Shown: positions 1 through 64,000 of the stretch, one piece after another | How positions within the stretch are numbered: position 1 is the first letter of the stretch | Layout of the letters: every line of letters begins with the position of its first letter | Source of the DNA: Actinomycetospora straminea | Lineage (GTDB): Bacteria > Actinomycetota > Actinomycetes > Mycobacteriales > Pseudonocardiaceae | DNA length: 64,000 nucleotides | Direction: 5' to 3' | NCBI RefSeq assembly: GCF_028737255.1 | Contig: NZ_JAQZAN010000002.1 | Location: 186,001-250,000 of the forward strand | Translations under genes and position numbers: made by a program | The notes under the pieces: model-generated | Database searches by the model: none | Seen by the model: only the letters and a program-made list of their open reading frames with translations | What the model was told of the DNA's origin: nothing

Positions 1-1592
1 AGGGCATCGCCTCGATGGCGCGGATCGAGGCCCTGGCCGCCGCGGTGCGCCGGCTGGGGGTGCTGGTCCCGATCAGCCAGCTGCGGATGCAGGTCGGGAT
101 GCGGCTGCTCAACGGCTCCACGGCCGGCATGACCGACGAGGCCATCGCCGCACTCCTGGCCGCCGAGTACCACGCCACCGGCAGCCCCGAGGGCGCACCG
201 GACGACGGTCCGGGCGAGCAGGGCCCCGTCGACCCGCGCTCTGCGCCCGACGACTCGGACGGTCCCGACGACGAGGGATCGGACGGCACGGACGGCGAGC
301 CCGACGAGGGCCCCGACGACGGCAGCCCCGGCGGCGGTCCGGGGAGCGACGAGCCGGACGACGCGCCGCTCGACGGCCCCGGCGGCGGAGGCGACGCCGG
401 TGACGACCAGCCCTCGGGTGCCACGGATGACGACTATCGCGGCCACAGCACCTCGGACGCCCTGTCCGACGGGGCTTCGCCGACGTTGTCCCCGCCCCGC
501 TCGTCCGCCGACCACAACGCCCTCGCACTCGCTAGCGCACCAGACCGGCCCGAGGACAACGAGTCGCCCGGGTCGGGGCCGCCGGAGTCGCGCGCGGGGC
601 AAGTCCGCCAGGGCACCGTCGAGGTGCGGCTGCGGCTGACCACGGCGCTGGGCCTCGACCAGCACCCCGCCACCGTGCCCGGCTACGGCGCGATCACCGC
701 GCCCGTGGCCCGCGAGCTGGTCGCCCGCCACCACGACGGCGAATGGCGTGTGGTGCTCACCGATCCCGACGGGCACCTCCAGCACGTGCTGCTCGCCCGC
801 CGGCGACCATCCCGCCCCCGCGGCCGGGACCGGGCGCGGGGGCGGGCACCGGGCGCGACCCGGACAGGCGCGATCGTCGAGATCCAGGTCCCGACGGCGG
901 TGCTCGCCGCCCTGGAACCCGACGATCACGGCGACTGGGCGCCCCTGCTCCACGAGCTCCGGCAACGGCTCCGAGACCTGGTGGCGCACGGTCACCTCGG
1001 GCGCCCACCCGACGCCGACTCCGGCCCCGACCAGTGGGTCCGGCGTCGACCCGGCGCCGAGGCCGAACGCTGGGTCCGGGTCCGCGACCGGCACTGCGTC
1101 GCTCCGGCCTGCCGCCAGCACGCGCACCGGGCCGAGATCGACCACACCCGCGGCCACGCCTCCGGCGGCCCCACCGTGACCTGGAACCTCGGCGCCTGGT
1201 GCACCCACCACCACCGCCTCAAGCACCTGGGCGGCTGGCGCGTGCGGCAGCCCTCGCCCGGGTGGTTCGTCGTGCGCACCCGCGCCGGGGTCACCCACAC
1301 CACCCGACCACCGCGGGTCCTCGAGCCCCTCCCGGGACCACGGCCCGCCGTCGAGCCCCGACCCCTGCCCGACGACGGCTGGCACGACGAGGCCCAGACC
1401 CAAGACGCCGAGCCCGGTCAGATGCCCGACGACGGCTCGCTCGGCCTGGCCCGACAGGACGACGCCCAGCCTCACGACGCCCTCGACCTCGAGCAGCAGC
1501 CGAGCACGCCCGCGCCCTCCGCGCGCCCGGCACCGACGTCCCCGAAGACCACGCCCGTCCCCGACCCCGACGACGACGCCCCGCCGTTCTAG
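1..1592 (+). CDS. HNH endonuclease, DUF222 family (5' end outside window)
   Basis: The reading frame is open from base 3 to a stop at 1592, and codons before the first ATG (15) already look like family sequence, so the N-terminal part of a DUF222/HNH protein is probably cut off. The end of the DUF222 region (IEALAAAVRRLG, LRMQVGMRLLNG) is followed by a long Asp/Pro/Gly-rich linker at about residues 60-190. The C-terminal HNH nuclease motif has paired Cys (RDRHCVAPAC), EIDHTRGHASGG, a conserved Asn (WNLGAWC) and HHHRLKH, near residues 355-410 counted from base 15. Such proteins are abundant in Actinobacteria, often in many copies, with no settled function. The acidic linker and acidic C-terminal tail are unusually long. 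No inverted repeats or partner genes are visible. Confidence 0.85.
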   Translation, partial: GIASMARIEALAAAVRRLGVLVPISQLRMQVGMRLLNGSTAGMTDEAIAALLAAEYHATGSPEGAPDDGPGEQGPVDPRSAPDDSDGPDDEGSDGTDGEPDEGPDDGSPGGGPGSDEPDDAPLDGPGGGGDAGDDQPSGATDDDYRGHSTSDALSDGASPTLSPPRSSADHNALALASAPDRPEDNESPGSGPPESRAGQVRQGTVEVRLRLTTALGLDQHPATVPGYGAITAPVARELVARHHDGEWRVVLTDPDGHLQHVLLARRRPSRPRGRDRARGRAPGATRTGAIVEIQVPTAVLAALEPDDHGDWAPLLHELRQRLRDLVAHGHLGRPPDADSGPDQWVRRRPGAEAERWVRVRDRHCVAPACRQHAHRAEIDHTRGHASGGPTVTWNLGAWCTHHHRLKHLGGWRVRQPSPGWFVVRTRAGVTHTTRPPRVLEPLPGPRPAVEPRPLPDDGWHDEAQTQDAEPGQMPDDGSLGLARQDDAQPHDALDLEQQPSTPAPSARPAPTSPKTTPVPDPDDDAPPF

Positions 1593-1632
1593 GCAGGAGG
1601 GTTCCGGGCAGGAAGGTCAGGGCAGGAGCCCC

Positions 1633-4398
1633 CTACCGGTCCCCGTCCTCCATGGGCGGCGGGATGTCCGAGTCCGGGTCGGCCGCGGGCGCCGGGGCCG
1701 GCTCGCCGCGCAGGGAGGCGAGGAGGTCGGGCAGCTCGTCGGGCTTGAACAGCACGTCCCGGGCCTTCGACCCCTCGGACGGGCCGACCACGCCGCGCGT
1801 CTCGAGCAGGTCCATGAGCCGTCCCGCCTTGGCGAACCCGACCCGCAGCTTGCGCTGCAGCATCGACGTCGACCCGAACTGGCTGGTGACGATGAGCTCG
1901 GCCGCCGCGACGACCAGCTCGAGGTCGTCGCCGATGTCGGGGTCGATCTCCTTCTTCTCGCCCGCGGCCTCGGTGGTGACGCCCTCGGTGTAGTCGGGGT
2001 CGGCCTGCTCCTTGCAGTGGTCGACCACCGCGGCGATCTCGTCGTCCCCGATGAACGCGCCCTGCAGGCGGTTCGTCTTCCCCGCCCCCATGGGCAGGAA
2101 GAGCGCGTCGCCCATGCCGATGAGCTTCTCGGCGCCGGGCTGGTCGAGGATGACCCGCGAGTCCGTCAGCGACGACGTCGCGAACGCCAGCCGTGACGGC
2201 ACGTTCGTCTTGATCAGGCCGGTGACGACGTCGACGGACGGCCGCTGCGTCGCGAGCACGAGGTGGATGCCGGCCGCGCGGGCCTTCTGCGTGATCCGGA
2301 CGATCGCGTCCTCCACGTCGCGGGGCGCGGTCATCATGAGGTCGGCGAGCTCGTCGACGATGGCGAGGATGTACGGGTAGGGCCGGTAGACGCGCTCGCT
2401 GCCCAGCGGTGCCTGGATCTCCCCGGAGCGCACCTTGCGGTTGAAGTCGTCGATGTGCCGCACGCGGTTGGCCTGCATGTCCGCGTAACGCTGCTCCATT
2501 TCCTCGACCAGCCACTGCAGCGCGGTGGCCGCCTTCTTCGGCGAGGTGATGATCGGCGTGATGAGGTGCGGGATGCCCTCGTAGGGCGTCAGCTCGACCA
2601 TCTTCGGGTCGATGAGGATCATCCGGACCTCGTCCGGCGTGGCCCGCGTCAGCAGCGAGACCAGCATCGAGTTGACGAAGCTCGACTTGCCGGAGCCCGT
2701 GGAGCCCGCGACCAGCAGGTGCGGCATCTTCGCGAGGTTGGCCGTCACCATCCGGCCCTCGATGTCCTTGCCGAGGCCGATGACCATCGGGTGGGTCTCG
2801 GCCCGCGCCGTCGACGAGTTCAGGACGTCGGCGAGCCGGACCATCTCGCGGTCGGTGTTGGGCACCTCGATGCCCACCGCCGACTTGCCCGGGATCGGCG
2901 CGAGCAGCAGCACCCGGTCGGTCGCCGCCGCGTAGGCCAGGTTGCGGTGCAGCGCGGTGATCTTCTCGACCTTCACCCCGTGACCGAGCTCGACCTCGTA
3001 GCGGGTGACCGTGGGGCCCCGGGTGAAGCCGGTGACCTCGGCGTCCACCTTGAACTGCTCGAGCACGCCGGTGATCGCGTCGATCATCGCGTCGTTCGCG
3101 GCGCTGCGGGCCTTGGGCGGCTCGCCGGCGGTGAGGAGGTCGGTCGGCGGGAGGTGGTAGTCGCTGTCGGGGTCCGCGCGGTGGGAGCTGAACGACGTCG
3201 CGGCCTGCGGATCGACCTCGGTCTCGGCCGGCGCCGTCGTGTCGGGCACGGCGGACGAGGCGGCCGCCGAGACCGCCGAGGCCGCGACGGCCCCGGTCGC
3301 CGCCGCCGGCGCGGCCCCGGATCCCGCACGCTTCGACGAGCGCCCGCGTCCGCCCGCCGCCGGTCCCGCCTCGGCCGTCGGCAGGCCCTCGGGCGGCGTG
3401 GTCAGGTCGGGCACGGACGACGCCCGGTCGCGGTGCCGGGCCGGGTGGGCGGCCGCGTCACCGGAGCCGTCGGCACCCTCGCCGCCCTCGGCCCCGTCGA
3501 CCCCCTCGCCCGATCCCTCGCCGCGCCGCCCGCGACGCCGGATGCGTGTGGTGGGCGCGGTGCCGTCGTCCTCGACGGGTTCGCCGTCGACGTCGACGTC
3601 CTCGGGGCCGCCCCACTCGTCGTCGGGGTACTCGCCGGTGACGAGCGCGCGCAGGCGCTCCCCGACCTCGCGCACCGGCGTGCCGGTGAGCACGAGCAGG
3701 CCGTAGAACCCGACCAGCACGAGCACGACGCCGGCGAGCCACACCGTCACCCCGCGGGCGAGCGGATCGGCGACCACCGCACCGATCACCCCGCCCCCCG
3801 AGCGGCGGCCGTCGAGGTCGGCGGGCGCCCCCGCCACGAGGTGCCAGACGGCGAGGACCGCGATGCCCAGCAGCAGGGCGCCGACGACGGTGCGCGGGCG
3901 GGTCTCGGGGACCGGGTCGGTGCGCAGCAGCACCACCGCGACGAAGAGCAGCACCAGGGGCAGCACGAGCGCGGCGGCGCCGATGACCGTCCGCAGCCCG
4001 ATGTCCAGGCCGGCACCCACGGGGCCACCCGCCCGCCACCACACGCCGGCGGCGGTCAGGACCGCGAGCACGACGAGCGCCAGCGCCACCCCGTCGCGGC
4101 GGTGCGCGGCGTCGACGTCCCGGGCGCGCCCGAGCGTGCGGACCAGCGACCCGAGTCCGCGCGCGGTCAGCACCCACCCGCCGCGCAACGCGCGCACGAT
4201 CGGCCCGGGTCCCGAGCGGCGGGCGGGCGCGCGGCCCTTGCCGGCCGGGCGCTTCGTCCCGCCCCGTGCCGGGCGCTTCTGCTGCGGCGAGCGCGTGGTG
4301 GCGTCCGGACCGTCACCGCGGCGGCGCGGCGTCCGCCCACCCGTGATCGGGCGGCTGCGGGTCGCGCGCTTCTCTGGTGTGTCGGTCCGCCCGGCCAT
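1633..4398 (-). CDS. ftsK: DNA translocase FtsK
   Basis: This is the septal DNA translocase that pumps chromosome termini through the closing septum. The predicted protein has 921 residues. A basic N-terminal tail is followed by four membrane helices (about 104-124, 134-158, 170-190 and 216-238), then an acidic/Ala-rich linker to about 420. The RecA-like motor has Walker A GSTGSGKS at 565-572 and a Walker B region around LIDPKMVEL. The C-terminal winged-helix gamma domain ([20 protein letters not shown]) reads KOPS sites. The start ATG at 4398 begins MAGRTDTP; the open frame continues upstream, but that part has non-coding composition. The gene converges with the HNH gene. In mycobacteria ftsK lies close to RNase J and thyX; here about 12 kb of other genes separate them. 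Confidence 0.95.
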
Positions 4399-4460
4399 GG
4401 CGCCACGGTAGCCCGCGGGCACCACGAGCCCCGGTAGCCACACGCGTCCCGGAGGGTGAG

Positions 4461-5237
4461 CTAGCGATCTCCCCGCGCGGCGCCACCGCGCCGCGACGAG
4501 ACCTCCTCCCGCCACACGGCGGTCTTCGTGCAGTACTCCGGCGCGACGACCACGGCCCGCTCCTCGAGCAGCTGCTCGAACCCCGCGGCGGTGGCCGGGA
4601 CGTCGCGCGGGCAGCAGCGGGTGGACAGCTCCACCAGCTCGCGGCCGCTGGGGAAGCGGAAGTGCTCCAGGTCGACCCGCGGCAGGCCCAGGGCCGCCGC
4701 CGTGACCTTGACGCGCCGGACCACCAGCGGCCCGTGCACCTCGAGCTCGCTGAGCCGGGCGTCGTCGACCGCCTCGGCCCCGCCCCCGCAGGCCCACGCG
4801 CACTGGGTCGCCGAGAGCAGGTCACGGGCCTTCGCCGACCCGGCGATGACGGCAGCGGCCAGGGCGGCGTCGATGTCGCGGCGCACCTCGATGTCCTGCC
4901 ACACGCCCTCGGGCACCACGTCGTACTCGACGCGCGCGCCCTTCGGCACCGCCCGCTCGCGATCCGAGCCCCGGCGGCGTGCCGACACCGCGAGGTCGAA
5001 GCGCCCCCGGGCGCGCCGGCGCAGGCGGATCTCCACGCCGGCGCGGAGCAGGTCCAGCGCGGCGGTGTCGAGCAGGTAGGTCTGCCGGACGCTCCAGGTG
5101 GGCCCGTGGCGTCCGGTGAGGGCCTCGGCGGCGGCCCCGGCCGGTGGCACGAGCAGCGTCTTGAGCTCGACGCTGTCCGCGTGAGCTCCGTGTGTGGCGA
5201 GCCACGCGAGCGCCTCGGCCGATCCGAACCTGCCCAC
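4461..5237 (-). CDS. CYTH-like domain protein, function unknown
   Basis: A 258-residue protein that looks distantly like the CYTH/triphosphate tunnel family. It has an N-terminal VELKTLL stretch resembling the ExExK motif, then a TYLLDT...EIRLRRR segment with clustered basic residues, followed by alternating charged strands such as VEYDVVPEG and [16 protein letters not shown] proteins bind triphosphorylated substrates, but the match is too weak to name a substrate. The GTG at 5237 is chosen because GGGGAGG lies 8 bases upstream; a GTG at 5285 would add 16 residues. The gene sits alone between ftsK and the PQQ island and is transcribed away from the island. Confidence 0.5.
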
Positions 5238-5818
5238 CCGGTCGACCTCCCCTCGGATGTCACCACCTCCCGCCGGCGTCGACACCCGTCGGCGACCCTA
5301 ACCGCGGCGGAGTGATGCAGCCCACCGCCGCGGGCCGAACCTGACCGTACGGACAGGGTCGACCCCCTCCCGCTCCCGGACCGCCCCGCGCCCGACACGA
5401 TCGGACGAGTGAGCCACTCAGCGTAGTCCGCCCAGCACAAACGCGGGATGGCACACAGCCGAGCACGATCCGCACCCGAAAGACCCCGGACGACCCTTGC
5501 CGACGTCGGGTCGGCTCCCTACTGTCGCCTGTGGCTCAGCACACACCGCTCGGCAGCCGGGACCAACCGGCCGCCGCCGAAAGCCGTGTGTCCTGCCGCC
5601 CAGTGGTCGACATCGTCGGCCGGACGGTCGACTGACCGGCGGCAGCCAGGGCTCCTCCCACGCGCTTCCCCGCCGGCCGGCGCCGTCCCGTGCCCGCCGG
5701 TGCGCCACGCCCGAGCGACGCCCCGCGCCATCGGCACGGGGGTCGGCCCGGCGGAGACGGGCTCCGAGGTGGCACCGCCGCCACGGGCAGGAAGGACATC
5801 CATGAGGAGGTACGTCGG
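5238..5818. other. 581-base intergenic region upstream of the PQQ operon
   Basis: No convincing protein gene is seen here. The region separates divergent genes and carries a probable promoter (5497-5525) that would give a leader of nearly 290 bases before the first PQQ-associated gene. It also holds several short G+C-rich inverted repeats, and a six-codon open frame ends on the start of the next gene (5802-5822). The long leader could hold regulatory RNA, but I recognise no known riboswitch class. Confidence 0.5.
5497..5525 (+). promoter_or_regulatory. Probable sigma-70-type promoter of the PQQ-associated operon
   Basis: TTGCCG (5497-5502) and TACTGT (5520-5525) are separated by 17 bases, close to the actinobacterial housekeeping consensus. 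The predicted transcript starts near 5532 and reads into the cupredoxin-like gene and the PQQ dehydrogenase. This is a sequence match only, with no expression evidence. Confidence 0.4.
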
Positions 5819-5822
5819 ATGA
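5802..5822 (+). other. Six-codon upstream open frame overlapping the next start codon
   Basis: AGGAAGG (5789-5795) lies six bases before an ATG at 5802. The frame ATG-AGG-AGG-TAC-GTC-GGA-TGA overlaps the start codon of the next gene (5819) by ATGA. The two AGG arginine codons also form the ribosome binding site for the next gene. It could be a coupling leader peptide, or chance overlap around a strong Shine-Dalgarno sequence. Confidence 0.3.
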
Positions 5823-6277
5823 CGTCCACAGATCGATCGGACGAGCTGCACGCCGCCGGCCTGGACGGGCAGAACAGGACCGCGCTGGGCCGGCTCCTCG
5901 GCACCGGCAACGTCGGGCACGCCGAGGTCGGCGACGACGGGATCATGCGCGCCACGGTGCGCATCCCGGAGGACGAGCTGATCTTCGAGCCCTCGATCGT
6001 GGTCTTCCCGCAGGGCGGCGAGGTCGAGCTCACGCTCATCAACGACGACAAGAACACCCACTGCGCGGTGCTGCCCCACAACGGTGACCCCAAGATCATC
6101 TGGCTGGTCAACCACTCCAAGGGCACCGCCCGCCTCTCGCTGGGCGGCCCCGGCACCTACTACTACGGCTCCACGACCGGCAACGACGAGGGCCGCGGGC
6201 TCACGGCGGCGCTCGTGTTCGGCGGCGAGGTCCCCGACGACGCGAAGCAGGACCGTCCCCCGCAGCCGCGTCCGTAG
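5819..6277 (+). CDS. PQQ-associated cupredoxin-fold protein (MSMEG_3727-like)
   Basis: A 152-residue protein found next to PQQ alcohol dehydrogenases in actinobacteria. The core (EPSIVVFPQGGEVELTLIND, then GPGTYYYGSTTGNDEGRGL) has the strand pattern of cupredoxins. The C-terminal loop that normally supplies the Cys, His and Met copper ligands has no equivalents here; only H81 (NTHC) might correspond to a ligand. It is therefore unlikely to be an ordinary type I copper electron carrier. No signal peptide is visible. The start ATG at 5819 has GAGGAGG eight bases upstream. It lies 42 bases before the PQQ dehydrogenase, presumably in one transcript. A partner, chaperone or scaffold role for the dehydrogenase is inferred from position only. 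Confidence 0.75.
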   Translation: MTSTDRSDELHAAGLDGQNRTALGRLLGTGNVGHAEVGDDGIMRATVRIPEDELIFEPSIVVFPQGGEVELTLINDDKNTHCAVLPHNGDPKIIWLVNHSKGTARLSLGGPGTYYYGSTTGNDEGRGLTAALVFGGEVPDDAKQDRPPQPRP

Positions 6278-6319
6278 CCCCCAGGTGCGTAGAGACCGGA
6301 GAGACTCGAGAGGAAACCG

Positions 6320-8011
6320 ATGACCGACTACGTGGACGCCGGCGAGGCCGTCCCGCACCGCACGCTGTCCGCCACCAAGGGCCAGGCCCCGGCGACCAGC
6401 GACGTCAACTACGAGCGCATCCAGCAGGCCCGCAACGAGCCGGAGAACTGGCTCACCTACTACGGCGCCTACGACGCGCAGCGCTACAGCACGCTCGACC
6501 AGATCAACAAGGACAACGTCAAGCGCCTGACCCCGGCGTGGGTCTTCCAGGCCGGCATGAACGGCCTCCACTCCGGCGCGTCGACGTACTCGTTCGAGGC
6601 CTGCCCGCTGGTCGTCGAGGGCGTCATGTACGTGACCGGCCCCGACGGCAAGATCTGGGCGATCGACGCCGCCACCGGCGAGGAGCTGTGGCGCTACAAG
6701 CACGCCTCGCCGTACGACGTGTCGCTGTGCTGCGGCAACGTCAACCGCGGCTGCGCCGTGGGCCACGGCAAGGTGTACATGTACACCCTCAACGCCCACC
6801 TCATCTGCCTGGACGCGCAGACCGGCGAGCTGGTGTGGGACGTCGTCAACGGCGACGTGCGGGCCGGCGAGAGCGGCTCGGTCGCGCCGCTGATCGTCAA
6901 GGACATGGTCATCGTCGGCAGCGCCGGCGGCGAGTTCGGCCTCCGCGGCCACATGGACGCCTTCGACGCCCAGACCGGCGAGCGCCGCTGGCGCACCTAC
7001 ACGATCCCGAAGCCGGGCGAGCCCGGTTCGGAGACGTGGGGCGACGAGGCCGGCGAGGCGTGGCAGCGCGGCGGCGCGAACTGCTGGGTCACCCCGTCCT
7101 ACGACCCCGAGCTCGAGCTGCTGTTCCAGGGCACCGGCAACCCGGCGCCCGACTTCGACGGCGACGTGCGCCCGGGCGACAACCTCTACACCGACTCGAC
7201 CATCGCGGTCGACGTGAACACCGGCCAGATCCGCTGGCACTACCAGTTCACGCCCCACGACCTGTGGGACTACGACTCGACGATGGAGAACCTTCTCTTC
7301 GACGCGCCCGACGGCCGCAAGCTGCTCGCGCACGCCGACAAGAACGGCTACTTCTTCGTCCTCGACCGCACCAACGGCGAGCTGGTGCGCGTCTTCCCCT
7401 TCGTCGACCGCATCACCTGGGGCGAGATCACGCCGGACGGCAAGGTCACGCCGAAGGTGTACCCGGACGAGGAGGGTGTGCCCGTCCACTTCTGGCCCGG
7501 CCCGGCCGGCGGCAAGGAGTGGACGCACATGTCGTACAACCCGAACACCGGGTTGATCTACGTGCCCGTCCAGGAGGTCGGGGCGACGGCGACCCGCCGC
7601 CGCCGCGAGTTCCGCGAGAGCATCCCCTACTGGGGCGCCGGCGTGGCCGTCGACCTCGACGACTTCTACGGCTACGTCGCCGCGATCGACCCGCTCACGG
7701 GCGAGGAGAAGTGGCGCTGGAACAACGAGTACCCGATGTGCGCCTCGACGCTGAGCACGGCCGGCGGCCTGGTCTTCCAGGGCACGCCGACGGGCGAGCT
7801 CGTGGCGCTGGACGCGGACACCGGCGAGAAGCTGTACTCCTTCCAGTGCGGCAGCGGCCACCACTCGAGCCCGTCGACCTACTCGGTCAACGGGCGCCAG
7901 TACGTGGCCGTGCCGACCGGCTGGGGCGGCTGGGTCGAGGGCTTCCTGCCCGGCCTGCTCGGCGCCTCCGCCGGCGACGCGCTGTTCGTGTTCGCGCTGC
8001 CCGAGAGCTGA
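6320..8011 (+). CDS. PQQ-dependent alcohol dehydrogenase with lanthanide-type DYD signature
   Basis: A 563-residue eight-bladed beta-propeller quinoprotein of the methanol/ethanol dehydrogenase family, which oxidises primary alcohols to aldehydes using PQQ. Tryptophan-docking repeats (WAIDAATGEELW, FDAQTGERRW) recur through the chain. The adjacent-cysteine disulfide that caps PQQ is C137-C138. Metal ligands by family alignment are E205 (GGEFG), N274 (GTGNPAP) and the catalytic D317. A second Asp, D319 (WDYDS), sits where XoxF/ExaF-type enzymes carry the extra lanthanide ligand and calcium enzymes do not. The N-terminus (MTDYVDAGEA) shows no Sec or Tat signal, unlike classical periplasmic members. 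GAGAGGA precedes the ATG. pqqA follows 42 bases downstream. The substrate is not readable from sequence; methanol or ethanol is likely given the formaldehyde dehydrogenase nearby. Confidence 0.9.
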   Translation: MTDYVDAGEAVPHRTLSATKGQAPATSDVNYERIQQARNEPENWLTYYGAYDAQRYSTLDQINKDNVKRLTPAWVFQAGMNGLHSGASTYSFEACPLVVEGVMYVTGPDGKIWAIDAATGEELWRYKHASPYDVSLCCGNVNRGCAVGHGKVYMYTLNAHLICLDAQTGELVWDVVNGDVRAGESGSVAPLIVKDMVIVGSAGGEFGLRGHMDAFDAQTGERRWRTYTIPKPGEPGSETWGDEAGEAWQRGGANCWVTPSYDPELELLFQGTGNPAPDFDGDVRPGDNLYTDSTIAVDVNTGQIRWHYQFTPHDLWDYDSTMENLLFDAPDGRKLLAHADKNGYFFVLDRTNGELVRVFPFVDRITWGEITPDGKVTPKVYPDEEGVPVHFWPGPAGGKEWTHMSYNPNTGLIYVPVQEVGATATRRRREFRESIPYWGAGVAVDLDDFYGYVAAIDPLTGEEKWRWNNEYPMCASTLSTAGGLVFQGTPTGELVALDADTGEKLYSFQCGSGHHSSPSTYSVNGRQYVAVPTGWGGWVEGFLPGLLGASAGDALFVFALPES

Positions 8012-8053
8012 CCACCGCTCCCCCCGTGGAGCACTGATCGAGAGGAGATCGGT

Positions 8054-8143
8054 ATGGAGATGCACGTCTGGGAGACCCCGCAGTTCGAGGAGATCGGCGT
8101 CGCGCCCGAGGTGACGATGTACGTCGCCCAGATGGACGACTAG
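8054..8143 (+). CDS. pqqA: PqqA precursor peptide, copy 1
   Basis: A 29-codon gene for the ribosomal precursor of PQQ. The conserved Glu and Tyr that PqqE joins are E19 and Y23 in PEVTMYVAQ, with the family spacing of three residues between them. An AGAGGAGATCGGT ribosome binding site precedes the ATG. The C-terminal part is nearly identical to the second copy at 9303-9395, while the N-terminal ends differ (MEMHVWETP versus MESLSIWETP). The gene is followed by a 14-bp GCGA-loop hairpin, so it may be expressed in excess over the genes behind it. Confidence 0.9.
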   Translation: MEMHVWETPQFEEIGVAPEVTMYVAQMDD

Positions 8144-8157
8144 CGGACGGAACCACG

Positions 8158-8189
8158 AAGGGGCGCCGGAAGCGATTCCGGCGCCCCTT
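8158..8189 (+). terminator. Perfect hairpin after pqqA copy 1 (attenuator or processing signal)
   Basis: A 14-bp perfect stem (8158-8171 with 8176-8189) closes a GCGA tetraloop, a GNRA-type stable loop. Only TTC follows, not a T tract, so partial termination or protection of the short pqqA transcript from 3' decay is more likely than full termination. The arm GGGGCGCCGGA recurs after the second pqqA. Confidence 0.7.
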
Positions 8190-8236
8190 CGCGGTGTCCG
8201 GTGTCCGTCCGCGATCGGGGATCCGCAGGAGGTGTC

Positions 8237-8452
8237 ATGACGGTCGAGCAGACCGAGGCGAGGCCCGAGGCCAAGCGCTGGCTCTGCGAAATGTGCGGGT
8301 TCATCTATGATCCGGAGGAGGGTGATCCCGACAGCGGCATCCCGCCCGGGACGCCTTTCGAGGACATCCCGGACGACTGGATGTGTCCGATCTGCGGCGC
8401 CGAGAAGTCGGACTTCCGTGAGTTGGCCCCGGGCGAGTTCCCGGAGATGTGA
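8237..8452 (+). CDS. Rubredoxin
   Basis: A 71-residue one-iron electron carrier. The four iron-binding cysteines lie in two canonical knuckles, CEMCG and CPICG, with the family signatures [17 protein letters not shown] and [11 protein letters not shown]. The start ATG at 8237 has AGGAGG five bases upstream. The stop is followed 13 bases later by the R2lox-like gene, so the two are almost certainly cotranscribed. Rubredoxins commonly feed electrons to diiron proteins. By position, its partner here would be that neighbour or the PQQ dehydrogenase; neither is shown by sequence alone. Confidence 0.93.
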
Positions 8453-8465
8453 GGTAGCAGCAAGA

Positions 8466-9230
8466 ATGATCACCGGGTACGGCCACTTCGCGCAGCTCGC
8501 CGAATCGCTCCAGTGGGACGAGACCACCATCGACCTCACGGCCGACATCGAGGCCTGGGGCAAGCTCGAGCAGGAGGAGTACGACCAGGTCCTCGGGCTG
8601 CTCGCCGGCTTCTGCGTCGGCGAGACCTCCGTCGCCACCCACCTGACGTCGTTCCAGGCCGCGGCCAGCACCGATGACCGCATGGTCGAGGTCCTCCAGG
8701 CCCAGGCCCGGGACGAGGCGCGCCACGCCCGCTTCTTCGACCGGGTCGTGCGCGAGGTCGCGGGCGTGCCCGGGAACAACATGGCCGAGCGCATCGACGT
8801 CCTGCGCGACCGCATCAGCCCGGACCTCCTCGAGCTCTTCGAGGAGAAGCTGCCGGCCATCGCGGCCTCGGTCGCCGACGACCACTCGCAGCTCACGGCG
8901 GCCGTCGGGCTCTACCACATGATCCTCGAGGGCGTGGTGCTCACGGCCGGCCAGCACGCCCTGCTGCAGACGCTCAAGGGCCTGTCGGTCCAGATGCCGG
9001 GCACGCACAAGGGAATGGAGCTCGTGCTCCGCGACGAGCGCTGGCACATCGGTTTCGGCTCCCGCGTCATCCAGAGCGCGGACGTCGTCGACGACCAGAT
9101 GGAGGAACTGCTCACCCAGGGTGTCAAGGCGGCATCCGCGTGGGGCGACCTGATCTCGCAGGACGACATCGCCCAGGTCGAGCACCTCCACCAGCGGCGC
9201 CTGAAGTCGGTCGGCATCAAGTTCTGGTGA
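8466..9230 (+). CDS. R2-like ligand-binding oxidase (R2lox-type ferritin-like protein)
   Basis: A 254-residue helical protein related to ribonucleotide reductase R2 and R2lox. A full six-ligand dimetal site is visible: E53, E84 and H87 (DEARH), E155 (MILEG), E191 and H194 (DERWH). V56 lies three residues after the first Glu and Y150 five residues before E155, the spacings of the Val-Tyr ether crosslink described for R2lox proteins. This argues for R2lox rather than a true nucleotide reductase subunit, and no R1 subunit gene is near. R2lox enzymes carry a Mn/Fe or diiron site, bind a fatty acid-like ligand and activate oxygen, but no physiological reaction is established for them. The gene lies between rubredoxin and pqqA copy 2 in a PQQ island, which suggests a role in the same oxidation pathway. 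Confidence 0.75.
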   Translation: MITGYGHFAQLAESLQWDETTIDLTADIEAWGKLEQEEYDQVLGLLAGFCVGETSVATHLTSFQAAASTDDRMVEVLQAQARDEARHARFFDRVVREVAGVPGNNMAERIDVLRDRISPDLLELFEEKLPAIAASVADDHSQLTAAVGLYHMILEGVVLTAGQHALLQTLKGLSVQMPGTHKGMELVLRDERWHIGFGSRVIQSADVVDDQMEELLTQGVKAASAWGDLISQDDIAQVEHLHQRRLKSVGIKFW

Positions 9231-9233
9231 TCT

Positions 9234-9258
9234 CGCGCGCCGAGGGACTCGGCGCGCG
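9234..9258 (+). terminator. Hairpin after the R2lox-like gene
   Basis: An 11-bp perfect stem (9234-9244 with 9248-9258) with a GGA loop starts four bases after the stop codon. No T tract follows. It probably ends or trims the first transcript; the 45 bases between it and pqqA copy 2 could hold a promoter. Confidence 0.6.
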
Positions 9259-9302
9259 CGGGTAGGTTGATCGCTATCGACGAGAGGAGGTGGCACGCCA
9301 TC

Positions 9303-9395
9303 ATGGAGTCGCTCTCCATCTGGGAGACCCCCGAGTTCGAAGAACTCGGCGTCGCCCCCGAGGTGACGATGTACGTCGCCCAGCTCGACGACTGA
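9303..9395 (+). CDS. pqqA: PqqA precursor peptide, copy 2
   Basis: A 30-codon second PQQ precursor gene. E20 and Y24 in PEVTMYVAQ are the residues joined by PqqE. The last 12 codons match copy 1 almost base for base; the leader half has diverged (MESLSIWETPEFEELGV). GAGAGGAGG stands upstream, somewhat far from the ATG. It is followed by a hairpin closely related to the one behind copy 1 and then by pqqB-pqqE, so this is the copy in the normal pqqABCDE arrangement. Confidence 0.9.
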   Translation: MESLSIWETPEFEELGVAPEVTMYVAQLDD

Positions 9396-9404
9396 CGACC
9401 TACC

Positions 9405-9443
9405 GACAGGGGCGCCGGAGATCGCTTTTCCGGCGCCCCTGTC
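9405..9443 (+). terminator. Hairpin between pqqA copy 2 and pqqB
   Basis: A 15-bp perfect stem (9405-9419 with 9429-9443) with a nine-base loop. The arm CAGGGGCGCCGGA shares its core with the hairpin behind pqqA copy 1, so peptide gene and hairpin look duplicated together. A hairpin between pqqA and the enzyme genes would keep precursor mRNA in excess over pqqB-pqqE. Confidence 0.7.
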
Positions 9444-9488
9444 GCCGTCGGGTGGCGACGTGTGACATCGACAGGAGGGACGACAGCG

Positions 9489-10385
9489 ATGTGGCTGCGG
9501 GTGCTCGGCGCCGGTGCGGGCGGCGGCTTCCCCCAGTGGAACTGCGGGTGCCCGGGCTGCCGCGCGGTCCGCGAGGGCTCGCGTCCCGCCTCGCCGCGGA
9601 CGCAGTCGTCGATCGCCGTGAGCGCCGACCGCACCACGTGGTTCCTCGTCAACGCCTCCCCCGACCTGCGGGCCCAGATCGAGGCCGCCCCGGAGCTGCG
9701 CCCGCGGGACAAGCGGGACAGCCCGATCGCCGCCGTGCTGCTCACCGACGCCGAGCTCGACCACACGATGGGTCTGCTGCTGCTGCGCGAGGGGCCCGGC
9801 GTCGCGGTCCACGCCACCGACGCGTCGTTCGCGACGCTCACCGACGGCACGGGCTTCGTCCCGACGCTGGAGCGGTACACGCAGGTCACCCGGCACGTGG
9901 TGGTGCCGGGCGAGACCGTCGCGCTGGCCGAGGGCCTGAGCTACACCGCGTTCGACGTGCCGACGGTGAAGAAGGCGCGCTTCGGCGGCGGGACGGACAT
10001 CGAGGGCCGCGTCGTCGGCTACCGCTTCACCGACACCACCTCCGGCCGGACCGCCGTGTACCTGCCCGGCGTCCAGGAGGTCACGCCCGCGGTGCACGAC
10101 GAGCTGGCGGCCGCGGACGTCGTGCTCGTCGACGGCACCACGTGGACCGACGACGAGATGATCCGGCTGGGCCTCGCGTCGAAGACCGCCCGCGACATGG
10201 GCCACCTGGCCGTCGACGGCCCGGACGGGAGCCTCGCGGTCCTGTCGGGCCTGCGGGCCGAGCGCAAGATCTACGTGCACATCAACAATTCCAACCCGAT
10301 GCTGCTCGAGGACTCCGCGGAGTACGCGACGGTCACCGCCCGTGGGGCCGAGGTCGCGACCGACGGGCTCGAGGTGGAGGTCTGA
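9489..10385 (+). CDS. pqqB: PQQ biosynthesis protein PqqB (metallo-beta-lactamase fold hydroxylase)
   Basis: A 298-residue metallo-beta-lactamase-fold protein reported in the family to be an iron-dependent hydroxylase acting on the crosslinked Glu-Tyr dipeptide. The signature starts are present: LRVLGAGAGGGFPQWNCGCPGC with its zinc-binding cysteines, then LLTDAELDHTMGLLLLREG, the altered HxHxDH motif typical of PqqB. The C-terminal HINNSNPMLLE motif is intact. The ATG at 9489 has AGGAGG about ten bases upstream. It is the first enzyme gene of pqqBCDE and ends five bases before pqqC. Confidence 0.95.
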   Translation: MWLRVLGAGAGGGFPQWNCGCPGCRAVREGSRPASPRTQSSIAVSADRTTWFLVNASPDLRAQIEAAPELRPRDKRDSPIAAVLLTDAELDHTMGLLLLREGPGVAVHATDASFATLTDGTGFVPTLERYTQVTRHVVVPGETVALAEGLSYTAFDVPTVKKARFGGGTDIEGRVVGYRFTDTTSGRTAVYLPGVQEVTPAVHDELAAADVVLVDGTTWTDDEMIRLGLASKTARDMGHLAVDGPDGSLAVLSGLRAERKIYVHINNSNPMLLEDSAEYATVTARGAEVATDGLEVEV

Positions 10386-10390
10386 GGCGG

Positions 10391-11143
10391 ATGACGGCGA
10401 CACACGCGACCACCGGCACCGCGACACCCACCAGGCCCGGGACGGCGGTCGGCCCCGACGCGCTCGTCGAGCGGCTGCGCTCCCAGGCCACGCGCTACCA
10501 CAGCGAGCACGACTTCCACGTGCGCATGAACGCCGGCGAGCTCTCGCCCGACCAGATCCGCGGCTGGGTCGCCAACCGGTTCTGCTACCAGGAGGCGATC
10601 CCGCGCAAGGACGCCGCGGTGCTGGGCAACTGCCCCGACCGCGAGGTCCGCAAGCGCTGGATCCGACGGATCACCGACCACGACGGCACCGACACCACCG
10701 AGGGCGGCATCGAGGCCTGGCTGCGTCTCGGGGAGGCGTGCGGGGTCCCCCGCGCGGAGATGGAGGACGGCCGGCACATCGTCCCGGGCGTGCGGTTCGC
10801 GGTGGAGGCCTACGTGACCTTCGCGCGCACCCGGCCGTGGGTCGAGGCCGTCGCCTCCTCGCTCACCGAGCTGTTCGCCCCGGGCCTCATGGCCGAGCGG
10901 CTCGCGGCGTTCGAGAAGCACTACACGTGGATCGACAAGGACGGCCTCGACTACTTCCGCAACCGGCTCCACCAGGCGCCGCGCGACTCCGAGCACGCGC
11001 TGGAGATCGTCAAGGAGCGCTGCCGGACCGCGGAGCAGCAGGACGCCGCCGTCGCCGCGCTCGCGTTCAAGAACGACGTGCTGTGGAGCATGATGGACGC
11101 GATCGACAAGGCCTACCCGGCGGAGAAGGCGTCCCCGTCGTGA
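10391..11143 (+). CDS. pqqC: Pyrroloquinoline-quinone synthase PqqC
   Basis: A 250-residue cofactorless oxidase that performs the final ring closure and eight-electron oxidation to PQQ. Family blocks are clear: RYHSEHDFHVRMNAGEL, WVANRFCYQEAIPRKDAA with the active-site region, ITDHDGTD, ELFAPGLMAERLAAFEKHYTWI and YFRNRLHQAPRDSEHAL. About 20 Thr/Ala-rich residues precede the conserved core. The stop overlaps the GTG of pqqD by four bases (GTGA), which predicts coupled translation. The gene follows pqqB after five bases. Confidence 0.96.
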   Translation: MTATHATTGTATPTRPGTAVGPDALVERLRSQATRYHSEHDFHVRMNAGELSPDQIRGWVANRFCYQEAIPRKDAAVLGNCPDREVRKRWIRRITDHDGTDTTEGGIEAWLRLGEACGVPRAEMEDGRHIVPGVRFAVEAYVTFARTRPWVEAVASSLTELFAPGLMAERLAAFEKHYTWIDKDGLDYFRNRLHQAPRDSEHALEIVKERCRTAEQQDAAVAALAFKNDVLWSMMDAIDKAYPAEKASPS

Positions 11144-11421
11144 CCAGCACCGTGCCGCGCACCGGGCGGCCGCGGCTCGCCCGGTTCGTCAAGATGCGCT
11201 ACGACAAGGCCCGCGAGCGCCAGGTGCTGCTCGGGCCGGAGACGGTCGTGGTGCTCAACCCGACCGGCGCCGACATCCTCGGTCTCTGCGACGGCGCGCA
11301 CAGCGTCGGCGACATCGTGGACGAGCTCGGCCGCCGGTACGACCGCGTCGTCGACGACGAGGTGACCTCGTTCCTCGAGCGCCTCGCGTCCCGGCGCTGG
11401 GTGGAGATCCCCGATGACTGA
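11140..11421 (+). CDS. pqqD: PQQ peptide chaperone PqqD
   Basis: A 93-residue RiPP recognition element protein that binds PqqA and presents it to the radical SAM enzyme PqqE. The core runs RLARFVKMRYDKARERQVLLGPE and VLNPTGADILGLCDGAHSVGDIVDEL, typical of the winged-helix PqqD fold. The GTG start at 11140 overlaps the pqqC stop. The end overlaps the pqqE ATG (11414) by eight bases. Single-domain PqqD next to PqqE is the standard arrangement. Confidence 0.94.
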   Translation: MTSTVPRTGRPRLARFVKMRYDKARERQVLLGPETVVVLNPTGADILGLCDGAHSVGDIVDELGRRYDRVVDDEVTSFLERLASRRWVEIPDD

Positions 11422-12556
11422 GACGCCCGACGGCCCCCTCGGCCTGCTCGCCGAGCTGACCCACGCCTGCCCGCTCTCGTGCGCCTACTGCTCCAACCCG
11501 CTGGAGCTGACGAAGCGCTCCGCGGAGCTGACCACCGACGACTGGCGCCGCGTGCTCGACGAGGCCGCCGACCTCGGGGTCCTGCAGAGCCACTTCTCCG
11601 GCGGCGAGCCGTTGCTGCGCCGGGACATCGTCGACCTCGTCGCCCACGCGAGCGGGCTCGGCCTCTACACCAACCTCGTGACCAGCGCGATCGGGCTGTC
11701 CCGGCCACGGGCGGAGGCACTGCGCGACGCCGGCCTCGACCACGTCCAGGTCAGCATCCAGGCCGACGAGCCCGTGCTGTCCGACCAGCTCGCCGGCATC
11801 TCCTCGTTCGACAAGAAGATGGAGGCCGCGCGGCTGGTCAAGGAGCTCGGCTGGCCGCTGACCCTCAACGTCGTGCTGCACCGGCAGAACATCGACCGCA
11901 TCGGCGCCATCCTCGAGCGGGTCGAGGAGCTCCAGGCCGACCGCGTCGAGCTCGCCAACACCCAGTACTACGGCTGGGCGCTGCGCAACCGCGAGGCCCT
12001 GCTGCCGAGCCGCGAACAGCTCGAGCGCGCCGAGCAGGTCACGCGCGAGGCCCGGGAGCGCCTGCGCGGGCGCACCGACGTCATCTACGTCATCCCCGAC
12101 TACTACAGCCGCTACCCCAAGCCCTGCATGGGCGGCTGGGGCTCGCGCCAGCTCGTCGTCGGCCCCGAGGGCAACGCCTGGCCGTGCCTGTCGGCCCACG
12201 AGCTGCCGCTGCCGCGGGCGAACGTGACCGAGCACGACCTCGGCTGGATCTGGCGGTCCTCCCCGCTGTTCACCGCGTTCCGCGGCACCGACTGGATGCC
12301 CGACCCGTGCCGCAGCTGCGAGCGCCGCGAGGTCGACCTCGGCGGCTGCCGCTGCCAGGCCTTCCAGCTCACCGGCGACATGACCCGCACCGACCCGGTC
12401 TGCGTGCTCTCGCCGGACCGCGGGATCATCGACGCCGCCGTCGAGGCCGCGAACAGCGACGAGGGGCCGGCTGTGCCGTCCCACGAGCCGGCCCGCGAAC
12501 CTGTCCTCGTGCCGGTCCCCGCGCTCGTGTCCCGGCCCCACCGGGCGGACGAGTGA
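11414..12556 (+). CDS. pqqE: Radical SAM enzyme PqqE
   Basis: A 380-residue SPASM-domain radical SAM protein that forms the carbon-carbon bond between Glu and Tyr of PqqA. The radical SAM cluster motif CxxxCxxC is C19, C23, C26 (HACPLSCAYC). The SGGEPLLRRD motif follows. The C-terminal SPASM cysteines appear in PCMGGWGSRQL, WPCLSAHELP, CRSCERREVDLGGCRCQAF and PVC, for auxiliary clusters. The last 50 residues are a variable tail. It is translated from inside the end of pqqD. With two PqqA copies nearby, it presumably processes both. Confidence 0.96.
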   Translation: MTETPDGPLGLLAELTHACPLSCAYCSNPLELTKRSAELTTDDWRRVLDEAADLGVLQSHFSGGEPLLRRDIVDLVAHASGLGLYTNLVTSAIGLSRPRAEALRDAGLDHVQVSIQADEPVLSDQLAGISSFDKKMEAARLVKELGWPLTLNVVLHRQNIDRIGAILERVEELQADRVELANTQYYGWALRNREALLPSREQLERAEQVTREARERLRGRTDVIYVIPDYYSRYPKPCMGGWGSRQLVVGPEGNAWPCLSAHELPLPRANVTEHDLGWIWRSSPLFTAFRGTDWMPDPCRSCERREVDLGGCRCQAFQLTGDMTRTDPVCVLSPDRGIIDAAVEAANSDEGPAVPSHEPAREPVLVPVPALVSRPHRADE

Positions 12557-12609
12557 CGGGTCGGTCGTACGGGGCTCTCCCGGGTTGACCCGGAGAGAGG
12601 AGACCCGCG

Positions 12610-12729
12610 ATGTCGGGTGGCGGCGGGAAGATCGAGCTCGAGTTCGAGCTCGTGTGGCCGAACGACCGCGGCGAGCCGTCGTCGGACCGGCCGCGCACCT
12701 CCGTCGCCGCGCCCACACCCCTGCGGTGA
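12610..12729 (+). CDS. Small peptide gene downstream of pqqE, function unknown
   Basis: A 39-codon open frame with a strong site GAGAGGAGA seven bases before the ATG. The peptide has a Gly-rich start (MSGGGGK), an amphipathic core IELEFELVWPNDRGEP and an Arg/Pro/Ala tail. It lacks the Glu-x3-Tyr of PqqA. The distance of 53 bases to pqqE and the good ribosome site make it likely to be translated as the last gene of the pqq transcript. I recognise no family. It could be a second modified-peptide precursor, a small accessory subunit or a regulatory peptide; none is supported beyond position. Confidence 0.55.
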   Translation: MSGGGGKIELEFELVWPNDRGEPSSDRPRTSVAAPTPLR

Positions 12730-12732
12730 CGC

Positions 12733-12761
12733 TTGCGGCCGGGAGCCGCGTGCAGTAACCA
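12733..12761 (+). promoter_or_regulatory. Probable promoter of the GDT1-like gene
   Basis: TTGCGG (12733-12738) and TAACCA (12756-12761) are 17 bases apart. The expected transcript start falls on the GTG at 12768, so the transcript would be leaderless, which explains why no ribosome binding site is present. The transporter pair may thus be transcribed separately from pqq. Confidence 0.4.
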
Positions 12762-12767
12762 TGCCCC

Positions 12768-13355
12768 GTGTCCGTGGTCGCGATCACCTTCGTCGTCATC
12801 GCCCTGGCGGAGGTGGCGGACACCAGCGGTCTCGTGACGCTCGTCCTCGCGACCCGCTTCCCCGCGCGCTGGGTGCTCATCGGCGTCTTCGCCGGGATGC
12901 TCGTGCACGTCGGCATCGCCGTCGCCGCCGGGAGCCTTGTCGGCCTGCTGCCCGAACGTCCCCTCGAGGCGATCCTCGCCGTCATGTTCCTCATCGGTGC
13001 GGCCCTCACCCTCCGCGAGGGGCTGGAGGACGAGGACGATGACGATGACGACGACGAGGAGCGGGAGGCGCCGCGGACGCGCTGGGCGGTGGTCGCGACG
13101 GCGTTCGGCATCACCGCGCTCTCCGAGCTCGCGGACCCGTCGCAGATCCTGACCGCGACGCTGACCGCGCAGTACGGCGACCCGCTGCTCGTCGGCATCG
13201 GGTCGCTGCTGGGCCTCTGGGCCGTCTCCGCCCTCGCCATCTACGGGGGCAGCCGGCTCCGGCAGATCGTGCCGGTGAAGTGGGTGGCGATCGTGGCGGC
13301 CGCGATCATGGTGGTCCTCGCGATCATCAGCGCGGTCGCGGCCATCCGCGGCTGA
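12768..13355 (+). CDS. TMEM165/GDT1 family cation transporter homologue
   Basis: A 195-residue membrane protein with about six helices in two halves, resembling the UPF0016 (GDT1/TMEM165) family of Mn/Ca-proton antiporters. The two signature sites are E15-V-A-D18-T-S and E120-L-A-D123-P-S. The acidic residues match the family ExGDKT motif, but the Gly-Asp-Lys core is altered. The loop between halves is extremely acidic (residues 87-100, seven Asp in a row), a plausible metal-binding segment. The GTG start at 12768 lacks a Shine-Dalgarno sequence but fits a leaderless transcript. It is 10 bases upstream of a second cation-exchanger-like gene. Confidence 0.65.
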   Translation: MSVVAITFVVIALAEVADTSGLVTLVLATRFPARWVLIGVFAGMLVHVGIAVAAGSLVGLLPERPLEAILAVMFLIGAALTLREGLEDEDDDDDDDEEREAPRTRWAVVATAFGITALSELADPSQILTATLTAQYGDPLLVGIGSLLGLWAVSALAIYGGSRLRQIVPVKWVAIVAAAIMVVLAIISAVAAIRG

Positions 13356-13365
13356 GCACCCCGTC

Positions 13366-14436
13366 GTGATCCCGGTCCTCACGTTCGTCCTGGGCGTCGC
13401 GGTCCTCGTGTACTGCGCCGAGAAGCTGATCGGCCAGCTGGTCGGGGTCGCGAGCCGGTGGGCGATCTCGCTCTTCCTCGTCGCCCTGGTGTTCACCGGC
13501 GTCGAGGTCGACGACCTCGCCCTCGGGCTCGCGCTGGGCCTCGAGGACCTCCACGAGGTCGCCCTCGGCACCGTCATCGGCACCACGATCGCGATGCCCG
13601 GGCTGGTGCTCGCCGTCGCCGCGGCCGTGGCCCCGACGTCGGTGGCGGTGCCCCGCGACTACCTGGCCCTCTACGCCGGGGCCCCCGTGGTCATGTACGC
13701 CCTCGCGCTCACGGGGCGCCTGACGGCCCTCACCGGCGTCGTGCTCCTCGTGCTGTTCGCCGCCTTCGTCGCGTGGATCGGCCTGCGCGAGTACGCCGCG
13801 CGGCGCCCGGTGTGGCGCGACGCGGCGCTCTACGAGCAGATCGACCGCGTGACCCTCGGCGGCGGGATCGCGTCCCGGCGCGGCCGCCCGGAGCCCGCGG
13901 GCCCGGCCGGCGCTCCCCCGCCCGGCGTCCGCGTCGACGCGGGCTTCCTGCGCGCCCGGCGCCGCTCGCCGGCGACCGCCGTGGCGCTCGCCGTCCTCGC
14001 GCTCGCCGGGCTCGTCGTGGGCGCCGCCGTGGCCGGGGCCGGCACCGAGGGGATCCTCGAGGAGTTCGCGCTCCCGGGCACGGTCTTCGGCGTCACGGTG
14101 GCCACGCTCGCCCTGTCCCTCGAGGACCTCCTGCTCACCGTCGAGCCCGCGCGACGCGGCGCGCCGGAGATCGGCGTCGCCAACGTCGTCGGCAGTGTCG
14201 TGTTCTCGGTGACCGGCAAGCTCGGGATCCTGCTGCTGGCCGGCGGGACGATGGTCGTCACCGACGAGGTCGTGCGCTGGCACCTGCCGGTGCTCGTGCT
14301 CCTGACCGCGACGTCCGCGGTGTTCCTCGCGTCCGGGCGGCTGCGCCGCCGCCATGGGGTCGTGCTGCTCGCCGCGTACGTCGCCTACGTCGTCGTCAGC
14401 CTGGTGTCCTTCGGCGGGGTCCCGGTCGGGGACTGA
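13366..14436 (+). CDS. CaCA-type (sodium/calcium exchanger-like) membrane protein
   Basis: A 356-residue protein with about ten helices in two halves around a central hydrophilic loop (about 145-195). The internal repeats resemble the alpha-1 and alpha-2 motifs of Ca2+/cation antiporters: ALGTVIGTTIAMPGL in the first half and GVANVVGSVVFSVTGKLG in the second. The first repeat lacks the usual Ser-Asn, so ion choice may differ. It starts with GTG 10 bases after the GDT1-like gene and is probably cotranscribed. Its place behind the pqq genes suggests metal supply for the PQQ enzyme, an inference from position only. Confidence 0.7.
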   Translation: MIPVLTFVLGVAVLVYCAEKLIGQLVGVASRWAISLFLVALVFTGVEVDDLALGLALGLEDLHEVALGTVIGTTIAMPGLVLAVAAAVAPTSVAVPRDYLALYAGAPVVMYALALTGRLTALTGVVLLVLFAAFVAWIGLREYAARRPVWRDAALYEQIDRVTLGGGIASRRGRPEPAGPAGAPPPGVRVDAGFLRARRRSPATAVALAVLALAGLVVGAAVAGAGTEGILEEFALPGTVFGVTVATLALSLEDLLLTVEPARRGAPEIGVANVVGSVVFSVTGKLGILLLAGGTMVVTDEVVRWHLPVLVLLTATSAVFLASGRLRRRHGVVLLAAYVAYVVVSLVSFGGVPVGD

Positions 14437-14465
14437 GTCGTGCCCCCGACCGGGCCGCCGTCGAT

Positions 14466-14507
14466 CAGGCCGTGGTCAGGCCGTGGTCAGGCCGTGGTCA
14501 GGCCGCG
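14466..14507. repeat. 11-bp tandem repeat across the end of the formaldehyde dehydrogenase gene
   Basis: Three exact copies of CAGGCCGTGGT and a partial fourth run through the convergent intergenic region into the stop codon and last codons of the dehydrogenase. The repeats look like slippage products. No function is evident. Confidence 0.7.
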
Positions 14508-15712
14508 ATCGACCCGTGCGGGTCGATGACGAACTTCTTCGCCACGCCCGAGTCGAACTGGGCGTAGCCCTGCGGGGCGTCGTCGAGCGAGATGACGGTG
14601 GCGTTGACCGCCTTCCCGATCTGCACCCGGTCGCGCAGGATCGCGTTCATCAGCTGGCGGTGGTAGCGCATCACCGGGCACTGGCCGGTGGTGAACGAGT
14701 GCGACTTCGCCCAGCCCAGGCCGATGCGGATGGACAGGCTGCCCTCCTTGGCGGCGTCGTCGGACGCGCCGGGGTCGCCGGTGACGTAGAGGCCCGGGAT
14801 GCCGAGCTTCCCGGCCGCCCGGGTGACCTCCATGATCGAGTTGAGGACCGTCGCGGGCTGCTCGTGGTCGGAGTCCTTGCCGTGCCCGCGGGCCTCGAAG
14901 CCGACCGCGTCGACCGCGGCGTCCACCACCGGCTCGCCCACGATCTGCTCGATCTTGTCGGGCAGCGACCCCTCCTGCGACAGGTCGATGGTCTCGGCGC
15001 CGATGACGTCGCGGGCGTGGCGGAGGCGCTCCTCGTTCATGTCCCCGACGATCACCGCGGCCGCGCCCAGCAGCTGCGCCGACGCCGCGGCGGCGAGGCC
15101 CACCGGGCCGGCGCCGGCGACGTAGACCGTCGAGCCGGTGGTGACGCCGGCGCTCACGCAGCCGTGGTACCCGGTCGGGAAGATGTCCGACAGCATCGTC
15201 AGGTCGAGGATCTTCTCCATCGCCTGGTCGCGGTCGGGGAACTTCAGCAGGTTCCAGTCGGCGTACGGGACCATGACGTACTCGGCCTGGCCACCCTGCC
15301 AGCCGCCCATGTCGACGTAGCCGTACGCCGAGCCCGGGCGGTCCGGGTTGACGTTGAGGCAGACCCCGGTGTGCCCCTCCTTGCACATCCGGCAGCGCCC
15401 GCAGGCGATGTTGAAGGGCGCCGAGACGAGGTCGCCCTGCTGGATGAACTCGACGTCGCGGCCGACCTCGACGACCTCGCCGGTGATCTCGTGGCCCAGG
15501 ATGAGCCCGGCCGGCGCGGTGGTCCGTCCGCGGACCATGTGCTGGTCGGACCCGCAGATGTTGGTGGCGACGAGCTTGAGGATGACGCCGTGCGGGCACT
15601 GCCGCCCGACATTGGCCGGGTTCACCCCCGGTCCGTCCCTGAGCTCCAGACTCGGGTACTCGATGTCCTGGATCTCGACCTTCATCGGTTCGATGTACGC
15701 GACGGCCTTCAT
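14498..15712 (-). CDS. fdhA: Formaldehyde dehydrogenase, glutathione-independent
   Basis: A 404-residue zinc-dependent medium-chain dehydrogenase of the glutathione-independent formaldehyde dehydrogenase type (formaldehyde plus NAD+ to formate). Catalytic zinc residues include C53 (NICGSDQH) and H74-E75 (LGHE). The structural zinc cysteines are in CGRCRMCKEGHTGVC. The family-specific insertion GYVDMGGWQGGQAEYVMVPYADWNLLKFPD and the VAGAGPVGLAA nucleotide fold are present. ATG 15712 (MKAVAYIEPMKVEIQD) has a GGGGG run just upstream; the frame is open further upstream, but that part is not family-like. It converges on the cation-exchanger gene and offers the next step after alcohol oxidation by the PQQ enzyme. 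Confidence 0.9.
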   Translation of the reverse strand: MKAVAYIEPMKVEIQDIEYPSLELRDGPGVNPANVGRQCPHGVILKLVATNICGSDQHMVRGRTTAPAGLILGHEITGEVVEVGRDVEFIQQGDLVSAPFNIACGRCRMCKEGHTGVCLNVNPDRPGSAYGYVDMGGWQGGQAEYVMVPYADWNLLKFPDRDQAMEKILDLTMLSDIFPTGYHGCVSAGVTTGSTVYVAGAGPVGLAAAASAQLLGAAAVIVGDMNEERLRHARDVIGAETIDLSQEGSLPDKIEQIVGEPVVDAAVDAVGFEARGHGKDSDHEQPATVLNSIMEVTRAAGKLGIPGLYVTGDPGASDDAAKEGSLSIRIGLGWAKSHSFTTGQCPVMRYHRQLMNAILRDRVQIGKAVNATVISLDDAPQGYAQFDSGVAKKFVIDPHGSIAA

Positions 15713-15850
15713 CCCCCGATTCTCGGCCCGTCGGTGACCGGCGTCACTCGGGCGGACGTCGGAGGCGATCCCCCTCGGCGGCCCCGTCGTCACTGGGTCG
15801 GACGCGGAGTCCGGTCGTGCCCGGACGAGGTGCGCGTCGTCCGTCGCTCC

Positions 15851-16453
15851 TCACGGCACCCCGGCGACCAGGAGCACCGCCGTCGTCACCCCCGCCCCCA
15901 CGACCACCCCTGCGACGACCTGCGCGGCCGTGTGCGCGCGGAGCACCAGGCGCGCCCAGCCCACCACCGGCACGGCGAGCCACGACACCGCCCACCACCC
16001 GCCGCCGAGCAGCGTGAGCACCGCGGCCGCGGCGGCGACGACGGCCGTGTGGAAGCTGACCTTCCAGACCAGCGTGATGGCCGTGGCGACGACGACCGTC
16101 ACCAGCACCGCGACCTGCAGCGCCGCGATCGCCCGGGGCGCGCCCGCCACGAACAGCACCACCACGCCCGTCGCCACCGAGAGCGCCGCCAGCCCCAGCG
16201 GGACCGCGCGCTGCTCGCGCTCGCGCAGGTGGTGGTCGGTGTAGCGCCCGGACCGCACGCCGCGGTCGACGACGACCGCCGGGATCGCGACGGTGAACAC
16301 CATGCCGACCAGCGACCAGGCGATCCCCACGACGCCGGCGGCCAGCGCCCCGACCACGGGGTAGAGGACGGCGAGCAGGAGCGTCGGGGACGTCGCCGTC
16401 GTGACGGCCGCGGCGACGCGGCGGGCGGGCGTCGTCACCTCGGCGGCCGTCAC
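15851..16453 (-). CDS. PAP2-like membrane phosphatase family protein
   Basis: A 200-residue protein with about six membrane helices. Remnants of the PAP2 phosphatase motifs are visible: a KxxxR-like segment (DHHLREREQRAVP), a central KVSFHTAV where the family has PSGH, and ARLVLRAHTAAQVVAGVVVG resembling SRxxxxxHxxxDVxxG. The catalytic residues are only partly conserved, so it may act on isoprenoid phosphates, as actinobacterial PAP2-like proteins do, or be inactive. It starts 38 bases from, and divergent to, the Nudix gene. Confidence 0.65.
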   Translation of the reverse strand: MTAAEVTTPARRVAAAVTTATSPTLLLAVLYPVVGALAAGVVGIAWSLVGMVFTVAIPAVVVDRGVRSGRYTDHHLREREQRAVPLGLAALSVATGVVVLFVAGAPRAIAALQVAVLVTVVVATAITLVWKVSFHTAVVAAAAAVLTLLGGGWWAVSWLAVPVVGWARLVLRAHTAAQVVAGVVVGAGVTTAVLLVAGVP

Positions 16454-16491
16454 GCGCCGTAGCCTAGGTGCCGGGACCGAGGGGAGGACGC

Positions 16492-16878
16492 GTGAGTCGG
16501 CAGGTGCACCTCGTGCTGGCCGTGGTGACGGCGCCCCCGGGCCGCCTCCTGCTCGTCCACCGGCCCGGGGAGGTCCCGCCGGCGGTGCTGCCCGGCGGGC
16601 GCCCCCAGGACAAGGAGTCGCCCGGAGCGACCGCGGCCCGCGGCTGCCTCGAGGAGACCGGCGTGGAGGTCCGCGCCGGGCGCCAGCTCGGGCGCTTCAA
16701 CCACGACGGCATCGTCACCATCTACGTCGCCGCGAGCCCGGTGCACCCCGTCGACCCCGAGGGGATCCCGGAGAGCGTCCGCGCCGCCTGGTACCTCCAC
16801 GACCAGGTCGACATGGTGCTCCCCGACCTGTGGGCGCCCGTGCGCGCCCACCTGGACAAGACGATCCGGCGACGCTAG
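16492..16878 (+). CDS. Nudix hydrolase
   Basis: A 128-residue Nudix-fold pyrophosphohydrolase. The Nudix box starts at GGRPQDKE, continues with SPGATAARG and ends LEETGVE; the usual Arg-Glu is Arg-Gly but the EExG metal-binding end is intact. The GTG start at 16492 has GGGGAGG seven bases upstream. The last base pairs CTAG (16875-16878) contain the stop codons of both this gene and RNase J on the other strand. The substrate cannot be told. Confidence 0.8.
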   Translation: MSRQVHLVLAVVTAPPGRLLLVHRPGEVPPAVLPGGRPQDKESPGATAARGCLEETGVEVRAGRQLGRFNHDGIVTIYVAASPVHPVDPEGIPESVRAAWYLHDQVDMVLPDLWAPVRAHLDKTIRRR

Positions 16879-18689
16879 ACGGGCAGCACCGTCGGGACGA
16901 TCATCGGCCGGCGCCGGTAGGTCTCGCCCACCCAGCGCCCGACGACGCGGCGCACCGCCTGGGCGATGCGGTGGGTGTCGGTGATGCCCTCGGCCTCGGT
17001 GCGCGAGAGCTCCATCTCGACCAGCGAGACGACGTCCTCGAGCGCCTTGGGATCGTCGGAGAACCCGCGTCCGGAGATGCGCGGCGGGGCGACCGCCCGC
17101 CCGGTCGCGGCCTCGACGGCGACGGTGATCGCGATGAAGCCGCCCTCGCCGAGCACCAGCCGGTCCGACAGCGTCGACTCGCCGACGTCGCCGACCTGGT
17201 TGCCGTCGACGTAGACGTGGCCGACCTCGACCCGCCCGCTGATCGCCGCGCGCCCGTCGACGAGGTCGACGACGACGCCGTCCTCGGCGATGACGACGTT
17301 CTCGACGCCGGTGCGGCGCGCGATCTCGGCGTTGGCGCGCAGGTGGCGCCACTCGCCGTGGACCGGCATGACGTTGCGCGGGCGCAGGGCGTTGTAGAGG
17401 AACAGCAGCTCGCCGGCCGACGCGTGCCCGGACACGTGGACGCGGGCGACGCCGGAGTGCACGACCTCGGCCCCGAGGCGGGTCAGGCCGTTGATGACGG
17501 CGAACACCGCGGTCTCGTTGCCGGGGATGAGGCTCGAGAGCAGGACGACCGTGTCGCCGGGCATGATCGTGATCTGGCGGTGGTCGCCGCGCGCCATCCG
17601 GCCGAGCGCCGAGAGCGGCTCGCCCTGCGAGCCCGTCGAGACCAGCACGACGTCCTTCTCGGGCATCGCCAGCGCGACGTCGAGGTCGACGAGCAGCCCC
17701 TCGGGCACGCGCAGCAGGCCGAGGTCGCTGGCGATGCCCATGTTGCGGACCATCGAGCGCCCGGTGAAGCAGACCTTCCGTCCGTGCTGGGTGGCGGAGT
17801 CGAGGATCTGCTGGACGCGGTGCACGTGGCTCGCGAAGCAGGCGACGATGAGTCGGCTCGGTGCCTTCCGGAACACGTCGTCGATCACCGGGGCGATGTC
17901 GCGCTCCGGGGTGACGAAGCCGGGGACCTCGGCGTTGGTCGAGTCGACGAGCAGCAGGTCGACGCCCTCGTCGCCGAGGCGGGAGAAGCCGGCGAGGTCG
18001 GTGAGCCGCCCGTCGAGGGGCAGCTGGTCGAGCTTGATGTCGCCGGTGTGCAGCACCGTGCCGCCCGGCGTGCGGACGGCGACGGCCAGCGCGTCGGGGA
18101 TCGAGTGGTTGACCGCGAAGAACTCGCAGTCGAACGTCCCGTGGTGGTTGCGCTCGCCCTCGCGGACCTCGAGCAGGTGCGGGGTGAGCTGGTGCTCCCG
18201 GCACTTGGCCGCGACCAGCGCGAGCGTGAAGCGCGACCCGACGACGAGCAGGTCGGGGCGCTGGCGCAGCAGGAACGGCACGGCGCCGATGTGGTCCTCG
18301 TGCCCGTGGGTGAGCACCAGCGCGTCGACGTCGTCGAGGCGGTCCTCCACGGCCCGGAAGTCGGGCAGGATCAGGTCGACGCCGGGCGAGTCCTCGGACG
18401 GGAAGAGCACGCCGCAGTCGACGATCAGCAGGCGGCCGTCGTACTCGAGCACGGTCATGTTGCGCCCGATCTCGCCGATGCCCCCGAGGGCGACGACGCG
18501 CAGAGCGCCGTCCGGGGTCGGCGGCGGGGCGCCCTCGGAGCCCGGGACCGACTGGGTCGGCACGCCGGATCCCCGCGCGCAGTCGTGGCTCGCGGGGTCG
18601 TGCTGCTGGTTCTGCCGGCCCTGCTGGGCCTGCTGGTTCTGCTGGCCCTGCTGGTTCGGCTCGGGCCGGCGGGCGGTGGAACGGCTCAT
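16875..18689 (-). CDS. rnj: Ribonuclease J
   Basis: A 604-residue metallo-beta-lactamase ribonuclease with 5' exonuclease and endonuclease activity in mRNA turnover and rRNA maturation. The metal site HGHEDH is at 128-133 (LVLTHGHEDHIG), followed by beta-CASP motifs such as STNAEVPG, GRSMVRNM and PVHGEWRHLRAN. The first 60 residues are a Gln/Asn-rich extension (repeats of QQNQQ) before the conserved core GALRVVALGGIGEIGRNM. The ATG at 18689 has GGGGAG upstream. In mycobacteria dapA sits between RNase J and thyX; here that gene is missing and a different gene stands in its place. Confidence 0.95.
   Translation of the reverse strand: MSRSTARRPEPNQQGQQNQQAQQGRQNQQHDPASHDCARGSGVPTQSVPGSEGAPPPTPDGALRVVALGGIGEIGRNMTVLEYDGRLLIVDCGVLFPSEDSPGVDLILPDFRAVEDRLDDVDALVLTHGHEDHIGAVPFLLRQRPDLLVVGSRFTLALVAAKCREHQLTPHLLEVREGERNHHGTFDCEFFAVNHSIPDALAVAVRTPGGTVLHTGDIKLDQLPLDGRLTDLAGFSRLGDEGVDLLLVDSTNAEVPGFVTPERDIAPVIDDVFRKAPSRLIVACFASHVHRVQQILDSATQHGRKVCFTGRSMVRNMGIASDLGLLRVPEGLLVDLDVALAMPEKDVVLVSTGSQGEPLSALGRMARGDHRQITIMPGDTVVLLSSLIPGNETAVFAVINGLTRLGAEVVHSGVARVHVSGHASAGELLFLYNALRPRNVMPVHGEWRHLRANAEIARRTGVENVVIAEDGVVVDLVDGRAAISGRVEVGHVYVDGNQVGDVGESTLSDRLVLGEGGFIAITVAVEAATGRAVAPPRISGRGFSDDPKALEDVVSLVEMELSRTEAEGITDTHRIAQAVRRVVGRWVGETYRRRPMIVPTVLPV
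18600..18660 (-). repeat. CTGCTGG-type repeat coding the Gln-rich tail of RNase J
   Basis: Units of CTGCTGGTT and CTGCTGGCC repeat in the N-terminal coding region of RNase J and give a Gln/Asn-rich low-complexity stretch (residues 13-29). The length probably varies between strains. Confidence 0.6.
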
Positions 18690-18765
18690 CGGGCGCTCCC
18701 CGGGAGGGGACGCGGGAGACGGGCGGTGATCGGGTCCTCCTGGTACGGACGGGTGTGCGGGGCCC

Positions 18766-19398
18766 TCACAGGCCCCGGTCGAGGGCCATGACGGTGGCGA
18801 CGTCGGCGGGCTCACCCTCGGGGTGGACGACGCACTCGTCGCGGCCGGCCGCGTGCAGCAGCAGCTCGCCGGGCTCACCGGTCAGGATGACCGTGCGCGG
18901 CCCCGAGCGCACGGCGTGCTCCTCGCCGTCGGGGCGGCGCAGCGTCACGGCCACCGGGCTGGAGCGGTAGCTCAGGCGCCCGAGCAGGCCGACCATGCGC
19001 CACAGCTGGCGGTCGCGGGCCTCGTCCGGCGGGCGCGGCGACCAGCCGGCCTGGGCGCGGCGGACGTCCTCGTGGTGGACGAAGAACTCCTGGACGTCGA
19101 CGGCGCGCAGCGGCGGCAGCGCCAGCGGGCTCCAGAACGGCGGGCCGGAGCGCAGCGTGCCCACCAGCTCGCCGAAGTCGCCGCGCGCGATCGAGGCCTG
19201 CACGTGCTCGGTCCAGCTCGCGAGCGGCGGGATGAGGATGCCGGGCGCCGCGTCGGGGCGCCGCTCGCGGGTGATCAGGTGCGCGAGCAGGTCACGCGTG
19301 GTCCAGCCCCCGCACAGCGTGGGCTCGTCGGGGCCGAGCCGCAGGAACAGGTCGGCGAGATCGCGGCGCTCGGCGTCGGCGATCTGGGCGGCACTCAT
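18766..19398 (-). CDS. TIGR03085-type metal-binding protein (DinB/mycothiol-dependent fold)
   Basis: A 210-residue protein of the TIGR03085 actinobacterial family, related to maleylpyruvate isomerase N-terminal/DinB-like proteins. An N-terminal four-helix region (ADAERRDLADLFLRLGPDEPTLCGGWTTRDLLAHL) is followed by FFVHHEDVRRAQAGW. The conserved histidines suggest a metal site and perhaps mycothiol use, known for the wider superfamily. The ATG at 19398 has GGGAG upstream; an in-frame GTG at 19404 is possible. It lies between thyX and RNase J, where dapA is usual in related bacteria. Confidence 0.7.
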   Translation of the reverse strand: MSAAQIADAERRDLADLFLRLGPDEPTLCGGWTTRDLLAHLITRERRPDAAPGILIPPLASWTEHVQASIARGDFGELVGTLRSGPPFWSPLALPPLRAVDVQEFFVHHEDVRRAQAGWSPRPPDEARDRQLWRMVGLLGRLSYRSSPVAVTLRRPDGEEHAVRSGPRTVILTGEPGELLLHAAGRDECVVHPEGEPADVATVMALDRGL

Positions 19399-19432
19399 GG
19401 TCACTCCCTACCCGTTCCGTCGCCGGGCCGCT

Positions 19433-20185
19433 CTAGCCCTCGGCGACGAACGGGCTGCTCGCGACCTCGGAGCCGCTGGGCAGGCAGCGGATCTCGAAGT
19501 CGGCGAAGACGTTCGGCACCTCGGCCTGCAGCACCTTGAGGCAGGTGATCGCCAGGTCGCGGATCTCGACGTCGGCGTGCTCGCTCGCGCGCATCGCGAT
19601 GAAGTGGCGCCAGGCCCGGTAGTTCCCGGTGACGACGATGCGGGTCTCGGTGGCGTTGGGCAGCACCGCGCGCGCGGCCTGGCGGGCCTGCTTGCGGCGC
19701 AGCGTGCGGTTCGGCTCGTCGGCGAAGCGCTCCTCGAGGCCCACCAGGAGCTTCTCGTAGGCCTCGCGCGCGGCCTCGGCGGCCTCGAGGAACTGGCGGT
19801 GCAGCTCGGGGTCCTCGGCGATGACCTCCGGCTCGACCATCGCCGCGTCGGTCTCCGGGACGTAGCGCTGGGAGAGCTGCGAGTACGAGAAGTGCCGGTG
19901 GCGGATCAGCTCGTGGGTGAGGCTGCGCGACATCCCCGTGAGGTAGAAGCTCACCGTCCCGTGCTCGAGCACCGAGAGGTGGCCGACCTCGAGGATGTGC
20001 CGCAGGTAGCCCGCGTTCGTCGCCGTCGCCGGGTTCGGCTTGCTCCACGACTGGTAGCAGGCCCGCCCCGCGAACTCGGCGAGCGCCTGCCCGCCGTCGG
20101 CGTCGGTCTCCCACGGGACCCCGGGCGGCGCGAAGAACTCGGTCTTCGCGATCAGCGTGACCTCGGGCTGCACGGTCTCCGGCAC
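19433..20185 (-). CDS. thyX: Flavin-dependent thymidylate synthase ThyX
   Basis: A 250-residue flavin-dependent thymidylate synthase that makes dTMP from dUMP using methylene-tetrahydrofolate and NADPH. The ThyX motif RHRx7S is at R95-S105 ([11 protein letters not shown]). Long segments such as [16 protein letters not shown] and [19 protein letters not shown] match mycobacterial ThyX. The GTG at 20185 gives the same length as the Mycobacterium tuberculosis enzyme; no ribosome site is present, but TACCGT ends six bases before it, suggesting a leaderless message. The gene diverges from an RHH regulator whose operator lies in between. Confidence 0.95.
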
Positions 20186-20191
20186 GGGCCC

Positions 20192-20197
20192 ACGGTA
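20192..20197 (-). promoter_or_regulatory. -10 box of thyX (leaderless start)
   Basis: On the minus strand TACCGT (TAnnnT) ends six bases before the thyX GTG at 20185, placing the transcript start at or beside the start codon. The same hexamer with the same spacing stands before sdhC. Confidence 0.4.
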
Positions 20198-20250
20198 CAA
20201 GTCGCCCCCGACGGTGCTCGCCGCCCTCGCCGGTGTTCGCCGACAGCATG

Positions 20251-20314
20251 GTGACACCACGGTGGTGGCGATCAGGAGGTCGTGGTGTCACAATGGTGTC
20301 ATGGACCTGACACC
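20251..20314. promoter_or_regulatory. Operator of repeated TGACACCA sites with overlapping promoter
   Basis: An 11-bp perfect inverted repeat GTGACACCACG (20251-20261) and CGTGGTGTCAC (20281-20291) has a 19-base spacer. Two more half-sites follow, TGGTGTCA at 20294-20301 and TGACACC at 20308-20314, themselves an inverted pair around the start codon. The hexamer CACAAT (20289-20294) is seven bases from the ATG at 20301, as for a leaderless -10 box. The following gene encodes an RHH protein, the class of repressor that binds such repeated half-sites, so autorepression is likely; thyX may share the control. Confidence 0.65.
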
Positions 20315-21170
20315 GTACGTCGCCTCCCTCCGCGACGACCTCGCCGCGGCCGCCGCGGTCGGCGACGACGCCACGACCCGGGCGGGCTCCTCGCTCGCCG
20401 CCGCCCTCGAGCCCGCCGTCCGCCTGGCGCTCATGGACGCCCTGTCCGACCTCGCCGGCGAGGTCTCGGAGAAGCTCGGCGACCGCACCGTCTCGCTGCG
20501 CCTCTCCGGCCGCCAGGTCGAGGTCGTCGTCGACCGCGACGCCTCGGACCAGGACGGCTTCTTCGCCGGCCCCTCGTCGTCGCCCTTCGCGGGCACGCCC
20601 GGCGGTGGCCCCGGCGGCCCGGGTCGCCACACCCCGCCGCCCCCGCCCGGCCCCGGCTTCGGGGGCGCCGGCTTCGGCGGCCCCGGCGGCCCGGACGTCG
20701 GCGACATCTCGCGGATGACGCTGCGCCTGGTCGACCAGATCAAGGGCCAGGCCGAGAAGGCCGCCGCCGCGCAGGGGATGTCGCTGAACTCCTGGATCGG
20801 TCAGGCCGTGCAGGGCGCCCTCAAGGGCCAGTACGGCGGCCGCGGCGGGCCGTTCGGCCGGTGGGACGCGGGCTGGGACAGCGGGCGGTCGTCCGGTGAC
20901 GAGAGCGGCCGCGACCAGAGCTGGGACGAGAACTGGCGCAAGGGCTGGGAGCAGGGCCGGCCCGGGGACACCGGGTCGACCGGCTCGACCGGGTCGACCG
21001 GGTCGACCGGGTCGACCGGGAGCGACGCTCCCCCGACCCCGCCCACTCCGCCGTCCTCGCCCACGGGGCCCGCGGGGCCCACGGGCGACACCGGGCCGAC
21101 CGGCTCGACCAGCGGCACCGACCGTCGCGACGACGGCGGCGACGACGTGTCCGGGTGGGTGCGGGGATGA
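20301..21170 (+). CDS. HicB-like ribbon-helix-helix regulator with low-complexity tail
   Basis: A 289-residue protein with three parts. Residues 1-90 ([18 protein letters not shown]...[16 protein letters not shown]) form an alpha/beta region. A Gly/Pro linker leads to an Arc/HicB-type RHH DNA-binding unit ([36 protein letters not shown]). The tail is Gly/Ser/Thr/Pro-rich with GST and GPTG repeats. No HicA toxin is adjacent, so this is more likely a transcription regulator than a toxin-antitoxin partner. The ATG lies inside the operator, and the stop overlaps the next gene's ATG (ATGA). It would bind the TGACACCA sites in front of it. Confidence 0.75.
20973..21020 (+). repeat. Five 9-bp tandem repeats in the RHH regulator gene
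   Basis: GGGTCGACC occurs four times and GGCTCGACC once, in frame, coding Gly-Ser-Thr triplets in the protein tail. It is an in-frame microsatellite that can vary without disrupting the frame. Confidence 0.85.
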
Positions 21171-22120
21171 GCGCCCCGGCGCGCGAGGTCACCGGCGCCG
21201 GCACCGAGCCGGTGACCCTGGACGTCGCGCTCGACGCCGGCACCGTCCGCGTGCACCTGGACCCCCAGCCGGCCGGCGAGGACACCGTGCGGCTGCGGGT
21301 CGAGGCCGACCCCGACGCCCCGCCCGGCTGGATGCGGGGGCTCTCGGGCCTGCTCGGCTTCCTCGGCGTCGACCGCTCGCCGACCACCCCGGAGGAGCGC
21401 GCCGCGGCCGCCGTCGCCGCCACCACGCTCGACTGGGACGCCGGCGCCCGCCGCCTCGTCGTCCGCGGCCCGCAGGACTGGGCGCTGCGCGGTGTCCCGC
21501 TCGCGGTCACCGTGCGGGCGCCGCGCGACTCGGGCCTGCGCCTGCGCGCCGGCGCCGCGCGGGTCGTGGTCGAGGGCCGCGCCGACGAGGTGTCGGTGCA
21601 CGGGACGGGCGAGGTCCGCCTCGACGAGGTCGCCGGGCGGGTCGACCTGCGCTGCGGCGCCGGCGAGGTGCGCATCGCCCGCCTCGCCGGGCCCCTGCGC
21701 ATGACCGGCGGCGCGGGCGGCGTGCGGATCGAGCACGTCCTCGCGCCCGCCGAGATCACCACCGGCGCCGGGCGCGTCCGGCTCGGCGACGTGCACGCCG
21801 ACGTCGCGGTCCGGGCCGCGGCGGGTGACGTCCGGGTCGCCGACGCCCTGGCCGGTGACCTCGAGCTCGGCACCGGCGTGGGCTCGCTCTGGGTCGGCGT
21901 GCACCCGGGCGTCGACGCCCAGGTCGAGCTCCACGCCACGGTCGGGCGCGTGCGCAGCGACCTGCCGGTGCGGGACGAGCGGCCGGCGTCCGACACCGCG
22001 GACGCCGGTCGGAGCGACGCCCCGGCCGGCGCCCCGCTGCGGGTCCGCGCCCGCACCGGGGCCGGCGACGTCACCGTCGCCACCGCCCGCCCGCGGCCGG
22101 CGCTCACCGCGCCCTCCTGA
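21167..22120 (+). CDS. DUF4097-type beta-repeat protein
   Basis: A 317-residue protein of short, repeated beta-strand turns ([28 protein letters not shown], then [25 protein letters not shown]), as in DUF4097 putative adhesin proteins, forming a likely right-handed beta-helix. No signal peptide or membrane segment is visible. The ATG overlaps the stop of the RHH regulator, so the two are translated together and probably act together. This pairing recurs in actinobacteria as far as I know; its role is not established. Confidence 0.75.
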
Positions 22121-22149
22121 CGGCGCGGCCCGCTCAGATCACGACGTGC

Positions 22150-22905
22150 CTAGTCCGAGCGCGCCCCGGTGAGGGTGGCGCCGAGGACGTCGTGGTTGAG
22201 CTGCGCGATCGAGGCCAGCGGGATGCCCTTGGGGCACACCTCGTGGCAGGCGCCCACGTTGGTGCAGCCGCCGAAGTCCAGCTCGTCCTGCTTGGCGAGC
22301 ATGTTGATCGCGCGGGTCTGGCGCTCGGGCTGGCCCTGCGGGAGCAGCCCGAGGTGGGTGACCTTCGCGGCCGTGAACAGCATCGAGCTGCCGTTCGGGC
22401 AGGCCGCGACGCACGCGCCGCAGCCGATGCAGGTGGCGGCGTCGAACGCGTCGTCCGCCGACACCTTGTCCACCGGGATCGCGTGCGCCTCGGGCGCCGA
22501 GCCGGTGTTGACCGAGATGTAGCCGCCCGACTTGATGATCTCGTCGAACGCGCTGCGGTCGACCACCAGGTCCTTGACCACCGGGAAGGCCCGGGCCCGC
22601 CACGGCTCGATGTCGATCGTGTCGCCGTCGTCGAAGTGCCGCATGTGGAGCTGGCACGTCGTCGTGTACTGCTGCGGGCCGTGCGCGTTGCCGTTGATGA
22701 CCATGCCGCACGAGCCGCAGATGCCCTCGCGGCAGTCGTGGTCGAACGACACCGGGTCCTTGCCGTCGATGACGAGCTTCTCGTTGAGCACGTCGAGCAT
22801 CTCGAGGAACGACATGTCGGGCTCGACGTCGTCGAGCACGTAGGACTGCATCTTGCCCTTGGCCTCGGGCGAGGCCTGCCGCCAGATGCGCAGGGTGAGC
22901 TTCAC
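22150..22905 (-). CDS. sdhB: Succinate dehydrogenase iron-sulfur subunit
   Basis: A 251-residue iron-sulfur subunit of complex II (succinate to fumarate, electrons to menaquinone). 2Fe-2S ligands: C58, C63, C66 (CREGICGSC) and C84. The 4Fe-4S and 3Fe-4S ligands: C159, C162, C165 and C169 ([11 protein letters not shown]), then C214, C220 and C224. It lies 24 bases behind sdhA, in the order sdhC-sdhA-sdhB. This sdhCAB set with one cytochrome subunit is the menaquinone-type (b558-like) complex. Confidence 0.95.
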
Positions 22906-22929
22906 GTGGTGACTCCGTGGTCGGAGCAG

Positions 22930-24906
<1,977 letters not shown>

Positions 24907-24908
24907 GG

Positions 24909-25604
24909 TCACCTCACCAGACCGAACATCACGGACAGCGGGACGATCGCGAACCCGATCGTGATGGCCGCTGCCACGACGAAGGCAAAGGTCTTGAGCG
25001 CGTTCTGCTTCAGCGCGCTGTTCGCGCCGAAGGTCTGGATGGCCGACCAGAGGCCGTGCCGGATGTGGAACCCGAGGGCCACCACCGCGAGGACGTAGAA
25101 GAGGGCCACGTACCAGCGGTCGAAGCTCGCGACGAGCTTCATGTACGCGCTCTCGTCACCACCGAGAGGGTTCACCGTCCCCGTGGTCAGGTCGAGGATG
25201 TGCCAGACCAGGAACAGGAAGATGATCACCCCGCCCCACCGCATCGTCCGCGCGGCGTAGCTGCCCTCCCACCGCTGCCGGTGCTGGTACCCGACGGGAC
25301 GGGCGCGCTTCGCCTTGTACCAGAGCGAGAACGCGGCCCACATGTGCAGCACCAGGCTCGCCAGCAGGACCACGCGCAGGATCCACAGGACGCCCTCGTA
25401 CCCGAAGATCGCCTCGCCGATCTCGCGCAGGTGCTGCGCGTAGGCGTCGAACGACTCGATGCCGAAGAAGACCTTGAGGTTCCCGAGCATGTGGGCGATG
25501 ACGTAGAGCAGGAAGACGGCGCCGGTCGTGGCGATGACCGTCTTCTTGCCGACCGAGGTGCCCCACGTCCTCGAGACGATGTTGCGCTGCGGGGTGATGA
25601 CCAC
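24909..25604 (-). CDS. sdhC: Succinate dehydrogenase cytochrome b subunit (b558 family)
   Basis: A 231-residue membrane anchor with five predicted helices that holds haem and the quinone site of complex II. Conserved histidines lie in helices [25 protein letters not shown] and [16 protein letters not shown]. The GTG at 25604 ([25 protein letters not shown]) is chosen because TACCGT ends six bases before it, as for thyX, and it lacks a ribosome site. It diverges from a LysR-type gene across 76 bases, a common arrangement for a local regulator. Confidence 0.9.
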
Positions 25605-25610
25605 GTGAAG

Positions 25611-25663
25611 ACGGTAAGTCGCCACATGGGGAAGCGCTAATGCATGCAACACGGTCTTCCCAT
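25611..25663. promoter_or_regulatory. sdhCAB promoter with overlapping LysR-type inverted repeat
   Basis: For sdhC (minus strand) a TTAGCG (25640-25635) and TACCGT (25616-25611) pair, 18 bases apart, gives a transcript starting at the GTG. An imperfect inverted repeat, ATGGGGAAG (25626-25634) and CTTCCCAT (25656-25663), lies over the -35 region and between the divergent genes, where a LysR protein would bind. Confidence 0.4.
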
Positions 25664-25680
25664 AGCGTGGAGCTATGGCG

Positions 25681-26625
25681 ATGACCATCAAACAGCTCAG
25701 CTACTTCCTCGCTGTGGTGGACACCGGCCGATTCACGCAGGCAGCGGCGTTGTGCCGTGTCGCCCAGCCGACCCTCAGCAGGCAGATCCGCAGCCTGGAG
25801 GAGGACCTGGGCGAGACGTTGCTCACGCGCGGTCACGACAACGTCACACCCACGGCGGCCGGTGAGGCGCTCCTGCCCCTCGCCCGGCGCATCGTCGCCG
25901 ACTCCGAGACCGCGCGGATGGAGATCGCCGAGCTCGCCGGGCTGCGCCGGGGCCGGCTGCGGCTCGGGGCCACGCCCAGCCTGTGCGTCAGCGTCGTCGC
26001 CGACGTCCTCGAGGTGTTCCACGGGCGCTACCCCGGCATCAGCCTGCAGATCGCCGAGGGCGGCTCGCAGGACCTCGTCGCCGACCTGCAGCGCGGCCAG
26101 CTCGACCTCGCGCTCGTCATCGACCGCGGCGAGACGGTGGGCGACCTCGCGTTCACCCCGGTGCTGCGCGAGGAGCTGGTGGTCGTCGCCGCCCGGTCCT
26201 GGCCCCACCTCGGCGGGCACATCGGCATCGCCGAGCTCGCCGAGCACCCGCTGGTGATCAACCGCGAGGGCTACGAGCTGCGCGAGGTGACGCTCGCGGC
26301 CTGCGACGCCGCCGGCGTGACACCACGGATCGCCGTCGAGGGCGGCGAGATGGACGCCCTGCTGCGCATGGTGGAGCGCGGGCTGGGCGTGGCGATCGTG
26401 CCGAGCCTCGTGCTCGCCGGGCACCCGACCCTGCGCGCGACCCGCCTCGACGGCGGGGCGTGGAGCCACCGCACGATCTCGCTGGCGCACCGCACCGACG
26501 TCGCCCCCACCCGCGCGGCGCAGGCGTTCCGCGAGGACCTGCTGGCCGTGCTCGCCCGCACGTCCCGCACGGGCCACCTGCCCCCGGGCGTGCGCTACGT
26601 CCACCCCCCGGCCTTGACGGCCTGA
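25681..26625 (+). CDS. LysR-family transcriptional regulator
   Basis: A 314-residue LysR-type regulator. The N-terminal winged HTH (MTIKQLSYFLAVVDTGRFTQAAALCRVAQPTLSRQIRSLEEDLG) and the two-lobed effector domain (RGRLRLGATPSLCVSVVADVLEVFHGRYPGISLQIAEG) are complete. The ATG at 25681 has GGAG eight bases upstream and is preferred to the ATG at 25675. Divergence from sdhC suggests it controls succinate dehydrogenase or is autoregulated; the effector is unknown. Its 3' end overlaps the AlkZ-like gene by 31 bases. Confidence 0.88.
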   Translation: MTIKQLSYFLAVVDTGRFTQAAALCRVAQPTLSRQIRSLEEDLGETLLTRGHDNVTPTAAGEALLPLARRIVADSETARMEIAELAGLRRGRLRLGATPSLCVSVVADVLEVFHGRYPGISLQIAEGGSQDLVADLQRGQLDLALVIDRGETVGDLAFTPVLREELVVVAARSWPHLGGHIGIAELAEHPLVINREGYELREVTLAACDAAGVTPRIAVEGGEMDALLRMVERGLGVAIVPSLVLAGHPTLRATRLDGGAWSHRTISLAHRTDVAPTRAAQAFREDLLAVLARTSRTGHLPPGVRYVHPPALTA

Positions 26626-27848
26626 GACAGCGCGGGCGCGAGGTCGCCGCCCTCGACGACGACGCCGTCGAGGTCGAGCCAGCGCGCCATCGTCGCGAGC
26701 TCGGCGGCGAGGGCGTCCGCGACGGCGGCCTCGCCCGGGTGGTCGGCGCCGTCCTCGAGGAACGCCTCGGGCACGCGCAGCGCCCGGTCGGCCCGGTCGG
26801 CCTTGAGGTCGACCCGTGCGACCAGCCGTCCGTCGAGCAGGAAGGGGAAGACGTAGTAGCCGTGCGTCCGCTTCTCGGCGGGCGTGTAGATGCCGATGCG
26901 GTAGTGGAAGTCGAAGATCCGCAGGGTGCGGGCGCGGAACCAGATCAGCGGGTCGAACGGCGCGAGCAGCGCCGACCCGCGCACGCGGCGGGGCAGCCGG
27001 GCGTCGGGCGGGCGGTAGGCCGGCGCGGGCCAGCCCTCGACCTCCACCGGCACGAGCTCGCCGGCGTCGACGAGCGCGGCGACGGCGGCCTGGCTCTCCG
27101 CGGGCGGCAGCCGGAAGTAGTCGCGCAGGTCGGGCTCGGTGGCGACGCCCAGCGCCGTCGCGGCCTTCGCGACGAGCGTGCGCATCGCCTCCTCGCGGTC
27201 CGGGTCGCGGGCCAGGACGTCGGGCGGCAGCACGCGCTCGGCGAGGTCGTAGGCCCGCCGGAAGCCGCGCCGCGTCCCCGTGGTGAGCACCCCGGTGGCG
27301 AACAGGTGCTCGCAGGCCACCTTGACGTCCGAGCGCTGCCACCAGCCGCCGTGGGCCCGGGCGCGCCGGTCGCCCGCATCACCGAGCACCTCCGCGAGCT
27401 GGCCCGCCTCCAGCGGCCCGTGCTCGGCGATGCCCGCCACGACGGCGTCGAGGACGTCGGGCCGGTGGTCGAGCGCGTTGCCCAGCCACCGGTTCTCGCG
27501 CGCGGCGTTGTCGCGCATGCGCCAGCGGAACAGCGGCCAGTCGTCCACCGGCAGCAGGCTCGCCTCGTGCACCCAGTACTCCACGAGGGTGCGGCGCCGG
27601 GCCTCCGCGCGCGTCCGGGGCCAGGCGAGCGCGTCGAGGACCTCACGGTCGTAGGGGCCGAGCCGGGCGTACAGCGGCGCGTAGTGGGCCCGGACGGCGA
27701 CGTTGACCGAGTCGAGCTGCAGCAGGCCGAGGCGCTCGACCGCCGCCGCGAGCGTGCGCCGCGACGGCCGCGCGGGCCGCGCCGGACCCGTCAGCCCCTG
27801 GGCGGCGACCGCGGCCCGTCGCGCCTGCGCCGCCGACATCCTCTCCAC
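26595..27848 (-). CDS. AlkZ/YcaQ-like winged-helix DNA glycosylase
   Basis: A 417-residue protein of the HTH_42 (DUF1006) family. Family members YcaQ and AlkZ unhook interstrand crosslinks or remove alkylated bases. The catalytic QxD motif is Q44-L-D46 (LLQLDSVN), and the later WFRARTLRIFDFHYRIGIYTPAEKR and GRLVARVDLKADR blocks are typical. It probably repairs alkylation damage. The start GTG 27848 is four codons before an ATG at 27839; both are possible. Its end overlaps the LysR gene. Confidence 0.85.
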   Translation of the reverse strand: MERMSAAQARRAAVAAQGLTGPARPARPSRRTLAAAVERLGLLQLDSVNVAVRAHYAPLYARLGPYDREVLDALAWPRTRAEARRRTLVEYWVHEASLLPVDDWPLFRWRMRDNAARENRWLGNALDHRPDVLDAVVAGIAEHGPLEAGQLAEVLGDAGDRRARAHGGWWQRSDVKVACEHLFATGVLTTGTRRGFRRAYDLAERVLPPDVLARDPDREEAMRTLVAKAATALGVATEPDLRDYFRLPPAESQAAVAALVDAGELVPVEVEGWPAPAYRPPDARLPRRVRGSALLAPFDPLIWFRARTLRIFDFHYRIGIYTPAEKRTHGYYVFPFLLDGRLVARVDLKADRADRALRVPEAFLEDGADHPGEAAVADALAAELATMARWLDLDGVVVEGGDLAPALSQAVKAGGWT

Positions 27849-27938
27849 GTCGCCGATCCTGCCCCAGCCCCCCGACAGTGCGCGGAATCACCCGGCCCGC
27901 ACCGGCGTTGACCTGGAAGAACGAGCAGAGGAGGACGC

Positions 27939-28205
27939 ATGGTCGGGGACCGTGTGGAGATCGTCGTCGACGCCGGTGGCGCGACGCGGACGTGGGAGGT
28001 CGAGGCCACGAAGGCCGGGCGGCGCGTGGACATCGCGCACGGTCGCGGCGTGGTGGAGGTCAGCGAGGTGACGCGCGGCGGGACGCCGGTGCGCACCGCG
28101 AGGTTCATGTCCTCGCGGGTGCTGGCGCTCGTCGAGCACCCGGCCGGGCAGGCCCGGCTGGCCGACGACGAGCCGCCGGCGCTGCCGCTGCCGCGACCGG
28201 CCTGA
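27939..28205 (+). CDS. Small conserved hypothetical protein
   Basis: An 88-residue protein with a strong GAGGAGG site four bases before the ATG. The first 60 residues form alternating strands (RVEIVVDAGGATRTWEVEATKAGRRVDIAHG), and a Pro-rich end follows. I recognise no family. It lies alone before the CoA-transferase gene. Confidence 0.6.
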   Translation: MVGDRVEIVVDAGGATRTWEVEATKAGRRVDIAHGRGVVEVSEVTRGGTPVRTARFMSSRVLALVEHPAGQARLADDEPPALPLPRPA

Positions 28206-28294
28206 GCCCGGCCCGGGCGGACACCCCGTGACCGGGCGGGCACGGGCGGCGATCGTGCTGGTCAGGGCGAGATCCCTGCCGGAGGATCACGACC

Positions 28295-29587
28295 GTGGCC
28301 CCCTCGATCACGGACATGGTCGCCGCCGCCCGGCGGCCCGCCGACGCCGTCCTGGACCACGTCGGGTCCGGCAGCCAGATCGTCGTGAACTCGTCCAACG
28401 GCGATCCCGCGACGGTGCTGGACGCCCTCGAGGCCGGCGGCGACCGCCTGGACGGCGTGCGGCTGCACCAGATGCTCGCGCCGCGCCCGCGGGCGTCGAT
28501 CGACGGGAAGATCCCGGGGCTGCGGCACGTCTCGTGGTTCCTCTCCCCCGCGACGCGCGAGGCGTTCCGCGCCGGGCACTGCGACCTGGTGCCCAACAAC
28601 TTCAGCGACGTGCCGCGGCTGATGCGCCGCTCCGTCCGGCCCGACCTCGTCATCGCCTCGGTGTCGCCGCCGGATCGCCACGGCTGGTTCTCGCTGGGCA
28701 CCGACGCCACCTACACCGCCGCGTTCATCGGCGAGGTGCCGTTCTTCGTCGAGGTCAACGCGCAGATGCCGCGCACCTTCGGCGGCAACCAGCTCCACGT
28801 CAGCGACGTGGTCGGCTGGTGCGAGGCGGACCGGGCGATGGCGGAGCTCCCGCCCCCGGTCGCGACCGACCGGGACCGGGCGATCGCCGCCCTCGTCGCC
28901 GAGCGCATCCCCGACGGGGCGACGCTGCAGATCGGGATCGGCGCGGTGCCCGACATGGTGCTGGCGAGCCTGCACGACCACCGCGAGCTGGGCGTGCACT
29001 CCGAGGTCTTCGGGACCGGCTTCGTCGACCTCGTCGAGGCCGGGGTTGTCACCGGCACCCGCAAGGCCACCCACCGCAGCAAGATCGTGACGACGGCCGC
29101 GCTCGGGACCCAGCGGCTCTTCGACTTCGTCGCGGACAACGCCGGCGTCGAGTTCCACCCCGTCGACCACACCAACGACCCGTGGAACATCGCCCGCGAA
29201 CCGCTGATCCGATCGGTGAACGCCACCCTCGAGGTCGACTTCCTCGGGCAGTGCGCCTCGGAGTCGCTGGGCAGCCAGTACTTCTCCTCCTCGGGCGGCC
29301 AGCCCGACTTCGCGCGCGGCGCGATCATGTCCGAGCACGGCGCCGCGTTCATCGTCCTGCACTCGGCCACCCACGACGACACCGTGTCGCGCATCGTCCC
29401 GCAGCTGCAGCCCGGCGCCGCGGTCACGACCTTCAAGAACATCGTCGACCACGTCGTCACCGAGTACGGGGTCGCCGAGCTGCGCGGCGCCTCGATCGCG
29501 GAGCGCACCGCGCGCCTCATCGCGATCGCGCACCCGCACTTCCGCGACGAGCTCACCGCGCAGGCCCGGACGCTGGGGTACCTGTGA
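28295..29587 (+). CDS. Acetyl-CoA hydrolase/transferase family protein
   Basis: A 430-residue class I CoA-transferase of the acetyl-CoA hydrolase/4-hydroxybutyrate CoA-transferase family, which moves CoA between carboxylic acids. The catalytic glutamate is probably E237 (GVHSEVFGTG) and the CoA-binding loop is GIGAVPD (214-220). C-terminal family segments (SEHGAAFIVLHSATHDDTVSRIVPQL, VTEYGVAELRG) are complete. The GTG at 28295 has GGAGG about 15 bases upstream. Its stop overlaps the start of a WS/DGAT gene (GTGA), so the two proteins are produced together. Confidence 0.88.
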   Translation: MAPSITDMVAAARRPADAVLDHVGSGSQIVVNSSNGDPATVLDALEAGGDRLDGVRLHQMLAPRPRASIDGKIPGLRHVSWFLSPATREAFRAGHCDLVPNNFSDVPRLMRRSVRPDLVIASVSPPDRHGWFSLGTDATYTAAFIGEVPFFVEVNAQMPRTFGGNQLHVSDVVGWCEADRAMAELPPPVATDRDRAIAALVAERIPDGATLQIGIGAVPDMVLASLHDHRELGVHSEVFGTGFVDLVEAGVVTGTRKATHRSKIVTTAALGTQRLFDFVADNAGVEFHPVDHTNDPWNIAREPLIRSVNATLEVDFLGQCASESLGSQYFSSSGGQPDFARGAIMSEHGAAFIVLHSATHDDTVSRIVPQLQPGAAVTTFKNIVDHVVTEYGVAELRGASIAERTARLIAIAHPHFRDELTAQARTLGYL

Positions 29588-30894
29588 GCGGCCCCGGGAT
29601 GCCCGAGCCGGCCTGCGTGCCGCTCTCCGACGAGGACCGCGCGATCCTCGACCTCGAGTGCGCCACCGTGGTCGGGCACGTCCTGCACATGGCGATGCTC
29701 GAGGGCACGCCGGTGACGGCCGGCGAGCTGCGCGCGCACATCGCCACCCGCCTGCCCGCGGCGCCCGAGCTGCGCTACCGCCTCGACGAGCGCGACGGCG
29801 TCCCCGTCTGGGTGCCCGACGCCGAGCTCGACCTCGCCCACCACGTCGTCGACGCCCCCGACGGGCCGTACGACGAGGGCGCCCTGCGCGCGCTGGTGGC
29901 CCACCGGTTCGCCCAGCACCTCGACCGCACCCGGCCCCTCTGGTCGCTCGACGTGGCGCCGCTGGCGGGCGGGGGCACGGCCCTGCTCTGGCGCGTCCAC
30001 CACGCCCTCGCCGACGGCGCGACGATGACGCGGCTGTCGCACACCGTGCTCTACGACGAGGAGCCGGCGGGCCCCGCGACGGGGACGGCGGCGTCCCCGC
30101 CCGCGACCGTCCGGGCCGACCACGAGCGCCGGCGGGCCCACCTCATGGGCGTCATCGAGCGCGAGTTCACGGTCGGCCCGGCGCACTCACCGTTCGACGG
30201 CGAGCTCTCGACCCGCCGCGACGTCGCGTTCGTCGACACCGACCTCGCGGCCCTGCACGCCGCCGCCCGGTCGGCCGGCGCGACGGTCAACGACGCGTTC
30301 CTCGCGGTGCTGGCGGGCGGGCTGCGCCGCTGGGTCGACCACCACGCGGGCACCGTGACCGACCTGCGGGTCCGCGTCCCGGTCAGCCTGCCCCGCGACG
30401 ACCCGTCGCAGGCCAACCGCGACTCGGCGTTCGACCTGCCGCTGCCGGTGCACGTCGTCGACCCCCTCGAGCGCCTGCGGGTGGTCCACGAGCTGACCAC
30501 CGCCCGCAAGGACGCCCGCGACGCCGCCCGGCTCGACGACCTGCTGCACCGCCTGGCCGAGGTCTCCCCGCCGCTGCGCCGCGTCTGCGACCGGCTGCGG
30601 GCCACCGCCCGCGCGTTCACCGTCAGCGTGTCGAACGTGCCCGGGCCGCGGACGCCGGTCGCGGTGCTCGACCGCCGCGTGCGCGCGACCTGGCCGCTCG
30701 CCGAGATCGGGTTCCACCACGCGCTGCGGGTCACCGCCGCGTCGATGGTCGACGTGCTGTCGTTCGGGATCACCGTCGACCCGGGCCTCGTACCCGACGT
30801 CGACGTCCTCGCCGACGGCCTGCGCGCGGAGGCCGAGCTGCTCGTGACGGCCGCTCAGACGAGCCCGGCCAGCCGCGCCGCGACCTCGCGGTAG
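29584..30894 (+). CDS. Wax ester synthase/diacylglycerol acyltransferase family protein
   Basis: A 436-residue WS/DGAT-type acyltransferase making wax esters or triacylglycerol from acyl-CoA. The catalytic HHxxxDG motif is H139-G145 (RVHHALADGATM). The C-terminal NVPGP motif of the family is present (SVSNVPGPRTPV). It starts with GTG overlapping the CoA-transferase stop. Its 3' end overlaps the opposite MTHFR-like gene by 40 bases. Whether it makes storage lipid or a specialised ester is open. Confidence 0.85.
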   Translation: MSGPGMPEPACVPLSDEDRAILDLECATVVGHVLHMAMLEGTPVTAGELRAHIATRLPAAPELRYRLDERDGVPVWVPDAELDLAHHVVDAPDGPYDEGALRALVAHRFAQHLDRTRPLWSLDVAPLAGGGTALLWRVHHALADGATMTRLSHTVLYDEEPAGPATGTAASPPATVRADHERRRAHLMGVIEREFTVGPAHSPFDGELSTRRDVAFVDTDLAALHAAARSAGATVNDAFLAVLAGGLRRWVDHHAGTVTDLRVRVPVSLPRDDPSQANRDSAFDLPLPVHVVDPLERLRVVHELTTARKDARDAARLDDLLHRLAEVSPPLRRVCDRLRATARAFTVSVSNVPGPRTPVAVLDRRVRATWPLAEIGFHHALRVTAASMVDVLSFGITVDPGLVPDVDVLADGLRAEAELLVTAAQTSPASRAATSR

Positions 30895-31625
30895 CGGCTC
30901 ACCGCGACCAGGTGGATGCCGTCGACGCCCGCGTCGCGCAGGGCGAGGGCATGCTCGACGGCCGGGTCGACACCGGCGGTCTCGTCGTCGCGCAGCGCGT
31001 CGACGAGGTGATCGGGCAGCTCCAGGTCCATGCCCTCCGCGACCCCGCGCGCCATCCGCGGCCCGGTGGGCACCAGCACGCCCGCGCGGACCGGGCGGCC
31101 CAGGTCGGCGTGGCGCTCGCGCCAGTCGGCGACCACGGGCACCGAGAACGTCGGGGCCAGCCAGACGACGTCCGCGTCGCGCTTCCACGCCGGCAGGTCC
31201 CGGCCCTGCGCCGCGACCACCCCGACCCGCAGCGCGACCTCGTGCTCCGCGGCCAGCGCGCGGGCCTCACGGAGCATCGCGCCGACGGTCAGCGGGCCGT
31301 CCTCGCGGTCGTCCTCGGGGCGGTCGCCGCGCAGCAGCAGCACCTCGTGCACGCCGAGGGCGAGCAGGCCGAGCAGGTCGCGGCGCAGGCCCAGGGTGTT
31401 GCGGTCGCGGGCGTTGAGCACCGCCACCACCTCGTGGCCGCGCCGGCGCACCTCGCCCGCCACGACCAGCCCGGCGACCGCGGCGCGCGCGGTCGCGTTG
31501 TCGGGCACGAGGAACCGCGCGGCGACCGGGCCGAGCGCGTCGAGCTGGCGACCGACGGGCGCGAGGTCGGGACGGTGGGGGACGTCGAGCTCGGCGGAGA
31601 CGTCGAGGGGCCGGCCCGGCGTCAC
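30855..31625 (-). CDS. Methylenetetrahydrofolate reductase-like protein
   Basis: A 256-residue TIM-barrel protein resembling methylenetetrahydrofolate reductase: VSAELDVPH near the start, VVAVLNARDRNTLGLRRDLLGLLALGVHEVLLLRGDRPEDD in the barrel. It lacks clear N-terminal family length and is shorter than MetF. The GTG at 31625 overlaps the stop of the upstream carbonic anhydrase gene (GTGA), so the pair forms one operon. The reaction is not certain; a one-carbon folate role is possible. Confidence 0.65.
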   Translation of the reverse strand: MTPGRPLDVSAELDVPHRPDLAPVGRQLDALGPVAARFLVPDNATARAAVAGLVVAGEVRRRGHEVVAVLNARDRNTLGLRRDLLGLLALGVHEVLLLRGDRPEDDREDGPLTVGAMLREARALAAEHEVALRVGVVAAQGRDLPAWKRDADVVWLAPTFSVPVVADWRERHADLGRPVRAGVLVPTGPRMARGVAEGMDLELPDHLVDALRDDETAGVDPAVEHALALRDAGVDGIHLVAVSRYREVAARLAGLV

Positions 31626-32113
31626 GACACCTCGGTCAGCGTGCCGGCGTCGACGTCGTAGACGAACCCGCGCACGGCGTCGGTGTGGACGAGGAAGGGG
31701 CAGTCCCGCACGGCGGCGATCGAGTCGCGGACGTCCTGCTCGGTGTCGGGGAAGGCGCCGGGGCTCCAGGCCGGCTTCTGCCCGGTGTCGGCCTCGAGCT
31801 CGGCGACGAAGTCGTCGTCGGCGAACGTCGCCATGCCGCACTTCGTGTGGTGGATCAGCACGACCTCGCGGGTCTGCAGCTTGCGCTGGCTGACCGTCAG
31901 CGAGCGCAGGACGTCGTCGGTCACCACCCCGCCCGCGTTGCGGATGACGTGCGCCTCGCCGTCGCCCAGCCCCAGCACGCGGTAGACGTCGAGGCGGGCG
32001 TCCATGCAGGCCACGACGGCCACGCCGCGCGACGGCGGGCCGGGCAGGCCGGCGGCGCCGAAGCCCTCGGCGAAGGTGCGGTTCGCCGCCAGCATCTCGT
32101 CGGTCGCGGTCAT
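31622..32113 (-). CDS. Beta-class carbonic anhydrase
   Basis: A 163-residue beta-carbonic anhydrase (carbon dioxide to bicarbonate). Zinc ligands are C36 (ACMDARLD), H89 and C92 (HHTKCGM), with the D38-R40 dyad intact. HVIRNAGGVVTDDVLRSL is typical. The ATG at 32113 has GGGAGG five bases upstream. It is the first gene of a two-gene operon with the MTHFR-like gene and diverges from a GNAT gene. Confidence 0.92.
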   Translation of the reverse strand: MTATDEMLAANRTFAEGFGAAGLPGPPSRGVAVVACMDARLDVYRVLGLGDGEAHVIRNAGGVVTDDVLRSLTVSQRKLQTREVVLIHHTKCGMATFADDDFVAELEADTGQKPAWSPGAFPDTEQDVRDSIAAVRDCPFLVHTDAVRGFVYDVDAGTLTEVS

Positions 32114-32244
32114 GTCGCCTCCCGTGGGTCCGAGGATCGTCGCGGCCACCCTGCCGTGCACTCCGGTCTGTCGCGCTGTACCCCGTGGCGTGCCCGCGCG
32201 TGCGGTGACGGTGGTCTCTGAGATCGGTCTCCGGGGTCGGTCTC

Positions 32245-32250
32245 TAGGGT
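32245..32250 (+). promoter_or_regulatory. -10 box of the GNAT gene
   Basis: TAGGGT ends eight bases before the ATG at 32259, and no ribosome binding site is visible, so a leaderless or near-leaderless message is likely. Three GGTCTC units (32211-32245 area) precede it. Confidence 0.35.
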
Positions 32251-32258
32251 CTGTGCCC

Positions 32259-32852
32259 ATGGCGCTCGCCTCCGTCCGCCTCGCCGCCCCTGACGACGCC
32301 GCCGCAATAGCGCTCGTCCAGCGCACGGTCTGGACCTCGGCCTACGCCGACCTGCTCCCGCCCGGCGCGGTGGAGGGCTTCGACGAGGCCGCGGTCGCCG
32401 CCGGCTGGGCGGCGCCGATCGCGGCGGGCGCGGTGTGGGTCGCGACCGAGGGCGACGCCCTGGTCGGCTTCTGCGCCGCCGGTCCGGCCTCCCCCGACGA
32501 CCTCGCCGACGCCGCCGGCAGCGTCCCGGACGACGCGGCGTCGGTGGCGGCGGTGGCGACGCTGCTCGTCGAGCCCCGCTGGGGGCGGCGGGGGCACGGC
32601 GGGCGGCTGCTCGTCGAGGCCGCGGCGGCGCTGCGGGAGGCCGGCGCGACCCGCGGGATCGCGTGGGTGCCCGAGCGCGACGCCGCCTCGCGCCGCTTCT
32701 TCGAGCGCGCCGGCTGGGACCCCGACGGCACCGTCCGCACCCTCGACGCGGGCGGGCGGCCCCTGCGCGAGATCCGGGTGGCCGGTGACCTCGACCTGGA
32801 GTTCCGCCCCGAGCCCTCCCTCGACGACCTGGACCTGCCGCTCCTGCCCTGA
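32259..32852 (+). CDS. GNAT-family N-acetyltransferase
   Basis: A 197-residue GNAT acetyltransferase. The N-terminal ASVRLAAPDDAAAIALVQRTVW strand-helix and the acetyl-CoA motif VATLLVEPRWGRRGHGGRLLVEAA are clear, followed by ASRRFFERAGWDPDGTVRTLD. The acceptor cannot be predicted. It converges on dapB, with short G+C-rich inverted repeats (32868-32896) between the stops. Confidence 0.85.
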   Translation: MALASVRLAAPDDAAAIALVQRTVWTSAYADLLPPGAVEGFDEAAVAAGWAAPIAAGAVWVATEGDALVGFCAAGPASPDDLADAAGSVPDDAASVAAVATLLVEPRWGRRGHGGRLLVEAAAALREAGATRGIAWVPERDAASRRFFERAGWDPDGTVRTLDAGGRPLREIRVAGDLDLEFRPEPSLDDLDLPLLP

Positions 32853-32867
32853 CGTGGGGGCTTTCCT

Positions 32868-32896
32868 GGCGCTCAGCGCCGGCGTGGACGCCACGC
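32868..32896. terminator. Inverted repeats between the GNAT gene and dapB
   Basis: Two small hairpins lie back to back: GGCGC-TCA-GCGCC (32868-32880) and GCGTGG-ACG-CCACGC (32882-32896). They separate convergent genes and could end both transcripts. Short stems make the call weak. Confidence 0.35.
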
Positions 32897-32913
32897 TGGC
32901 ACTCCCCGCGCGC

Positions 32914-35038
<2,125 letters not shown>

Positions 35039-35042
<4 letters not shown>

Positions 35043-37354
35043 TCCGGCGACGAACCCCCGATGGCGCCGGTCACGGCGCCGGTGGTGGCGGCCGGCCCGG
35101 TCGGGGCGGCCGGGGTCGACTCGGCGCCGTCGGCCGGGGCGTCGGAGGCGGGCGCCGCGTCGGTGGCGGTGTCCTCCTCCTTGACCGGGATCAGGCTGAT
35201 CTTGCCGCGGTTGTCGATGTCGGTGATCTCGACCCGCAGCTTGTCGCCGACGTTGACGACGTCCTCGACCTTGCCGATGCGCTTGCCGCCGCCCAGCTTC
35301 GAGATGTGGACGAGGCCGTCACGGCCCGGCAGCAGCGAGACGAACGCGCCGAACGCGGCGGTCTTGACCACCGTGCCGAGGAAGCGCTCGCCGATCTTCG
35401 GCAGCTGCGGGTTGGCGATCGCGTTGATGCGGTCGATCGCGGCCTGGGCGCTCGGCCCGTCGGCGGCACCGACGTAGATCGTGCCGTCGTCCTCGATGGA
35501 GATGTCGGCGCCGGTCTCCTCGGTGATCGAGTTGATCATCTTGCCCTTCGGGCCGATGACCTCGCCGATCTTGTCGACCGGCACCTTCACCGTGGTGATG
35601 CGCGGCGCGAACTCGCTCATCTCGTCGGGCGCGTCGATGGCCTCGGCCATGACGTCGAGGATCGCGAGGCGGGCCCCGTGAGCCTGGGTCAGCGCCCGGC
35701 CGAGCACCTCCGACGGGATGCCGTCGAGCTTGGTGTCGAGCTGCAGCGCGGTCACGAAGTCCTTGGTGCCGGCGACCTTGAAGTCCATGTCACCGAACGC
35801 GTCCTCGGCGCCGAGGATGTCCGTGAGCGCGACGAAGGTCTCCTTGCCGTCGACCTCGCCGGAGACCAGGCCCATGGCGATGCCCGCGACCGGCGCCTTG
35901 AGCGGCACGCCGGCGTTGAGCAGCGACATCGTCGAGGCGCAGACCGAGCCCATCGACGTCGAGCCGTTGGAGCCCAGCGCCTCGGAGACCTGGCGGATCG
36001 CGTAGGGGAACTCCTCGCGCGTCGGCAGGACGGGCACGAGCGCCCGCTCGGCCAGCGCGCCGTGGCCGATCTCGCGGCGCTTCGGCGAGCCCACGCGGCC
36101 CGTCTCGCCGGTGGAGAACGGCGGGAAGTTGTAGTGGTGCATGTAGCGCTTCGTCGTCTCCGGCGTGAGGGAGTCGATCGACTGCTCCATGCGCAGCATG
36201 TTCAGCGTGGTGACGCCCAGGATCTGGGTCTCGCCGCGCTCGAACAGCGCCGAGCCGTGGGCCCGCGGGATGACCTCGACCTCGGCGGCCAGCGGACGGA
36301 TGTCCGTGGTGCCGCGGCCGTCGATGCGGAAGCCGTCGGCGAGGATCCGCTGGCGCACCGTCTTCTTGGTCAGCGCGCGGAACGCCTCGCCGATCTCCTT
36401 CTCGCGGCCCTCGAACTTGTCGGCGAGCTCGGAGACGAGGCGGTCCTTGACGGCGTCCTGGGCCTGGTCGCGCTCCTGCTTGCCGGTGATCGTGAAGGTG
36501 TCGTCGAGGTCGGAGCCGACCGCGCTCTCGACCGCCGAGTAGACGTCGTCCTGGTACGCCGGGAAGGTCGGGTAGTCCTTCGTCGTCACACCGGTCGCGG
36601 TGTAGAGCTCCTTCTGCGCCTCGCAGAGGGTGCGGATGAACGGCTTGGCCGCCTCCATGCCCTGGGCGACGATCTCCTCGGTCGGCGCCTGCGCGCCCTC
36701 ACCGATGAGCTTCCAGGCGTGGTCGGTGGCCTCGGCCTCGACCATGGCGATCGCGACGTCGGAGCCGTCGGAGGTCACCGAACCGGCGATGACCATGTCG
36801 AACACGGCGCTCTCGAGCTGCTCCCAGGTCGGGAACGCGACCCACTGCCCGTTGATCAGCGCCACGCGGGTCGCGCCGATCGGGCCGTCGAACGGCAGGC
36901 CCGAGATCTGGGTGGACGCCGACGCGGCGTTGATCGCGAGGACGTCGTAGGGGTCCTTCGGGTCCAGGCTCTGGACCGTGATGACGACCTGGACCTCGTT
37001 GCGCAGGCCGCCGGTGAAGGTCGGGCGCAGCGGCCGGTCGATGAGCCGGCAGGTGAGGATCGCGTCGGTCGACGGGCGGCCCTCGCGCCGGAAGAACGAG
37101 CCGGGGATCCGGCCCGCGGCGTACATGCGCTCCTCGACGTCGACCGTCAGCGGGAAGAAGTCGAAGTTGTCCTTCGGCCGCTTCGAGGCGGTCGTCGCGG
37201 AGAGCAGCATCGTGTCGTCGTCCAGGTAGGCGACGACGGCGCCGGCCGCCTGACGGGCCAGGCGGCCCGTCTCGAAGCGGACGGTGCGGGTGCCGTAGGC
37301 ACCGTTGTCCAGGACCGCGGTGGTCTCGTGGACGCCCGAGTCGGTCTCGGTCAT
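35039..37354 (-). CDS. pnp: Polyribonucleotide nucleotidyltransferase
   Basis: A 771-residue 3' phosphorolytic RNase. Two RNase PH domains flank a helical region, followed by a KH domain ([20 protein letters not shown]) and an S1 domain ([26 protein letters not shown]). The ATG at 37354 has AGAGGAG upstream; further upstream codons are not family-like. It follows rpsO in the standard rpsO-pnp order, with a 284-base gap that includes a strong hairpin. Confidence 0.96.
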
Positions 37355-37568
37355 GGGGGTTCTCCTCTGCAGGGCCCCTACCGCGAGCCGTCCACGGCTC
37401 CCCGCGACGCGGTCCGCGACGAGCGGTCTTCGATCGAAGCCCACGGACGCGGTGCCGGCGACGGTGCCGACTGCGGTGTCCGGGGGCCACTACCGAGGAC
37501 CGGCCGACGCGCGGGCGTCCCGGGTTCGTGGGCGATGGCGGCGGGGCCGGTCATGGGTCGTGCGCGCA

Positions 37569-37608
37569 GCACCGCGCCGGCCGGCGTCGTGGCCGGTCGG
37601 CGCGGTGC
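37569..37608 (-). terminator. Strong hairpin between rpsO and pnp
   Basis: A 16-bp stem with one G-U pair (37569-37584 with 37593-37608) and an eight-base loop lies 30 bases behind the rpsO stop. No U tract follows. It may terminate rpsO or act as an RNase processing site before pnp, as rpsO-pnp regions do in other bacteria. Confidence 0.65.
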
Positions 37609-37638
37609 GTACGCGGTGATCAGGGGTGCTCCGTCAGG

Positions 37639-37908
37639 TCAGCGACGCAGCCCCAGCCGCTCGATGAGCGAGCGGTAGCGGGCCACGTCGACGGAGGCGA
37701 CGTACTTGAGCAGCCGGCGACGGCGGCCGACGAGGAGCAGCAGACCACGACGCGAGTGGTGGTCGTGCTTGTGCATCTTGAGGTGCTCGGTGAGCCGCAC
37801 GATCCGCTGCGTCAGCAGCGCGACCTGCGCCTCGGGCGACCCGGTGTCCGTCTCGTGGACCCCGTACTCGGAGAGGGTCGCCTTCTTCTGCTCGGTGGTC
37901 AGTGCCAC
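37639..37908 (-). CDS. rpsO: 30S ribosomal protein S15
   Basis: An 89-residue ribosomal protein binding 16S rRNA. Conserved: [50 protein letters not shown] start at 37908 with AGGAG ten bases upstream. The length is exact for the family. Confidence 0.97.
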
Positions 37909-38105
37909 GGGGGTGGTGCTCCTGTCTGCTGTCGTCGGTGCCGTGCGGAGGGCCGACACCCACCACGCCCCGAGGACGGAGTCGCTGACGGTGGGCGACG
38001 CGCTCGCGGGGGTCGGCACCACGGCCGCACCACCCGCCGCCCGGCCACCACGGACCGCAGCCAGGCGAATCGGTACCCAGTGTACCGACGGGCCGGGTCG
38101 CCCGA

Positions 38106-38663
38106 TCAGCGGCCCGGGTCGGGCCGCTCGTCGGTCGTCCCGGCCGCCGGGTCCCCGGTCGCGGCGCGCCGGAGCAGGCCCGCGAGGGACGGGAAGCCGC
38201 CGTCGAGGGTGTCCGCGGCGCGGGCCAGCTCGTCGGGGCCGGCGACGGTGCGCAGCAGGTCGTACGACCCCGCCGTGGCCCGCGGCTCGGCAGCGCGGAC
38301 CTCGTCGAGCAGCTGCGTCACGGTCGCCCGGTCGGGGGTGGTCGGGCGGCCGCCGCCGAGCCGCGCGACCGCCTGCTCGAGCAGCACCAGCCGCCCCAGC
38401 ACCGCCGGCGTCCCGATCTTGACGCGCCGCCCGCTCATCAGCTGCGAGAGCTGCGGCGAGCTGACGCCCAGCGCCGCCGCGAGGGCGGCCTGCGAGACGT
38501 CGAGGGCGCCGAGGAGGCGCCGCAGGCGGTCGCCCAGCGGCTCGCCGTAGAACCGGCGCTGGAGCTCCCGGTTGCGGCGCAGGGCGGCCGCGCGGTCTCC
38601 GGGGTCGTCCCCCGTCCCGGCCGGTCGTCCTCCCGCGGGCTCCGATCGGCCCACGCGCGTCAC
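38106..38663 (-). CDS. XRE-like helix-turn-helix DNA-binding protein
   Basis: A 185-residue protein with a central HTH_XRE domain ([38 protein letters not shown]). An Arg-rich N-terminal segment and an Ala/Leu-rich C-terminal half flank it. The GTG at 38663 has GGAGG upstream. It lies between rpsO and ribF; the target is unknown. Confidence 0.75.
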
Positions 38664-38755
38664 CCCGCCTCCGTCCCCTCCCCGTGCCGCCCCGGCCGGG
38701 CGATGGTGGCACCCGGCGGCGGGCGGTGGTGGCCGTTCGGGAGAGGTCGCGGGGA

Positions 38756-39706
38756 CTAGATGCCGAGGACCTCGCGGGTGCGGGCCACGTCGCCGTCCAT
38801 GGCGACGATCAGCTCGTCGATCGAGTCGAAGCGGTCCATGCCGCGCAGCCGCTCGACGAAGTCGACGCCGACGCGCGCGCCGTAGAGGTCCTCGTCGGAG
38901 TCGAGGACGAACACCTCGACCGTGCGGACCCGCCCGGAGAAGGTCGGGTTGGTGCCGACCGACGTCGCCGCCGGCAGGACGCGGCCCTGGTGGTGGAACC
39001 AGCAGGCGTAGACGCCGTCGGCCGGGATCGCGGCGTGCTCGCCGCAGTCGACGTTGGCCGTCGGGTAGCCCAGCTCCCGGCCGCGCTGGTCGCCGCGCAC
39101 GACGACGCCCTCGAGGCGGTGCGGGCGGCCCAGGGCCTCCGCTGCGGCGCGCACGTCGCCGGCGCTGATGCAGGCGCGCACGTAGGTCGACGAGAACGTC
39201 ACCGTCGACCCGGACGCGGCGGCGCCGATCGGCTCGGTGACGAGGTCGACGCCCTCGGCGGCGAACCCGAAGCGCTGGCCGAGCCGCACGAGCTCGGCGA
39301 CGTCACCGGCCGCCTTGTGACCGAACGTGAAGTTGCGCCCGACCACCACCATCGCCGCGTGCAGCCGGTCGACGAGCAGCTCGTGGACGAACTCGTCGGG
39401 CGCCACCCGCGCGAGGTCCGGCGTGAACGGCAGCACCCAGAACGCGTCGACGCCGAGCTCGGCGACCAGCTCGGCGCGCCGGGTCAGCGTCGTCAGGCGT
39501 GCCGGGTGCGTGCCCGGGCGCAGCACCGACGCGGGGTGCGGGTCGAAGGTGATGAGCACCGTGGGCAGGCCGAGCTCGCGCGCGTGGGCGATCGCCCGGC
39601 CGATCAGCTGCTGGTGGCCGCGGTGCACGCCGTCGAACACGCCGATGGTCACGACGCACCGACCCCAGCCCGACGGCACCCCGTCGAGTCCCCGCCAGCG
39701 TTGCAC
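38756..39706 (-). CDS. ribF: Bifunctional riboflavin kinase/FAD synthetase
   Basis: A 316-residue enzyme making FMN and FAD. The nucleotidyltransferase motif [11 protein letters not shown] is at 22-32 and ITFDPHP follows; the kinase domain carries [12 protein letters not shown]. The GTG at 39706 ([11 protein letters not shown]) matches the family start and has TAGGCT ending seven bases upstream on the minus strand, suggesting a leaderless transcript. An upstream frame (39739) is open but adds non-conserved residues. Confidence 0.93.
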
Positions 39707-39781
39707 GGCGGCGAGCCTACGGGCGGTCCCCGCGGTCACGCCGTGTCGGTGGGTGGATCACCGCCGTCCCGGAGGCGCGGC

Positions 39782-40735
39782 TCACGCCGGGGCCAGCACG
39801 AGCACCGGCCGGGCGGCGCCGCGGTCGTCGGCGACCAGCCCGATGACGTGCCCGTCGGGCCCGAACACGCCGACCGTGCCGGCCGCGCCCCCGGCGGGCA
39901 GCGGGCGGCCGTGCGCGAGACCGGCCGCCTCGTCGGCGTCGGCGTCGCGGCGCGGGAAGGCGACGGCGACGGCGGCGTCGAGGTCGAGCGAGAGCCCCGC
40001 CCGGCCGTGCTCCTCCTGCTCGGCGCCCAGGACCTCGAGCGTCCGCGCCCGGGCGAGCGTGAAGGGCCCGACCCGGGTGCGGCGCAGCGCCGTCAGGTGC
40101 CCGCCGACGCCGAGCCCCGCGCCGAGGTCGCGGGCCAGCGCGCGGACGTAGGTGCCCGACGAGCAGTCGACGAGGACGTCGAGGTCGCGGAACGGGCCCT
40201 CGGTGCGGGTCGCGAGCACGTCGAAGCGGGACACGGTGACCGGCCGGGCCCCGAGGACCACGTCCTCGCCCGCCCGCGCGCGCTCGTAGGCGCGCCGGCC
40301 GTCGACCTTGATCGCCGACACGCTGCTCGGGACCTGGGCGATCTCGCCGGTCAGGGCCGCGACGCCCTCGTCGACGGCCGCGTCGGTCAGCGCGCCGGTG
40401 TCGGCCGGCGCGCCGAGCGGCTCGCCCTCGGCGTCGTCGGTGGTCGTCGCGAGACCGAGGCGGATCGTGGCCAGGTAGCTCTTGGTGTCGAGGGCCAGGT
40501 GGCCGAGCAGCTTCGTCGCCCGCTCGATGCCCAGCACGAGCACGCCGGTGGCCATCGGGTCGAGGGTGCCCGCGTGCCCGACCCTGCGGGTGCCCATCAG
40601 CCGGCGCGCCCGCCCGACGACGTCGTGGGAGGTCCACCCCGCGGGCTTGTCGACGACGAGCAGCCCCGGGGGCGGGGGTTCCCGCCGCTCGCGCCGCTCG
40701 GCCCGCTCGCCGCGCTCTCCGCCTCGTCCGGACAC
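39782..40735 (-). CDS. truB: tRNA pseudouridine(55) synthase
   Basis: A 317-residue enzyme that makes pseudouridine 55 in tRNA. The catalytic Asp is D59 ([12 protein letters not shown]). [25 protein letters not shown] and [17 protein letters not shown] are typical. About 20 charged residues precede the core. It lies next to ribF as in most bacteria. Confidence 0.95.
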
Positions 40736-40770
40736 GGCCGTCCATCATGCCGGACCCGGCGGGCCCGGGG

Positions 40771-41793
40771 TCAGCGGCTCGGCTCGACGACGACCACCTC
40801 GCCGGGCACCGGTGGCGCGGCGAGCGCGGCCGGGGCGGCGTCGAGCCCGACGCGGCGCGTGACGAGCAGCGCCGGGTCGAGCCGCCCGCTCGCGACGAGC
40901 TCGGTCAGGCGCGGGTAGTCGGCGGCGGCCATCCCGTGGCTGCCGAGCAGGGCGAGCTCGCGGGCGATCACGTCGGGCACCGGCACGGTCGGCTCGGCGG
41001 CCAGCAGCCCGACCTGCACGAGGGTTCCCTGGAGCCGCAGCGCGCGGATCCCCAGCGCGAGCGAGTCCGCCCGGCCGGCCGCCTCGACCGCGACCCGCGG
41101 GCCGTCGCCCCCGACGGCCGCGCGCACCCCGTCGGGCCCGACGGCCGGGTCGAGGGCGTCCGTCGCGCCGAGGTCGAGGGCCCGCTGCCGGGCCGCCGGT
41201 GCCGGGTCGACGACGACGGCCTCGGCCCCGAGCGCGCGGGCCACCAGGACCGCGGCGAGCCCCACCCCGCCCGCGCCGAGCACGAGGAGTCGGTCGCCGG
41301 CCCGCACCCCGCCCCGGTCGGCGACGGCGCGGAAGGCGGTGGCGACCCGGCACCCGAGCAGGGCCGCTCCCCCGGCGTCGAGGTCGTCGGGGACCGCGAC
41401 GAGGTTGGCGTCGGCGAACCGCAGAGCGACGAGCTCGGCGAACGACCCGTCGTGGGTGAAGCCGGGCTGCTCCTGGTGCGGGCAGACCTGCGCCTGGCCC
41501 GCCGCACAGGTCGCGCAACGCCCGCAGCCCTGGACGAACGGGGTGAGCACCCGGTCGCCGACGCGGGCCCGCGCCACGTCCGCGCCGACGGCCACGACCC
41601 GGCCGACGAGCTCGTGACCCGGGACGAACGGCACCACCACCCCGGCGTCGTGCCCGCGCCAGGCGAAGCGGTCGCTCGCGCAGAGCCCGGTCGCCTCGAC
41701 GGCCACGACCACCCCGTCGGGCGCCGGGACCGGGTCGGGCCGCTGCACCACCGTCGGGGCGACCCCGAACTCCTCGACGAGCACCGCGCGCAC
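40771..41793 (-). CDS. Zinc-dependent alcohol dehydrogenase family protein
   Basis: A 340-residue medium-chain zinc dehydrogenase. Catalytic zinc residues are C38 (GLCASDRF) and H60-E61 (PGHELVG); the structural zinc cysteines are C90, C93, C96 and C104 (GCGRCATCAAGQAQVC). The NAD(P) motif is VLGAGGVGLAAVLVA. GTG start at 41793. The substrate cannot be told. It diverges from the reductase gene at 41857. Confidence 0.88.
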   Translation of the reverse strand: MRAVLVEEFGVAPTVVQRPDPVPAPDGVVVAVEATGLCASDRFAWRGHDAGVVVPFVPGHELVGRVVAVGADVARARVGDRVLTPFVQGCGRCATCAAGQAQVCPHQEQPGFTHDGSFAELVALRFADANLVAVPDDLDAGGAALLGCRVATAFRAVADRGGVRAGDRLLVLGAGGVGLAAVLVARALGAEAVVVDPAPAARQRALDLGATDALDPAVGPDGVRAAVGGDGPRVAVEAAGRADSLALGIRALRLQGTLVQVGLLAAEPTVPVPDVIARELALLGSHGMAAADYPRLTELVASGRLDPALLVTRRVGLDAAPAALAAPPVPGEVVVVEPSR

Positions 41794-41856
41794 GGGGTCG
41801 AGTCTCCCCGGTCTCCCGGCCCGGCCCGATCACCGACCAGCAGGCATGCTGGAGAG

Positions 41857-43128
41857 GTGACCATCCCGACGCGCACCGACGTCCTCGTCGTGGGCGCCGG
41901 CCCCGCCGGGTCGGCCGCCGCGGCGTGGGCCGCCGACGCCGGCCACGACGTCGTCCTCGCCGACGCCGCCGTCTTCCCCCGCGACAAGGCCTGCGGCGAC
42001 GGCCTCACGCCCCGGGCGATCGAGGAGCTCGAGCACCTCGGCCTCGGCGAGTGGGTGCGCGGGCGGGGCACGAACCGGGGCCTGCGCGCCGCCGGCTTCG
42101 GCCAGCTGCTGGAGCTGCCCTGGCCCGGCGGCTCACTCCCCGCGCACGGCGGGGCCGTCGCGCGCACGGAGCTCGACGCCCGCATCCGCACCGTCGCCCT
42201 GACGAAGGGCGCGGTGCCGGTGGAGGGCGCCCGCGCCGTGGACGTCGAGCGGGACGGCGACCGGGTCACGGGCGTGGTGTTCACCACCGCCGACGGGGAG
42301 TCCACCACCGTCGGCTGCCGGCGCCTCGTCGTCGCCGACGGGGCCCGCTCGACGCTCGGGCGCGTGCTCGGGCGGGAGTGGCACCGCGACACCGCCTACG
42401 GCGTCGCCGCCCGCGGCTACGTCCGCTCCGGGCGCCACGACGACGCGTGGATCTCCTCGCACCTGGAGCTTCGGGGCACCGAGGACGAGGTGCTCTCGGG
42501 CTACGGCTGGGTGTTCCCGCTGCACGACGGGCACGTCAACATCGGCGTCGGGACCCTCGCGACCGAGGCGCGGCCCGCGAACGTGCGGCTGCGCTCGCTG
42601 ATCGCCCACTACGCCTGCCAGCGCCGCGAGGACTGGCAGCTCGACGGCGAGGTGCGCGACGTCGCCTCGGCCCTGCTGCCGATGGGCGGCGCCGTGTCGG
42701 GCGTCGCGGGGCGCAACTGGGCGCTGGTCGGGGACGCCGCCGGCCTGGTGAACCCGCTCAACGGCGAGGGCATCGACTACGGCCTGGAGAGCGGGCGCAC
42801 CGTCGCCGGGCTGCTGGGCGCCGACGACGATCTCTCCCTCGCCTGGCCCGCGACCCTGCGCCGCCACTACGGCTCGGCGTTCTCGATCGCCCGCCGGCTC
42901 GCGACGCTGCTGACGACGCCCCGCCTGCTGCCGCTCGCCGGGCCGGTGGGGATGCGCTCGCGGGCGCTGATGACCGTCGCCCTGCGCGTGATGGGCAACC
43001 TCGTCACCGAGGAGGACGCGGACCTCGTGGCGCGGGCCTGGCGGGTGGCCGGGCGGGCGTCGCTGCGCGCCGACGACCTGCCCCCGTTCCCCGCCGCCGA
43101 CCTGCGCCGGCCCGTCGCCGCGAGCTGA
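41857..43128 (+). CDS. Geranylgeranyl reductase-family FAD oxidoreductase
   Basis: A 423-residue flavoprotein. FAD motif VLVVGAGPAGSAAAAWAADAG, then FPRDKACGDGLTPRAI, and a C-terminal GDAAGLVNPLNGEGIDYGLESGR. In mycobacteria a close relative (MenJ) saturates one isoprene of menaquinone, so a menaquinone-tail reductase is likely. The GTG at 41857 has GGAGAG just before it; the frame further upstream is not protein-like. It converges on the MATE transporter gene across a long hairpin. Confidence 0.85.
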   Translation: MTIPTRTDVLVVGAGPAGSAAAAWAADAGHDVVLADAAVFPRDKACGDGLTPRAIEELEHLGLGEWVRGRGTNRGLRAAGFGQLLELPWPGGSLPAHGGAVARTELDARIRTVALTKGAVPVEGARAVDVERDGDRVTGVVFTTADGESTTVGCRRLVVADGARSTLGRVLGREWHRDTAYGVAARGYVRSGRHDDAWISSHLELRGTEDEVLSGYGWVFPLHDGHVNIGVGTLATEARPANVRLRSLIAHYACQRREDWQLDGEVRDVASALLPMGGAVSGVAGRNWALVGDAAGLVNPLNGEGIDYGLESGRTVAGLLGADDDLSLAWPATLRRHYGSAFSIARRLATLLTTPRLLPLAGPVGMRSRALMTVALRVMGNLVTEEDADLVARAWRVAGRASLRADDLPPFPAADLRRPVAAS

Positions 43129-43147
43129 GGGCGCCGGCGCTCGGGGA

Positions 43148-43207
43148 GATCAGCAGGACGCCGAGCACCTCGACGGTCCCGCCGAGGTGCGTATCGGCCT
43201 GCTGATC
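43148..43207. terminator. Long interrupted hairpin between convergent genes
   Basis: Three paired blocks, GATCAGCAG/CTGCTGATC, GCCGA/TCGGC and CACCTCG/CGAGGTG, give 21 base pairs with small bulges and a ten-base loop. It fills most of the 95 bases between two convergent stops and likely ends both transcripts. Confidence 0.65.
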
Positions 43208-43223
43208 ACCGTGGTCGGCGCAC

Positions 43224-44549
43224 TCAGGTCCCCGTGACCGCCCAGGCGTCGCCGCGCACGCGCAGGCCGACGGCCACGGCGCGGGCGAGGATGAACAGCG
43301 TCAGCCCCGCCCAGATCCCCACGAGCCCCCAGCCGAGGACCAGCGAGAGCCAGATCGTCGGCAGGAACGCGCCCAGCGCCGAGCCCACGGTGATGCGGCG
43401 CAGGTACGCCGCGTCGCCCGCGCCCAGCAGCACCCCGTCCAGCGCGAACACGTAGGCCGCCACCGGCTGGAGCGCCACGAAGAACCACCACGCCTCGGGC
43501 ACCACGTCGCGCACCGCCGGGTCGGGCGTGAACACCCCCGGCAGCACCCCGGCCGTCACCGCGAACACGATGCCGGCGACCAGCCCCAGCACCAGCCCGT
43601 AGCGCGTGACCCGCCCGCTGACCCGCCGTGCCGTCGCCACCGACGCCGCGCCCAGCGCCGCCCCGACCAGCGACTGCGCGGCGATCGCCAGCGCGTCGAG
43701 CACCGTCACCATGAACATCCAGAGCTGCAGCACGATCTGGTGCGCGGCCACCGACGGCGCGCCGAACCGGGCGGCCACCGCCGTCGCCGAGAGGAAGCAG
43801 GCCTGGAAGGCGGCGCTGCGCAGCAGCAGGTCGCGGCCCAGCCCGAACTGCGCGCGCATGTCCGCGGGCACCGGGCGCAGCGACACGCGCTCCCGCACCA
43901 GTGCGCCGACGAACAGCAGCCCGACCGTCGCCTGCGCGCCCACGTTCGCCCACGCCGAGCCCTCCAGCCCGAGCGCCGGGAACGGGCCGGGCCCGTGGAC
44001 GAGCAGCGGGCACAGGATCGCCGAGAGCCCGTTGCCGGCGAGCACCACGACGATCGGGCGGCGGGTGTCCTGCACCCCGCGCATCCACCCGTGCCCGGCG
44101 AGCGCGACGAGGATGCCCGGCGCGCCCCACACCGCGATCCGCAGCCAGCCGGTGGCGGCGTCGGCCACGGCGCCCCCGCCGCCGAGGAGGTCCGCCAGCC
44201 ACGGGGCCGCGAGCCACACGACCGCCACGACCGCGAGCCCCACGCCCAGCGCGATCCAGGTCGCGGCGACGCCCTCGCGCACCGCGGCGGGGCGGTCGCC
44301 GGCGCCGTGGTGGCGGGCGGCGCGGGCGGTCGTGCCGTAGGCGAGGAACGTGCCCAGGCTCGCGACCTGCGCCAGCACCACCCCGCCCACCGCGAGCCCC
44401 GCCAGCGGCACCGCGCCGAGGTGCCCGACGACCGCGGTGTCGACGAGCAGGTAGAGCGGCTCGGCGACCAGGACCACCAGCGCCGACGACGCCAGCGCGA
44501 GGACCCGCCGGGCCCCGGGGTCGACCGTCGTGTCCGGTGCGCTCGTCAT
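43224..44549 (-). CDS. MATE-family efflux transporter (DinF-like)
   Basis: A 441-residue, 12-helix MATE transporter. The first helices ALASSALVVLVAEPLYLLVDTAVVGHLG and the second-half ASSVAAHQI-like block (FGAPSVAAHQIVLQLW) are typical of DinF-type members. The ATG at 44549 overlaps the NrnA stop (ATGA). The placement in the truB-rbfA region is conserved in actinobacteria. The substrate is unknown. Confidence 0.9.
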   Translation of the reverse strand: MTSAPDTTVDPGARRVLALASSALVVLVAEPLYLLVDTAVVGHLGAVPLAGLAVGGVVLAQVASLGTFLAYGTTARAARHHGAGDRPAAVREGVAATWIALGVGLAVVAVVWLAAPWLADLLGGGGAVADAATGWLRIAVWGAPGILVALAGHGWMRGVQDTRRPIVVVLAGNGLSAILCPLLVHGPGPFPALGLEGSAWANVGAQATVGLLFVGALVRERVSLRPVPADMRAQFGLGRDLLLRSAAFQACFLSATAVAARFGAPSVAAHQIVLQLWMFMVTVLDALAIAAQSLVGAALGAASVATARRVSGRVTRYGLVLGLVAGIVFAVTAGVLPGVFTPDPAVRDVVPEAWWFFVALQPVAAYVFALDGVLLGAGDAAYLRRITVGSALGAFLPTIWLSLVLGWGLVGIWAGLTLFILARAVAVGLRVRGDAWAVTGT

Positions 44550-45556
44550 CCCAGGAGCGGCGCGTCCGCCAGCGCGTGCCGGACGCGGTCGAGGATGTCG
44601 GTGCACTCGCCGTCGAGCGTGAACCCGGAGGCGACGCGGTGCCCGCCCCCGCCCAGTGCCGACGCGGCCGCGGCGACGTCGAGGCGGCCCTTCGAGCGCA
44701 TCGAGGCGGTCCACCGGTGCTCGCCGACCTGCTTGAGCACCACGGCCACCTCGGCCTCGGCGGTGGTGCGCAGGACGTCGATGACGCTCTCGATCTCCTC
44801 CTGCCGCCCGCCCGAGACGTGCGCGGAGCCGATGCGCGCGTGCACGAGCCCGAGCCCGCGGGCCTCGCCGACCTCGAGGCGGGCGGTCGCCAGCACCGTC
44901 GAGAGCATCGAGAGCCAGGAGAACGGGTGCGTGTCCAGCAGGGGCCGGGTCACCGCCTCGGCGTCGACCCCGGCGACGAGCAGCCGGGCGGCCATGGCGT
45001 GGGTGTCGGGCGAGGCGGCCCGGAAGTTGCGGGTGTCGGTGACCAGGCCGGCGTAGAGGCAGCGCGCGGTCGGCAGGTCGACCGGCGCGCCCATGGCGTC
45101 GAGCAGGTGCAGCACCATGACCGCGGTCGCCTCGGCCCGCGGGTCGACGTAGTAGTGCGTGCCGAAGCCCGAGTTCGAGGCGTGGTGGTCGATGACCAGC
45201 GTCGTCCCGGCCGTCTCGGCGCGGTCGGCGAGCGGACCGAGGCGGTCGACGCTGCCGGTGTCGAGCACGACGAGCAGCTCGGGGACGTGCGCGACCCCGT
45301 GGTGCGGCACCACGAGGCCCGCGACGTCGAGGTCGCGCAGCGACTCCGCCGGCTCCTCCGGCGCCCCGAACGACACCTGCACCTGCGCGCCGTGGCGGTG
45401 CAGCGCGAGCCCGAGGGCCAGCGCGCTGCCCAGTGCGTCCGCGTCGGGGTTCACGTGGGCGAGCAGCACCACCTGGTGCGCTCCGGTGAGCAGCCCCACC
45501 GCCTCGTCGAGGGCGACCGGCCGGCTCACCCCCCAGCTCTCCTCCGCCGCGACCAT
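44546..45556 (-). CDS. DHH/DHHA1 phosphoesterase, NrnA-like
   Basis: A 336-residue bifunctional oligoribonuclease/pAp phosphatase type protein. Motifs: LLAHVNPDADALGS, DTGS, VIDHHASN (DHH) and the C-terminal GGGGHRVASGF of DHHA1. It has GAGGAGG ten bases before the ATG. It stands between rbfA and MATE, as in other actinobacteria, and probably degrades short RNAs or cyclic dinucleotide products. Confidence 0.92.
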   Translation of the reverse strand: MVAAEESWGVSRPVALDEAVGLLTGAHQVVLLAHVNPDADALGSALALGLALHRHGAQVQVSFGAPEEPAESLRDLDVAGLVVPHHGVAHVPELLVVLDTGSVDRLGPLADRAETAGTTLVIDHHASNSGFGTHYYVDPRAEATAVMVLHLLDAMGAPVDLPTARCLYAGLVTDTRNFRAASPDTHAMAARLLVAGVDAEAVTRPLLDTHPFSWLSMLSTVLATARLEVGEARGLGLVHARIGSAHVSGGRQEEIESVIDVLRTTAEAEVAVVLKQVGEHRWTASMRSKGRLDVAAAASALGGGGHRVASGFTLDGECTDILDRVRHALADAPLLG

Positions 45557-45629
45557 GGCCGGTGCGCCTCCTCGTGTGCCGCCGGTGCCCCCGCACCGGG
45601 GACGACGGCATCACGCTACGGAGTCGTCG

Positions 45630-46154
45630 TCAGCCCGTCGACCGCGCCCCGTGACCGGGCTCGGCCGGGAGATCCTCGTCGAGGTCCTCGGTGGACTCCT
45701 CGAGACCGTCGCCGACCGGGACGTCCTCGTCCTCCTCGCGCGGCTTGCGGTACGGGTCCGCCTCGCCGGCGTAGGAGGCGCCGACGGCCAGCGTCGCGAC
45801 CTCGGCGTCGGCGCGCCGGACGCCCTCGAGCAGCTCGTCGAGCCGCGCGGCGCCCTCGGGCACCGCGTCCGGGACGAACTCGAGGGTCGGCGTGAACCGC
45901 ACCCCGGTCTGCCGGCCGACGGCGGTGCGCAGCACGCCGCGGGCGCTGGCCAGCGCGGCCGCCGACCCGGCGCGCTCCGCGTCGTCGCCGTAGACGGTGT
46001 AGAAGACCGTGGCCTCGCGGAGGTCGGCGGTCACGCGGGTGTCGGTGATCGTCACCATCGCCAGGCGCGGGTCCTTGACCTCGTGCTCCAGCGTCGAGGC
46101 GACGATCTGGGAGATCCGCTTGGCGAGCCTGCGGGCCCGTGGCGCGTCGGCCAT
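45630..46154 (-). CDS. rbfA: Ribosome-binding factor A
   Basis: A 174-residue 30S maturation factor with a KH-like core ([49 protein letters not shown]). The last 55 residues are an acidic tail. AGGAGGG precedes the ATG. It sits between DUF503 and NrnA. Confidence 0.95.
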
Positions 46155-46180
46155 GGCGGTCCCTCCTGTGTCGATGGGGG

Positions 46181-46477
46181 CTAGTCGTCGTGCGGACCCA
46201 GCCAGCGGGTCCGCGCGGAGAGCAGCTGGAACTCCGGGTGGGAGGCCACCAGCCGCTCGCAGTGGTCGAGCACGTCGGTGACGTGCTCGGGGTCGGCCGC
46301 GACCGCCGCGACCCCGATCAGGGCGCGGCGGTGCAGGTCGAGATGGCCGGCCTCGGCGACCGAGACGGCGTACTTGCGCCGCAGCTCCGCCACGACGGGA
46401 CGGACCACCGAGCGCTTCTGCTTGACCGAAGCGACGTCGCCGAGCAGGAGGTCCAGCTCGAGCGCACCGACGTACAT
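46181..46477 (-). CDS. DUF503 family protein
   Basis: A 98-residue conserved protein ([45 protein letters not shown]) found next to infB and rbfA. Function unknown, probably ribosome related by position. The ATG at 46477 is preferred; a GTG two codons upstream is possible. Confidence 0.92.
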
Positions 46478-46576
46478 GCTCACATCAGCCGGTCCGGGGT
46501 GGAGTGACCCCCGGGACGGCCGGACCAGCCGTCCCGGGGGCGCTCGTGCTCGACGGTCGCCTGCGGCGACGCCGAC

Positions 46577-49500
46577 TCACTCGCGGGGCTTCTCCCGCAT
46601 CTCGTAGGTCATGATCTTGTCGTCGACCTTGATGTCGTTGAACGACCCGAGCGTCAGACCGCACTCGTAGCCGTCGCGGACCTCGGTCGCGTCGTCCTTG
46701 AACCTCTTCAGCGAGCTCACCGTGAGGTTCTCGGCGACGACCGCACCGTCGCGGACCAGGCGCGCCTTGCCGTTGCGCCGGATGATCCCCTCGGTGACCA
46801 GGCAGCCGGCGATCGTGCCGACGCGCGAGGAGCGGAAGACCTCGCGCACCTCCGCGGTGCCGAGCTCGACCTCCTCGTAGATCGGCTTGAGCATGCCCTT
46901 GAGGGCCTGCTCGATCTCGTCGATCGCCTGGTAGATCACCGAGTAGTAGCGGATGTCGATGCCCTCGCGGGTGGCCAGTTCCGTGGCCTTGCCCTCGGCC
47001 CGGACGTTGAAGCCCAGGACGATGACGTCGGAGGCGATCGCGAGGTTGATGTCGCCCTCGGTGATCGCACCGACACCGCGGTGCAGCACCCGCAGCTGGA
47101 CCTCCTCGCCCACGTCGATCTTCATGAGCGCGTCCTCGAGAGCCTCGACGGTTCCCGAGTTGTCACCCTTGATGATCAGGTTGAGCTCGTTGGTCTCCTT
47201 CAGCGCGGCGTCGAGGTCCTCGAGGCTGACGCGCTTGCGACGGCTCGCGAGCTGCGCGTTGCGCTCGCGGGCACGGCGCCGGTCGGCGATCTGACGGGCC
47301 ACGCGGTCCTCGTCGACGACGAGGAACGTGTCGCCGGCGCCCGGCACCGACGTGAAGCCGATGACCTGCACCGGTCGGGAGGGCAGCGCCTCCTTCACGT
47401 CCTCGCCGAACTCGTCGAGCATCCGCCGGACGCGGCCCGACGCGTCGCCCGCGACGACGGAGTCGCCGACGCGCAGCGTGCCGCGCTGGACCAGCACCGT
47501 CGCCACCGGACCGCGGCCGCGGTCGAGGTGCGCCTCGATCGCGACGCCCTGGGCCTCCATGTCCGGGTTGGCCCGGAGGTCCAGGGAGGCGTCCGCGGTG
47601 AGCAGGACGGCCTCGAGCAGCCCCTCGATGTTGATGTTCTGGCGGGCCGAGATGTCGACGAACATCGTGTCGCCGCCGTACTCCTCGGCCACCAGCCCGT
47701 ACTCGGTGAGCTGCTGGCGGATCTTCTGAGGGTTGGCGCCCTCCTTGTCGATCTTGTTGACCGCCACGACGATCGGCACGTCGGCCGCCTGCGCGTGGTT
47801 GATCGCCTCGATCGTCTGGGGCATCACGCCGTCGTCGGCCGCGACCACGATCACCGCGATGTCCGTGGACTTCGCCCCACGGGCACGCATGGCGGTGAAC
47901 GCCTCGTGACCCGGGGTGTCGATGAAGGTGATCTTCCGCTCGACGCCCTCGAGCTCGGTGTCGACCTGGTACGCGCCGATGTGCTGGGTGATGCCACCCG
48001 CCTCGCCCTCGGCCACCCGCGTCTTGCGGATGGTGTCGAGGAGGCGCGTCTTGCCGTGGTCGACGTGACCCATGACCGTGACGACCGGCGGGCGGGCCTC
48101 GAGGTCCTCCTCGCCGCCCTCGTCGGAGCCGTAGCTGATCGAGAACGACTCGAGCAGCTCGCGGTCCTCCTCCTCGGGGGACACGACCTGGACGTCGTAG
48201 TTCATCTCGCCGCCGAGCAGCTCGAGCACGTCGTCCGACACCGACTGGGTCGCGGTGACCATCTCACCGAGGTGGAACAGCACCTGGACCAGCGAGGCCG
48301 GGTTCGCGTCGATCTTCTCCGCGAAGTCGGTCAGCGAGGCGCCGCGGGGCAGCCGGACGGTCTCGCCCTTGCCCTTGGGCAGGCGGACGCCGCCGACCGA
48401 CGGCGCCTGCATGTTGTCGAACTCCTGGCGCTTCTGCCGCTTCGACTTGCGACCACGACGCGCGGGACCACCGGGACGCCCGAAGGCACCCGCGGCACCG
48501 CCGCCACGACCACGGCCACCGGGACCGCCGGGACGGCCACCGCCGCCACCGCGGAACCCGCCGCCGCCCGCGGGCGCGCCGGCACCGCCGCCGCCACCGG
48601 GACGGAAGCCGCCGCCACCGGGACGACCGCCACCGGGGCCACCACGGCCGCCGCCGGGGCCGCCACGACCGCCGCCGGGGCCGCCGGGACCACCGCGTCC
48701 GGGCGGGCCGGACGGGCGGGACGGCATCATGCCGGGGTTCGGGCGCGGGGGCATGTTGCCCGGCGTCGCGCCGCCCGTGCCGCCGGGACGCGGCGGACGG
48801 TCGGCCGCGGCCGGACGCTCGCCGTCGCGCGGCGGGCGCGGCGCCGGGGCCCCGCCGGACTCGCCGTCACGCGGCGGACGGGGGCCACCCTGCCCGGGCT
48901 GGCCCTGCTGGGGGCGCTGCGGGCGGGGCGGGGCGCCGGAACCGACGCCGAACGGGTTGTTGCCGACGCGCGGCGTCTTCGGCCCCGGCTTCGGGGCCGA
49001 CGGGCGCGGCGCGACGGTCGACGCGTCGCTGCCCTGGGAGCCGCCCGGGGAGCCGCCCTGGGCGGCCGCCGCGGCCTGGCCGTCCTGCGCGGCCGCCGGA
49101 CGCTGCTGCGGGCCGGGACGCGGCGCCTGCCCGTCACGGTTGCCCTGGCGCTGGTCGCCGCCGCGCTCCGAGGAGCGCTCGCCACCGGGCCGCGGGATGC
49201 CGCCGGGACGGGGACGGTCGCCACCGGGACGCGGACGGTCGCCGCCCGGACGCGGGCCCTGCGGGGCCTGACCGCCGGGACGGTCGGACCGCTCGGGACG
49301 CTCGGTGCGCTCGGCCGGGGCCGCGGGCGCCGACGCGGCGGACGCCGCCGCCGGCGCGGACTGACCCTGGCGGTCGCCGGGGCGGGCGCCGGGGCGCGGG
49401 CCGGGACGCGGGGCGCCACCGGACGAGCCGGACGAGCCGGCCGAGCCGTTGCCGCCGCCGTTCCCGCCGGCACCGCCGCCGCTGGGCGCGGGGCCGGGAC

Positions 49501-49789
49501 GCGGGCCGGGGGTCGCGCCGGGGCGCGGGGCGCCACCGGACGAGCCCGACGGGCCGGGCTTGGGTGCGCCACCGGGCCGCGGGCCGGGGGTGGCGCCGGG
49601 GCGCGGCTGACGACCGGAGCCGTTGCCGCCGCCGGACATGGAGTCGCGCAGCTTGCGCGCGACGGGGGCCTCCACCGTCGAGGACGCCGACTTGACGAAC
49701 TCGCCGAGGGACTCCAACTGCGTGAGTACCTGCTTGCTGGTGACGCCGAGCTCCTTCGCGAGCTCGTGCACCCGGGCCTTACCTGCCAC
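46577..49789 (-). CDS. infB: Translation initiation factor IF-2
   Basis: A 1070-residue IF-2. N-terminal IF2N domain ([25 protein letters not shown]), then about 400 residues of Gly/Pro/Arg low-complexity linker ([14 protein letters not shown] and similar), a second IF2N ([25 protein letters not shown]), the GTPase domain with P-loop GHVDHGKT at about 574, [12 protein letters not shown], and domains II-IV. The GTG at 49789 has GAGGAGA upstream and matches the family start. Confidence 0.96.
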
Positions 49790-49850
49790 TGATCTCCTCA
49801 TCCTCGAGGTCAGCGGGGGGCCCGCGACCTCGTCTCCTACGCCTGCGCCT

Positions 49851-50261
49851 TCATCGGGAGGGCTTCACGGCTGGCTCATGGGGGTCGACCTGCTTCCTCG
49901 TACGCACGCGACGGTCGTCGCGCCTGTCGTGCCCGGCGGGTGTGACGGCGGAGTCCGGATCGAGCAGCGCGCGCAGGGCTCCGGTGTCGAGCGGCCCCGG
50001 GACGCGCAGTGCGCGGGGGAACGCCGACCGGCGCTCCGCGCGGGTCAGGCAGTCCGGATCGGGGTGCACCCACGCACCGCGACCGGGCTTCCGATGTCGC
50101 GGGTCGGGATCGGCGATCCCGTCCGCGGCCACCACCCGCAGGAGTTCCGACGCCGAGGCCCGCGAACGGCAGCCGATGCAGGTGCGCACCGGGCCCCGAC
50201 CGTCGTCTCGACGGTCACGTTCCGGTGCCACCCCACGACCGGGCTCGCGGGTTCGGGCCAC
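49851..50261 (-). CDS. ylxR: YlxR-family RNA-binding protein
   Basis: A 136-residue protein of the DUF448 family with the motif [19 protein letters not shown] and [13 protein letters not shown]. The family is linked to tRNA or RNase P in other bacteria. It lies between nusA and infB as usual; GTG start three bases after the nusA stop. Confidence 0.92.
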
Positions 50262-50264
50262 CGG

Positions 50265-51344
50265 TCACTCTACCGCGCCGCTCGACGGCTGCTCGACCCC
50301 GCTGCCTCCGCGGACCCCGACGCCGCCGGGATCGTCGGTGCCGTCGGTCCCGTCGGCCTCCTCCGGGATCGCCTCGGCGTCCGAGCGGATGTCGATGCGC
50401 CAGCCCGTGAGCCGCGCGGCCAGGCGGGCGTTCTGCCCCTCCTTGCCGATGGCCAGCGAGAGCTGGAAGTCCGGCACCACGACGCGGGCCGTGCGGGTCT
50501 TCGCGTCGACGACGGTCACCGAGACCACCTTCGAGGGCGAGAGCGCGTTGCCCACGAACTCGGCGGGGTCCTCGGCCCAGTCGATGATGTCGATCTTCTC
50601 ACCGTTGAGCTCGCTCATGACCCCGCGCACCCGCGCCCCCATGGGGCCGATGCAGGCGCCCTTGGCCCCGAGGCCCTGGACCTTCGACCGCACCGCGATC
50701 TTGGTCCGGTGACCGGCCTCCCGGGCCACCGCGACGATCTCGACGTGGCCCGCGGCGATCTCCGGGACCTCGAACGCGAACAGCTTGCGCACCAGGTTCG
50801 GGTGGGTCCGCGACAGCGTGACCTGCACGCCCCGCGCGCCGCGGTTGACCCCGACGACGTAGCAGCGGATGCGGGCCCCGTGCTCGTAGCGTTCGCCCGG
50901 CACCTGCTCGGCGGCCGGCAGCACGCCCTCGATCGAGCCGATCTCCACGACGACCACGCCGCGGGCGTTGGCCCGCGCGTCCCGCTGGACGACGCCGGCG
51001 ACGACCTCGCCCTCCTTGGCGGAGAACTCGCCGTACGTCCGCTCGTGCTCCGCGTCGCGGAGGCGCTGCACCACGATCTGGCGCGCCGTCGACGCGGCGA
51101 TACGACCGAAACCCTCGGGGGTGTCGTCGTATTCCCCGACGACCTCGCCGTCCTGGTCGGTCTCCGGGACGAGGACGGCGACGGCGCCGCTCTTGCGGTC
51201 GACCTCCACGCGGGCGCGCGGGTTCTCGCCGCCGTTCTGCTTGTAGGCGGTGAGCAGCGCGGTCTCGATCGCGGAGAGCACGGTCTCGAACGGGATCTCC
51301 TTGTCCCGCTCGATGGCGCGCAGCGCGGCGATGTCGACCTTCAC
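50265..51344 (-). CDS. nusA: Transcription termination/antitermination protein NusA
   Basis: A 359-residue NusA with N-terminal domain, S1 ([25 protein letters not shown]), KH1 and KH2 ([51 protein letters not shown]). No C-terminal acidic repeats, the usual actinobacterial form. GTG at 51344 with AGGAGG seven bases upstream, overlapping the rimP stop (GTGA). Confidence 0.96.
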
Positions 51345-52024
51345 GACCGTTCCTCCTGTCCGTCCTGCACGTCCTGGGCCCGCCGGGCGTCCGGGTCCCC
51401 GCCGGCCGCGACCACGAGGGCCTCGACCTCGGCGGGCGGCGCCGGCTTGAACTCGACCTCGACCACGGCCCGGCGCACCTCCGCCAGCGGCAGCCGGTGC
51501 AGCACCGGCCCCTTCGGGGTGCCCTCCGCCAGGGTCACCGTCGCGCCGTCCGACCCGCCGTCGGCCCCCTCCCCCGACGCGCCGACCGGGCCGACCCGCG
51601 CGCTGAGCGTGCCGCCGTCGGTCCGCGTGATCGCGACCTTGCGCAACCACGCCCGCCGCCAGTGGTGCGGGCGGGTGAGCGGACGGTCGGTGCCCGGCGT
51701 CGTCACCTCGAGCGTGTACTCGCCCTCGGGGGTGCCCTCGCCGCCGCCCTGGTCCATCGTGTCGAGGAGCTGCGAGAGCTCGCGGCTCACGCCGGCCACC
51801 TCGTCGAGACCCGGGCCGGGCGCGGGCGGGTCGTGCGGGCCCGGGACGTCGGCGGTGTCCACCACCACGCGCACGACCTGGCGCCGGCCGGCCGGGCGCA
51901 CCTCGAGGTCGTCGAGCACGAAGCCGGCGGCCTCGACGACCTCGACGACGGCCGGGCGCAGGCGCTCGGCGGCGGCGGTGCCGCCGCCCCCACCGGCGGG
52001 TGCGGGGGACGTCCCACGGGACAA
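51341..52024 (-). CDS. rimP: Ribosome maturation factor RimP
   Basis: A 227-residue 30S assembly factor. Conserved: [46 protein letters not shown] and [29 protein letters not shown]. The start is TTG at 52024 with GAGGAG seven bases upstream. The gene starts the rimP-nusA-ylxR-infB-DUF503-rbfA series. Confidence 0.93.
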
Positions 52025-52254
52025 CGGGGGCTCCTCACGAGCGGGTCCGCCACGGGCGGCACGGTCGCCGCAGGACGTGCTCTGACGGCGACACCGGGCG
52101 CGGCGGACGGGACGGGCGAGCGGCCGGGATGCCGGCGCGCGATGGTCCAGCCTAGCGCTCGGCCGACCGGGGCCCCGCCGCGCCGCCGGGCTTGCGGGTG
52201 ACCCTCGCGGTGTCGTCCCGGCCGACCGGCCGGCGGCTGGCAGACTGGCCGCCC

Positions 52255-52752
52255 GTGGTCGCCGTCGACGAGGAAGCCCGCCCCGGCCCGTCGCGGCGCA
52301 CGGTGCTGCAGGGCGCGGGGCTGCTGGTCGCGCTGACCGGCGTCGCGGGCCTGTCCGCCGCGGGCTGCGCCGCCCCCGAGGGCCCCGACGAGCTCGAGGG
52401 GCCGCTCGCCGCCGCTCGCGCCGACGCCGCCGCCGCGGGCGCCGCGGGCGCCGCCTTCCCGGAGCTCGCCGACCGCCTGCCCCCGCTCGCCGACGCCCGC
52501 CGCGCGCACGCCGACGCCCTCGCCGCCGAGATCCGCCGCGCCCGGCCCGACCGCGCGCCCGCCGTCGACGCCCCGCCCCCGGCGGCCCCCGCGCCGGCGA
52601 GCGCGGCCGCCGCGCTGGCCGCGCTGCGCGGCTCGCTCGGCACCGCCCGGGACGGCGCCGGGGCGGTCGCGCTGACCACGGCGTCGTACCGCTGCGGCCT
52701 GCTCACGTCGATCGCGGCGAGCTGCGCCGGCCTCGCGGTGGTGCTCGCGTGA
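52255..52752 (+). CDS. Tat-exported lipoprotein, alanine-rich
   Basis: A 165-residue protein. The N-terminal signal has a twin-arginine motif (SRRTVLQG), a hydrophobic stretch (LLVALTGVAGLS) and a lipobox ending AAGC, so it is likely exported by Tat and anchored by lipid. The rest is Ala-rich helical. It resembles the Rv2843-type protein divergent from rimP in mycobacteria. The GTG at 52255 is chosen by composition; no clear ribosome site. Its stop overlaps the next GTG (GTGA). Confidence 0.65.
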   Translation: MVAVDEEARPGPSRRTVLQGAGLLVALTGVAGLSAAGCAAPEGPDELEGPLAAARADAAAAGAAGAAFPELADRLPPLADARRAHADALAAEIRRARPDRAPAVDAPPPAAPAPASAAAALAALRGSLGTARDGAGAVALTTASYRCGLLTSIAASCAGLAVVLA

Positions 52753-53231
52753 CACCCTCCCCGCCCGCCCCGCCCCCGCTCGACGACGACCTCCAGGGCG
52801 CCGTCCTCGTCGCCCTGGGCACCGAGCACGCCGCGGTGTGGGTCTACGGGCTCGTGTCGGCGTTCCTGCCGGCGAGCACGGCGTCGGCGGTCACGGCCGC
52901 CTCGCTCGCCCACCGGGAGCGCCGCGACGCCGTCGTGGCCCTCCTCGCGCGCACCGGCGTCACCGCGCCCCCGGCCGCCGCGGCCTACCGCCCGCCGTCG
53001 CCGGTCACCGACGCCGCCTCGGCCGCCGCGCTCGCCGCCGTCGCCGAGGACGACGTGGCCGCGGCCTGGCGGGCGGTCGCGGAGCGCACGGAGCCCGACA
53101 GCGGCGGCGAGCTGCGCCGCCTCGCGCTGGACGCGCTGACGCAGGCGGCCACGACCTCTGTCACCTGGCGCGGCCTCGCCGGCCGGACCCCGCTCGTGCC
53201 GGCCTTCCCCGGCGACGGCTCGGCGACCTGA
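52749..53231 (+). CDS. DUF4439 ferritin-like protein
   Basis: A 160-residue helical protein of the DUF4439/ferritin-like family (LQGAVLVALGTEHAAVWVYGLVSAFL; AASLAHRERRDAVVALLARTG). A few His/Glu residues are in place for a metal site, but full ligation is not clear. It is coupled to the lipoprotein gene, and the two likely act together at the cell surface. Function unknown. Confidence 0.75.
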   Translation: MTPSPPAPPPLDDDLQGAVLVALGTEHAAVWVYGLVSAFLPASTASAVTAASLAHRERRDAVVALLARTGVTAPPAAAAYRPPSPVTDAASAAALAAVAEDDVAAAWRAVAERTEPDSGGELRRLALDALTQAATTSVTWRGLAGRTPLVPAFPGDGSAT

Positions 53232-54626
53232 TCAGCGCAGCGCCAGCCCCGCGCGGGAGATGCGGTCGAGGGCCTCGCCGTCGGTGAAGCCCGGGTCGAT
53301 GCCGTCGGCCTCGGACACCACGACGCGGTCGCCGAGCTGCGCCGACGCGTAGCCCTGCCCCGACAGCGCGGGCGGGGCGCCCGGGTAGCCGCGCTGCTCG
53401 CGGATGAGGTCGGAGATGTTGCCGGTGCCGTTGCTGTCGACCAGCGAGCGGAACGCCGTCGCGGTGGTCGTGTCGGGCATCTGCACGGTCGCGACGGCCA
53501 CGACCACCTGCTGCCCCTCCGCGAACCCCGACCACAGGGACCGGTCGAGGTGCAGGCACCCCCGCTCGCGCAGGAAGTTGGCCGCCTGGCCGTAGGCGTG
53601 GCCCTCGCAGGAGACGTCGGTGGTCGCCACCTGGCGGGTGAAGGTGACGCCGTCGACCACGCGCGTCGCGGCGAGGTCGGCGGACGGGTCGTCGCCGGTC
53701 GCCGCCCGCCCGACGAGGACCGCGAGGGCGAGGGCGACGAGGAAGGCGGCGACGGCCGCGACGGTCAGCCCCCGCCAGCCCCAGACCCAGTCGGGCAGGC
53801 GGCGCGCCGAGCGGGCGCGGGCGGAGCGGGCCGCCCGGCCGGCGCGCGCGAGGCTCCCGATCCCGCCCGGGACGGGCGGCCCGGAGGAGCTGGGGGCGGA
53901 CGCCGAGGTGGCCGAGATGGCCGGTGACGGCTCGTCGACCGGCAGCCGCCCGGTCCGCGGGAGCGAGGGGCGTGCGTCGGGGGGCGAGGAGCTCGCGGCG
54001 TCCGTCCCGGGCGCCACCTGGGCCGGCACCGGCGTCGTCTCGGGCGCGGCGCCGGCGTGCAGGACGGGCGTCTCGGGGGCGAGGAAGCCGGCCTCGGCGA
54101 GGCGGTCGTCCTCGGGCACGTGGTCGCCGAGCCGGAAGGCGACGAGCAGGCGGCGCAGGTCGTCGACGTCGAGGACGCGGAAGGAGCCGACGGGCGCGGT
54201 CAGCGCGGCGCGGCTGGCGGCGACGCCGCTCTCCTCCTCCTCGCCGACGGTCGGGAGGATGCGCCGGGGCGCGCCGCAGGGCGGGTCGGGCAGTCCGAGC
54301 AGGCGGTCGAGCTCGTCGGCGACCTGCGCGGCCGTCGGCCCCCCGGTGCGGGCGAGGCCGCTCGGCGGGGTGTCGGGCCCCCGGCCCCCGCCCGCGATGA
54401 CCGACTCGCGCGCGACCTCGCGCTCGGCCGCGGGCAGCGGGGCGAGGCCGAGGACGCCGTCGGGACGCACCACGAGGGCGTCGAGGGGGCCGTCGGGTCC
54501 GCCCGGCAGCGCCACGGCGACACCGGGCACCGGGGCGGCCCGCTCCGCCTCCTCGAGCAGGGCGCGCGCCCGCGCCACCCGCTCCGGAGCGATACCGAGG
54601 CGGGGATCGGGGGCCAGGACCAGCAT
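53232..54626 (-). CDS. Single-pass membrane protein, function unknown
   Basis: A 464-residue protein. The N-terminal part (PDPRLGIAPERVARARALLEEAERAAPVPGVAVALPGGPDG) looks globular, a Pro/Ser linker follows, one membrane helix lies at about 290-313 (LTVAAVAAFLVALALAVLVG), and a C-terminal extracellular domain has two Cys (VSCEGHAYG, ERGCLHL). The ATG at 54626 has GGAGG five bases upstream; a GTG four codons earlier is possible. I recognise no family. Confidence 0.65.
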   Translation of the reverse strand: MLVLAPDPRLGIAPERVARARALLEEAERAAPVPGVAVALPGGPDGPLDALVVRPDGVLGLAPLPAAEREVARESVIAGGGRGPDTPPSGLARTGGPTAAQVADELDRLLGLPDPPCGAPRRILPTVGEEEESGVAASRAALTAPVGSFRVLDVDDLRRLLVAFRLGDHVPEDDRLAEAGFLAPETPVLHAGAAPETTPVPAQVAPGTDAASSSPPDARPSLPRTGRLPVDEPSPAISATSASAPSSSGPPVPGGIGSLARAGRAARSARARSARRLPDWVWGWRGLTVAAVAAFLVALALAVLVGRAATGDDPSADLAATRVVDGVTFTRQVATTDVSCEGHAYGQAANFLRERGCLHLDRSLWSGFAEGQQVVVAVATVQMPDTTTATAFRSLVDSNGTGNISDLIREQRGYPGAPPALSGQGYASAQLGDRVVVSEADGIDPGFTDGEALDRISRAGLALR

Positions 54627-54706
54627 CCGATCCTCCACGTTCGGGGGACATGGACCGCGCTCAACGTAGCCGAGAGGGTCACGATCCGATCACGACCCCC
54701 GCCGAC

Positions 54707-55516
54707 TCAGCGGGACAACCGCCGCCGCTCGCCCAGCCGCGCGACGAACGGCACGGCGACCCGGGCCATCCCCGGCAACGCCGCCGAGGTGCGCTGCAGG
54801 GCCGCGCGCCAGGCGGGGACGGTACGCAACGCCCGCCGGGACCCGAGCATCCCCATCCCCGCGTCGACGACCTCGTCCACCGACAGCAGCCGCGTGCCGG
54901 TGAACAGCAGGGCCGCGCTGGGCCGGTGGGCGACGTTGCTGACCAGCGAGGTGTCCACCACGTCGGGGCACAGCGCCCGCACCCGCACCGGGCGGCGCGC
55001 GGCGGCGAGCTCGATGTCCAGCGCCTGCGAGTAGCTCAGCGCGGCGGCCTTGCTGGCGCCGTACGTCGCGAACCCGGGCGTCGGACCGAGACCCGACAGC
55101 GAGACGACGTTGAGGACGTCGCCGCGGCGCATCACCGACACCGCCGCGCGGCAGCCGTGGACCAGCCCGATGGTGTTGATCTCGAAGGTGGCGGCGACGT
55201 CCTCGTCGGAGGCCTCCCAGGCCGGCGCCGTCGAGAGCACCCCGGCGTTGTTCACCCAGACGGTGACGTCGCCGAGGTCCGCGGCGGCCAGCGCGACCGC
55301 GCGGTGCGCCGAGGCGTCGCGCACGTCGAGGGGCATGGCGGTCGCGGGGCCGTCGAGCGCCTCGGCGGTGGCCCGCGCGGCCTCGGCGTCGACGTCGGTG
55401 ACGACGAGGTGGTGGCCACGCGCCGACAGCGCGGCGGCGAGGCCGGCGCCGATCCCGCGGCCCGCGCCGGTCACGACCGCGACGGCCACTCGTCCCTGTC
55501 CGGAGTCCGGGTGCAC
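54707..55516 (-). CDS. Short-chain dehydrogenase/reductase
   Basis: A 269-residue SDR. NAD(P) motif VVTGAGRGIGAG, NNAG (WVNNAGVLS), Ser-Tyr-Lys active site (SLSGLGPTPGFATYGASKAA). The C-terminal half is longer than the minimal SDR. GTG at 55516; GTG 55489 is also possible. Substrate unknown. Divergent to the YjbQ gene. Confidence 0.85.
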   Translation of the reverse strand: MHPDSGQGRVAVAVVTGAGRGIGAGLAAALSARGHHLVVTDVDAEAARATAEALDGPATAMPLDVRDASAHRAVALAAADLGDVTVWVNNAGVLSTAPAWEASDEDVAATFEINTIGLVHGCRAAVSVMRRGDVLNVVSLSGLGPTPGFATYGASKAAALSYSQALDIELAAARRPVRVRALCPDVVDTSLVSNVAHRPSAALLFTGTRLLSVDEVVDAGMGMLGSRRALRTVPAWRAALQRTSAALPGMARVAVPFVARLGERRRLSR

Positions 55517-55568
55517 GGCGGCATTCTGGACCGTCCGTCGCAACGCCCGGCGCCTACCCTGGTCGCCC

Positions 55569-55979
55569 GTGTACAGCGAGGAGATCGAGGTCCGCACCGG
55601 CGACCGGGAGACCGTCCGCGACATCACCGGGGAGTGCCGCCGCTTCCTCGACGGCGCGGGGTCCGACGACGGGCTGCTGCACGTGTTCGTGCCGCACGCG
55701 ACGGCCGGTGTGGCGATCATCGAGACCGGCGCGGGCAGCGACCACGACCTGCTCGCCCAGCTCCGCGAGCTGCTGCCGGCCGACGACCGCTGGTCGCACC
55801 GCCACGGCTCGCCCGGTCACGGCCGCGACCACGTCCTGCCGGCGCTCGTGGCGCCGTCGATGTCGGTGCCGGTGCTCGGCGGGACCATGGCGCTGGGCAC
55901 CTGGCAGTCGGTGTGCCTCGTCGACACCAACGGCGACAACCCCGCCCGCAAGGTCCGCCTGAGCCTGCTCGCGGGCTAG
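55569..55979 (+). CDS. YjbQ-family protein (UPF0047)
   Basis: A 136-residue protein of the YjbQ family with thiamine phosphate synthase-like activity reported for some members. Conserved: VFVPHATAGVAIIE, HRHGSPGHGRDHVLPALVAPS, GTWQSVCLVDTNGDNPARKV. GTG start; TACCCT lies eight bases upstream, so the message may be leaderless. The stop shares CTAG with the opposite ROK gene. Confidence 0.9.
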   Translation: MYSEEIEVRTGDRETVRDITGECRRFLDGAGSDDGLLHVFVPHATAGVAIIETGAGSDHDLLAQLRELLPADDRWSHRHGSPGHGRDHVLPALVAPSMSVPVLGGTMALGTWQSVCLVDTNGDNPARKVRLSLLAG

Positions 55980-57163
55980 TCGCCGCAGCGTTCCGCGAGG
56001 CCCTCGGCGCTGGTGGCGTGGTCGAGGGCGAGCGCGGCGGCCCCGTGCAGGGCGCCCAGGTCGCCGTGCACCGCGTCGAGCACGGGCACCGGGTGGTCGC
56101 GCCGGAAGGCCATGAGGGCGCCGACGTAGGCCTCGTCGAAGGCCGGCGCGGCCCGCAGCCCGCGGGCGAGCCCGCCGAGCACGACGACGTCCGGGTCGTG
56201 GACGTGGACGACGCCGGCGATGCCCCGGGCGAGCGCCGTCGCGGCCACCCCGACCGCGTCGGCGGCCGCGGCGTCCCCGCCCGCTGCCCGCGCGAGGACG
56301 TCCTCGGCGGAGGAGCGGGGGTCGTCGGGCACGGGGTCGCCGAGCCGGCGGGCCAGGGCGCGCCCGTCGACCTCGGGGCCCCAGCAGCCGGCGGCCCCGC
56401 AGGCGCAGCGGCGCGCCGGGTCGCCGAAGGGCAGGTGCCCGTACTCGCCCGCCGCCCCGTGCGCGCCGAGGTGCGGGTGGCCGTCGAGCAGCAGCGTGCC
56501 GCCCAGGCCGACCTCGACGGTCAGGTAGACCGCCGTCGCCGCCCCCGCGGCCGCACCGGTGCGGGCCTCGGCGACCCCCGCGAGCGTGGCGTCGTTGCCG
56601 ACGCGCAGCGGGACCGGGCCCGGCCCGAGGCACGCCGTGACCGACCCGAGGTCGACCGCCTCCCACGACAGCTCCGTGGCGCGCACGAGGCCGTCGTCGG
56701 AGACCGGTGCCGGCGCGGCGAGCCCGACCGCCACGGCACGGTGCCCCCCGGCCACGGTCGCCACGGCGTCGCGCAGCGCGGCGGTGACGCGTGCGGGGTC
56801 CCGGTCGTGACGGGCCCCGACGACGTCGGTGACCACGCCGTCGAGCCCGGCCAGGCCCACCCGCCAGTCCTCGTGGCGCAGGTCCACCGCGACCACCCGC
56901 GGGCCGTCGGGGGCGGGCTCGAGCGTGGTGGTGGGCCGGCCGCGGCCCGACACCGGCGCGCGGTGCTCGCACAACCAGCCCGTCCCGCGCAGCCGCGTGA
57001 CCGTCTCGGTGACCGACGCGCTCGACAGCGCGAGCCGGCGCGCGAGCTCGACGCGGGTCAGTCCCGGGGTGCGCCGGACCTCCCCGAGGACCTCGGCGCT
57101 GGTGCGCCAGCGGTCGACGCGGGCGCGACCGGGCTCACGTCCCGTCTCCGTTGACGCGCTCAT
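55976..57163 (-). CDS. ROK-family transcriptional regulator
   Basis: A 395-residue sugar-responsive regulator. N-terminal winged HTH (LTRVELARRLALSSASVTETVTRLRGTGWL), ROK fold with the zinc motif CACGAAGC and GEYGHLPFG. ATG at 57163 is at the predicted transcript start. It diverges from a HAD phosphatase and MFS pump, whose expression it may control. Confidence 0.88.
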   Translation of the reverse strand: MSASTETGREPGRARVDRWRTSAEVLGEVRRTPGLTRVELARRLALSSASVTETVTRLRGTGWLCEHRAPVSGRGRPTTTLEPAPDGPRVVAVDLRHEDWRVGLAGLDGVVTDVVGARHDRDPARVTAALRDAVATVAGGHRAVAVGLAAPAPVSDDGLVRATELSWEAVDLGSVTACLGPGPVPLRVGNDATLAGVAEARTGAAAGAATAVYLTVEVGLGGTLLLDGHPHLGAHGAAGEYGHLPFGDPARRCACGAAGCWGPEVDGRALARRLGDPVPDDPRSSAEDVLARAAGGDAAAADAVGVAATALARGIAGVVHVHDPDVVVLGGLARGLRAAPAFDEAYVGALMAFRRDHPVPVLDAVHGDLGALHGAAALALDHATSAEGLAERCGD

Positions 57164-57170
57164 GGCCCCG

Positions 57171-57198
57171 ATTATGCTCGGAGAGCGAGTTTATTCAA
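57171..57198 (-). promoter_or_regulatory. Near-consensus promoter of the ROK gene in an A+T-rich operator region
   Basis: On the minus strand TTGAAT (57198-57193) and CATAAT (57176-57171) are 16 bases apart, the best -35/-10 pair I saw. The transcript would start near 57164, one base before the ATG at 57163 (leaderless). The A+T-rich segment around TTTATTCAACA is unusual here and is a likely operator. Confidence 0.6.
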
Positions 57199-57220
57199 CA
57201 CTCCCCGGAGAGGACCTGCC

Positions 57221-57874
57221 GTGGTGATGCCCGCCGAGGCGCCCCATCGGACGACGACCCGGTTCGCCGCCGTGCTGCTGGACATGGACGGCACCCTCGT
57301 CGACTCCGACGCCGCCGTCGAGCGCTCCTGGCGCACGTGGGCGCGTCGCTGGGGCGCCGACCCCGCCGCCGTCCTCGCGGTGATGCCCGGGCACCCGGCC
57401 GAGGCCACCGTGCGCCGCGTGCGCCCCGACCTCGACGAGGCCCTGGTCGCCGCCGCGACCCGCGACCACCTCGAGCACGAGTACGTCGACCTCGCCGACG
57501 TCGTCGCCGCGCCCGGCGCGCACGAGCTCGTCGCGCACCTCGAGGAGACCCTGACGCCCTGGGCGGTCGTTACGAGCGCCGACACCCGGCTCGCCCGGGC
57601 ACGCCTGGGCGCCGCCGGCCTCGAGTTCCCCGTCCTGGTCCCCCGCGACATGGTCACGCGGGGCAAGCCCGACCCCGAGGGCTACCTGCGCGCCGCGGAC
57701 TTCCTCGGCGTCGACATCGCCGACTGCCTCGTCGTCGAGGACTCCGCCGTGGGCGTCGCCGCCGGCCGCGCCGCGGGTGCGGTCGTCGCCGGCCTGCGCG
57801 GCCAGCCCGCCGACCTCGCCGTCGCCACCCTCCACGACATCCCGGCCCTGCTCGCTCAGGAGGTGCCCGCGTGA
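57221..57874 (+). CDS. HAD-superfamily phosphatase
   Basis: A 217-residue HAD-IA phosphatase. Catalytic D21-M-D23-G-T (LLDMDGTLVDSD), motif II VVTSA, Lys in GKPDPEGY, and VVEDSAVGVAAG. Likely a sugar-phosphate or phosphoglycolate phosphatase. GTG start with GAGAGGA six bases upstream; ATG two codons later is possible. Coupled to the MFS gene (GTGA). Confidence 0.87.
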   Translation: MVMPAEAPHRTTTRFAAVLLDMDGTLVDSDAAVERSWRTWARRWGADPAAVLAVMPGHPAEATVRRVRPDLDEALVAAATRDHLEHEYVDLADVVAAPGAHELVAHLEETLTPWAVVTSADTRLARARLGAAGLEFPVLVPRDMVTRGKPDPEGYLRAADFLGVDIADCLVVEDSAVGVAAGRAAGAVVAGLRGQPADLAVATLHDIPALLAQEVPA

Positions 57875-59166
57875 CCCCGCCGACCTCGACCGACGCGCCG
57901 GAGACCGCCCCGACGACCGCCTCGGCGGCCGCCCCGGCGACGACGACCCCCGCCCCGTCCCCGGCCCGCGCCGTCACGGAGCAGCCCCCGGCCCGCGCCT
58001 CGCGCGTCCCCGCCGGGGTCAGCCTCGCCGCCCTGTCGCTCGGCGGCCTCGCCATCGGCACCACCGAGTTCGCGAGCATGGGCGTGCTGCCCGGCTTCGC
58101 CGCCGACCTGGGCGTCTCCGTGCCCACCGCCGGCGCCGCCATCAGCGCCTACGCCCTCGGCGTGGTCGTCGGCGCGCCGCTGATCGCCCTGCTCGGCGCG
58201 AGGTGGCCCCGCAAGCAGCTCGTGGTCGCCCTGGCCGTGTTCCTGGTCGTGGCGAACGCGCTCTCGGCGATCGCGCCGTCGTTCCTGCCGTTCGTCGGCC
58301 TGCGCTTCCTCGCGGGCCTGCCCCACGGCGCGTACTTCGGCACCGCCGCCGTCCTCGGCGCCGCGCTCGTGCCCCCGGAGCGGCGCGCCCGCGCGCTGGC
58401 GACGGTGATGCTCGGGCTGACGATCGCGAACATCATCGGCGTGCCCGCGGCGACCTGGCTCGGCGAGACCCTGGGCTGGCGCAGCGCCTACGTCGCGGTC
58501 ACGGTGATCGCGCTGGTCACGGTGCTCGCCGTCGTCACGCTCGTGCCGAACCCGCGCGAGGCCGGGGGCGGCAGCATCGCCGGCGAGCTCACGGCCCTGA
58601 GGCGCCCGCAGGTCTGGCTCACGCTCGGCGTCATCGCCGCCGGGTTCGGCGGGCTGTTCGCGGTGTACAGCTACATCAACCCGATCCTCACCAACCAGGC
58701 GCAGGTGTCGGCCACGACCGTCCCGCTCATGCTCGGCGCGCTCGGCGTCGGCATGACCGTCGGCAACGTCGCCGGCGGCCGGTTCGCCGAGCGGGCCCCG
58801 CGGGCGACGATCGCGATCGCGCTGGTCGTCTACTCGGCGGTGCTGGTGGCGTTCGTGTTCGCCGCCCACGACCCGGTCGCCGCCACCGTCGGCCTGTTCG
58901 CGCTGGGCTTCGTCGGGATGTCGGCGGGACCGGCGCTGATGGGACGGCTCATCGACTTCGCCGCCGAGGGCCCGTCGCTGGCCGCCGCGAGCTTCCACTC
59001 CGCGTTCAACGTCGCGAACGCCGTCGGCGCGGCGATCGGCGGGCTCGTGCTCGCCGCCGGTCTCGGCTACGACGCCCCGGCCGCCGTCGGCGCCGTGCTG
59101 CCGCTGATCGGCCTCGTCGTGCTGGCGGTGTCGGTCGGGCTGGAGCGCCGCCGGCGCGTCAGCTGA
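57871..59166 (+). CDS. MFS transporter, DHA1/AraJ-like
   Basis: A 431-residue 12-helix transporter. A 45-residue Ala/Pro/Thr-rich tail precedes the first helix (GVSLAALSLGGLAIGTTEFASMGVLPGFAADLGV), whose GTTEF is typical of AraJ/sugar-efflux members. LGARWPRKQ forms the A-motif. It is translated from the HAD stop. The three genes ROK, HAD, MFS look like a small sugar-related unit. Its end overlaps the next opposite gene by eight bases. Confidence 0.87.
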   Translation: MTPPTSTDAPETAPTTASAAAPATTTPAPSPARAVTEQPPARASRVPAGVSLAALSLGGLAIGTTEFASMGVLPGFAADLGVSVPTAGAAISAYALGVVVGAPLIALLGARWPRKQLVVALAVFLVVANALSAIAPSFLPFVGLRFLAGLPHGAYFGTAAVLGAALVPPERRARALATVMLGLTIANIIGVPAATWLGETLGWRSAYVAVTVIALVTVLAVVTLVPNPREAGGGSIAGELTALRRPQVWLTLGVIAAGFGGLFAVYSYINPILTNQAQVSATTVPLMLGALGVGMTVGNVAGGRFAERAPRATIAIALVVYSAVLVAFVFAAHDPVAATVGLFALGFVGMSAGPALMGRLIDFAAEGPSLAAASFHSAFNVANAVGAAIGGLVLAAGLGYDAPAAVGAVLPLIGLVVLAVSVGLERRRRVS

Positions 59167-59860
59167 TCGCGCTCAGCGCCCGCTGGTTCGCGCGCACGCG
59201 GGACTCGAACACGGTCAGCGCCTGCAGGACCGCCACGACGTCGGTGCCGTCCAGGTCGCCGGGCAGGAGCAGCCGCAGCGGGGCGGCGTCGTCGACCTTC
59301 GCGGCCCGCGGGAGCGGCCAGCAGCGTCCGGTGTCGTCGACGAGGTGGAGCCGGGTCATCCCCATGAGCAGGTAGCGCCGTCCCCGGAGCTCGAGGCGCA
59401 GCCAGCGGTACTGGTCGCCGCCGGGGGTGATCTGCCGACGCGGCGGGACGATCGCCTCGCCGAACGGGACCACCTCCGCGAGCCCGGCGCCGTCGACCCG
59501 TCCCACGGCGCGGCCGGCCCAGGTGACCGTGCCGGGCCGCCCGGCACCGACGACCAGCTCGGCGGCCGGCGCCGGAGGGAGCCCGCGCGCGGTGCCCTCC
59601 GCGACGATCTCGCGCGCGACGCGGGCCGACCGGCGACGGTCGGCCTCGACGAACGGCACGACGGGCACCCCGAGCACCAGGAACGCCCCGAGGACGGTGA
59701 TCACCAGCCACGGCCACGGCGGCCCGTCGAAGGTCTCCACGAGGACCAGGGCGACGAAGGGCAGGAGGCAGGCCGCGAGGGCGACGAGGCCCACCACCCA
59801 CCACGTGACCACCGTCCGCCGGTGCTCGAGGAGCTGGTCGAGGGTGAGCACCGGCGCCAC
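59159..59860 (-). CDS. Membrane protein with two helices, function unknown
   Basis: A 233-residue protein. Two membrane helices (TWWVVGLVALAACLLPFVALVLV and WLVITVLGAFLVLGVPVVPFV) are followed by a soluble region rich in beta strands (RYLLMGMTRLHLVDDTGRCW). No family recognised. The GTG at 59860 has TAGAGT seven bases upstream, so it may be leaderless. Confidence 0.7.
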   Translation of the reverse strand: MAPVLTLDQLLEHRRTVVTWWVVGLVALAACLLPFVALVLVETFDGPPWPWLVITVLGAFLVLGVPVVPFVEADRRRSARVAREIVAEGTARGLPPAPAAELVVGAGRPGTVTWAGRAVGRVDGAGLAEVVPFGEAIVPPRRQITPGGDQYRWLRLELRGRRYLLMGMTRLHLVDDTGRCWPLPRAAKVDDAAPLRLLLPGDLDGTDVVAVLQALTVFESRVRANQRALSAIS

Positions 59861-59895
59861 GGATGTGACTCTAGGTAGCCATCCCTCGCGAAGAA

Positions 59896-61647
59896 CTAGC
59901 CCGTTCGAGCGATCTCGGCGACGACGTCGTCGACGGGGACCTCGCGGCGCTCGCCCGACGCCCGGTCGGTGACCTCGACGACGCCGTTGGCCAGCCCCCG
60001 CCCGACGGTGAGGGTCGTCGGCATCCCGAGCAGCTCGGCGTCGGCGAACTTCACCCCGGGCGAGGCCTTGCGGTCGTCGAGCAGGACGTCGAGGCCGGCG
60101 TCGGCGAGCCCGGTCGCGATCCGGTCGGCCGCCTCGGCCTGGGCGGGGTCCTTGCCGGCGACGACGATGTGCACCGCGTACGGGGCCACCTCGGCCGGCC
60201 ACACCAGGCCCTTGGCGTCGGCGTGCTGCTCGGTGATCGCCGCGACGGCGCGCGTGACCCCGACGCCGTAGGAGCCCATCGTCACCGTCGCGGGCTTGCC
60301 GTCGGCGCCCAGGGCGGTGAGCCCGAGCGCCTCGGCGTACTTGCGCCCGAGCTGGAAGATGTGGCCCATCTCGATGCCGCGCGCGGCGACCAGCGGGCCG
60401 CCGCCGTCGGGCGAGGGGTCGCCCTCGCGGACCTCGGCGGCCTCGATCGTGCCGTCCGGGGTGAAGTCGCGGCCGGCGACGAGGTCGACGACGTGGCGGC
60501 CGTGCTCGTCGGCGCCCGTGACCCAGGCCGTGCCGGTGACGATGCGCGGGTCGACGAGGTAGCGCACGCCGTTCTTCGCGAGCCCGACCGGGCCGATGTA
60601 GCCCTTGGTGAGGAACGGGTTCGCGGCGAAGTCGGCGTCCTCGAGCAGCGCCACCTCGGCGGGCGACACCGAGGCCTCGAGGCGCTTCAGGTCGACCTCG
60701 CGGTCGCCGGGCACGCCCACCCCGAGCAGCGTCCACTCCGTCGCGCCGGGCAGCCTGGTCTTGACCATGACGTTCTTCAGCGTGTCCGCCGCGGTGAACG
60801 TCCGGCCCAGCCCGAGGCCGTTGACGTGCGCGACGAGCGTCTCGATCGTCGGCGTGTCCGGGGTGTCGTACACGACCGCCTCGGGCTTGTCCGCGACCGA
60901 CTGCTCGGGCGGCGCGGGCGTCGTCACGGCCTCGACGTTGGCGGCGAAGCCCGTCGCGGGGCAGCGCACGTAGGTGTCCTCGCCGGCCTCGCAGGGCGCC
61001 AGGAACTCCTCCGACGCCGAGCCGCCCATCGCGCCCGACATCGCCGAGACGATCTGCACCTCGAGCCCCAGCCGGGCGAAGATCCGCTGGTAGGCCTCGC
61101 GGTGCTTCGCGTACGACTCGGCGAGGCCCTCGTCGGTGAGGTCGAACGAGTACGAGTCCTTCATCGTGAACTCGCGGCCGCGCAGGATGCCCGCGCGGGG
61201 ACGCTCCTCGTCGCGGTACTTGGTCTGGACCTGGTAGAGCGTGATCGGGAAGTCGCGGTACGAGCTGGTCTCCCCCTTGACCATGAGGGTGAACAGCTCC
61301 TCGTGCGTCGGCCCGAGCAGGTAGTCCGCCTTCTTGCGGTCCTTGAGCCGGAAGAGGGTGTCGCCGTACTCCGTCCAGCGGCCCGTCGCCTCGTAGGGCT
61401 CGCGGGGCAGCAGCGCCGGGAAGTGGACCTCCTGGCCGCCGATCGCGTCCATCTCGTCGCGGATGATCTTCTCGACGCGCCGCAGCACCTTCATGCCCAG
61501 CGGCAGCCAGGAGTAGATGCCCGGCGCGACCCGGCGGACGTAGCCCGCGCGGACGAGCAGCTTGTGGCTGATCACCTCGGCGTCGGCCGGGTCCTCGCGC
61601 AGCGTGCGCAGGAACAGACCGGACATCCGCGTGACCTCTCGTGCCAT
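59896..61647 (-). CDS. proS: Prolyl-tRNA synthetase
   Basis: A 583-residue class II synthetase of the bacterial type with the INS editing domain (about 225-405). Class II motif 2 is [18 protein letters not shown]-terminal [38 protein letters not shown] and C-terminal anticodon-binding domain are typical. ATG at 61647. Confidence 0.96.
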
Positions 61648-61746
61648 GTTCCGAGCGTAACGACGCCCCCGGGACGGGGATCGCGCGGACCTGCGCCGTC
61701 TCGGCGTGCTCGTGGCGCCCGGGACGCTCGACGGCGGGGCCGAGCG

Positions 61747-62514
61747 CTAGGAGCCGCCGAGCACCGCGGTCACCAGGTCGATCGCCAGCCCGATCAGCCA
61801 CGGGATGATCCACACGGCGGCGACGGCCAGCGCGGCGACGAGGAAGATCAGGAGCACGCGGCGGCGGCGGCGCTTCCGGTCGACCCGCGCGGCCTCCCGC
61901 GCCGCGGCCTCCCGGCTCGCCGCGTCCCGGGCCACGCCCGGCCCGACCGCCGCCTCGCCCGGCAGGGTCGACACCCGCTCCTCGCGGGCCGCCTGCTCCC
62001 GGGCCTCCCGCTCCGCCTGCTCCCGGGCCCGCCGCTCGACCTGCTCGCGGAAACGGCGCTCGGCGAACTCGCGGGCCCGGCGCTCGGCATGCTCGCGCGC
62101 CTCGCGCTGCGCCTGCTCGCGGGCCCGGCGCTCGGCCTCTTCGCGGGCCTGGCGTTCGGCCTGCTCGCGGGCCTGGCGTTCGGCCTCTTCGCGGGCCTGG
62201 CGTTCGGCCTCTTCGCGGGCTTCGCGTTCGGCCTCCTCGCGGGCCTGGCGTTCGGCCTCTTCGCGGGCTTCGCGTTCGGCCTGTTCGCGGGCCTCGCGTT
62301 CGGCCTGCTCACGGGCCTGGCGTTCGGCTACCTCACGCGCCTCGCGCTCCGACGTCTCCCGCGCCTCGCGCTCCGCCTGCTCGCGCGCGGCGGCCGCGGC
62401 GTCGTCGGGTGACTCGCGGGGCTCGGGCGCGATCGTCACCTCGTCGGGACCGCCCCACACGTCGGCGCCCATCTCGGCCTCGGTCCGACGCCACCACCGG
62501 GTGCCCACCGCCAC
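61747..62514 (-). CDS. Octad-repeat helical protein with C-terminal membrane anchor
   Basis: A 255-residue protein. Residues 43-178 are about 17 copies of an eight-residue unit like AREEAERQ or AREQAERE, strongly charged, suggesting a long coiled coil or single alpha-helix. A basic block (RKRRRRR) is followed by a hydrophobic C-terminal segment (LLIFLVAALAVAAVWIIPWL) that likely anchors it. The GTG at 62514 has GGAGG upstream. Function unknown; a rod-like spacer or a membrane-tethered scaffold is possible. Confidence 0.7.
   Translation of the reverse strand: MAVGTRWWRRTEAEMGADVWGGPDEVTIAPEPRESPDDAAAAAREQAEREARETSEREAREVAERQAREQAEREAREQAEREAREEAERQAREEAEREAREEAERQAREEAERQAREQAERQAREEAERRAREQAQREAREHAERRAREFAERRFREQVERRAREQAEREAREQAAREERVSTLPGEAAVGPGVARDAASREAAAREAARVDRKRRRRRVLLIFLVAALAVAAVWIIPWLIGLAIDLVTAVLGGS
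61981..62388 (-). repeat. 24-bp tandem repeats coding the octad helix
   Basis: About 17 in-frame 24-bp units (variants of GCCTCTTCGCGGGCCTGGCG on the plus strand) encode the charged repeat of the membrane-anchored protein. Several neighbours are nearly identical, so recent unit duplication is likely. Confidence 0.8.
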
Positions 62515-62701
62515 GTGCCACCTCCCCTCCGCCGCCGGGGCGCGACGCCGCACACGGCGCGCGGGATGCACGGTAGGCGGACGCCCGCCCGGATCCGGCG
62601 CGCCGCGCCAGGACACGCGCGGATCCGTCCTCCCCGTCACGCCCGCGACCGGCACCGATCCCGCTCGAGACGCGGGTCCGTCGGCGGAGAACCGACCGGG
62701 C

Positions 62702-63793
62702 TCAGGCCAGCCCGAGCACCGCCAGCGTCGTCCGGGCCGCGTCGCCGCCCTCGGTCTCGGCGACGTCGAGGGCGCCGGGGACGTCGAGGTCGTCGAGCAG
62801 CCGCTCGAGCACCGCGCCTCCCGCGGCCTCGCTCCCGCCGTACCGGGCCGCGGCGCCGTAGAGCCGCTCCAGCCGCGCCGCAGCGTCGTCCAGCGCGGCC
62901 GTGGTGACGTCCCACGGCTGCGCCCACGGCCGGTCGAGCAGCAGCAGGCGCACGGCCGCGGCCGGGTGGGTCTCGAGGAGCTCGCCGACCAGCAGCAGGT
63001 TCCCGGCCGACTTCGCCATCTTCTCCCCGTCGACCCGCACCGTCCCCACGTGCAGCCGCGCCCGGGCGAAGGGCGCGACGCCGGTGACGGCCTCGGCCAG
63101 GGCGGCCTGGGTGGTGTGGTGGGGGTGGCGCAGGTCGGCGCCGCCGACGTGCAGGTCGACGGCGGGCCCGAGGACGGTCAGGGCCATCGCCGCGCACTCC
63201 GCGTGCCACCCCGGCCGCCCCTCGCCCCACGGGCTCGGCCAGGCCGCCTCGCCGGGCTGGGCCGGGCGCCAGACCAGCGCGTCGCCCGGGTCGTCGGCGC
63301 CGGGCCAGGGCGCCTCGCTCGACGTGTCGGCGTCCCGGCTGCCGGCGGCGGGCTCCACCGACGGCAGGCGGGAGGCCGGGAAGAGCACCGCCCCGTCCCG
63401 CTCGTACGCGGCGCCGCGCTCGAGCAGCGCGGCGGCGAGGGCGACGACGCCGTCGACGTGGTTGTGCGCGCGGGGCTCGTGCGTCGGCGGCCGGACCCCG
63501 AGGGACGCCATGTCGTGGTCGAAACGGAACTGCCCGACCGCCGCGAAGCTGTCGAACCGGGCCCCGGCCCGCTCGGCCGCGGCGTCGAGCACGTCGTCGA
63601 CGTCGGTGACGTTGCGGCAGCTCACGACCTCGATGCCGGTGCGGCGCAGCACCCGCGCGGCGACGTCGGCCCAGACGAACGTCGAGGCGTGGCCGAGGTG
63701 GGTCGTGTCGTACGGCGTGATGCCGCAGATGTACGCGCGGGCGCGCCCGACCAGCGGCAGGGGCGCGCCGGCGAGGCGGAGCGACGGGGTCAA
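62702..63793 (-). CDS. MshC-like cysteine ligase (mycothiol synthesis) or paralogue
   Basis: A 363-residue class I aminoacyl-tRNA synthetase-like protein resembling MshC, which joins Cys to GlcN-inositol in mycothiol synthesis. CGITPYDTTHLGHAST holds the zinc Cys and HxGH signature, NVTDVDD, GRPGWHAECAAMAL the second zinc Cys, PHHTTQ the His, and KMAKSAGNL the KMSKS loop. The fourth zinc ligand Glu of CysRS is absent, as in MshC. It is shorter than typical MshC (about 410). TTG at 63793 has GGAGG five bases upstream and overlaps the LapA-like stop (TTGA). Confidence 0.65.
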   Translation of the reverse strand: MTPSLRLAGAPLPLVGRARAYICGITPYDTTHLGHASTFVWADVAARVLRRTGIEVVSCRNVTDVDDVLDAAAERAGARFDSFAAVGQFRFDHDMASLGVRPPTHEPRAHNHVDGVVALAAALLERGAAYERDGAVLFPASRLPSVEPAAGSRDADTSSEAPWPGADDPGDALVWRPAQPGEAAWPSPWGEGRPGWHAECAAMALTVLGPAVDLHVGGADLRHPHHTTQAALAEAVTGVAPFARARLHVGTVRVDGEKMAKSAGNLLLVGELLETHPAAAVRLLLLDRPWAQPWDVTTAALDDAAARLERLYGAAARYGGSEAAGGAVLERLLDDLDVPGALDVAETEGGDAARTTLAVLGLA

Positions 63794-64000
63794 CGGGTCC
63801 TCCCGGTGCGCTTGGCCGCCCGACGCCACTGCACCATCCGCCCGAGGCCGGGGATGGCGAGCAGCAGCACCCCGGCGATCGCGGCGAAGAGCAGCCAGAT
63901 GCCGAGCGGCAGGGTGGCCTCCAGCCCGAGGAACACGACGCGGGCCGGGTCGAGGTTCTGGAGGATGAAGACCAGCAGGAACACGAGCACGACGGCCCCG
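63790..64000 (-). CDS. LapA-domain membrane protein (5' end outside window)
   Basis: The C-terminal 70 residues of a small membrane protein (LVFLLVFILQNLDPARVVFLGLEATLPLGIWLLFAAIAGVLLLAIPGLGR) of the LapA/DUF1049 type, with two helices. The frame runs off the window. Its stop overlaps the start of the MshC-like gene. Confidence 0.7.
   Translation of the reverse strand, partial: GAVVLVFLLVFILQNLDPARVVFLGLEATLPLGIWLLFAAIAGVLLLAIPGLGRMVQWRRAAKRTGRTR

Follow-up and report, generated by a model that had tools for sequence, protein, structure and literature searches.

Gene content of the locus

The window (the whole stretch of Actinomycetospora straminea DNA that was analysed, 64,000 nucleotides in length) contains a forward-strand group of genes for pyrroloquinoline quinone (PQQ) synthesis and for a PQQ-dependent dehydrogenase. 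Here, Rd denotes rubredoxin, R2x denotes the R2lox-like dimetal oxidase of the window together with its orthologues, and DH-A and DH-B denote two kinds of PQQ-dependent dehydrogenase copies that are split by identity to the window's enzyme. The group begins with a 152-residue PQQ-associated protein of the MSMEG_3727 family (5819..6277; TIGR04339, 4.4e-74, 247 bits against a cut-off of 75). Its gene lies directly 5' of the window's 563-residue PQQ-dependent alcohol dehydrogenase, a DH-A (6320..8011; TIGR03075, 626.7 bits, cut-off 480), and genes of this family also adjoin DH-A in Pseudonocardia loci as well as DH-B. The PQQ precursor peptide gene pqqA1 follows (8054..8143; TIGR02107, 2.7e-7, 30.3 bits against 20; PF08042, 2e-7). 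Rd, of 71 residues, lies 93 nt further on (8237..8452; PF00301, 8.9e-25, 86.9 bits against a gathering threshold of 23), and after a gap of 13 nt comes R2x, of 254 residues (8466..9230; PF00268, 61.6 bits against a cut-off of 33.6). Downstream are a second precursor peptide gene, pqqA2 (9303..9395; TIGR02107, 4.4e-7, 29.6 bits against 20), and, again after 93 nt, pqqB (9489..10385; TIGR02108, 390.7 bits, cut-off 245). Next are pqqC (10391..11143; TIGR02111, 310.9 bits at the corresponding place of its own genome), pqqD (11140..11421), whose GTG start overlaps the pqqC stop and whose assignment comes from its position, open frame and aligned same-order counterparts in other loci, and the radical SAM gene pqqE (11414..12556; TIGR02109, 519.3 bits, cut-off 381). 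The initial annotation placed the R2lox-like gene 13 bases after the rubredoxin gene, with start and end right to the base. It also set the pair between two pqqA copies and ahead of pqqBCDE; this describes the window correctly and does not generalize, given that only one pqqA is seen in L044-L048, the A. chiangmaiensis group, and in the loci of Pseudonocardia.

Both PqqA copies of the window carry EVTMY as their ExxxY motif. Each pqqA stop is followed by a GC-rich hairpin stretch, at 8144..8218 (forward strand; predicted fold of -53.8 kcal/mol over 75 nt) and at 9396-9470, with a stem containing GGGGCGCCGG. Hairpins were likewise found 3' of most of the pqqA genes that were folded, on the DH-A side and the DH-B side alike. 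The predicted hairpin after pqqA1 is a candidate terminator-like or attenuator-like element, and such a post-pqqA hairpin may set a high ratio of PqqA to enzyme. A scan with a sigma-70 model, which is not informative for actinobacteria, returned no promoters. A Na/Ca-exchanger-like cation antiporter (13366..14436, forward strand; PF01699, 1.3e-28) is encoded beyond pqqE; such genes occur near many pqq clusters of both the DH-A and DH-B kinds, and the antiporter may handle calcium or a lanthanide for the dehydrogenase.

R2x is related to R2lox and distinct from it

The metal ligands of R2x are E53, E84, H87, E155, E191 and H194, and a cross-link-type pair is formed by V56 (E53+3) and Y150 (E155-5). 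All six ligands and both residues of the pair are kept in each of the 38 full-length R2x proteins. Their spacings match those of the R2lox reference, for which the consulted portion of PMC6060897 gives E69, E102, H105, E167, E202, H205, V72 and Y162; the dimetal site and the Val and Tyr spacings reported in the initial annotation are thereby borne out. The best PDB sequence matches of R2x are R2lox proteins, and its predicted model has the R2lox fold, with a lower Z against the R2 subunits of ribonucleotide reductase (NrdB/NrdF). The five top NCBIfam models for R2x are all R2lox models, and every one scores far under its cut-off (at best 88.5 bits against 315; another 76.7 against 194). In a tree made by a quick method that leaves some forks open, and into which nine of the 38 R2x sequences were taken, R2x is a single, long-branched clade (SH-aLRT 100) within a group of R2lox-type sequences (SH-aLRT 96).

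Two positions separate R2x from its relatives. At residue 159, the counterpart of R2lox Ala171, all 38 R2x proteins have Leu and all 36 R2lox-type sequences have Ala; at residue 193, just before the last His ligand, the same sets have Trp and Arg, respectively (L022 and L111 were left out of the comparison as R2-type sequences lacking the Val/Tyr pair). The excerpts of PMC6399176 that were consulted describe Ala171 as lining the fatty-acid tunnel and as conserved in R2lox, give Ala at residue 171 of the R2lox studied there, and place Phe at this position in ribonucleotide reductase R2, where R2x has Leu. Replacement of the tunnel Ala by Leu suggests a substrate other than the long fatty acid of canonical R2lox. 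The R2lox of the residue-171 study is presumably the Geobacillus protein. Compared with R2lox of known structure (Mycobacterium tuberculosis 3ee4/4ac8; 4hr0 and its variants; Sulfolobus 6qrz/7qbk; Saccharopolyspora erythraea 7qbp), R2x is 20-27% identical and shorter, and it differs further in its IKFW end, its adjacent rubredoxin and its PQQ-dehydrogenase neighbourhood. The C-terminus is IKFW in 34 of the 38 proteins; the exceptions are L081 (IRFW), L082 (MRFW), L083 (IKFF) and L074, which runs three residues past IKFW. Down to 57% identity the ligands are invariant and the C-terminus nearly so. Among R2x proteins of named species, that of A. lemnae is nearest to the window's, at 92% identity.

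Since the Ala171 position holds Leu and the scores fall far under the NCBIfam R2lox cut-offs, R2x is, by its sequence, filed as an R2lox-like protein set apart from canonical R2lox. The identification of an R2lox-like protein with Val-Tyr features in the initial annotation therefore stands in its general sense, and membership of the canonical family does not. Elsewhere in the phylum, R2lox-type genes at L090, L091, L099 and L114-L116, some of them several to a genome, fall in the tree group around R2x. A few have a C-terminal stretch, RRLKVIG, that resembles that of R2x, and their genomes are absent from the pqqC matches of the phylum sample.

Rubredoxin is a near-constant neighbour

The window's Rd scores 93.6 bits with NCBIfam NF045768 (cut-off 90), contains the two CxxCG motifs CEMCG and CPICG, and is the sole PF00301 match of its genome. 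To survey its association with R2x, 39 distinct R2x loci were assembled from the window, L031-L051 and, with duplicates excluded, 17 of L067-L087. Rd lies directly 5' of R2x in 34 of them. The five loci where it is not adjacent are L041, L079, L082, L083, for which only 119 nt are available 5' of R2x, and L087, so that Rd may be replaceable. L041 holds a second R2x copy of genome G017, whose other copy has Rd. Just 5' of R2x in L083 (1-119) and L087 (4540-4628), a PGTE..IP(E/D)DW reading appears without the expected CxxCG; as a sequence, it resembles a worn rubredoxin remnant.

Among 150 relatives, Rd occurs in all 21 R2x genomes and in 25 of the 129 others; 20 of the 21 have no second rubredoxin match. 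Among R2-like loci other than R2x, 38 were searched at 1e-3 (36 R2lox-type; whole loci of 2.0-3.7 kb), and no rubredoxin turned up in their short flanks; the identical search finds Rd at 34 of the 39 R2x loci.

Alkane hydroxylases and rubrerythrins draw on rubredoxin, and peroxidases that combine it with a dimetal protein of the ferritin-like kind are known. PqqC, for its part, makes H2O2. One could thus picture the Rd-R2x pair as a rubrerythrin-like system that removes peroxide or oxygen and shields the PQQ system. This is improbable, as all 38 full-length R2x proteins retain an R2lox-type site and the Val/Tyr pair, and genomes with DH-B and no R2x, described below, should need equal protection.

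Neighbourhoods of R2x

A pqq gene or a PQQ dehydrogenase lies in the flank of 36 of the 39 R2x loci, and in the remaining three (L069, L083 and L087) R2x sits at a contig end. An association of this extent between R2x and PQQ is not a matter of chance. Homologues spread at random, with no link to pqq genes, were named in the initial annotation as the outcome contrary to its proposal; the link is instead seen across genera.

The gene order varies among loci and the Rd-R2x link persists. Most Actinomycetospora loci run dehydrogenase, pqqA, Rd, R2x, an optional second pqqA and pqqBCDE, and most Pseudonocardia loci run Rd, R2x and then the dehydrogenase group. In L070, L076 and L080, pqqE is followed by Rd and R2x, and in L082 pqqE and R2x overlap by 4 nt. 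Genomes G009 and G015 keep Rd-R2x with DH-A and pqqA and carry pqqBCDE on a different contig. L041 has R2x and pqqA with neither a dehydrogenase nor pqqBCDE.

Several further features of these loci were observed. The second R2x of G017 (L041:8975-9957) stands beside a lone pqqA, without Rd or a dehydrogenase. Compared with the first G017 copy, in L042, it has 14 differing residues, every one of them ahead of residue 80, and no differences beyond, a sequence pattern such as might be left after gene conversion. An S9-type peptidase gene lies 5' of Rd in nine Pseudonocardia loci, at most about 4.4 kb away (for example, L077:5109-7211); the DH-B loci that were read contain none. An M19-type dipeptidase, recognized by eye with no NCBIfam match, lies 3' of R2x in L082. 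Both peptidases were considered as part of the unit and set aside, their occurrence being too uneven. No other pathway gene travelling with Rd-R2x and DH-A was found in the loci read.

R2x follows one kind of PQQ dehydrogenase

Full-length R2x orthologues (60-100% identity) are present in 21 of the 150 relatives. These are the 18 genomes of the genus, without exception, plus three from elsewhere in the family; identity drops to about 30% in the matches that come next. DH-A (81-100% identity) occurs in exactly these 21 genomes. Seventeen further relatives have DH-B copies only (67-73% identity here, 67-74% over both samples) and no R2x. By comparison, PqqC was found in 64 of the 150, including 20 of the 21 R2x genomes; the one missing it, G013, is 59% complete. 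Forty-four of the 64 have no R2x. They consist of the 17 genomes with DH-B and 27 with no such dehydrogenase at 1e-60, and some PqqC matches of these 27 may be paralogues.

A Pseudonocardia genus group of 62 genomes gives the same picture. R2x occurs in 23 (a fragment being counted for G581), DH-A in the same 23 (as a partial gene in G590), DH-B alone in 24, and neither in 15. PqqC was found in 21 of the 23 R2x genomes, the misses being G581 (89% complete) and G591 (72% complete), and in 24 of the 39 others, so that 24 of 45 pqqC-bearing genomes are without R2x. When both samples are pooled and G066, which belongs to each, is counted once, all 43 DH-A genomes contain R2x, against none of the 41 (17 and 24) that have DH-B only. 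Shared ancestry of the genomes means that these are not independent counts, although the distribution within the Pseudonocardia group is patchy. In 40 of the 43 genomes, R2x and DH-A are found on one contig, the exceptions being the fragmented assemblies of G054, G560 and G581. Twelve genomes have both kinds of dehydrogenase (G005, G062, G541, G543, G562, G565, G566, G570, G575, G577, G590 and G597). In all 12, R2x lies on the contig of DH-A, within about 6 kb, and DH-B lies on a separate contig or more than 100 kb away.

A phylum sample contained pqqC in 12 of 396 genomes. Apart from the window's own genome, none of the 27 genomes with a match to an R2x model at 1e-12 was among them. Spread of R2x on plasmids was considered and dropped, the tblastn search having returned nine records, all below 32% identity. 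A tie between R2x and pqqA or PQQ synthesis in general is ruled out by the pqqC-bearing genomes without R2x. The expectation that the pair co-occurs with pqqA and PQQ thus held as far as linkage to PQQ genes is concerned and gave way to a narrower rule: R2x is co-extensive with one clade of PQQ dehydrogenase, DH-A, and not with PQQ synthesis as such.

Because the genomes are not independent, this co-extension could also reflect the joint inheritance of one operon. Rd-R2x would then be a hitchhiker in the DH-A operon with no functional link to it, and a block inherited or moved as one would have the same distribution. Such an account is very improbable, given that gene order has been reshuffled in at least three ways with the pair intact, that the ligands are invariant and the C-terminus nearly so, and that R2x is present in each of the 43 DH-A genomes.

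The dehydrogenase itself

In a tree of 46 dehydrogenases, the 32 DH-A sequences form one clade. DH-B is perhaps not a clade, as L138 and L150 fall nearer DH-A under midpoint rooting. The L082 dehydrogenase is sister to the DH-A clade (SH-aLRT 95), with a long branch that makes its placement unsure. At only about 72% identity to the window's enzyme, it is the sole such case among R2x loci and means that a strict identity border does not apply to all of them. Six residues (H149, F359, E419, A443, Y450 and P458) occur in L082 and throughout the DH-A sequences or nearly so, F359 having one exception; each is present in none or one of 13 DH-B sequences. Between genera, the dehydrogenase is about 82-88% identical, against about 62-68% for pqqB. 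Judged by eye, the window's DH-A has no evident signal peptide. It contains WDYD, a motif typical of lanthanide-using PQQ dehydrogenases, whose mark is the second Asp.

These observations bear on the idea that R2x is a maturase of DH-A, introducing an oxidative modification or a cross-link at a dehydrogenase residue. The one-to-one distribution of the two proteins and the six marker residues fit it, as does R2lox chemistry, which, according to the portion of PMC6060897 consulted, joins Tyr to Val within its own chain. Even so, such a role appears quite unlikely; the marker positions are few and perhaps reflect mere descent. A related proposal, still unlikely, regards Rd-R2x as an R2lox offshoot with a fixed partner, Rd, and a fixed client, DH-A, possibly acting as an oxidative-modification or cross-linking maturase of either DH-A or PqqA. 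If true, a maturase role would represent a second, protein-directed use of R2lox cross-linking chemistry.

PQQ biosynthesis with and without R2x

The PQQ biosynthesis proteins were compared column by column between the R2x side and other sequences (31 against 13 for PqqB, 29 against 14 for PqqC, 30 against 13 for PqqD and 29 against 13 for PqqE). Counted on the R2x side are L156 and L157, contigs on which R2x genomes carry pqqBCDE separately; the comparison set includes pqq clusters not beside DH-B and L152, the second cluster of the R2x genome G062. One position in PqqB and one in PqqC passed the filter, and none did in PqqD or PqqE. PqqB to PqqE look intact in sequence. The idea that R2x makes up for a defective PQQ enzyme was accordingly discarded, there being no loss or change of PqqB-E that tracks R2x. 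PqqA encoded beside DH-B (L138, L142, L144-L148 and L150) is much like that of the window, and divergent PqqA is found in other clusters (L140, L143, L152 and L153). With PqqB-E unchanged and PqqA alike beside DH-B, R2x does not look to be required for PQQ as such.

These comparisons are relevant to a role of Rd-R2x in PQQ formation, in which it would assist PqqB and PqqC by oxidizing PqqA, a product of PqqE or an intermediate late in the pathway. A pqqA gene is close to the pair in most loci, even in the dehydrogenase-less L041, and pqqE runs into R2x in L082. This role is nonetheless doubtful. Besides the unchanged residues of PqqB, C, D and E, the 41 DH-B genomes lack R2x, the PqqA of clusters adjoining DH-B closely resembles the window's, with the divergent forms lying in the other clusters, and pqqBCDE is apart from R2x in G009 and G015.

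A proposed role for the Rd-R2x pair

The reading preferred here, at a probability of roughly 40%, is that Rd and R2x form a dedicated, rubredoxin-driven two-part oxygenase serving the DH-A pathway. It builds on the gene pair, the ligands with the Val and Tyr residues, the modelled fold, the near-exclusive rubredoxin and the exact co-distribution with DH-A. We infer that Rd would hand electrons to the dimetal centre of R2x, which may be Mn/Fe or Fe/Fe, and that R2x would split O2 and perform a two-electron oxidation, most likely by hydroxylating a small organic compound. What R2x produces would enter the DH-A pathway, or its substrate would derive from it. For example, R2x could convert R-H to R-OH, which DH-A would oxidize to the aldehyde.

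The alkane oxidation reported for a related R2lox (PMC10867098, as far as its text was consulted) supports an oxygenase. That 2024 report assigns alkane monooxygenase activity to GkR2loxI on the basis of measurements with crude enzyme. The statement in the initial annotation that R2lox has no known physiological reaction is therefore partly dated; the consulted excerpts of papers from 2018 and 2019 (PMC6060897, PMC6399176) call the physiological function unknown. R2x and GkR2loxI share the wider family and a proposed oxygenase reaction, and they differ in that R2x has an adjacent rubredoxin, a term for which a search of the main text of PMC10867098 gave no mention. Counting against an oxygenase that serves DH-A are the lack of further co-travelling pathway genes in the loci read and L041, where R2x adjoins pqqA without a dehydrogenase. 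In addition, the pqqE-Rd-R2x order of L070, L076 and L080 and the pqqE overlap of L082 fit a role in PQQ synthesis equally well.

Relation to known systems and significance

A comparable cluster is MSMEG_3721-3727 of Mycobacterium smegmatis, where, by the description in the consulted part of PMC6529628, PQQ genes are likewise clustered with a PQQ alcohol dehydrogenase. TIGR04339 is named after its MSMEG_3727, and a member is present in the window. Compared by description, Rd-R2x is an addition to such a cluster, observed here solely alongside DH-A and the sister enzyme of L082. An open-access search, with most subscription journals outside its scope, found no literature joining R2lox with rubredoxin or PQQ, nor any joining pqqA with rubredoxin (with ferritin-like or pyrroloquinoline quinone as further terms).

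The presence of Rd-R2x beside one kind of PQQ alcohol dehydrogenase in certain soil bacteria offers a concrete place to seek the task of a little-understood enzyme family. Two kinds of PQQ dehydrogenase operon can coexist in a genome, with one alone accompanied by an O2-activating enzyme. The R2x clade, R2lox-like in sequence, comes with an electron donor of its own and with just one dehydrogenase that shares its distribution, which makes both donor and pathway directly testable in named actinobacterial strains.
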